Position numbers and translations under genes: made by a program
Shown: positions 1-32,070 of the stretch, piece by piece
How positions within the stretch are numbered: the first letter of the stretch is position 1
How the letters are laid out: each line of letters opens with the position of its first letter
Virus record (IMG/VR): IMGVR_UViG_3300020183_000292
Span: 1-32,070 of that record
Reading direction: 5' to 3' (one strand)
Origin: a virus
DNA length: 32,070 bases
Notes under the pieces: model-generated
Databases searched by the model: none
What the model saw: only the letters and a program-made list of their open reading frames with translations
Told to the model about the DNA's origin: nothing

Positions 1-1
1 A

Positions 2-760
2 GGTACAACACTTTTTAGTGTTGACACTACAACTATCTCTATACCCGATGGTTCAATCACATCAGCGATGATTGCAAACGGTACTGTGATTGCGGCTGAT
101 ATATTAGATGGCACTATTACAGATGCAAAAATAGCCGCAGTAGCCAACACAAAGATTACTGGTAATATTATTAGCTCCCAAATTACAAGTGTGGCCAATA
201 CACAGGTTACAGGTTTAATTACAGCTGGACAAATTGCTAGTGTGGCGAATACACAGATTACTGGTAATATTACACAAGCACAAATTGCTACAGGTGTAGC
301 AGGAACAGGGCCAGCATTTAGTGCTTATGCTGGAACAACAGCTTCTATATCTCCATCAACATGGACAAAAGTTACTTTAAGTTCAGAAATATATGATACT
401 GCTAATGCTTTTGATTCATCTACAAACTATCGTTTTACTCCACAAGTAGCTGGGTATTACCACATTAGTGCTGGAGCAAGAGTAGAAGGAGTTAATGCAA
501 ATAATAAAATTTTAGGTATATATAAAAATGGATCAGTATTATATACTACAGACACTTATACTCTACCATCAGTTACATATAACCCATCATATATGCCTAT
601 AACAATAGCAGCAACTATATATTTAAATGGATCTACAGATTATATTGAACTTTATGGATATTCAAATGGAACTTCAACTGCAATATCTGGAGGTTTAGGT
701 GGCACCAATACAGCTCCTTGGGGGACATATATGACAGGATTTTTAGCTAGGAGCGCATAA
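2..760 (+). CDS. Tail-fibre-like structural protein with C1q-like C-terminal domain (5' end outside window)
   Basis: The reading frame is open from base 2, so the gene starts before the window; the ATG at 68 is internal. The N-terminal visible part is a low-complexity shaft with repeated units of the type VANTKITGNI / VANTQITGNI (three copies around residues 27-75 counted from the ATG at 68), typical of phage fibre shafts. From about residue 85 to the end the sequence (FSAYAGTT..., Y-RFTPQVAGYYHIS, LGIYKNGS) looks like a C1q/TNF-type beta jelly roll, which in phage fibres forms a trimeric receptor-binding tip. It overlaps the next gene by one base (TAATG). The structural role is firm; the receptor and exact virion position are inference. 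Confidence 0.8.
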   Translation, partial: GTTLFSVDTTTISIPDGSITSAMIANGTVIAADILDGTITDAKIAAVANTKITGNIISSQITSVANTQVTGLITAGQIASVANTQITGNITQAQIATGVAGTGPAFSAYAGTTASISPSTWTKVTLSSEIYDTANAFDSSTNYRFTPQVAGYYHISAGARVEGVNANNKILGIYKNGSVLYTTDTYTLPSVTYNPSYMPITIAATIYLNGSTDYIELYGYSNGTSTAISGGLGGTNTAPWGTYMTGFLARSA

Positions 761-933
761 TGACATTACATGAAAAAATCAAAGCACTTTACCCTGACCT
801 AACAACGCAGGACTTTAACCCAACATCAGGCACAATACTTTTACAAAACGACTCTGATGGTCGTGGTGATTACATCGCAAAATGGGAACACCCAACATTA
901 GCAAGACCCACAGAAGAACAACTAGCAGATTAA
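760..933 (+). CDS. Small XkdW-like protein, possible tail-fibre assembly helper
   Basis: 57 codons, starting at the ATG that overlaps the stop of the preceding fibre gene (TAATG). The product begins MTLHEKIKALYPDLT and continues with a TILLQNDSDGRGDYIAKW segment and a HPTLARPTEEQLA tail. This pattern is common in small proteins encoded directly after phage tail-fibre genes (XkdW-like family, recognised from memory). Its position suggests a fibre assembly chaperone or accessory protein. The function is inferred from context only; family assignment is moderately sure. Confidence 0.7.
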   Translation: MTLHEKIKALYPDLTTQDFNPTSGTILLQNDSDGRGDYIAKWEHPTLARPTEEQLAD

Positions 934-959
934 ATAAAACAAATTACTAGAGAACAATA

Positions 960-1925
960 ATGCCAATTACCAAGGTAGCACCGTCACTCATAGCAGTAGC
1001 CAATAATGTAACATCAAATTCATTTGGTTCTGCCAACACTATTCCGTCATTTACTTTTGACGCTTCAGGTGTTATTACTACGGCATCAAATACAGCCATA
1101 CAAATCAATACGGCTGATATTGCCAGTGGTGCTGTAACTAACGCAAAGATTGATTCGTTGGCTAATACAAAAATTACTGGTAGCATTGAAGCTACACAAG
1201 TTGGCACGACAGTTTCGCAGTTGTTTGGTATGCGTAATAAACTTATTAATGGTAACTTTGACATAGCCCAACGTAACACATCATTCACAAGCACAAGTTC
1301 TGCTAATAATGACGATACTTATGTGTTAGATAGATGGTACATTTTATCAGATGGTAACGATATTATTGATGTCACACAAACTACAACTGTGCCTACCACA
1401 GGACCTAAATACTCTATAGGGTTGGATGTAGAAACAGTTAATAAGAAGTTTGGTATTGCACAAATTATAGAAAATGCTAACTGCTATGACGCTATAGGTG
1501 GCAACGTCACATTATCTTTCCAAGCTAAAGTATCAGCTACTACTAAACTAGACAATGTAAAATGTGCTGTAGTAGCATGGTCAGGCACAGCAGATAGTGT
1601 TACTTCAGATATTATATCAGCATGGAATGTAGAGGGTACTAACCCTACTTTAATTGCTAATGCTACTTACGAAAACACACCTGTTAACTTAAACGTTACT
1701 ACATCTTTTGCAACTTATTCTGTCACAGCAAATGTAGATACTTCATCTACAACTAACATTATTGTGTTTATTTGGTCAGATGTGACCGACACAACATTAG
1801 GTGACTTTCTTCATGTAACGAATGTTCAACTAGAAAAAGGCAGTACCGCTACATCATTTGACTATAGACCGATAGGAACAGAGTTGGCGTTGTGTCAGAG
1901 GTATTTTGAACTTCCCAGCTATTAG
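960..1925 (+). CDS. Tail-fibre protein, N-terminal part of a frameshifted gene
   Basis: The product starts MPITKVAPSLIAV, has a shaft with a GSANTIPSFTF...TTASNTAI module and an LANTKITGSI unit, then at residue 97 a globular domain beginning MRNKLINGNFDIAQRN. That domain is a common phage fibre tip module with a carbohydrate-binding-like beta fold in its middle (VTLSFQAKVSA..., FLHVTNVQLEKGS). It ends LALCQRYFELPSY and then a stop. In relatives the CQRYFE motif is followed by a further C-terminal stretch; here that stretch is found in the -1 frame just downstream (1910-2224). No classic X XXY YYZ slippery heptamer lies in the 16-base overlap of the two frames, so an indel is more likely than programmed frameshifting. 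Confidence 0.75.
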   Translation: MPITKVAPSLIAVANNVTSNSFGSANTIPSFTFDASGVITTASNTAIQINTADIASGAVTNAKIDSLANTKITGSIEATQVGTTVSQLFGMRNKLINGNFDIAQRNTSFTSTSSANNDDTYVLDRWYILSDGNDIIDVTQTTTVPTTGPKYSIGLDVETVNKKFGIAQIIENANCYDAIGGNVTLSFQAKVSATTKLDNVKCAVVAWSGTADSVTSDIISAWNVEGTNPTLIANATYENTPVNLNVTTSFATYSVTANVDTSSTTNIIVFIWSDVTDTTLGDFLHVTNVQLEKGSTATSFDYRPIGTELALCQRYFELPSY

Positions 1926-1930
1926 ATCAT

Positions 1931-2224
1931 TTGAGTTTGTCCGCAGCCAGATCAACTACAGACATTGAAACAAGTATTATGTTTCCCGTTTGGATGCGAG
2001 CTGCCCCAACAATTCATTCGTCTGCAAGTCAAGTATATAACATGTATGATGCTTTTGGAAATTCATTTACGCAGAGTTCGTTTAATGCAGGATTTGCCGT
2101 AAACGGGGCAACATCAAAAGGTGCATTTATTTCCTTTGGAAACTTTACGAGTTTAACGCAAGGGCGAACGTATGTTACAAACGCGGCAAACACAGGAAAA
2201 TTGGGTTTAACAGCGGAGCTTTGA
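1931..2224 (+). pseudogene. C-terminal part of the same tail fibre, out of frame
   Basis: This frame is open from 1910 and has only a TTG (1931) as possible start, with no convincing ribosome binding site. The translation (AARSTTDIETSIMFPVWM, then RAAPTI) reads as the normal continuation after the LCQRYFE motif of the upstream fibre: phage fibres commonly have a strand ending in FPV.MRA.PTI here. If the eight bases 1923-1930 are left out, the reading becomes PSY-LSLSAA without a break and gives a 418-residue fibre. It is best read as the detached tip of the gene starting at 960 and not as an independent gene. A sequencing or assembly error remains possible. Confidence 0.65.
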
Positions 2225-2225
2225 A

Positions 2226-2387
2226 ATGTATAAACACTACAACAATGCGGATGGGTCAGTAAATATGCACGCAATCATTCGCACATCTGATTCTGCTTGC
2301 ATCCCATTTGACCCAGCTAATCAAGATTTTGTAGAATACCTAAAATGGCTTGACGAAGGCAACACGCCAGAACCAGCGGATGAATAA
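2226..2387 (+). CDS. Small tail-region protein, possible fibre accessory or chaperone
   Basis: 53 codons, ATG one base after the TGA of the broken fibre. The product begins [19 protein letters not shown], has an [18 protein letters not shown] segment and ends [17 protein letters not shown]. The ending [14 protein letters not shown] is frequent in small proteins encoded after phage tail-fibre genes. It has no transmembrane segment or signal peptide. Role inferred from position; no enzymatic motif is visible. Confidence 0.6.
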
Positions 2388-2390
2388 ATT

Positions 2391-2441
2391 ATGCCTGTAA
2401 CAAAAAGAGCAAGATATTCAATCATCACTTGGTTTATATAG
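2391..2441 (+). other. 16-codon ORF, possible remnant of a fibre gene start
   Basis: A short ATG-to-TAG frame encoding MPVTKRARYSIITWFI lies between the small accessory gene and a terminator. The MPVTK start resembles the MPITK start of the fibre gene at 960, so it may be the scar of a lost fibre module. It is too short to claim as a functional gene, and it has no clear ribosome binding site. Confidence 0.25.
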
Positions 2442-2457
2442 ATGAGCAAATCAAAAC

Positions 2458-2487
2458 AAACCCATCTCAAAGGTGGGTTTTTTATTG
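2458..2487 (+). terminator. Rho-independent terminator after the first fibre block
   Basis: Stem AAACCCA / TGGGTTT with a 9-base loop, followed by a run of T (2478-2483). It separates the fibre/accessory cluster from the next transcription unit, which has its own promoter-like motif about 25 bases downstream. Confidence 0.75.
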
Positions 2488-2507
2488 TCTATTAACTTTA
2501 GTTTTGA

Positions 2508-2515
2508 CTAAATAC
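2508..2515 (+). promoter_or_regulatory. Possible variant late promoter (CTAAATAC)
   Basis: The ten-base string ACTAAATACA occurs here, 22 bases before the start of the gene at 2537, and again upstream of the tail sheath gene (12509). It resembles the T4 late -10 element TATAAATA and follows a terminator. The assignment is by analogy and repetition only. Confidence 0.4.
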
Positions 2516-2536
2516 AGTATTAAAAGGAGATAATAA

Positions 2537-2872
2537 TTGGCTGCATTTACTGAAATAACCATTGAAAAAGGTGCTACATTTTTAACCACAGTTAATGTAG
2601 AAGATTCGAATGGTGATGCAATTAATCTTGCTGGCTACACAGCTAATTCTCAAATAAGAAAATCTTATTATTCCACCACGGCGAATAATTTTACTGCCAC
2701 AATAACAGGTGTTGCAAATGGTGAAATTACTTTATCAATGACAGCTGCTAATACATCCAATTTAACAGATGGTCGTGCATTATATGATTTACTGATTACT
2801 TCACCAGCAGGAGAAAAAACTCGTGTGGTTGAAGGCATTGTCACAATATTACCTAATATAACCCAAATTTAG
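2537..2872 (+). CDS. Conserved T4-like virion structural protein (beta-rich, about 110 aa)
   Basis: A TTG start is preferred because AAAGGAGAT lies at normal spacing and the product then begins (M)AAFTEITIEKGATF, a start seen in structural proteins of T4-like aquatic phages. The 111-residue chain is mostly beta: EKGATFLTTVNVEDSNGDAI, LAGYTANSQIRKSYYS, GEITLSMTAANTSNL, ALYDLLITSPAGEKTRVVEG. This looks like an Ig-like or BppU-type N-terminal adaptor used in baseplate and fibre proteins. It is the first gene after a terminator and a candidate late promoter. Exact virion location unknown. Confidence 0.7.
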   Translation: MAAFTEITIEKGATFLTTVNVEDSNGDAINLAGYTANSQIRKSYYSTTANNFTATITGVANGEITLSMTAANTSNLTDGRALYDLLITSPAGEKTRVVEGIVTILPNITQI

Positions 2873-2881
2873 AGAAGTTCT

Positions 2882-3106
2882 ATGGCAATAAAATTAGGTA
2901 AAGTAACAATAGGTCAAAAAAATAGAACTTCAATTGTATCTTCTAATTTTAAACCAAAACCAAACGTAGCTTTAGCAGAATTATCAGATATTAACCTTGT
3001 AAATGTTGATGATAAAGATGTTTTACAATATAACTCTGCTACAGGTAAGTTTGAAGCAAATACCGTAACAGCTACTGTAATTGCGGTAAACGGTGGTTCC
3101 TTTTAG
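2882..3106 (+). CDS. Small structural protein ending in NGGSF
   Basis: 74 codons, with start MAIKLGKVTIGQKNRTSIV and a short LSDINLVNVDDKDVLQYNS unit. That LSD...LVNVDDKDVLQYNSATGKF pattern is common in phage fibre N-termini, where it is thought to form a small adaptor. The chain ends VIAVNGGSF, sharing its C-terminal tetrapeptide with the two genes downstream (GGSF, GGTF). Probably a virion component of the fibre/baseplate periphery; function inferred from neighbours. Confidence 0.6.
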   Translation: MAIKLGKVTIGQKNRTSIVSSNFKPKPNVALAELSDINLVNVDDKDVLQYNSATGKFEANTVTATVIAVNGGSF

Positions 3107-3107
3107 A

Positions 3108-3115
3108 GATAAATA
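3108..3115 (+). promoter_or_regulatory. Candidate late promoter GATAAATA
   Basis: A seven-of-eight match to the T4 late element TATAAATA, lying in the 87-base gap before the fibre gene at 3194. The rest of the gap is AT-rich with no open frame; AAAGGAAAAAATAA just before 3194 serves as ribosome binding site. Confidence 0.45.
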
Positions 3116-3193
3116 ATAGATTAATTAAATAAACAACATTGTTTTTATATTATTATTTAATTTGAATATATGATGTACCAAAGGAAAAAATAA

Positions 3194-4570
3194 ATGGCTA
3201 ACACCGTAATTCAACTTAAATATTCAGATTCTACAGCTACACCTCCATCGTTAAATACCGCTGAACCGGCGTATTCTAATAATTCCAATAAGTTATTCAT
3301 TGGTCAATCAGATGGTTCAGTTGTTGCAATTGGTGGTAAATATTTTACAGCTATTGTAGATGCGGCCACTTCAGCAAATACAGCATCAACAATTGTTAAA
3401 AGAGATAGCAATAATAATTTTACAGCTGGTACTATTACTGCAAATCTTTCTGGTAATGCAACTACAGCTACCACACTAAAAACAGCTCGTGACATTGGTC
3501 TTGCTGGTGATGCAACTGGTAATGTTTCTTTTGATGGTTCACAGAGTGTTACTCTTACAGTTGATCTTACTGATACGGGCGTTTCTGCTGGCACATATGG
3601 TGGTGCTTCGCAGATTCCAGTTTTTGTTGTTGACGCAGAGGGTCGTTTAACTTCAGCCTCTAACACAGCCATTTCTGTTCCGTCAACTTTATCAGTCGCT
3701 GGCGATACAGGTTCAGGAACATTATCACTTAATTCAGATACATTAACGATTGCGGGCCGTGACGGTCTTGCATCTATTTTCGTTGATGCTAACAATACTG
3801 TTTTAGTTGATGTTGACAATACAGTTGTGCGAACAACTGGCGGCACAATCTCTGGCGATTTAGCTGTTACGGGTAACCTAGTTGTTTCTGGTAATACAAT
3901 CACACAAGATGTTGAAATTCTCAAAGTTGAAGACTCTCTCATACAATTAGCTGCAAACAATGCGGCTGATGCGGTTGATATTGGTTTCTTTGGTCAATAC
4001 AATGAAGGTGGAATAAAATATACTGGTTTGATCCGTGATGCTTCTGATTCTGGTAAATTCAAACTTGTAACTGCCGGTACAGTTAAACCTGTAGATGCTA
4101 ATACATTTGATCCTGCTACCTATTCAACTGGTGTATTGGTTGCAAATATTGAATCACAAAGTGTAACTGTTGGTGGTATCAATATTTCTACTCGCCTTAA
4201 TAGTGCTTTTGAACATGCAAACGGTGCTTTTGATAAAGCTAATACTGATTTTACAAATATATCTGTTACTGCTGGTGATTACGGTTCAGCTGCAATTATT
4301 CCTGTATTCAACCTTGTTGCTAATGGTCGTATTGCTTCAATCACGAATACATCAATTGCGATTGGCGCTTCAGCGATTACATCTGGCACATTAGGCGTAG
4401 CTCGTGGTGGTACAGGATTCTCATCTTATACTGCAAACGGTGTTATTATTGGTGGCACTACATCAACATCAGCATTAACTTCTGTTGCTTCTTCTACTGA
4501 AGGGCATGTATTACAGGTTAATGCCTCTGGTATTCCAACATTTGCACACCTTAACGGTGGATCATTCTAA
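3194..4570 (+). CDS. Tail-fibre-like structural protein (458 aa)
   Basis: Start MANTVIQLKYSDSTATPPSL is typical of long fibre-related structural proteins in T4-like aquatic phages. Residues about 85-160 contain an SGNATTATTLKTARDIGL segment followed by DATGNVSFDGSQSVTL, a repeated-shaft motif seen in many fibres. Two copies of a module YG...IPVF....GR(L/I)xSxxNTxI lie near residues 134-165 and 360-390. The string ANGAFDKANTDFTNIS near residue 345 is shared almost base for base with the gene at 5081. The C-terminus ends LNGGSF. No enzymatic motif is visible. Preceded by a candidate late promoter. Confidence 0.75.
   Translation: MANTVIQLKYSDSTATPPSLNTAEPAYSNNSNKLFIGQSDGSVVAIGGKYFTAIVDAATSANTASTIVKRDSNNNFTAGTITANLSGNATTATTLKTARDIGLAGDATGNVSFDGSQSVTLTVDLTDTGVSAGTYGGASQIPVFVVDAEGRLTSASNTAISVPSTLSVAGDTGSGTLSLNSDTLTIAGRDGLASIFVDANNTVLVDVDNTVVRTTGGTISGDLAVTGNLVVSGNTITQDVEILKVEDSLIQLAANNAADAVDIGFFGQYNEGGIKYTGLIRDASDSGKFKLVTAGTVKPVDANTFDPATYSTGVLVANIESQSVTVGGINISTRLNSAFEHANGAFDKANTDFTNISVTAGDYGSAAIIPVFNLVANGRIASITNTSIAIGASAITSGTLGVARGGTGFSSYTANGVIIGGTTSTSALTSVASSTEGHVLQVNASGIPTFAHLNGGSF
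4214..4263 (+). repeat. 50-bp dispersed repeat, copy 1 (other copy 6572-6621)
   Basis: Fifty bases inside the fibre gene at 3194 match 6572-6621 inside the fibre gene at 5081 with a single third-position difference (GGT/GGC). Both encode HANGAFDKANTDFTNIS in frame. It is the clearest sign of recent exchange between the two fibre genes. Confidence 0.8.
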
Positions 4571-4591
4571 TTATAATGAAAGGATTTTATC

Positions 4592-5077
4592 ATGGATGGA
4601 AAGTTTTTAGACGTTTATAACGAAGTAATATTGGAGAATTTTTACGCTGTATTAAAACAAAATTTTATGTTTCAAACGCAACTCAAGTTTGCTGAAGAAA
4701 ATAATAAAAAAATAGCCGACCTAGAAAAACAAATTGCTGTTTTAACTTCAGAAAATAAAGATACCGTTACGCAGAAAAATCAAATTATTGAAAATTCAGT
4801 AAATATTGATAATGAAAGACATAGATTACAAGTAGCTGTAAATAATCAAATGAAAGAACTTGAATCTCTTAAAAAAATAATTGAAAATTTAAACGAAAAA
4901 GAAAAAGATCAACAAAAATATATTGTTCAATTAGAAAATATGTTTCCAAATTCAAAGAAAAAAAAACTAGGTATTGGAACACATAAAGACTCAAAATTAA
5001 TTAAAGAAAAAACAACAACACTAAACGAAGACAATGATAATACACTAAAATTTGCTTCAAGTGGCGGAACATTCTAG
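4592..5077 (+). CDS. Coiled-coil structural protein ending in SGGTF
   Basis: 161 codons with GAAAGGATTTT before the ATG. A short helical head (MDGKFLDVYNEVILENFYAVL) is followed by a long heptad-like coiled coil over residues 30-115, rich in Glu, Lys, Gln and Asn, and a basic KKKKLG patch near residue 125. The last four residues, GGTF, match the ending of the two upstream structural genes. The gene lies between two long fibres with 3 bases to the next start, so it likely builds a trimeric rod or joins fibre subunits. No family recognised. Confidence 0.6.
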   Translation: MDGKFLDVYNEVILENFYAVLKQNFMFQTQLKFAEENNKKIADLEKQIAVLTSENKDTVTQKNQIIENSVNIDNERHRLQVAVNNQMKELESLKKIIENLNEKEKDQQKYIVQLENMFPNSKKKKLGIGTHKDSKLIKEKTTTLNEDNDNTLKFASSGGTF

Positions 5078-5080
5078 TAA

Positions 5081-7000
5081 ATGGCAAATACAGTAATATC
5101 ACTCCGAAGTTCAGGTGTAACGGCAAACACTCCGTCACTTGGTGTTCTTGCAAACGGTGAGTTATCTCTTAACTTCGCTGATGGTATTCTTTATTATAAA
5201 ACTTCATCTAATTCTTTAGGTTCAATCTACACTACTCCGCCAGCTGGACTAAATCAAGAAATACAGTTTAATGATTCTGGTTCTTTTGGTGGTAATTCAT
5301 CTCTTACATTTAATAAAACTACAGGATTATTGTCCACCAATAATCTTACAGCTAATTCAGTAGCCACTACATCTTATGTTCAATTTGGTGATGGTACAAA
5401 ACAATATACTGCTAATTCTGGTGTTGCAAGTGCATTTGCTCAAGCTAATGCGGCTTTTGCACAAGCAAATTCAAATTACATTAGTGCTGTAACAAGATTA
5501 GATGTAACACATTCCGGTTCTTCAGCCTATTTAATTGACCAATATTCTGGTAATAATCCTGCCATATATGTTATCGCAGGAGAAACAATAGCATTTTATT
5601 TGAATGTAACTGGTCATCCTTTTATGATTCGTGTTTCAAGTGGAGGTGCAAATTACAGCACTGGATTGATACATGTTGCAACCGATGGAACAGTATCAAC
5701 AGATTCAAGCGCTCAAGGTAAAGTAACCGGAACGTTATACTGGAAAGTTCCAGCTGTATTAGCAGGTAATACTTATGTTTATCAATGTTCTCATCATTCA
5801 GGAATGGTTGGAAACATTAACATTGGTCAACCAAATTCAACGATACTTACTCATGCAAATGAGGCTTTTAACAAAGCTAATTCTGCTAATGTATTAGCAC
5901 AAGGGTCTTTTGATAAGGCTAACTCTGCCAATGTATTAGCACAAGCATCTTTCGATAAAGCTAATTCTGCTAATGTATTAGCACAGGGGTCTTTTGATAA
6001 GGCTAACTCTGCCAATGTATTAGCACAATCTGCTTTTGATAAAGCCAATCAGACTGCACAATTAGCATTTACTACCGTTTCTGCTAATGGAACAAATTTA
6101 GTTGCTGATGCAAATAACGATACACTTACAATTACTTCAACTGTAGCTAATGGTATTTTTGTTACTGGTATTGCCGGCACAGATACGCTAGATATTGGTT
6201 TAATAGATTCAGGTGTAACTGCAAGTGGTTATGGTAGTAATATTCTCGTTCCTACTTTTGTAGTTGATACTAAAGGTCGTTTAACATCAGTATCAAATAC
6301 AACCATTCGTTCAGCAACAACAACACAAACAGGTATTGTTCAATTAGAGGATTCAGTCACATCTACCTCTACAAGTAATGCTGCCACTCCAGCCTCAGTT
6401 AAAACTGCTTATGATTTAGCTAATACCGCCAATGTAACTATTAACTCTGCTTTTAGTAAAGCTAACTCTGCTAATTCTTTAGCACAACAAGCTTTTGATT
6501 TTGCGAACACTATTTCTGGTGGTGCTGCTACTGATAATGTAGCAAGAACAACATCCACAGCTGCATTTAATCATGCAAACGGCGCTTTTGATAAAGCTAA
6601 TACTGATTTTACAAATATATCAACAACAGCTGGTGTTTATGGTAACGCTTCACACGTTCCAGTAATAACGCTTTCTGCCAATGGTCGTATATCAAATGTC
6701 ATAAATACTCAAGTTGATATTTCTACCACACAAGTTACATCGGGTATTTTTGCGTTTGGACGAGGTGGCACAAATGCTACTTCATATACAACAGGTGCTT
6801 TATTAGTATCTAACGGCAGTTCCATTATTTCTTTAGCAAATACTGGTACGGCTGGCACATATGGAAACTCTACTTTTGTTCCAGTTATTACAACAGACGC
6901 TTATGGTCGAATTTCTAGTGTTACAAATACCGCAATAGATGTTACTGGTAGCGGAGCATCTATTGGTGATGTATTAGCTCTTTCAATTGCATTAGGATAA
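5081..7000 (+). CDS. Long tail-fibre protein with embedded cupredoxin-like domain
   Basis: 639 residues starting MANTVISLRSSGVTANTPSL. After an N-terminal adaptor, residues about 136-250 form a cupredoxin-like beta domain with GHPFMIR (His179) and YQCSHHSGMVGNI (Cys236, His239, Met242). The spacing C-x2-H-x2-M equals the copper loop of amicyanin-type cupredoxins. Residues 261-330 are five 14-residue helical repeats (FDKANSANVLAQ). Three YG...P(V/T)...GR(L/I)...NTxI modules follow. Domain naming is by motif; copper binding is inference. The gene abuts the coiled-coil gene and gp13, so a fibre or neck/baseplate-attached appendage is likely. Confidence 0.8.
   Translation: MANTVISLRSSGVTANTPSLGVLANGELSLNFADGILYYKTSSNSLGSIYTTPPAGLNQEIQFNDSGSFGGNSSLTFNKTTGLLSTNNLTANSVATTSYVQFGDGTKQYTANSGVASAFAQANAAFAQANSNYISAVTRLDVTHSGSSAYLIDQYSGNNPAIYVIAGETIAFYLNVTGHPFMIRVSSGGANYSTGLIHVATDGTVSTDSSAQGKVTGTLYWKVPAVLAGNTYVYQCSHHSGMVGNINIGQPNSTILTHANEAFNKANSANVLAQGSFDKANSANVLAQASFDKANSANVLAQGSFDKANSANVLAQSAFDKANQTAQLAFTTVSANGTNLVADANNDTLTITSTVANGIFVTGIAGTDTLDIGLIDSGVTASGYGSNILVPTFVVDTKGRLTSVSNTTIRSATTTQTGIVQLEDSVTSTSTSNAATPASVKTAYDLANTANVTINSAFSKANSANSLAQQAFDFANTISGGAATDNVARTTSTAAFNHANGAFDKANTDFTNISTTAGVYGNASHVPVITLSANGRISNVINTQVDISTTQVTSGIFAFGRGGTNATSYTTGALLVSNGSSIISLANTGTAGTYGNSTFVPVITTDAYGRISSVTNTAIDVTGSGASIGDVLALSIALG
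5861..6070 (+). repeat. Five tandem 42-bp repeats in the fibre gene
   Basis: Five in-frame units of 42 bases (14 residues, core FDKANSANVLAQ) start at 5861, 5903, 5945, 5987 and 6029. Units 2 and 4 are identical at the base level, while 1 and 3 are close to each other, so the array looks like an 84-bp double unit duplicated once. The last unit is diverged. Confidence 0.85.
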
Positions 7001-7003
7001 AAT

Positions 7004-7963
7004 ATGGCAAAACCAACCTCAAGAACTCAATTTAAAGATTATTGCTTACGAAGACTTGGCCATCCAGTTATTGAAATTAATGTGGATGACGACCAAGTAG
7101 AAGATCGTATTGACGATGCTCTTCAATTTTTCCACGACTATCACTTTGATGGTTGTGAAAAGATTTACATGAAACATCAATTCACACAAGAAGATATTGA
7201 TAGACGATGGATCTATGCGCCAGATGCTGTCATATTTGTTAATGCTGTTTTACCATTTGATGATTCAAATTCATCAATTAATATGTTTGACTTACGTTAT
7301 CAATTACGTTTGCATGACTTGTATGACTTTACATCTGTATCTTATGTGTCATATGAAATTACGATGCAACATATTCGCACATTAAATTTATTATTCTCTG
7401 GCACACCACAATTTAGATTTAATCGCCATCAAAATAAATTAATGCTTGATATTGACTGGTCAAGAGATGCAGAAGTTGGTAAATATGTAATTATTGAATG
7501 TTATCGTAAGTTAGAACCGGATACAATTACTTTGACTGGCACAGTAACGGGTAACACATCATCTAATACACTTGTTGGCACATCTACCATATTTGACCAA
7601 GAAATTATTGAAAATGATTTCATTACTTTGAGTAATGGTGTAGAAGTTCAAGTTCGTAAAATTAATTCACCAACAGAAATTGTAATTGCAGCTAATACAT
7701 TAAGTGCGAATGCGACTGCCAACACAATGACCAAAGAGGGTTATTCAGATGTTTGGGACGATAGATTTTTAAAACAATATACTACCGCAAAAATAAAATA
7801 TCAATGGGGTTCTAACTTAAGTAAGTTTGCTGGTGTTCAATTACCTGGCGGAGTAACACTTGATGGTCCAAAAATTATGGAAGAAGCTCAAAGAGAAATT
7901 GATAAAATAGAAGAAGAAATGCAAAGTTATAATGTATTGCCAAATGATTATTTCATGGGTTAA
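7004..7963 (+). CDS. 13: Neck protein gp13
   Basis: In T4, gp13 and gp14 close the filled head and form the neck to which the tail joins. The 319-residue product (T4 gp13 about 309) begins MAKPTSRTQFKDYCLRRLGH and has the hallmark INVDDDQVEDRIDDALQFF segment, then YHFDGCEK.YMKHQ and an IYECYRKLEP-like block. A Thr/Asn-rich beta insertion (about residues 178-245) sits before the conserved C-terminal part (DRFLKQYTTAKIKYQWGSNL, GPKIMEEAQREI). It starts four bases after the fibre gene and precedes gp14 by six, so it is co-transcribed with the neck and terminase genes. Confidence 0.9.
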   Translation: MAKPTSRTQFKDYCLRRLGHPVIEINVDDDQVEDRIDDALQFFHDYHFDGCEKIYMKHQFTQEDIDRRWIYAPDAVIFVNAVLPFDDSNSSINMFDLRYQLRLHDLYDFTSVSYVSYEITMQHIRTLNLLFSGTPQFRFNRHQNKLMLDIDWSRDAEVGKYVIIECYRKLEPDTITLTGTVTGNTSSNTLVGTSTIFDQEIIENDFITLSNGVEVQVRKINSPTEIVIAANTLSANATANTMTKEGYSDVWDDRFLKQYTTAKIKYQWGSNLSKFAGVQLPGGVTLDGPKIMEEAQREIDKIEEEMQSYNVLPNDYFMG

Positions 7964-7969
7964 TAATGA

Positions 7970-8851
7970 ATGGCCACCAATTTATATTTTAATAATTTTC
8001 CAGAGAACATAACTTCAGAGCAACTGCTTGTTGAAGATTTGGTCATTGAATCACTCAAGATTCATGGCATGAGTGTTTTTTATCTTCCAAGATCCAGCCG
8101 TGATACAGTTGATTTTATTTTTGGTGAAGATACTCTTAAGCAATATGTTGAAGCTTATCCTCTTGAGATGTATTTGGAAAATGTTACAGGTATGGAAGGC
8201 GAACAAGACTTTATATCTAAATTTGGTTTAGAAATTCGTGATGAAGTTCAATTACTTGTTTCTCGCCGTAGATTTAAAACAACTATTCCTCAAAATAGAC
8301 CAAAAGAAGGTGATTTAATTTATATTCCTTTGGTGCAAAACTTCTTTGAAATTACTTTTGTAGAACACGAAAATGACCAGGCTATGTTTTATACATTAGG
8401 CCGTGGTCGTGGTGGCAATGTTTATGTGTTTGCTCTTAAACTTAAACAGTTTGTATTTTCTAATGAAATTATTGAAACAGGTATAGCTGAAATTGATGAT
8501 TCAATTAGAAACTATTATCCAAAAACAAAAATTACAATAAGTGCTGGTACTGGTAAATTTATTACTGATGAGTTGGTTTATGTGGGTGCTAATTTAGCTT
8601 CTGCCACAGCTCAAGCTCTTGTTTATGAATTTACTCCAAATACTCATATTGAAGTATATAGAACAATTGGCACATTTAGTTCAGGCACATTAAAAGGAAA
8701 TACAAGTAATGCACAATGGACAATTAGTACCGTTGATACAATGACAGTAATGAATACTGCCTTTGAAGATATACAAGATAATGCTCGTATTGAGGCTGAA
8801 AGTGATAGCATTATTGATTGGACAGAAACAAATCCGTTTGGTGGTGATTAA
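7970..8851 (+). CDS. 14: Neck protein gp14
   Basis: 293 residues (T4 gp14 about 256). The start MATNLYFNNFPENITSEQLLVEDL and the segments KIHGMSVFYLPRSS and DFIFGEDTL are characteristic of gp14, followed by LEMYLENVTGMEGEQDFISKF and RPKEGDLIYIPL. It works with gp13 to complete the head after packaging. It overlaps gene 15 by one base (TAATG) and follows gp13 closely. A C-terminal Ser/Thr-rich stretch with a GTFSSG-like motif resembles the extension in gp13. Assignment firm from sequence pattern and synteny. Confidence 0.9.
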   Translation: MATNLYFNNFPENITSEQLLVEDLVIESLKIHGMSVFYLPRSSRDTVDFIFGEDTLKQYVEAYPLEMYLENVTGMEGEQDFISKFGLEIRDEVQLLVSRRRFKTTIPQNRPKEGDLIYIPLVQNFFEITFVEHENDQAMFYTLGRGRGGNVYVFALKLKQFVFSNEIIETGIAEIDDSIRNYYPKTKITISAGTGKFITDELVYVGANLASATAQALVYEFTPNTHIEVYRTIGTFSSGTLKGNTSNAQWTISTVDTMTVMNTAFEDIQDNARIEAESDSIIDWTETNPFGGD

Positions 8852-9843
8852 TGTTAGGTAATGATCAATTTTATAATAGAACAATACGAAAAGTTGTAGT
8901 GGCTTTTGGCACTCTTTTTAACGATATTACCTTACAAAGATATACTTTAGATGGTGTAACTAAAAAAGAAGTCTTTAAAGTTCCTTTATCCTATGGTTCC
9001 AAAGAGAAGTATTTAGCTCGTATTACTTCAGACCCTAATCTAACTAAATCTGTCGTTACGGTCGTTCCTCGTATATCCTTTGAGTTAACCGGAATGAGTT
9101 ATGATACCTCTCGTAAGCAGGTGTCAACTCTACAAAACTTTTCAGCAAACACAGCGACTGCCATTAAAACACAGTATTCACCTATTCCTTATAATTTTGA
9201 TTTTTCAATGTCAATTTATGTAAGAAACACCGAAGACGGCACTCAAATACTTGAACAAATATTGCCATTTTTTACTCCAGATTTTAATGTTACCGTAGAT
9301 TTTGTTCCATCCATGGATCAAAAATATGATATGCCCGTATTATTAAATTCTGTAGCAAATGAAGTTGATTATGAAGGCGACATGTTATCAACACGTTTAA
9401 TTATATGGAATTTAGAATTTACAGCTAAAAGTTATATTTGGCCTCCAGTTAAATCGGGTGAAATTATTCGTCAAGCTAATACAAGCATTTTCATTGACAC
9501 TCAATCAAGAACTTCACAAAAAGTATTTGTTGATAAAGCAAACGGGTCTGGTTATTTTGCTGACGAAGAAACTATTTTTGTAACAGCCAGAGATATAACT
9601 GGTGATGTATCTTATTTCAGTAATTCAAACACCGGTATTTTGGTGATAAGTAACCTAAATAAATTACTTGAAGCAAATGATATTGTAGTTGGTGCAACAA
9701 GTAACGCTTCTTATACAGTTACTTCGGTTGATACGAATCCATTAAGAGCAGTTTTAATTATTACCACACCCGAACCAATTTCAGCTAATGTTGATGATGA
9801 GTTTGGGTTCTCTGAAACAATTTTTGAATGGCCTAATACATAA
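8851..9843 (+). CDS. 15: Tail sheath stabiliser / tail terminator gp15
   Basis: 330 residues (T4 gp15 about 272). Conserved blocks are the N-terminal DQFYNRTIRKVVVAFGTLFNDI, PLSYGSKEKYLARI, VPRISFELTGMSYD, QYSPIPYNFDFSMSIYV and the NLEFTAKSYIWPPV region. gp15 forms the hexamer that caps the finished tail and binds the neck. The C-terminal 100 residues (after residue about 210) are an extra beta-rich extension relative to T4. Start overlaps the stop of gene 14 and the stop overlaps the start of gene 16, giving a translationally coupled set. Confidence 0.9.
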   Translation: MLGNDQFYNRTIRKVVVAFGTLFNDITLQRYTLDGVTKKEVFKVPLSYGSKEKYLARITSDPNLTKSVVTVVPRISFELTGMSYDTSRKQVSTLQNFSANTATAIKTQYSPIPYNFDFSMSIYVRNTEDGTQILEQILPFFTPDFNVTVDFVPSMDQKYDMPVLLNSVANEVDYEGDMLSTRLIIWNLEFTAKSYIWPPVKSGEIIRQANTSIFIDTQSRTSQKVFVDKANGSGYFADEETIFVTARDITGDVSYFSNSNTGILVISNLNKLLEANDIVVGATSNASYTVTSVDTNPLRAVLIITTPEPISANVDDEFGFSETIFEWPNT

Positions 9844-10256
9844 TGTCTAAATTAAATAATAAATTATCTAAAGTATTAAACACTAAATCGATAGAAGTTA
9901 ATCCCATGGTTGAAATATCAACAACTAAAGTTGTTACTACAAATATAGTTGAGGAAGATGCTAATTTTGCTCGTAATAATATTAGAGAACTAATTATTAA
10001 AGGCAATCAAGCCATGGATCAATTATTAGCTGTTGCTAAAGAATCAGAACATCCTCGTGCATATGAAGTAGCTGCAACTTTAATTAAAAGTTTAGCGGAT
10101 ATGAATAAAGATTTGTTAGATTTGCAAAAAAAACGCAAAGATTTAATCCCCAATGAAGATAATTTTGCAGGAAATACCAAAAATTTAAATGTAGATAAGG
10201 CGATTTTTGTTGGATCTACAAACGAATTAGTTAAGTTTTTAAAGAGCAATAAATAA
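9843..10256 (+). CDS. 16: Terminase small subunit gp16
   Basis: 137 residues (T4 gp16 about 164). The central helical hairpin FARNNIRELIIKGNQAMDQLLAVAKESEHPRAYEVAATLIKSLADMNKDLLDLQKKRKDL is the signature coiled-coil oligomerisation core of T4 gp16, which recognises or regulates DNA entry into the gp17 motor. The final part (KAIFVGSTNELVKFLKS) is also typical. It overlaps gene 15 by one base. Unusually, gene 17 does not follow directly: a Dps-like gene and a small membrane ORF intervene. Confidence 0.88.
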   Translation: MSKLNNKLSKVLNTKSIEVNPMVEISTTKVVTTNIVEEDANFARNNIRELIIKGNQAMDQLLAVAKESEHPRAYEVAATLIKSLADMNKDLLDLQKKRKDLIPNEDNFAGNTKNLNVDKAIFVGSTNELVKFLKSNK

Positions 10257-10264
10257 GGATTATC

Positions 10265-10699
10265 ATGGAAAAACTCATTGAACAACTCAAAACAATTTTA
10301 GGCACAAACTTTGGTTTATATTTTAAAGCTCACTCGTTTCATTGGAACATAGAGGGTGCAGACTTTATTCAATACCATAAGTTTTTAGCTAAATTATATG
10401 AACAAATTTTCAATAACACAGATTTAATTGCTGAAAAAATTCGTGCATTAGGATCTTATGCTCCAACAGGTTTAGATAGAATGCTTGAATTATGTGATAT
10501 TCAAGACAATGAAAATATCCCATCAGCCATTGAAATGTTTGCACAATTAAAAAGTGATAATGACCGATTTATCATTCATTTGAGAGCTGGTATTATATTA
10601 GCTGATCAAGTTGGCGAACCAGCAGTTTCTAATTTTTTACAAGAAATATTAGACCAACATCAAAAACACGCATGGTTTTTAAGCACTTTGATTAAATGA
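10265..10699 (+). CDS. dps: Dps / ferritin-like protein
   Basis: The 144-residue chain is a four-helix ferritin-like protein. FHWNIEGADFIQYHKF around residues 25-40 matches the Dps signature (HWN..G..F...H). Aligning with E. coli Dps ferroxidase ligands, His51, His63, Asp78 and Glu82 correspond to His26, His38, Asp53 and Glu57 with exact spacing, but Asp67 is replaced by Ala42. The long basic N-terminal DNA-binding tail of E. coli Dps is absent. Dps proteins oxidise iron and protect DNA from peroxide. The location between terminase genes 16 and 17 suggests late expression and action at packaging or in the virion, which is inference. A ribosome binding site AAGGA precedes the ATG. Confidence 0.85.
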   Translation: MEKLIEQLKTILGTNFGLYFKAHSFHWNIEGADFIQYHKFLAKLYEQIFNNTDLIAEKIRALGSYAPTGLDRMLELCDIQDNENIPSAIEMFAQLKSDNDRFIIHLRAGIILADQVGEPAVSNFLQEILDQHQKHAWFLSTLIK

Positions 10700-10869
10700 T
10701 CAAAATATATAATAGATTATGGTCACCAATATTCTTTATGATGGCAATTATAAGTTATTATTTAAACTGTAATGAGATAATTTGTCATCATAGCCACAGT
10801 TTATATGAAATGCCTCTAATGTGGTCAATAATGGGATTGGCACATTTGAGCGTTTGGTTTAACAAATAA
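10696..10869 (+). CDS. Small two-helix membrane protein (57 aa), unknown
   Basis: The ATG overlaps the dps stop (ATGA) and the TAA is followed at once by the gene 17 ATG, so the ORF fills the gap exactly, a strong sign that it is real. The product has two hydrophobic segments (about residues 8-23 and 40-55) joined by a polar loop with CHHSHS. That gives a likely two-pass inner-membrane protein with a His/Cys-rich turn. No family recognised. Translational coupling with dps hints at a shared role, perhaps metal-related, but that is speculation. Confidence 0.6.
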   Translation: MIKIYNRLWSPIFFMMAIISYYLNCNEIICHHSHSLYEMPLMWSIMGLAHLSVWFNK

Positions 10870-12504
10870 ATGGAAAATATTGATGGTTATCTTGGAAATC
10901 AACGCCTAAAAAAAGTAGGCATTGATTTACCCTACACAGAGGAACAAGTAGCAGAAATTATTAAATGTACCGAGAACCCGGTATATTTTATACGAAATTA
11001 TGTAAAAATTGTAAATGTAGATCACGGTTTGGTTCCATTTGATATGTGGCCATTTCAAGAAGAAATGGTTAATACATTTCATAATAATCGTTTTTGTATT
11101 GCAAAAATGCCTCGTCAGGTTGGTAAAACAACCACCACCGTAGGTTATATGTTATGGTCTGTTTTATTTAATCCAGATTATACAATAGGCATATTAGCAA
11201 ATAAAGGTTCATTGGCTCGTGAGATTTTAGATCGATTAACCAAAGCTTATGAATATTTGCCAGTATGGTTGCAACAAGGTGTTTTAGTTTGGAATAAAGG
11301 TAACATTGAATTAGAAAATGGGTCAAAGATATTTGCATACGCCACATCAGCTGATGGTGTCCGAGGCGGTTCTTATAATTTAATATTTCTTGATGAGTTT
11401 GCATTTGTGCCACACAATATGGCACAAGACTTTTTTCAATCAACTTACCCTGTAATTTCTTCTGGTCAAACAACCAAAGTAATTATTGTATCTACACCTA
11501 ATGGATTAAATCAGTTTTATAAAATGTGGACTGATGCAATTGAAGGTCGTTCTACATATAAACCTTTAGAAGTTCATTGGTCACAAGTGCCAGGTCGTAA
11601 CGAAGAGTGGAAAAACGAAACAATACGAAATACAAGTGAAGAGCAGTTTCGTGTAGAATTTGAAACGGAATTTATTGGTTCATCAGCAACATTAATTTCT
11701 GGAACCAAGTTAAGAAGTTTAGCATTTCATAATCCAATATCTTCAGATGAAGGATTAGACATATATGAACAACCCATACCAGGCAATCTGTATATTGCCA
11801 CAGTTGATTGTGCAGAGGGTATAGAGGCTGATTATTCTGCTATAAACGTGATTGATGTAACACAAACACCCTATAAGCAAGTTGCTAAATATAGAAATAA
11901 TAAATTACCATTATTATTTTTTCCTACTATCATTTATTCGGTGGCAAAAAAATATAATGAAGCCTATGCGTTAATTGAAACAAATAACATAGGTCAACAA
12001 GTGGTTGATATTTTACACTATGATTTAGAGTATGAAAACATATACAAGTTAGAGCATCATCATATCAAAGGTCAAAGTATATCAGCTGGTTTTAAACGAT
12101 CTACCTCTTTTGGTATTAAAACAACAAAATCTGTCAAGAAAATTGGATGTGCTAACTTAAAAACACTTATTGAAAACGATAAATTAATCATTAATGACTT
12201 TGACACAATAGCTGAAATGAACACTTTTTCTAGGGTTCGTGGCACCTATGCGGCTGAAGAAGGCAATAATGACGATTTAGTAATGGGATTAGTTTTATTT
12301 GCATGGCTAACAGCGCAAACATTCTTTAAAGATTCTACAAGTATTGATGTAAGAAAGTTAATGTTGGCAGAGCAAAATATGTTGGTTGACGAAGATTTAA
12401 CTCCTGTGGGCATTATAGATGACGGAAAAAGAGAGGAAATTACGATTGACCGTGAAAATAATGATATATGGACAGAAAAGGGCTATACTTCTTCAATTTT
12501 TTAA
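10870..12504 (+). CDS. 17: Terminase large subunit gp17
   Basis: The packaging motor ATPase and headful nuclease. In the 544-residue product (T4 gp17 610) the N-terminal ATPase has Walker A at residues 80-88 (MPRQVGKTT), an adenine-binding WPFQ region upstream, and Walker B LIFLDEF with Asp175-Glu176. The C-terminal RNase H-like nuclease begins around TVDCAEGIEADYSAI (Asp313), with ETNNIGQQVVDIL and a NNDDLVMGLVLF acidic cluster further on. It starts directly after the small membrane ORF. Assignment is certain from motifs and position. Confidence 0.96.
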   Translation: MENIDGYLGNQRLKKVGIDLPYTEEQVAEIIKCTENPVYFIRNYVKIVNVDHGLVPFDMWPFQEEMVNTFHNNRFCIAKMPRQVGKTTTTVGYMLWSVLFNPDYTIGILANKGSLAREILDRLTKAYEYLPVWLQQGVLVWNKGNIELENGSKIFAYATSADGVRGGSYNLIFLDEFAFVPHNMAQDFFQSTYPVISSGQTTKVIIVSTPNGLNQFYKMWTDAIEGRSTYKPLEVHWSQVPGRNEEWKNETIRNTSEEQFRVEFETEFIGSSATLISGTKLRSLAFHNPISSDEGLDIYEQPIPGNLYIATVDCAEGIEADYSAINVIDVTQTPYKQVAKYRNNKLPLLFFPTIIYSVAKKYNEAYALIETNNIGQQVVDILHYDLEYENIYKLEHHHIKGQSISAGFKRSTSFGIKTTKSVKKIGCANLKTLIENDKLIINDFDTIAEMNTFSRVRGTYAAEEGNNDDLVMGLVLFAWLTAQTFFKDSTSIDVRKLMLAEQNMLVDEDLTPVGIIDDGKREEITIDRENNDIWTEKGYTSSIF

Positions 12505-12508
12505 AAAA

Positions 12509-12516
12509 CTAAATAC
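12509..12516 (+). promoter_or_regulatory. Possible variant late promoter (CTAAATAC) upstream of sheath gene
   Basis: Same ACTAAATACA string as at 2508, in the 77-base gap after gene 17. The rest of the gap is AT-rich, contains an ACTATAAAAG string, and ends with the strong ribosome binding site AAAGGAG. A dedicated promoter here would suit the high demand for sheath and tube protein. Confidence 0.45.
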
Positions 12517-12581
12517 ACTATAAAAGAATTCAATAACAATATTATATTATTCGTAAAGTAATTATTTAAAGGAGAAATCCA

Positions 12582-14279
12582 ATGGCATTTCAGCTCTCAC
12601 CTGGGGTAAATGTATCAGAAATAGATTTGACTACAATTGTCCCCTCAGTTCCAACTTCAATTGGAGCATTTGCTGGTATATTTCAATGGGGTCCAATCGA
12701 TGAAATTGTAACTGTTTCAGACGAAGTAAATCTAGTTGAAAGATTTTTTAAACCATATTCCGATAACTATGAATATTGGTTTTCAGCAGCGAATTTTTTA
12801 GCATACTCAAATAATCTTAAAACTGTTCGTGCAGGTAGTATTGCTTCAACAAAAAATGCTGTGTCTAATGGTTCAGCAGTATTAATTAAAAATGATGATG
12901 CTTATGATGATAATTTTTCAGGCGGTGCAAACACATATGGTGAATTCGCAGCTCGCTATGCTGGTGCTGTAGGCAACTCACTTAAAGTTTCTTTATGTGA
13001 CGCAAATACTTACTCTGGTTGGGCTTTTGCCTCACAATTTACAGCTGCACCAGGCACTTCAACATATACATCATCCGTTGGTGGTGCTAATGATGAAATT
13101 CACGTTATTGTTATTGACCAAGACGGCGAATTTACAGGCACACAAAATACAGTTCTTGAAAAATATGCTTTTGTATCTAAAGCGTCAGATGCTAAAGATG
13201 ATTCAGGCAATACTAATTACTATAAAAATGTTATTACAAATAAATCAAAATATATTCATTGGTTAAGTCACCCAACAGCAAACGGCGGAGCTTCATATGC
13301 TAATGCAAGCTCAACATGGGGCACTACAGCTACCAATAAATCTTTTAGTAATTTATCAGCTAATGTGACAATATCACTTATTAATGGTGCAGATGGCACA
13401 ATTTCTACTGCAAACGTTATTACAGCTTATGATCAATTTGCTAATGCTGATTCAGTTGATATCTCATTAATTGTTTCTGGTCCTGCTGGTACAACTCTTG
13501 CTGCTAATCTTATTACATTGGCAGGAACTCGTAAAGATTGTTTAGCATTCTTATCACCAGAAAAAGCAGATTGTGTTGATAACGCTGGTTCTGAAGTAAC
13601 AGATATTAAAGCTTATCGTGATACATTAACAAGCAGTTCATATGCGGTATTAGATTCTAATTGGAAATATCAATACGACAAATACAACGATGTGTATCGC
13701 TGGGTACCATTAAATGGTGACATTGCTGGTCTATGTGCAAGAACAGACCTTGAACGTGATCCATGGTTCTCACCAGGCGGTCTCAATCGTGGTATTATCA
13801 AAAATGTAATTAAACTTGCATGGAATCCAACAAAAACAAATCGTGATGATTTGTATGTAAAAGGTATTAATCCTATTGTTACATTCCAAGGTGAAGGTGT
13901 AGTATTATTTGGCGATAAGACGCTTTTATCTAAACCAAGCGCTTTTGATCGTATTAATGTTCGTAGGTTGTTCATTGTTCTTGAGAAAGCTCTTGCTCGT
14001 GCAGCTCGCTTCTCTCTCTTTGAGTTCAATGACCAATTTACCAGAGCTCAGTTTGTTGCTCTTGTAGAACCGTTCTTGCGTGATGTTCAAGGTCGCCGAG
14101 GCATCTTTGACTTCCGTGTGGTTTGTGATGAAACAAACAATACGCCAGAGGTTATAGATAGAAACGAATTTATCGGTGATATTTTCATTAAACCATCTAG
14201 ATCAATTAACTTTATTCAACTTAACTTTATAGCAGTAAGAACAGGTGTAAGTTTTGATGAAGTTGTTGGTAAGTTTTAA
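12582..14279 (+). CDS. 18: Tail sheath protein gp18
   Basis: 565 residues (T4 gp18 659). The start MAFQLSPGVNVSEIDLTTIV and following SIGAFAGIFQWGP are hallmarks of contractile sheath subunits; the conserved C-terminal core includes WVPLNGDIAGLCARTD, PWFSPGGLNRG and FDRINVRRLF...EKALARAARF, which form the sheath connecting mesh. About 140 residues in the middle (residues about 105-270) are Asn/Thr/Ser-rich and likely form the variable protruding domain. A strong AAAGGAG ribosome binding site supports high expression. It is followed by the tube gene. Confidence 0.95.
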   Translation: MAFQLSPGVNVSEIDLTTIVPSVPTSIGAFAGIFQWGPIDEIVTVSDEVNLVERFFKPYSDNYEYWFSAANFLAYSNNLKTVRAGSIASTKNAVSNGSAVLIKNDDAYDDNFSGGANTYGEFAARYAGAVGNSLKVSLCDANTYSGWAFASQFTAAPGTSTYTSSVGGANDEIHVIVIDQDGEFTGTQNTVLEKYAFVSKASDAKDDSGNTNYYKNVITNKSKYIHWLSHPTANGGASYANASSTWGTTATNKSFSNLSANVTISLINGADGTISTANVITAYDQFANADSVDISLIVSGPAGTTLAANLITLAGTRKDCLAFLSPEKADCVDNAGSEVTDIKAYRDTLTSSSYAVLDSNWKYQYDKYNDVYRWVPLNGDIAGLCARTDLERDPWFSPGGLNRGIIKNVIKLAWNPTKTNRDDLYVKGINPIVTFQGEGVVLFGDKTLLSKPSAFDRINVRRLFIVLEKALARAARFSLFEFNDQFTRAQFVALVEPFLRDVQGRRGIFDFRVVCDETNNTPEVIDRNEFIGDIFIKPSRSINFIQLNFIAVRTGVSFDEVVGKF

Positions 14280-14285
14280 TAAATA
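14278..14285 (+). promoter_or_regulatory. Possible late promoter AATAAATA before the tube gene
   Basis: A seven-of-eight match to TATAAATA overlaps the gp18 stop and lies 22 bases before the gp19 ATG, followed by ACAGGAG. It partly consists of the stop codon, so chance is not excluded. Confidence 0.35.
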
Positions 14286-14306
14286 GAGAAACAGGAGATA
14301 TAAAAA

Positions 14307-14852
14307 ATGGCTTTTTCCGTAAATGAATTTAGAAGTCAAATGGTTGGTGACGGCGCTCGTCCAAATCTGTTTGAAGTGTCTATGCCTTTTCCCGTGTTCT
14401 CTGCACCAGGAGATGCACAAACTAAATTAACTTTCATGTGTAAAACAGCACAATTACCAGGTTCAACTATTGGTGTTGTGCCAGTTCAATATTTTGGCCG
14501 TGAATTAAAATTTGTTGGCAATAGAACATTTGCAGACTGGACAATTAACATTATCAATGATGAAGATTTTATCATTCGTAACGCATTTGAAAGATGGATG
14601 AATGGTATTAATAGTCACAATCTTAATGTGCGTAATCCGGCTGCTCTTGCACCGTTAGGATATTCAGTTGATGGCGATGTCAGACAATTTGGCAAAAAAG
14701 GTGATACACTTAAAAGATACAAATTTGTTGGTTTATATCCAACAGATTTAGCTCCAATTGATGTTGATTGGGGCGCTAATGACACAATTGAGGAATTTAC
14801 AGTAACTATGTCCTACCAATGGTGGGAATCAGTTGAAACTGGTGTGGTGTAA
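14307..14852 (+). CDS. 19: Tail tube protein gp19
   Basis: 181 residues (T4 gp19 163). The segments KLTFMCKTAQLPGSTI, VPVQYFGRELKFVGNRTF, DWTINIINDEDFIIRNAFERWM and the late GLYPTDLAPIDVDW are diagnostic for the tube subunit that stacks into hexamers inside the sheath. It has a good ribosome binding site (CAGGAG) and is followed by a strong terminator, so sheath and tube form the end of a late unit. Confidence 0.95.
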   Translation: MAFSVNEFRSQMVGDGARPNLFEVSMPFPVFSAPGDAQTKLTFMCKTAQLPGSTIGVVPVQYFGRELKFVGNRTFADWTINIINDEDFIIRNAFERWMNGINSHNLNVRNPAALAPLGYSVDGDVRQFGKKGDTLKRYKFVGLYPTDLAPIDVDWGANDTIEEFTVTMSYQWWESVETGVV

Positions 14853-14858
14853 TTTAAC

Positions 14859-14887
14859 GAGAAAGGCTTCGGCCTTTCTCTTTTTTT
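14859..14887 (+). terminator. Strong UUCG-loop terminator after gp19
   Basis: A perfect 9-bp stem GAGAAAGGC / GCCTTTCTC closed by a TTCG tetraloop and followed by seven T. The T run leads straight into the ribosome binding site of the portal gene (TTAGGATGA). Confidence 0.95.
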
Positions 14888-14900
14888 AGGATGATATAAA

Positions 14901-16547
14901 ATGGCAGTCAAACTCTTTGGATTTACCCTAGGTCGAAAAGATGTTGTTCAACCGCAATTACCTGAACAACCTTCTTTTGCACTCCCAACACAAGCTATGG
15001 ATGATGGTGCAGTCACCATCACATCTGCAGCTCACTATGGAACTTATGTAGATTTAGAAGGTTCTGTTCGTAATGAAATTGAACTAATAACACGCTATCG
15101 TGAGATGGCAAACCATCCAGAATTAGAAATGGCGATTGATGATATTGTCAATGAAGCCATCACCCATGATGAAACAGGTAAGGTAGCTAATATTGTTTTA
15201 GATAAACTAACTCAACCTGAAACCATTAAAAAGAAAATACTCGAAGAATACAATAATATTCAGAAGATGCTTAACTTTAGCAATCTGGCTGATGACCTTT
15301 TTAAGCGTTGGTACATTGACGGTAGAATTAATTTTCATGTAGTTGTTGATGAAAAATCGCCAAAAGAAGGTATTAAAGAATTAAGATACATCGATCCACG
15401 CAAGATTCGTAAAGTGCGTGAGATTAAAAAAGAGCGTGATCCAAAAACTGGCGCTCAAATTATTTCCTCTATTGCTGAGTATTATGTTTATAATGACAAA
15501 GGCACTACATCACAAACTTATACAAGTAATGTAAATGCTGGTTTAAGAATTGCGCCAGAATCTATTATTAATGTAAATTCAGGTTTGATGGATGCAAAAA
15601 ACACTTTTGTCATTTCATATTTACATAAAGCTATCAAACCACTCAATCAGTTAAGAATGATTGAAGATGCTATCGTTATTTACCGTTTATCAAGAGCGCC
15701 TGAAAGACGAATATTTTATATTGATGTAGGTAATTTACCAAAAGGTAAAGCAGAACAATATCTTCGTGATGTTATGGTCAAATATCGTAACAAAATGGTA
15801 TATGATGCTCAAACAGGTGAATTAAGAGATGACCGCAAACACATGTCAATGCTTGAAGATTTTTGGTTACCTCGCCGTGAAGGCGGTAAAGGTACTGAAA
15901 TTACCACACTTCCAGCTGGTCAAAACCTTGGTGAATTAGAAGATGTAAAATATTTTCGTCAGAAGTTATTACAGTCATTAAATGTGCCTATTTCACGATT
16001 AGACTCGCAACAAGGTGGTATGATTGGTGTAGGTAGAGTGGCTGAAGTAACAAGAGATGAAGTTAAATTTGCTAAATTTGTTCAAAGATTAAGAAATAAG
16101 TTTTCTCAAATCTTCGATCAAGCTCTTCGTGTTCAATTGGTACTTAAAGGCATTTGCACACAAGAAGAATGGGAAGATTTCAAAGAAGCCATTTACTATG
16201 ACTTCTTAAAAGATAATAATTTTACCGAAATGCGTGATGCTGAATTACTCCGTGAAAGAGTAAATCTACTTCAAACGGTTGACCCATATATTGGTCGTTA
16301 TTATTCATCTAAATGGGTTCGTAAAAATATTCTTCAAATGAATGAAGAAGACATTGAACAAATGGAAAACGAAATTAAACAAGAAGAAAATGACGGAACT
16401 GGTGGTCCAATAATGCAAGGTGGTGAACAAGTATCAGCTGACCAATATCCTCCAGAAGACAACACGGTTGAACGTGGTGCCGAAGATTCAAAAACACCTC
16501 AACTTGATGCTGATGTTGAAAAGTATAGTAACATAAATAGAGCTTAA
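14901..16547 (+). CDS. 20: Portal protein gp20
   Basis: The dodecameric portal at the head vertex through which DNA is packaged and ejected. 548 residues (T4 gp20 524). Conserved portal segments: ELITRYREMANHPELEMAI DDI near residue 60, FKRWYIDGRINFHVVVD, YIDPRKIRKVREIKK, RMIEDAIVIYRLSRAPERRI FYIDVGNLPKGKAEQYL, and DFWLPRREGGKGTEI. The C-terminal tail is acidic and Gln/Glu-rich. It starts just after a terminator, suggesting partial readthrough or separate initiation. Assignment certain. Confidence 0.96.
   Translation: MAVKLFGFTLGRKDVVQPQLPEQPSFALPTQAMDDGAVTITSAAHYGTYVDLEGSVRNEIELITRYREMANHPELEMAIDDIVNEAITHDETGKVANIVLDKLTQPETIKKKILEEYNNIQKMLNFSNLADDLFKRWYIDGRINFHVVVDEKSPKEGIKELRYIDPRKIRKVREIKKERDPKTGAQIISSIAEYYVYNDKGTTSQTYTSNVNAGLRIAPESIINVNSGLMDAKNTFVISYLHKAIKPLNQLRMIEDAIVIYRLSRAPERRIFYIDVGNLPKGKAEQYLRDVMVKYRNKMVYDAQTGELRDDRKHMSMLEDFWLPRREGGKGTEITTLPAGQNLGELEDVKYFRQKLLQSLNVPISRLDSQQGGMIGVGRVAEVTRDEVKFAKFVQRLRNKFSQIFDQALRVQLVLKGICTQEEWEDFKEAIYYDFLKDNNFTEMRDAELLRERVNLLQTVDPYIGRYYSSKWVRKNILQMNEEDIEQMENEIKQEENDGTGGPIMQGGEQVSADQYPPEDNTVERGAEDSKTPQLDADVEKYSNINRA
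16532..16539 (+). promoter_or_regulatory. Candidate late promoter CATAAATA
   Basis: Seven-of-eight match to TATAAATA inside the 3' end of the portal gene, 25 bases before the start of the next gene, with ACGGAGAAA as ribosome binding site between them. It would drive the prohead core and protease genes. Confidence 0.5.
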
Positions 16548-16563
16548 CATAACGGAGAAAATT

Positions 16564-16890
16564 ATGGAAACAACACAATTTATTGATCAACTTGTAGCCG
16601 GTAAATCTGCTCAAGCTAAAGAAACACTTACAGATATTTTATCTGCTAAAGCCTTTAATGCACTTGAAAATCGTAAAATTGAAATTGCTAAATCATCTTT
16701 TGGTGGTATAGAACAAGATCAGAATGAAGATCAAGATATTGAAGTTTTAGATGCAAATGAAGTCAATGGTGTTCAAATGAGTGATATTGAAGTGCAAGAT
16801 ACTGCCGATACACCAATGAAAGATGAGCTTATAACACAAGAAGAATTTGATGCTTCAGGATTAATTCCTGCTAAAGTAATGGCAAAATGA
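16564..16890 (+). CDS. Putative prohead core protein (gp67/gp68-like position)
   Basis: 108 residues. The N-terminal part, FIDQLVAGKSAQAKETL followed by TDILSAKAFNALENRKIEIAKSSF, is a helical pattern seen in small head-core proteins next to the portal of T4-like phages; the C-terminal half is acidic (EDQDIEVLDANEVNGV...). T4 has core genes 67 and 68 in this place. The first 41 residues of the module align without gaps to the N-terminus of the gene at 17582 (about 11 identities), pointing to an ancient duplication. Exact equivalence to 67 or 68 is unsure. Confidence 0.6.
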   Translation: METTQFIDQLVAGKSAQAKETLTDILSAKAFNALENRKIEIAKSSFGGIEQDQNEDQDIEVLDANEVNGVQMSDIEVQDTADTPMKDELITQEEFDASGLIPAKVMAK

Positions 16891-17582
16891 AATCTTTAGA
16901 ACAGTTTAGACTTTTAATAGAAGAGGAGAAACAAGATTACTCCAAATTTGATGCGTTGGTACGAGCTGGATTAGCAAACAGGTCTCAAATACAAAGAATT
17001 CATCGTGTTTTAAATAAAATGGGTGAAGAAAAACCAACTTTTAACCCAACTGACCGAGCATTGATGCAAATGCTTTTTTTAAAAATGGCTGATTTAATTA
17101 CAAGTAAGCAACTATTTCAAAAAACAAGGCAAACAGTTCGTGAGGAATATGAAGAAATTAATGAGGCATTAGATTCAAGTGATCCACCTTTTGTATTAGT
17201 ATTAAAGAGAAAAGCCATTCGTTTATATCCAAATGGTCAAAAAATTGCTCTTTATTTTAACAACAAAATTAACAAATATTTTAGTGTTCCTTATGGTCCT
17301 GGTGTTGACTCTAATATACAGGCGGAAAATTTAAAAAACGGTATAAATACTATTAATGAAAACAACATAACACAGTTGCAAAAGATTAAAGATAATCACC
17401 AACTTGGTGCGATTAAACATAATGATGGAACTTCAAGTAAAGTTGATGTGCAAACTGCTCATGCAATTCTTAATGTTCATAAAAAATTGAATGATAAGAA
17501 TAAAAAGAAGTTTGAAGACATGATTAATAAATCACGTCAACATTTACAAAAAGCGGCAGAATTTTCACAAAAGAGAATGTAG
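16887..17582 (+). CDS. Conserved head-cluster protein, unknown function
   Basis: 231 residues; the ATG overlaps the previous stop (ATGA). It begins MKSLEQFRLLIEEEKQDYSKFD with an Arg/Lys-rich helical region (LVRAGLANRSQIQRIHRVL), a central beta-like FVLVLKRKAIRLYPNGQKIAL plus YFNNKINKYFSVPYG segment, and a C-terminal basic coiled-coil region ending QHLQKAAEFSQKRM. Homologues occur at this place in related phages (from memory). The position suggests a prohead core or assembly role, but no motif shows it. Confidence 0.55.
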   Translation: MKSLEQFRLLIEEEKQDYSKFDALVRAGLANRSQIQRIHRVLNKMGEEKPTFNPTDRALMQMLFLKMADLITSKQLFQKTRQTVREEYEEINEALDSSDPPFVLVLKRKAIRLYPNGQKIALYFNNKINKYFSVPYGPGVDSNIQAENLKNGINTINENNITQLQKIKDNHQLGAIKHNDGTSSKVDVQTAHAILNVHKKLNDKNKKKFEDMINKSRQHLQKAAEFSQKRM

Positions 17583-18031
17583 TGTTAAATTTTGTTGATT
17601 TAATATTACAAAATAAATTAGACGAAGCAAAAAAAATATTATTTGATCGTCTTGATGAAATGATCGCAGATCGTATAAAAAGTGCTAAACGATATGTAGC
17701 TGAAGATAGATTTGAAAAAGTAGAAAACCTTGAAGAAGTTGCTAGACGTAATGTTAATATTATTAGAATGGGAAGAATCAATAAGATTCGCCGTAGAATA
17801 AGAAGAAACGCTAAAGGACGAATTATTGTTCAAAAAAACAGAAGACGTTCAGGTATAAAAGGTTATCGTATTTCTGGTAATACAGTTAGACGAATACCAG
17901 CAACAACAAGACTTAAAAAAGCCCGTTTATTAAAACGGTCATGGAAAACAACTAGAAGAGCTAAACTTCGTAGAACATTATTAAAACGAAAAATGTCTAT
18001 GCGAAGAAGAGCCGGATTAGGACTAAAATAA
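17582..18031 (+). CDS. Prohead core-like protein with very basic C-terminus
   Basis: A GTG start overlapping the previous stop (TAGTG) gives 149 residues. The N-terminal 45 residues (FVDLILQNKLDEAKKILFDR) resemble the N-terminus of the core candidate at 16564. From residue about 60 onward the chain is extremely basic, with runs such as RRRIRRNAKGR, KNRRRSGIKGYR and KRSWKTTRRAKLRR and few acidic residues. This suggests nucleic-acid or acidic-core binding inside the prohead. It could be the counterpart of T4 gp68. The opposite charge of the two related proteins suggests complementary core partners (inference). Confidence 0.55.
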   Translation: MLNFVDLILQNKLDEAKKILFDRLDEMIADRIKSAKRYVAEDRFEKVENLEEVARRNVNIIRMGRINKIRRRIRRNAKGRIIVQKNRRRSGIKGYRISGNTVRRIPATTRLKKARLLKRSWKTTRRAKLRRTLLKRKMSMRRRAGLGLK

Positions 18032-18032
18032 A

Positions 18033-18383
18033 ATGCCATTTGAATTAATTAACTCTATAAGAAGTCCTTCAATTATTCGTATTGAAGGAACAGGTACAAC
18101 TACAGTTGCTTTAGCTAACTTATCAGCGAGTGCTAATGAAACTGTAACATCCGCAAGCATTAAAAGAATAAATTGGTCAACAAACGGCAATATTCAAATT
18201 GTCAGAAGTTCTGTTCCAATTGTTTCTTTACACAATACGGGCGAAATGCGTCTTGATGAGTATGGTTATTCAATTGCAAATAATAATACCTCATCTATTG
18301 TAATTACAATTAATACCGGCGGTACAGTAGTATTAGAAGTATCTAAAGAAGCAACTTATGCAACAGCATTAACAGGATTCTAA
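18033..18383 (+). CDS. Small beta-rich virion protein, unknown
   Basis: 116 residues, starting one base after the previous stop. The product (MPFELINSIRSPSIIRIEGT, TTTVALANLSASANETV, KRINWSTNGNIQIVRSSV, TGEMRLDEYGYSI, SIVITINTGGTVVLEV) is almost all beta strands and has few charged residues, like small virion decoration or structural proteins. The gene sits directly before the prohead protease in the head cluster, and similar proteins occur here in other aquatic T4-like phages (from memory). No enzymatic motif. Confidence 0.55.
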   Translation: MPFELINSIRSPSIIRIEGTGTTTVALANLSASANETVTSASIKRINWSTNGNIQIVRSSVPIVSLHNTGEMRLDEYGYSIANNNTSSIVITINTGGTVVLEVSKEATYATALTGF

Positions 18384-18384
18384 C

Positions 18385-19035
18385 ATGAAACTTATTAGAG
18401 AAACCGTAGAAAATGTAAAGTATGTTACAGAGGCTTCAGAAAACGGTAAAAAGCATCTTTTCATTGAAGGTACATTTCTTGTTGGCGATACAGTCAATCG
18501 TAACAATCGCATGTATAAAATGGATACTCTTCGAAAAGAAGTCAACCGTTACAATGAAGAATATATTAAAACGAATCGTGCATTAGGTGAGTTAGGTCAT
18601 CCTGACACACCAACAATCAATCTTGAAAGGGTATCCCATAAAATTGTATCACTATCTGAAGATGGTAATACATTCTATGGTAAAGCTTTAATCCTTGAAA
18701 CACCATATGGTCAAATTGTCAAAAACTTTATTGATAACGATGTAAGTATTGGTGTATCTTCAAGAGCTCTTGGTTCAGTAGTTACAACTAAAGACGGTTA
18801 TAGCCTAGTCCAAGATGACCTCAAATTAGCAACAGCGGCAGACATTGTTGCGGATCCATCAGCACCGGGTGCGTTTGTAAATGGCATCATGGAAAATAAA
18901 GAATGGATGTTTATTGAAGGTAAATTTGTAGAAACTGACTTTGACCTTGCAAAAACACAAATTCGTAAGGCATCTTCAAAAGAAATTGAAGAGGTGGCCT
19001 TAAAATTATTTGAAAATTACCTCAGAAAACTTTAA
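18385..19035 (+). CDS. 21: Prohead core protease gp21
   Basis: 216 residues (T4 gp21 212). This serine protease of the herpes-assemblin fold matures the prohead by cutting scaffold and capsid proteins. Catalytic motifs are visible: GELGHPDTP with His72, and the DVSIGVSSRALG segment (residues 119-130) carrying the nucleophilic Ser. The N-terminal YVTEASENGKKHLFIEGTF and NRNNRMY are also typical. It starts one base after the previous gene and is followed by a consensus late promoter before the scaffold gene. Confidence 0.93.
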   Translation: MKLIRETVENVKYVTEASENGKKHLFIEGTFLVGDTVNRNNRMYKMDTLRKEVNRYNEEYIKTNRALGELGHPDTPTINLERVSHKIVSLSEDGNTFYGKALILETPYGQIVKNFIDNDVSIGVSSRALGSVVTTKDGYSLVQDDLKLATAADIVADPSAPGAFVNGIMENKEWMFIEGKFVETDFDLAKTQIRKASSKEIEEVALKLFENYLRKL

Positions 19036-19038
19036 TTT

Positions 19039-19046
19039 TATAAATA
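19039..19046 (+). promoter_or_regulatory. Consensus T4 late promoter TATAAATA
   Basis: An exact eight-of-eight match to the T4 late -10 element, in the 33-base gap between genes 21 and 22, followed by ATAAGGAGATT ribosome binding site. It fits the gp55 late sigma factor encoded downstream in the window. Confidence 0.8.
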
Positions 19047-19068
19047 AGAAATCATAAGGAGATTCCTA

Positions 19069-20238
19069 ATGGCAACAAATAAACTCATGGAAGCAGCTGC
19101 TGAAGTTCTTGCAACACGCAAGCAACCCGTACCAGCTGAACCAATGCACAAAGTGGACGCAGAGGTCACAGACCTTGGTGGTCCAAAACAAGATTTAGAC
19201 GACAATAAACCGGGCGGTGATATTTACGGCAAGTATAAAGTTGATACTGCTAAAGCGACCAGTGGTTTTAAAATGATACATTCGCCAACAACTAAACCCT
19301 CAGCTGCTTCAGCTGATCCGGAAGCAGGTAAAAAACTTGTAGGTGAAGAAGAAGAATCAGACGAAGAAGAAACAATCGATGAAGCTTCTGATATGCACAA
19401 AGATGAAAAACATAACGATGAAAAGAAAAAAGTAAAAGATGAAGCATATCACATGATGACTAAAGCGCCTGCAAACAAATATGCGATGAATAAAGAAGAA
19501 ATGAAGAAAAAAATGCAAGAAGATATTGATGCTCTTTTTGCAGATGATTCTACAATTTCTGAAGATTTTAAATCTAAAGTTTCTACAATTTTTGAAGCTC
19601 GTGTTAATGACCGTGTTTCACAAATTCAAGAAGAAATTGAAGCAAACTATGCTGATATGCTTGAAGAAGCAATCACATCTGTTCGTAAAGATTTAACAGA
19701 AAAAGTAGATGATTATCTTTCTTACGTTGTCGACCAATGGATGGGTGACAATGAAATTGCTATTGAATCTGGTTTACGCACAGAATTAACAGACGACTTT
19801 ATTGCTGGTTTACGCAATCTATTCGCAGAACATTATATTAGTGTTCCTGATGAAAAAGTTGATCTCGTTGATGAACTTGCTGGTAAAGTTGAAGAACTTG
19901 AAAGCAAACTCAATGAAGAAATTGAGCGTGGTGTTAGCTTTGCTAAAGCATTAGTTGAATCACGCAAAAATGAAGTAACTCGTGAAGTAAGTGAAGGTCT
20001 CACATCAACTCAAGTTGAAAAAATCAAATCACTCGCAGAGAGTGTTGAATTCTCCACAGAGGACGAATACAAATCAAAACTTGAAACAATTCGTGAGAAT
20101 TATTTTCCATCTGGCGTTAAAAAAGCTGATGAATCACAACTTAACGAAATCGTAGAAGATACTGAAGGCGAAAAGAAAGTTATTAATGATCCATTTGTAG
20201 CTGCAGTATCCGATGCAATTAGTAAAACGAAATTTTAA
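19069..20238 (+). CDS. 22: Prohead scaffold protein gp22
   Basis: 389 residues (T4 gp22 269). Highly charged, mostly alpha-helical and Glu/Lys/Asp-rich, as expected for the internal scaffold around which gp23 assembles. It begins MATNKLMEAAAEVLATRKQP, has a disordered acidic region (EEEESDEEETIDEAS) near residues 95-115, and a helical core with INDRVSQIQEEIE-like segments and DYLSYVVDQWMGDNEIAIES, a conserved block of this family. The longer N-terminal disordered part explains the size difference. Likely cleaved by gp21. Preceded by a perfect late promoter and followed by gp23. Confidence 0.9.
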   Translation: MATNKLMEAAAEVLATRKQPVPAEPMHKVDAEVTDLGGPKQDLDDNKPGGDIYGKYKVDTAKATSGFKMIHSPTTKPSAASADPEAGKKLVGEEEESDEEETIDEASDMHKDEKHNDEKKKVKDEAYHMMTKAPANKYAMNKEEMKKKMQEDIDALFADDSTISEDFKSKVSTIFEARVNDRVSQIQEEIEANYADMLEEAITSVRKDLTEKVDDYLSYVVDQWMGDNEIAIESGLRTELTDDFIAGLRNLFAEHYISVPDEKVDLVDELAGKVEELESKLNEEIERGVSFAKALVESRKNEVTREVSEGLTSTQVEKIKSLAESVEFSTEDEYKSKLETIRENYFPSGVKKADESQLNEIVEDTEGEKKVINDPFVAAVSDAISKTKF

Positions 20239-20267
20239 TTAAAAAATTATCTAGGAGATAAAAAAAA

Positions 20268-21590
20268 ATGTATTTGTCCGAATCATTACAGAAAAAGTGG
20301 GAAGGTGTTCTTGAACACCCCGACTTACCTGCAATTAAAGACCCGTATCGTAAGGCTGTGACTGCTGTCATTCTTGAGAATCAAGCTCAAGAAATGCAAA
20401 AAGCAAGTCAAATGCTTACTGAAGCTACACCAGCTAACGCAGCAGGTACAGGCGGTTTTGGTGCTGGAGCAGCTGCCGGTGGTCCAGTTGCCGGTTTTGA
20501 TCCAATCTTAATCAGTTTAGTTCGCCGTTCATTACCAAACTTAATCGCATACGATGTATGCGGTGTTCAACCAATGACAGGCCCAACTGGTTTAATCTTT
20601 GCTATGCGTTCTACATTTAGCACATCTAATGTGACCGCAGGCGCAACAGAAGCATTTTACAACGAAGCTAATACAGGTTTTGGTGGTGTTTCTGCCGCAC
20701 AAACAACTCTTGCTGTTGGTACTGCTGCTGCTAACACATTCGTTGGTAATGCTGCTCCATCACTTGGTTTAACAACAGCTTCTGCTGAAGATTTAACATT
20801 TGCAGAAATGGCATTCTCAATTGAAAAAGTTACTGTTACTGCTAGAACAAGAGCATTAAAAGCAGAATACTCAATTGAACTTGCACAAGACCTTAAAGCA
20901 GTTCATGGTTTAGATGCAGAAACAGAATTAGCAAACATCTTGTCTGCTGAAATTCTTGCTGAAATTAACCGTGAAGTTGTTAGAACAATCTATGGTACTG
21001 CTGTAACAGGTTGCCAAGTTGGTACAACTACTGCTGGTAAATTTGACCTCGACACCGATTCAAACGGTCGTTGGATGGTTGAAAAAGTTAAAGGTTTAGC
21101 TTTCCAAATTGAAAGAGAAGCCAATACTATCGCTAAATTAACTCGTAGAGGCAAAGGTAATATTTTAATTTGCTCAAGCGATGTTGCTTCAGCGTTGGCG
21201 ATGTCTGGTATTCTTGATTACAATTCAGCTTTACAAGCAAATGTAGCCTTGACTGTTGATGATACAGGTAACACATATGCCGGTACTCTCTTCGGTCGTA
21301 TCAAAGTGTATATTGATCCGTTTGCTCCAACATCAGCAACTCAAGAATTTGCAGTTGTTGGTTACAAAGGTTCAAATGCTTATGATGCAGGTTTATTCTA
21401 TTGCCCATATGTTCCTTTACAAATGGTTCGTGCAGTTGACACATCGAATTTCCAACCAAAAATTGGTTTCAAAACTCGTTACGGTCTAGTTGCAAACCCA
21501 TTTGCACAAGGTACAACACAAGGCCTTGGTGCATTGACTGTGTTGGTTAACAACTACTATCGTGCATTTAAAGTTGCAAACTTGATGTAA
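20268..21590 (+). CDS. 23: Major capsid protein gp23 (precursor)
   Basis: 440 residues (T4 gp23 521), with the HK97-type fold inferred from family. It begins MYLSESLQKKWEGVLEHPDL and has the diagnostic LIAYDVCGVQPMTGPTGLIF segment, TARTRALKAEYSIELAQDLK, and a C-terminal FKTRYGLVANPFA. The likely gp21 cleavage site is after Glu52 in QMLTE|ATPA, leaving a mature chain beginning at Ala53; this is by analogy with T4, where cleavage follows a hydrophobic-x-Glu motif. TAGGAGATA is the ribosome binding site. A strong terminator follows. Confidence 0.97.
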   Translation: MYLSESLQKKWEGVLEHPDLPAIKDPYRKAVTAVILENQAQEMQKASQMLTEATPANAAGTGGFGAGAAAGGPVAGFDPILISLVRRSLPNLIAYDVCGVQPMTGPTGLIFAMRSTFSTSNVTAGATEAFYNEANTGFGGVSAAQTTLAVGTAAANTFVGNAAPSLGLTTASAEDLTFAEMAFSIEKVTVTARTRALKAEYSIELAQDLKAVHGLDAETELANILSAEILAEINREVVRTIYGTAVTGCQVGTTTAGKFDLDTDSNGRWMVEKVKGLAFQIEREANTIAKLTRRGKGNILICSSDVASALAMSGILDYNSALQANVALTVDDTGNTYAGTLFGRIKVYIDPFAPTSATQEFAVVGYKGSNAYDAGLFYCPYVPLQMVRAVDTSNFQPKIGFKTRYGLVANPFAQGTTQGLGALTVLVNNYYRAFKVANLM

Positions 21591-21648
21591 TTTAAAAGTC
21601 TTATAATTATAACTATAATAAAAGACTAGAAAAGTAGTAAAACTCAAA

Positions 21649-21679
21649 AGAGGGCTCTGTAAGGAGTCCTCTTTTTTTT
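21649..21679 (+). terminator. Rho-independent terminator after gp23
   Basis: A 9-bp stem AGAGGGCTC / GAGTCCTCT with one G-T pair, a 6-base loop and an eight-T tail. It ends the head-gene unit; a late-promoter-like CATAAATA follows right away. Confidence 0.9.
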
Positions 21680-21681
21680 AG

Positions 21682-21689
21682 CATAAATA
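21682..21689 (+). promoter_or_regulatory. Candidate late promoter CATAAATA
   Basis: Seven-of-eight match to TATAAATA between the gp23 terminator and the start of the tail gene at 21697. The very short leader (about 2 bases after the expected start point) is a problem: either translation starts on a nearly leaderless mRNA or the match is chance. Confidence 0.35.
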
Positions 21690-21696
21690 AACCACT

Positions 21697-22236
21697 ATGA
21701 CAATAAGCACTCGTAATCCAACAAATCCCAACTTTCTACAACCAAATAAGTTTCAACTTAATTTTGGTCGTTCACCCAATGTTAGATATTTTTGTCAATC
21801 ATTAAGTGTACCCGGTATTTCTTTGTCTGAAATTCCACAAACTAATCCATTTGTTGATGTGTATATTCCTGGTGAAAAAGCTATATACGATTTATTGAAT
21901 ATTACATTTATTGTTGATGAAGAATTAAGATCATGGCTTGAAATACACGATTGGATTCGTGCTATGACTTTTCCTAAAGAATTTGCTGAATATAGAAATC
22001 TTAGTAAATTAAACAAATATGCAACAAACATTCCAATAAGCAAACCTCAATACTCTGATGCGACTGTTACTTTGCTTTCATCATCAAATACTCCATACTA
22101 TAATATTAAATTTTTTGAAGTATTTCCTACCACTCTTTCTACATTTGTAATGAGTGTGACAGATTCACCAGATACAATCATTACGGCTGATGCTACTTTT
22201 AGATATTCGTATTTTGATGTAGAAAAATTGTTTTAA
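21697..22236 (+). CDS. Tail protein with tube-like fold (gp3 position; tail completion candidate)
   Basis: 179 residues. The N-terminal half has NKFQLNFGRSPNVRYFCQSL, SVPGISLSEIPQTNPFVDVY and a DLLNITFIVDEELRSWLEIHDWI block that follow the same pattern as gp19 in this window (F-C-x5-PG, then a strand pair, then D/E-D/E-(F/L)...W), so it belongs to the tube fold family that includes gp19 and gp54. In T4-like aquatic phages the gene between 23 and uvsY is often labelled gp3, tail completion (T4 gp3 about 176 residues; from memory). It could equally be a baseplate tube initiator. Virion tail role is firm, exact role not. Confidence 0.65.
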   Translation: MTISTRNPTNPNFLQPNKFQLNFGRSPNVRYFCQSLSVPGISLSEIPQTNPFVDVYIPGEKAIYDLLNITFIVDEELRSWLEIHDWIRAMTFPKEFAEYRNLSKLNKYATNIPISKPQYSDATVTLLSSSNTPYYNIKFFEVFPTTLSTFVMSVTDSPDTIITADATFRYSYFDVEKLF

Positions 22237-22296
22237 TCAAATATTTTTATTTGGCCAATACACATACATTTATACCTAAATTATTCTAAAAAACGC

Positions 22297-22325
22297 TTGA
22301 CAATTTAATGGAGGTGATGTATCCT
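22297..22325 (+). promoter_or_regulatory. Sigma70-type promoter before uvsY
   Basis: TTGACA, 17-base spacer, TATCCT, with transcription expected to start near 22332 and the uvsY ATG at 22349 preceded by AAAGGATAAC. The exact -35 and ideal spacing suggest early expression of the recombination genes by host RNA polymerase. Confidence 0.65.
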
Positions 22326-22348
22326 TGAAGTAAAAGGATAACAATTAT

Positions 22349-22783
22349 ATGAAACAACTTGAAGAATTATTAGAAATGTGGCGCAAAGATTCTGAAATAG
22401 ATAGAACAGAACCAGGCAAAGCGTTATTAGACATTCCTAAATTACACAGCAAATATTTAAATATTCTTTCAAAACATCGTCTATTAGCCAAAGAAGCTGA
22501 TTTTAAGTTAAATAAGATGAAGGTTTTGAAATGGGAATATTATACAGGTAAATTAGATGAAGACCAACTAAAACAATACGGTTGGGAACCATTTCCATAT
22601 GTCTTAAAAGCTGAAGTTAATAATTACATTGAAGCTGATAACGACATCAACACTCGTTTAGCACAAAAAGCCTTGCATGAAGAAATCGTAGATGTATGCA
22701 GTTCAATACTCAAAGAATTAAATAATCGAACTTGGGAACTTAGGTCGTTTATAGATTGGGAAAAATTTATTCAAGGTGTCTGA
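22349..22783 (+). CDS. uvsY: Recombination mediator UvsY
   Basis: 144 residues (T4 UvsY 137). UvsY loads the UvsX recombinase on single-stranded DNA coated with gp32. The N-terminal LEELLEMWRKDSEID and the following PGKALLDIPKLHSKYLNIL, KLNKMKVLKWEYYTGKLDEDQLKQYGWEPF are diagnostic of the family, and the C-terminal part is helical (ALHEEIVDVCSSILKELNNRTWELRSFIDW). It overlaps uvsW by eight bases. Preceded by a sigma70-type promoter. Confidence 0.93.
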   Translation: MKQLEELLEMWRKDSEIDRTEPGKALLDIPKLHSKYLNILSKHRLLAKEADFKLNKMKVLKWEYYTGKLDEDQLKQYGWEPFPYVLKAEVNNYIEADNDINTRLAQKALHEEIVDVCSSILKELNNRTWELRSFIDWEKFIQGV

Positions 22784-24263
22784 TTTAATACTCCATAAAA
22801 AAAACGAAGTATTCATACAATTCGAATGTGAAAGAGGACTAGCTCAAGAACTTTCAGATCATTTTACATTTTTTGTTCCTGGATATCAATTCGTTCCAGC
22901 TTATAAAAACAGACTTTGGGATGGTAAAATAAGGTTAGTAGATTTACGCAACTTTACCATTTATCATGGTCTAGTTTCATATATTCAAAACTTCTGTCAA
23001 GAAAGAAACTATAATCTTGAAATAGATTCAAATGTAATTTCTACTGATATATTATCGGTAGTAGAAGCTGAAAGTTTTATAAAAACATTAAACTTACCAT
23101 ATGAAATTCGTGATTATCAGTTAAAGTCTTTTATTCATGCTATTCGAAATAGAAGAATTCTTTTATTATCACCAACAGCTTCAGGTAAATCACTTATACT
23201 TTATCTTGTTGTAAGATATCTACAAGAGCTAAGATTAAACAAAGGACTACTAATTGTTTCAACCACATCATTAGTTGAGCAAATGTTTTCTGATTTTAAA
23301 TCTTATGGTTATGATTCTGATCGATATTGCCATCGCCAATATTCAGGTAAAGACAAACACACAAACAATTTTTTAACGATTACTACATGGCAGTCAATTT
23401 ATAAAAATCCTGTAGAATATTTTGAACAATTCGATTTTGTTTTAGGTGATGAAGCTCACCAATTTAAAGCTAAATCACTTACCACCATACTTACAGGTTG
23501 CTCAAATTCTAAATATAGAGTAGGTACAACAGGAACTTTAGACGGAACTCAAACTCACCGTTTGGTACTAGAGGGTTTATTTGGTCCAGTTTATAAGGCA
23601 ACCTCAACATCTGAATTAATTGAGAAAGGTCAGTTAGCGGATTTTAACATTAAATGTCTGATTCTCAAGTATCCTGAACCTATATGTAAAGCGGCTCGTG
23701 ATTGGGATTATAAAAAAGAAATTGATTTTATAGTTGCAAACAAAGCTCGTAATGATTTTATACGCAATTTAGCTTTATCGCTAAAAGGCAACTCACTTAT
23801 TTTATTTCAATTTGTTGAAAAACATGGTAAAGACCTTTACACTAATATTAAACAACATGCAAAAAATAGGCATGTTTTTTTTGTCTTTGGCGGAACTGAT
23901 GTTGAGGTTCGTGAGTCTGTTCGTTCAATTACTGAAAAAGAAAAAGACGCCATTATTGTAGCTTCATATGGCACCTTTTCAACAGGTGTCAATATTCGTA
24001 ATCTACATAATATTATATTTGCATCACCTAGCAAATCAAGAATTCGTAATCTACAATCAATTGGCCGTGGCTTAAGAATTGGAAATAATAAAACAGTAGC
24101 TGAATTATTTGATATCGCTGATGATTTTCGTATAGGTAAATATGTAAATTATACCTTAAAACATTTTATTGAGCGAGTAAAAATATATGATGATGAAAAA
24201 TTTAATTATAAATATTACAATATAGATTTAAAAAATGACACCTTTTCCACAACACAAAATTAG
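22776..24263 (+). CDS. uvsW: UvsW RNA-DNA / recombination helicase
   Basis: 495 residues (T4 UvsW about 500). A superfamily 2 helicase that unwinds R-loops and branched DNA and helps switch from origin- to recombination-dependent replication. Walker A LLSPTASGKS (about residues 130-139), DEAH box in VLGDEAHQF, motif III GTTGTLDG, and motif VI SIGRGLR are visible; an N-terminal DNA-binding domain precedes them (FECERGLAQELSDHFTFFVPG, WDGKIRL). The GTG start is chosen because it lies in the uvsY overlap and gives the conserved N-terminus. Confidence 0.93.
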   Translation: MSDLILHKKNEVFIQFECERGLAQELSDHFTFFVPGYQFVPAYKNRLWDGKIRLVDLRNFTIYHGLVSYIQNFCQERNYNLEIDSNVISTDILSVVEAESFIKTLNLPYEIRDYQLKSFIHAIRNRRILLLSPTASGKSLILYLVVRYLQELRLNKGLLIVSTTSLVEQMFSDFKSYGYDSDRYCHRQYSGKDKHTNNFLTITTWQSIYKNPVEYFEQFDFVLGDEAHQFKAKSLTTILTGCSNSKYRVGTTGTLDGTQTHRLVLEGLFGPVYKATSTSELIEKGQLADFNIKCLILKYPEPICKAARDWDYKKEIDFIVANKARNDFIRNLALSLKGNSLILFQFVEKHGKDLYTNIKQHAKNRHVFFVFGGTDVEVRESVRSITEKEKDAIIVASYGTFSTGVNIRNLHNIIFASPSKSRIRNLQSIGRGLRIGNNKTVAELFDIADDFRIGKYVNYTLKHFIERVKIYDDEKFNYKYYNIDLKNDTFSTTQN

Positions 24264-24684
24264 AGTTATCCGATTACAAAACGGAGAGGATCTTATTTCT
24301 ACTTGTATTATGGATGAGGAAAATGAATGGATTCAATTAAATGATCCTATGTCTTTGATTGTTAAACGCACCATTAAAGGCACGGCAATAATGATGATAC
24401 CATGGTTGCCACTTGAGGTAATTTCTGATAATATAGCCACTATATCTTCTCATGATGTATTAACGTTTGCTGAACCAAAAGAAGATTTAATTGAATATTA
24501 TAATAATATGGTTGAGCAAGCTAAAATATCAATTGTAAAAAACGATGATGTATTAAAAGTATTAAAAGAAGAAATAACAGAATATCGTGATGACATTATT
24601 AATGAAATGTTACCTGAAGAGCAAGAGAAAGTAAAAAACTATTTAAATATTTTAGCTGATGATAGAAAAAAGAAATTACATTAA
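24235..24684 (+). CDS. Conserved phage protein, possibly with Sm-like N-terminal domain
   Basis: 149 residues, ATG 29 bases inside uvsW, stop overlapping the next start (TAATG). The N-terminal 75 residues (KIRVIRLQNGEDLISTCIMDE, MSLIVKRTIKGTAIMMIPWLPL) form a small beta barrel pattern resembling Sm/LSm-like phage proteins, followed by a helical Glu/Lys-rich tail (LKVLKEEITEYRDDIINEMLPEEQ). Related genes occur at this place between uvsW and 55 in other T4-like aquatic phages (from memory). RNA binding is a guess from fold resemblance. Confidence 0.55.
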   Translation: MTPFPQHKIRVIRLQNGEDLISTCIMDEENEWIQLNDPMSLIVKRTIKGTAIMMIPWLPLEVISDNIATISSHDVLTFAEPKEDLIEYYNNMVEQAKISIVKNDDVLKVLKEEITEYRDDIINEMLPEEQEKVKNYLNILADDRKKKLH

Positions 24685-25088
24685 TGTTGGATTATACACC
24701 AAACAATTTTAAATTAGTAAGTGATGAAATAATAAATAATTTAACATTTGATTTATTACCTAAAAAATGGATTGAAAGAAATAAATCTAACCCTATGTTT
24801 GGTCATTGTCATACAGCATCAGCTTGCTTACAAAAGATATTTGGAACAAAAATAATTAAGTTATATCATGCCCTAGATGATGAAGGCATCTATCATTGGT
24901 GGGCAGTTGATAATAAAGGTCAAAGAATCGATTTGACAGCTGACCAATATTATTCAACAGGTAGAAAACCTCCATATGAAAATGGAACTAAATCAGGAAT
25001 GTTAGGATTTGAATATCGTGTAAGAGTGCTAACATTACTGGATAAGGTACTAAAGCAATTACAATTAAAGGGGGCAAGGCTAGATTAA
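24684..25088 (+). CDS. Small YunG-like / papain-fold-like conserved protein
   Basis: 134 residues. The motifs GHCHTASACLQKIFG (Cys55-like centre), YHWWAVDNKGQ and RIDLTADQYY give an ordered Cys ... His ... Asp triad-like arrangement seen in YunG-type and transglutaminase/papain-fold proteins. The DLTADQ(Y/F) string is a hallmark of small proteins of unknown function in phages and bacteria. Catalysis is not demonstrated. It overlaps the previous gene by one base and lies just before the late sigma factor gene. Confidence 0.5.
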   Translation: MLDYTPNNFKLVSDEIINNLTFDLLPKKWIERNKSNPMFGHCHTASACLQKIFGTKIIKLYHALDDEGIYHWWAVDNKGQRIDLTADQYYSTGRKPPYENGTKSGMLGFEYRVRVLTLLDKVLKQLQLKGARLD

Positions 25089-25127
25089 CACATGTCAAGC
25101 ACTTTTTGAGGCAATTAAGGATGAAAT

Positions 25128-25670
25128 ATGAGTGAAAAAAAACCAAAACACTATGTAAATAATGCTGACTTCTTGAAGGCTCTAATAGAGTATAAAGAAA
25201 AATGTGATGAGGCAAATAAAGCAAAAAAAGAGGAACCTAAAATTCCAAATTATGTTGGCGAATGTTTTTTAAAAATTGCTGAACATTTATCTCGCAAACC
25301 AAATTTTATATCATATTCTTTTCGTGATGAAATGATAGCTGATGGTATTGAAAACTGTATGATGTATTTCCGTAATTTCGATCCAGCTAAATCTAAAAAT
25401 CCATTTGCATACTTTACACAAATTATATACTTTGCCTTTCTTCGCCGTATAATGAAAGAAAAGAAACAACTTTATGTTAAGTATAAGGCAACCGAACAGT
25501 TTGGTATTCTAGATGAACATGAATTACTAGAAGATTCAGATGGAGTGGCCAAACAATTTGAATTATACGACAACATTTCTGAATTCATTCATAATTTTGA
25601 AGAAAATAAGAAAAAGAGAAAAGAAAATAAAACTAAAGGATTGGATAAATTTTTTAGTGAAGACCTATAA
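25128..25670 (+). CDS. 55: Late sigma factor gp55
   Basis: 180 residues (T4 gp55 185). gp55 replaces the host sigma factor and directs RNA polymerase to TATAAATA late promoters. The central sigma-2-like segment SFRDEMIADGIENCMMYFRNFDPAKSKNPFAYFTQIIYFAFLRRI is diagnostic (region 2.1-2.4). The last residues GLDKFFSEDL form a hydrophobic/acidic tail like the clamp-binding motif by which T4 gp55 contacts the gp45 sliding clamp. AAGGATGAA precedes the ATG. It explains the TATAAATA-like sites found elsewhere in the window. Confidence 0.95.
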   Translation: MSEKKPKHYVNNADFLKALIEYKEKCDEANKAKKEEPKIPNYVGECFLKIAEHLSRKPNFISYSFRDEMIADGIENCMMYFRNFDPAKSKNPFAYFTQIIYFAFLRRIMKEKKQLYVKYKATEQFGILDEHELLEDSDGVAKQFELYDNISEFIHNFEENKKKRKENKTKGLDKFFSEDL

Positions 25671-25685
25671 TTACCTGTAAAATAC

Positions 25686-25714
25686 TTGACTTTAATTATA
25701 TTATGTGTTATTAT
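25686..25714 (+). promoter_or_regulatory. Sigma70-type promoter with 5' hairpin
   Basis: TTGACT, 17-base spacer, TATTAT. The expected leader contains a small hairpin (CTGAA-GTTAGT-TTCAG, 25726-25741) before the gene at 25774. It would give early transcription of the DUF465-like gene and of genes 47 and 46. Confidence 0.75.
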
Positions 25715-25773
25715 CAGAGAGTGCGCTGAAGTTAGTTTCAGATTTCCTAATTCTTTTTCATATGAGGACACAA

Positions 25774-25968
25774 ATGAATACAGAAAAGTTACTTCAACAT
25801 ATTAGAATTTTAGAAGAAGAACATTTAATTTTAGATAGTAATATCAAAGATGGGTATAGTCATTTTGTAAATGATGCAGAATTAAACAAAATGAAATATC
25901 AAAAGCTTGAGATAAAACGAGAAATAGAAACACTTAAAAACCAATATAACAATTTAAGAATTAAATAA
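25774..25968 (+). CDS. Small coiled-coil protein, DUF465/YdcH-like
   Basis: The frame is open from 25705, but the ATG at 25774 is the better start: it is preceded by ATGAGGACACA as ribosome binding site and lies downstream of the promoter. The 64-residue product (RILEEEHLILDSNIKDG, then VNDAELNKMKYQKLEIKREIETL) matches the pattern of short helical-hairpin YdcH/DUF465 proteins (LK.EH..LD..I, then LK..KL.LKDEI). Function unknown in bacteria as well. Stop lies two bases before gene 47. Confidence 0.65.
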   Translation: MNTEKLLQHIRILEEEHLILDSNIKDGYSHFVNDAELNKMKYQKLEIKREIETLKNQYNNLRIK

Positions 25969-25970
25969 TA

Positions 25971-27073
25971 ATGCAAATTTGTGTATTGGGTGATACCCAT
26001 TTTGGTATGCGTGGTGATTCTTTAGAATTTCACAAGTATGTTAAAAAGTTTTATGATAATGTATTTTTTCCATACCTTAAAGAAAATAACATTACAACCG
26101 TATTTCAGTTAGGCGATTTATTTGATAGACGAAAGTTTATTAATTTTAATTCACTCTATCTATGCCGTCAATACTTCTTTGATAAATTAAAAGAAAACAA
26201 CATTATATTCCATACCATTCTTGGTAATCATGATATTTCTTTTAAAAACACTCTTGAAGTTAATTCTCCGCAACTATTACTTAAAGATTATGACAACATC
26301 ATAGTATATGATGATTTTGCCACCGTTGATTTTGATGGCATATTTTTTGATGTTATTCCTTGGCTTTGTGCTGAAAATGAAGAAACAATTTTTAAGGCAA
26401 TCAATGAAAGTAAATCACAATTAGCTTTTGGTCATTTTGAGATTGATGGGTTTGAAATGGATCGTGGTAATGTTTTTCGTGGTGGTATTGACAAAAATAA
26501 GCTTAATAAGTATGATATGGTATTAACTGGACATTTTCATCATAAATCAGATGATGGCCACATATATTATGTCGGTACTCCAAATGAAATAACTTGGGCT
26601 GACTATAATGATCCACGAGGGTTTCACATTTTTGATACGGCAACTCGTGAAATGGAATTTATACAGAACCCATATCGCATGTTTCATAAATTAAATTATG
26701 ATGATGGTGCTCAAGATTTTGAATTTTGGAAAACTTATAATTTTAATAAATTAAAAGAAACATTTGTGAAAGTGGTTGTTATTAATAAACAAAATCCATA
26801 TTTGTTTGATAATGTAATTGATAATCTTTATAAAGCTGGCGTGTCTGATATATCTATTGTTGAAGATTTCACCGATACAAGTTTTGATACTGATCAAGAT
26901 ATTATTAACCAAGTTTTGATACTGATCAAGATATTATTAACCAAGCTGAAGATACAATGACTATTCTTAATCGATATATTGATAATTTAGCCTTAAATGT
27001 AAATGGTGATAAACTTAAAACACTTATGCGTGAGCTTTATGTAGAAGCACTTAATACGGAAACAACTGAATAA
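25971..27073 (+). CDS. 47: Recombination nuclease subunit gp47 (Mre11/SbcD-like), frameshifted by a 32-bp duplication
   Basis: Metallophosphoesterase partner of gp46, resecting DNA ends for recombination and host DNA breakdown. Motifs in order: GDTHFGMR (residues 7-14), QLGDLFDRR, TILGNHD, AFGHFE, and GHFHH. As sequenced, the frame ends at 26960 after an aberrant tail (QVLILIKILLTKLKIQ). The cause is an exact 32-bp tandem duplication; with one copy removed the gene reads through to TAA at 27071-27073 as 356 codons (T4 gp47 339), ending EALNTETTE and overlapping gene 46 (TAATG). Either the phage makes a truncated nuclease or the duplication is an assembly error; the perfect coupled end after correction favours an intact gene. 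Confidence 0.9.
26878..26945 (+). repeat. Exact 32-bp tandem duplication in gene 47
   Basis: Sequence has perfect period 32 from 26878 to 26945 (two units plus a 4-base CAAG that flanks and separates them). 32 is not a multiple of three, so it shifts the frame. The CAAG microhomology is what replication slippage would leave. Confidence 0.95.
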
Positions 27074-28785
27074 TGCTCGTCTTTCGTTATGTTCGTTGGA
27101 AGAATTTACTTTCAACAGGTAATTACTTTACTGAAATTAAATTAGACAATACAAGCAACACACTTGTTGTTGGTGAAAATGGATCTGGCAAATCTACGAT
27201 GCTAGACGCATTATGCTTTGGTCTTTTTGGTAAACCTTTTCGTTCAATTGTTAAACCCAATCTAATTAACTCAATTAATGGTAAAGATACTATAGTTGAA
27301 GTTGAGTTTAATTCTGGTAACAAATCATATAAGATTATTCGTGGTATCAAACCAAACACCTTTGAAATTTATCAAGATGGTGAACTACTTAATCAAGACG
27401 CAGCTGCTCGTGACTATCAAGAATACCTAGAGAAGTTTATTCTTAAAATGAATTATAAATCCTTTACACAGATTGTTATTCTAGGTTCAGCATCATTTAC
27501 ACCATTTATGCAATTATCAAATACTGATAGACGAACTATCATCGAAGACTTACTTGACATTCAAATCTTTTCTACTATGAGCGGACTGGTCAAAGAACGA
27601 ATGATCAACAATAAAGATTTGTCTTTAACCAAGAAGCATGAAATTGATATTGATCAACAAAAATATGAACTTAAAGAATCTCATATTAAACAATTAAAAC
27701 AAAACAATGATGAAAAAATTACTGAATGTGAATTAGATATTGCCAACAATTCAAATTATGTTGTAACATTAGAATCAGAAACAAACGAAAACAACAATAA
27801 AATTAATACACTTCAAGCTGAAGTAATTGCTCGCTTGGAAACAGAACAAAAGGTTAAAAAATTTAATCAACTTGAAACACAGATTGAAACCAATCTAAAC
27901 AAATATAAAAAAGATATAAATTTCTTTGAGCATAATGATAATTGTCCAACGTGCCGACAAACTATTAATAAACAATTTAAAGAAGAAGAAATTGGTAATC
28001 TAAACAATAAAATTACAGAATGTGCCGAAGGCCTTTCGCAATTAGAAATTAAATTATTAGAAGAACAAAACAAACTAAATCAGATTAGTGAAAAACAAAA
28101 ACAAATACAAGAACTACAAATTAAAATTGCAACCAATACCACTTCTATTACCGAAGTAAAAAAATATATTGCTCGTATTGAAAAACACATCAATGAATTA
28201 AAAAATACTAAAGATATATCAGATACCGAACAGAAACAATTGGAAGAACTTAAAGTTAAGATTGATACAGCCGAAAAAGAACTCAAAGAATTAATTGATG
28301 AAAAAACCTATTATGAAGTGGCTTCTGGTTTGTTAAAAGATACCGGCATTAAAACAAAAATTATTAAACAATACTTACCTATTATTAATAAGTTAGTCAA
28401 CAAGTATTTGGCATCATTAGACTTCTTTGTGAACTTTAATCTTGATGAATCATTCAAAGAAACCATTAAGTCAAGGCACCGTGATGAATTTACTTACAAT
28501 AACTTTTCAGAAGGTGAAAAACAGCGTATAGACATGGCTCTAATGTTAACATGGCGTGCTATTGCTAAATTAAAGAATTCATCTAATACTAATTTATTAA
28601 TACTTGATGAGATATTTGATTCAAGTCTTGATGTAAATGGTACAGACGAACTGATTAAGATATTACATATGCTTGAAAATGTTAATTTATTTGTAATTTC
28701 CCATAAAGGCGATATATTACAAGATAAATTTAACAATGTAATTCGGTTTCAAAAAATTAAAAACTTTAGTAGGATTGTAAAATGA
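27073..28785 (+). CDS. 46: Recombination nuclease ATPase gp46 (Rad50/SbcC-like)
   Basis: 570 residues (T4 gp46 560). Walker A GENGSGKST (residues 34-42), a long coiled coil interrupted by a zinc hook CPTC (Cys291, Cys294), signature motif NFSEGEKQR (about 478-486), and Walker B LLILDEIFD with Asp512-Glu513. It forms the ATP-driven clamp with gp47. Start overlaps the (corrected) gene 47 stop, stop overlaps the deformylase start. Certain from motifs and order. Confidence 0.96.
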   Translation: MLVFRYVRWKNLLSTGNYFTEIKLDNTSNTLVVGENGSGKSTMLDALCFGLFGKPFRSIVKPNLINSINGKDTIVEVEFNSGNKSYKIIRGIKPNTFEIYQDGELLNQDAAARDYQEYLEKFILKMNYKSFTQIVILGSASFTPFMQLSNTDRRTIIEDLLDIQIFSTMSGLVKERMINNKDLSLTKKHEIDIDQQKYELKESHIKQLKQNNDEKITECELDIANNSNYVVTLESETNENNNKINTLQAEVIARLETEQKVKKFNQLETQIETNLNKYKKDINFFEHNDNCPTCRQTINKQFKEEEIGNLNNKITECAEGLSQLEIKLLEEQNKLNQISEKQKQIQELQIKIATNTTSITEVKKYIARIEKHINELKNTKDISDTEQKQLEELKVKIDTAEKELKELIDEKTYYEVASGLLKDTGIKTKIIKQYLPIINKLVNKYLASLDFFVNFNLDESFKETIKSRHRDEFTYNNFSEGEKQRIDMALMLTWRAIAKLKNSSNTNLLILDEIFDSSLDVNGTDELIKILHMLENVNLFVISHKGDILQDKFNNVIRFQKIKNFSRIVK

Positions 28786-29378
28786 GTGACGATATATTAA
28801 ACCAAGAAATATTCACCATTGATACTGGTGCTAATATTACAAAAGAGGAAAAGATTGAGCCTTTGCCATTGTTTGATGAAAATCATCCAATGCTAAACAA
28901 GCCAATACCAATATACAAAAACGCATTACCTAATAAAAACATGAATACTTTAATTAAACGATTAAAGATGACAATGAAACAATTCAACGGATTAGGCCTT
29001 TCAGCTAATCAATGTGGTGTTTTTGAAAGAGTATTTGTGATTGGCACCGAACACTTTCAATTTGCCTGTATCAACCCACAAATCACCAGCCAATCGGCAG
29101 AAATGACAAAAGACAATGAAGGTTGCCTCTCCTATCCCGCTTTATATATTAAAATAAAAAGACCGTCATGGATTATGGCATCATTCTATAATGAAAACGG
29201 TGAACATATTGAAATGAAAATGGAAGGTTTAACAGCAAGATGTTATCAACACGAACTAGATCACATGAATGGTGTAAAGTTTGTGCAATACGCTGGGCCA
29301 GTTTCATTAAGATTAGCAAAACAGAAACAAGAAAAACTTATTAAAACAATTACACGCAGAAAAAAAAATGGCAGATAG
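28782..29378 (+). CDS. def: Peptide deformylase
   Basis: 198 residues. All three deformylase motifs are present: GLGLSANQ (motif 1, usually GxGLAAxQ), EGCLS (motif 2 with the metal-binding Cys) and QHELDH (motif 3, HExxH). An N-terminal extension of about 45 residues before the catalytic domain and a basic C-terminal tail (TITRRKKNGR) are seen. It removes formyl groups from nascent proteins; phage versions are known in aquatic T4-like phages, where they are thought to keep host or phage protein maturation going. It overlaps gene 46 by 4 bases and the next gene by 11. Confidence 0.92.
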   Translation: MSDDILNQEIFTIDTGANITKEEKIEPLPLFDENHPMLNKPIPIYKNALPNKNMNTLIKRLKMTMKQFNGLGLSANQCGVFERVFVIGTEHFQFACINPQITSQSAEMTKDNEGCLSYPALYIKIKRPSWIMASFYNENGEHIEMKMEGLTARCYQHELDHMNGVKFVQYAGPVSLRLAKQKQEKLIKTITRRKKNGR

Positions 29379-29658
29379 ACAAGTAGCTTGGATTTTATTT
29401 TTAGTATCACTCACAATATCACTTATATTTTTAGGTGAAATAGTGAACATGAATTACGAACTAGACACTCAAAAAAGAAGAGCAGATAGTTTAGATAAAG
29501 AAATTACTATTCTAAAAAAACACCAAGATGATTTGAAATTACAATTAACAATTGTAAATAAAACTACAGCCTCTATTGAAAAAGACATAGACAACACACA
29601 AGAATTACAAAGAATACAAGCACAAAGAATGTCTGAAATTATTAAGAGAAAAAAATAA
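29368..29658 (+). CDS. Membrane-anchored coiled-coil protein (i-spanin-like topology)
   Basis: 96 residues: short basic N-terminus (MADRQ), one transmembrane helix (VAWILFLVSLTISLIFLGEI, residues 6-25), then a coiled coil to the end (LDTQKRRADSLDKEITILKK, ..., IEKDIDNTQELQRIQ). Single-pass N-in topology with a long coiled coil resembles inner-membrane spanins or FtsL-like proteins, but no lipoprotein partner gene lies next to it. It overlaps the deformylase by 11 bases and the next gene by one base (TAATG). Function open. Confidence 0.6.
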   Translation: MADRQVAWILFLVSLTISLIFLGEIVNMNYELDTQKRRADSLDKEITILKKHQDDLKLQLTIVNKTTASIEKDIDNTQELQRIQAQRMSEIIKRKK

Positions 29659-31009
29659 TGGCATACGCATTTGACCCAAAAGACGATGTAGAAACCCAAT
29701 GGAAGAAATGGTCAGCAGAAAATCCTGCTAACGATATGCCTTTTGTTGATGAAAACGAACTCAAACAAACCGTCATCAAAGACTTGACTTATGTATCAAG
29801 GATGGACGTAAAAGAATATACACTTTATCAAAAGTGGTGTGAGGTTCAAGACCGCTATCCAGCTGTTATTGTAAATGATTTAAAGAATATACACTTTATC
29901 AAAAGTGGTGTGAGGTTCAAGACCGCTATCCAGCTGTTATTGTAAATGATTTATGGGAAGGTGAAAAACGGGTTATTGAAGATGAAGACCAAAGACGAGC
30001 CATTGAAGAAGTAAAAACTAATTTTTGGAATCCACAGGATCCTGATGAATATTTAAAATTACAACCAGAACTCATCTATGCCAATAAACAAGATAAGTAT
30101 CCAGAGTTGTGGAATTGTATTCGTACCTTTTCATCTACCATGAAAAACAATTCAAACATTGGCCGTAATTTGAATTTTATTGTAAGAGATAAAGCTACTC
30201 AAAAATATCTAGGTGTGATTTGTATTTCATCTGACTTCCTAGATTTAACACCAAGAGATAATTATATTGGTTGGAGCCGTGAACTGAAAACACAAGGCGG
30301 TATGATTAACCATACTGCAATTGGCTCAACGATTGTTCCATTACAACCACTTGGTTACAATTATGTTGGTGGTAAATTATTAGCTTTACTATGTTTAGCC
30401 ACACCCATACAAGAATTATGGGAAAAACTCTATGGCGATAAATTAGTTTCAATTACAACTACATCATTATATGGCCAAGCAAAACCAAATGGTTTATCAC
30501 AATATGATGGTCTACCTTATTGGCAAAAAATGGGTTTTACAGCAGGTTCAGTATCATTTGAACCTGAAAAAGAAACACGATACAAAATTCGTCAATGGTT
30601 AATGAAGAATTATACCAAGAAATATTTTGAATGGTATATCGCAAAGAAACCAAGCGGTCAGCCACACAAACGTGACCACAAGAATCGTTCACTACAATTT
30701 ACTTATTCTAAATTAAATATTCCTAAAGAACTGATTAGAACAGCTCATGCTCGTGGCATATATTGGTGTCCATTGTATGATAAAACAGTAGAGTTTTTAA
30801 AAGGTGAAGATTCAACAGGCATCAAGAAAAACTTTGATACATCGATTGAAGCATTAGTAGAAATTTGGAAAAAAGATTTAGCTAAACCAAGAATTAGTGT
30901 TTTGAAAAAGAAAGGTAAAATTTCGCATGAAACACTTTTCTATGATGATTTAATTACTTTAACATGGCAAGAAACAAAAGACAAATATCTAGGTCAAGTT
31001 GGTCGGTAA
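29658..31009 (+). CDS. Large conserved phage protein, DUF4338/GNAT-like, frameshifted by a 71-bp duplication
   Basis: As sequenced the frame starting MAYAFDPKDDVETQWKKW stops at 29945, and the rest (open to 31009) lacks a good start. Removing one copy of an exact 71-bp tandem duplication restores a single 426-codon frame, VIVNDLWEGEKRVIEDED..., so this is one gene. The central part reads LGVICISSDFLDLTPRDNYIGWSRE, INHTAIGSTIVPLQPLGYNY, GGKLLALLCL, TTSLYG and YDGLPYWQKMGFTAG. This order resembles DUF4338 proteins (RD.WIGW, ILP, NL.S..L, TF.D, G..Y.A.NW), a domain found in DruA of the Druantia system, and a GNAT-like fold. Homologues are common in T4-like aquatic phages (from memory). Activity unknown. 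Confidence 0.7.
29811..29953 (+). repeat. Exact 71-bp tandem duplication
   Basis: Copies 29811-29881 and 29882-29952 are identical, with one further matching base. 71 is not a multiple of three and breaks the frame. The length equals a k-mer size often used by short-read assemblers, which makes an unmerged overlap a serious possibility. Confidence 0.95.
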
Positions 31010-31010
31010 A

Positions 31011-31018
31011 TATAAATA
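31011..31018 (+). promoter_or_regulatory. Consensus late promoter TATAAATA
   Basis: Exact match to the T4 late element two bases after the stop of the 426-codon gene and seven bases before a sigma70 -35. Together they would give both early and late transcription of the tRNA-like unit. Confidence 0.6.
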
Positions 31019-31024
31019 AAATTC

Positions 31025-31053
31025 TTGACATACGATTAAAGTTATGTTAGAAT
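31025..31053 (+). promoter_or_regulatory. Sigma70 promoter of the tRNA-like unit
   Basis: TTGACA, 17-base spacer, TAGAAT. The expected start (about 31060) is only a few bases before the first tRNA-like sequence at 31067, so the promoter is placed to drive a short RNA. Confidence 0.8.
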
Positions 31054-31066
31054 GATTATTGTAAAT

Positions 31067-31134
31067 GCGGTGGGTTGTAGAACATTAATGAATCCCCTTT
31101 ATTAAGGTCTGTGCAAGCCAGACACACCGCTCCA
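31067..31134 (+). tRNA. tRNA-Gly-like gene 1 (anticodon CCC position), degenerate
   Basis: A 68-base cloverleaf-like sequence with encoded CCA. Acceptor GCGGTGG pairs with ACACCGC (six pairs, G7-A mismatch) and is followed by T73, the discriminator used by bacterial tRNA-Gly. The D arm is reduced to GTT/AAC with a 4-base loop. The anticodon arm AATGA / TTATT holds loop ATCCCCT (T33, CCC at 34-36, but C at 37, where a purine is normal). The variable region is 3 bases. The T arm GTCTG / CAGAC is perfect with loop TGCAAGC, so the second T of TTC is G. Identity as a Gly-type tRNA is good; ability to decode is doubtful. Confidence 0.6.
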
Positions 31135-31137
31135 ATT

Positions 31138-31206
31138 GCGGGAGGTTGATAGAACAAAGTAGGTGTCCAGCTTACTTACTAGGTGCAAATCCTGGATCCC
31201 GCTCCA
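31138..31206 (+). tRNA. tRNA-Gly-like gene 2 (anticodon TCC position), degenerate
   Basis: 69 bases, three bases after the first. Acceptor GCGGGAG / ATCCCGC (six pairs, again G7-A mismatch), T73 and encoded CCA. D arm is GTT-GATAG-AAC. Anticodon arm GTAGG / CTTAC with loop TGTCCAG puts TCC at 34-36 but has G instead of the universal T33. T arm CTAGG / CCTGG with loop TGCAAAT, the same T-to-G change as the first. All arm lengths other than the D-loop match the first gene, so the two are paralogues. The shared defects argue for a specialised Gly-tRNA-like RNA and not random decay. Confidence 0.6.
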
Positions 31207-31217
31207 TTTTCTTATTT

Positions 31218-31267
31218 TGTTGTTTCCACGCAACATGTTGTTTTTTTACAACATTTGTTGTTTTTTT
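31218..31267 (+). terminator. Tandem terminator-like hairpins with alternating TGTTG / CAACA
   Basis: Five complementary half-sites alternate (TGTTG, CAACA, TGTTG, CAACA, TGTTG at 31218, 31231, 31236, 31249, 31256), with seven-T runs after the third and fifth. The last hairpin CAACA-TT-TGTTG (or ACAAC-ATTT-GTTGT) plus T7 is terminator-like. It closes the tRNA-like unit. Confidence 0.6.
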
Positions 31268-31288
31268 ACACCAACCCTCATATTTCGC

Positions 31289-31317
31289 TTGACAAATCTG
31301 TTTTTTTATGTTAGGAT
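31289..31317 (+). promoter_or_regulatory. Sigma70 promoter of the metalloprotease-like gene
   Basis: TTGACA, 17-base spacer containing a T run, TAGGAT; expected start near 31324, with TTGAGAAGT before the ATG at 31346. Confidence 0.75.
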
Positions 31318-31345
31318 GGTCATATAACAATTGAGAAGTAATTAT

Positions 31346-32070
31346 ATGACGAACTTTACCGTAGAATCAAAATCACAATTAGCCAAGTTGATGGCTACTG
31401 AAAACCTCACGATTCAACATTCAAAAATCCAAACAGCTAAGTTTGACCCAAAGAATCGTGTATTATATCTTCCAATCTGGCAAAATATGACAGGCGCTCT
31501 ATATGACCTTTTAACAGGCCATGAAGTGGGCCATGCCCTTTATACTCCTGCCGAAGGTTGGCATGATGCCGTGATTGATAAGACCAAATCTAAAAATTTC
31601 AAATCATTCTTAAATGTAGTTGAGGATGCCCGTATTGAGAAAAAAGTCCAACGAAAATATCCAGGCTTAAAAGCTTCCTTTATTAAAGCTTATACTGATT
31701 TAATGGGTCGTGATTTTTTCGGCATTAAAGGCCGTGATATTAATGATATGGCTTTCATCAACCGATTAAACATTTATACCAAAAGCCAATACAGTATGAA
31801 AATATTTTTTACTGGTGAAGAACAAAAAATGGTTGAAAAAGTTAAAGCTGCTGAATCGTGGGCTGATGTAATTAAAATTACCAATGAAATCTACGCTTAC
31901 TCTAAAGATGAGCAATTTGACTTATCTGAATTAGAGGACTTTAATTTTATTATTCAAAATAATAATTTTGATGGTGAATTCGAAGAAGATTCTGATTCCG
32001 TTGAAGAAGCGGGCACTGGTGATGATGAAGGTAAAAATTCAGATGATGAATCTGAGCAAGAATTAGAAGC
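31346..32070 (+). CDS. HExxH metalloprotease-like phage protein (3' end outside window)
   Basis: The first 241 codons are visible. TGHEVGHALYTP gives the zinc motif HEVGH (His59, Glu60, His63), with NVVEDARIEKKV (Glu93) as candidate third ligand. From residue about 195 the chain becomes strongly acidic (EEDSDSVEEAGTGDDEG). Proteins with this layout, often with a later VWA-like domain, are recurrent in T4-like aquatic phages and are annotated as peptidases (from memory); the full role is not known. It has its own sigma70-type promoter, so early expression is likely. Confidence 0.75.
   Translation, partial: MTNFTVESKSQLAKLMATENLTIQHSKIQTAKFDPKNRVLYLPIWQNMTGALYDLLTGHEVGHALYTPAEGWHDAVIDKTKSKNFKSFLNVVEDARIEKKVQRKYPGLKASFIKAYTDLMGRDFFGIKGRDINDMAFINRLNIYTKSQYSMKIFFTGEEQKMVEKVKAAESWADVIKITNEIYAYSKDEQFDLSELEDFNFIIQNNNFDGEFEEDSDSVEEAGTGDDEGKNSDDESEQELE

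Follow-up and report, generated by a model that had tools for sequence, protein, structure and literature searches.

Does a phage tail fibre carry a genuine type-1 copper site and, if so, what would copper do there? The question is raised by a stretch of viral DNA of 32,070 nucleotides (IMG/VR record IMGVR_UViG_3300020183_000292; this whole stretch is referred to as the window), in which an earlier note had placed a cupredoxin-like domain with an intact copper motif inside a tail fibre. The coordinates given there are exact, i.e. the ORF at 5081-7000 encodes a protein of 639 aa (P0001) and its codons 136-250 correspond to window 5486-5830. The locus comprises the following features, with the support for each in brackets:

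3194..4570, + strand: structural/fibre-like gene, upstream context (phrog_697/3018/7389)
5081..7000, + strand: tail-fibre protein P0001, 639 aa, carrying the domain (ORF; Phage_fiber_2; gene context)
5420..5473, + strand: helix preceding the domain (residues 114-131), a probable stalk (low-confidence full-length model)
5486..5830, + strand: cupredoxin domain, residues 136-250 (AF2 pLDDT 95.6; PDB cupredoxins; PHROG_677)
5615..5617, + strand: His179 in GHPF, predicted type-1 copper ligand, the first of four (95% His in the 79 copies)
5786..5806, + strand: predicted ligand loop C236-S-H-H239-S-G-M242, C-x2-H-x2-M (aligned with plastocyanin/rusticyanin ligand loops)
5837..6082, + strand: long helix that follows the domain (residues 253-334), a probable coiled-coil stalk (low-confidence full-length model; repeat)
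6317..6433, + strand: Phage_fiber_2 repeat, residues 413-451 (Pfam, E 9.7e-13)
7004..7963, + strand: neck/head-tail adaptor gene, downstream context (phrog_211, E 9.8e-42)
7970..8851, + strand: neck protein gene, context (PF11649, E 1.4e-32; phrog_460)

The fibre gene and its predicted copper domain

The P0001 gene is located directly 5' of neck and terminase genes, and its product can be classified as a T4-like tail fibre on the basis of the fibre repeat and the neck, sheath and portal neighbours. The window phage has a T4-like core, i.e. portal, sheath, tube, capsid and terminase, and its capsid protein is 61-63% identical to those of cyanophages and to that of HTVC008M alike. Further, the contig contains two tail-tube paralogues (phrog_45; window 14307-14852 and 21697-22236), the latter immediately after the major capsid gene, as well as a small ORF with a TTG start (window 2537-2872) that resembles an L-shaped tail fibre assembly protein (phrog_1084, phrog_3304).

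The assignment as cupredoxin-like, proposed initially from the motif, is confirmed by a high-confidence AlphaFold model and by PDB structure matches. The domain model, built from an alignment of 37 copies from the window and viral contigs, is all-beta (pLDDT 95.6, pTM 0.88), and together with the PDB matches it identifies a cupredoxin Greek-key beta-barrel. In the 117-residue construct the Cys ends strand 96-101 and is followed by the ligand loop and the last strand, 108-114. From this strand order and the structural alignment we infer that the four ligands would converge in three dimensions. Comparison with the PDB by Foldseek and VIA-align returned mostly type-1 copper proteins (best Z 11.1), the matches including rusticyanin, pseudoazurin, amicyanin, plastocyanin, laccases and the cupredoxin domains of Cu nitrite reductases; EfeO and SufI are exceptions, being cupredoxin folds of other kinds. 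The N-terminal domain of the nitrite reductase 2dv6, for example, can be superposed with 1.9 A over 92 residues (25% identity). At the sequence level, a PDB search with the single window domain returned no cupredoxin, matches coming from family profiles only: a diverse family profile found chiefly type-1 copper proteins (E 1e-4 to 1e-2), with antibody chains and others ranking lower, and its alignments place the His of GHPF on the first His ligand of plastocyanin and CxxHxxM on Cys-His-Met loops.

The predicted ligands are indeed those named previously, H179 in GHPF and C236, H239 and M242 in CSHHSGM. They occur in the expected order and with the C-x2-H-x2-M spacing of amicyanin, and the profile aligns the sites with those of plastocyanin and rusticyanin. 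C236 is the sole cysteine of the 639-aa fibre protein, and the C-x2-H-x2-M motif of P0001 is unique among the 9,621 aa of window ORFs examined; in composition-preserving shuffles of P0001 the motif plus an upstream His arose once in 20,000. Established sequence models recognize the domain to different degrees. PF00127 (Copper-bind) scores 15.7 bits on the window copy and does not reach its gathering score of 21.2, so that the basis of the cupredoxin assignment is the fold together with the family profile; the same model matches 36 of 37 relatives at E<=1 (best 1.1e-5). The amicyanin equivalog TIGR02657 of NCBIfam matches neither the window protein nor the domain despite the equal loop spacing, and the plastocyanin/PetE equivalog TIGR02656 does not match the window protein. 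The C-terminal part of PHROG_677 matches the domain (E 1.2e-26), but P0001 covers just positions 231-408 of this 412-position profile, leaving the N-terminal half unmatched, and it is not a full-length gp9-like (PHROG_677) protein.

Conservation and distribution

The earlier note had held that homologues which keep the fold and freely lose the ligands would speak against a copper site, and had proposed a survey of related fibres. We therefore turned to 79 non-redundant copies that span both ligand sites, with identities to the window copy down to about 20%. The H, C, H and M columns are 95-97% conserved (C 96%, H 96% and M 97% in the loop) and rank among the best-conserved columns. The survey supports a type-1 copper site: 75 of the 79 copies align as HCHM, and 76 keep four ligands if L209 is counted, as it has L at the first site but His in the adjacent column. 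The remaining three copies, L172, L173 and L174, lack three, four and four ligands, respectively. None of 20,000 independent column shuffles reproduced this clustering of losses, a p-value that is optimistic since the sequences are related. No free loss was observed: the few losses are all-or-none, and such joint loss indicates that the four residues are constrained together, as expected for a metal centre. As some contigs were retrieved with patterns over the ligands, retrieval might have biased the tally. It was therefore repeated on copies from whole-record profile searches and tblastn phage matches, where 27 HCHM copies plus L209 were found among 31; the family profile used there had itself been derived mostly from ligand-bearing copies. 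A few duplicated copies tolerate loss of the ligand site, and the persistence of L172, L173 and L174 without the site implies that copper is not needed everywhere for the fold. In one protein (L021) an intact copy is followed by a ligand-free second copy (L021:1291-1581).

The domain is widespread. In a tblastn search 321 of 50,697 phage records match, of which 316 have Synechococcus, Prochlorococcus or cyanophage in their names, and scans of IMG/VR yielded 116 and then at least 498 relatives. Its host proteins include the annotated gp9-like 'baseplate wedge tail fiber connector' of S-RIM8, S-CAM8, S-RIM2 and MA01 as well as fibre proteins of P-SSM2, Sf-CH5 and S-CAM1, and in MA01 the gene is located just 5' of the neck genes, like in the window phage. 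Subtilases linked to the virion form a further context: an annotated subtilisin-like protease of S-H9-1 (L178:1-1824) contains a C-terminal copy. A protein of similar length in ACG-2014j, annotated as hypothetical, has a C-terminal copy, too (L189:1-1749), and an S8-type protease match is joined to the domain in L089:913-3450. A profile search found the domain in S-SM1 and in pelagiphage Mosig, where all four ligands are kept, but not in HTVC008M, S-SRM01, KVP40 or T4. Hence, the expectation that a copper site in a fibre would be unusual has to be qualified for picocyanobacterial phages, in which the domain is common, although the open-access titles, abstracts and passages searched contained no account of phage tail proteins with a domain of the cupredoxin or type-1 copper kind.

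Five matches in cellular genome assemblies were rejected as cellular since they look like phage contigs, L086 and L088 since their genes are arranged as in cyanophages, L087, L089 and L090 since they contain phage or virion-like genes. In L086 (a TMED129 MAG) and L088 (Nonlabens xiamenensis, NZ_RMVE01000006, 188 kb) the ORFs resemble those of the S-WAM1 tail region (L082) in length and order, which suggests that both are phage contigs within assemblies labelled cellular. Two of 81 genomes from the picocyanobacterial family (G084, G087) contain giant reading frames in which a distant copy retains SHPF and CxxHxxM, and phage-like copies are present in a third (G017). Two picocyanobacterial open frames of 1,933 and 1,176 aa (L244, L245) contain a distant cupredoxin-like segment with the ligands; these giant frames are possibly host surface proteins.

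Position in the fibre and possible roles of copper

The notion of a copper-bearing fibre tip has to be abandoned, as the domain occupies residues 136-250 of 639 and lies between helical stretches. The full-length fibre model is of low confidence (pLDDT 43.5) and usable for helix/strand hints only; it predicts helices on both sides of the domain, which makes the domain a knob on the shaft rather than a tip, and beta-rich parts, including the Phage_fiber_2 repeat, beyond the long helix. Inside this predicted helix a 42-bp tandem repeat of about 4.4 copies (window 5865-6049) encodes the 14-aa unit SANVLAQxSFDKAN. Across 156 family matches 45 are C-terminal, 13 are near the N-terminus and the rest are internal, and this range of placements identifies the domain as a mobile module.

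We think it probable, with considerable room for doubt, that this is a genuine type-1 copper domain that serves as mobile tail module of aquatic T4-like phages and forms a knob that stabilizes the fibre or serves in attachment. The predicted site is likely to bind copper, judged from fold and ligand conservation, and as hundreds of related phages keep the four ligands, copper is probably part of virion build or cell attachment. The domain would be inserted between two helical stretches of the fibre; if the fibre is trimeric, by analogy, three copper-binding knobs would surround the shaft. Copper would probably be loaded outside the cell, or at lysis, and may hold the ligand loop in shape rather than carry electrons, while the knob may make the fibre more rigid or serve as a contact to a partner fibre or to the cell surface, the adhesive role being suggested by analogy. 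The biological role of the knob is a guess. A more far-reaching version, in which virion-borne sites are standard in the tails of aquatic, above all picocyanobacterial, T4-like phages and adsorption functionally depends on their copper, or the copper works as redox contact sensor, so that infection would include a metal- or redox-gated step, strikes us as rather doubtful; no earlier description of such a step was found in the literature searched.

Redox activity as such, i.e. a copper that changes its redox state at the cell surface as contact sensor or trigger, or passes electrons, would explain why a full type-1 ligand set including the axial Met and the loop spacing of amicyanin, which is typical of electron-transfer cupredoxins, has been kept instead of a simpler Zn-type site. 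However, neither an electron partner nor a second redox centre could be identified in the fibre, and the occurrence of the domain at varied positions in many unrelated tail proteins is more in keeping with a generic module than with a wired path for electrons, so that we consider this function improbable. Aquatic hosts scavenge trace metals, and fibre copper (or zinc) might serve as bait for a host metal-uptake receptor in the manner of a 'Trojan horse'. Metal ions in phage fibres, along with the bait idea, have been published for iron (PMC11705849). The site described here is on the shaft instead of the tip. Moreover, type-1 copper is buried and not readily handed over, and copper is toxic to picocyanobacteria; we rate the bait mechanism as improbable to the same degree as redox activity.

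Alternatively, the four residues may be kept for folding and packing only, in a metal-free domain. Copies lacking the site still match the family (L172, L173, L174 and the second copy of L021), as this would predict, yet exactly H, C, H and M are kept down to about 20% identity, with the spacing of copper proteins and with joint loss, which renders a metal-free domain quite unlikely. The earlier note had also considered that the fibre may mimic a host electron carrier, and a captured host plastocyanin would be a case of this. Cyanophages do carry petE, and the two cyanophage papers concerned mention plastocyanin as PetE only (PMC3037559, PMC2984593). A recent capture of petE was rejected, as no NCBIfam plastocyanin model matches this protein and the family profile gives plastocyanin, rusticyanin and amicyanin similar scores, i.e. 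it is no nearer to plastocyanin than to the other two. In addition, the domain is part of an extracellular fibre, for which a carrier of the thylakoid lumen is out of reach, and mimicry of this kind is very unlikely.

Significance and comparison with known systems

If the shaft knob binds copper as we propose, the particles of very abundant ocean viruses would count as metalloproteins, each containing several copper centres, and infection would be linked to trace-metal chemistry. The widespread cyanophage annotation 'baseplate wedge tail fiber connector' would gain a concrete, testable biochemical property in the copper content of virions, which is directly measurable in cultured phages, and copper would enter the debate on metals in phage tails as second metal after iron.

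The closest relatives are the gp9-annotated cyanophage connectors of PHROG_677, which contain a homologous cupredoxin domain with the same ligands. In these proteins of about 410-500 aa, encoded between gp7-like and gp8-like genes, the domain is usually C-terminal, whereas in the window it is internal to a 639-aa fibre encoded beside neck genes. The giant picocyanobacterial proteins L244 and L245 share SHPF and C-x2-H-x2-M with the window family, but are cellular frames of 1,176-1,933 aa and only distant matches (E about 1e-6). With the type-1 copper cupredoxins rusticyanin, amicyanin, plastocyanin and pseudoazurin and with the corresponding domains of nitrite reductases such as 2dv6 the window domain has the fold and the His/Cys-x2-His-x2-Met ligands in common; it differs from them in being a module of phage structural proteins with no known electron partner, in the Pro that follows the first His (GHPF) and in a ligand loop that contains no Pro. 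Finally, the HxH iron sites of T4 gp37 and alterophage R22Y are likewise metal sites in a tail fibre, but there iron is held by paired His residues in the trimer shaft, without a cupredoxin fold (PMC11705849).
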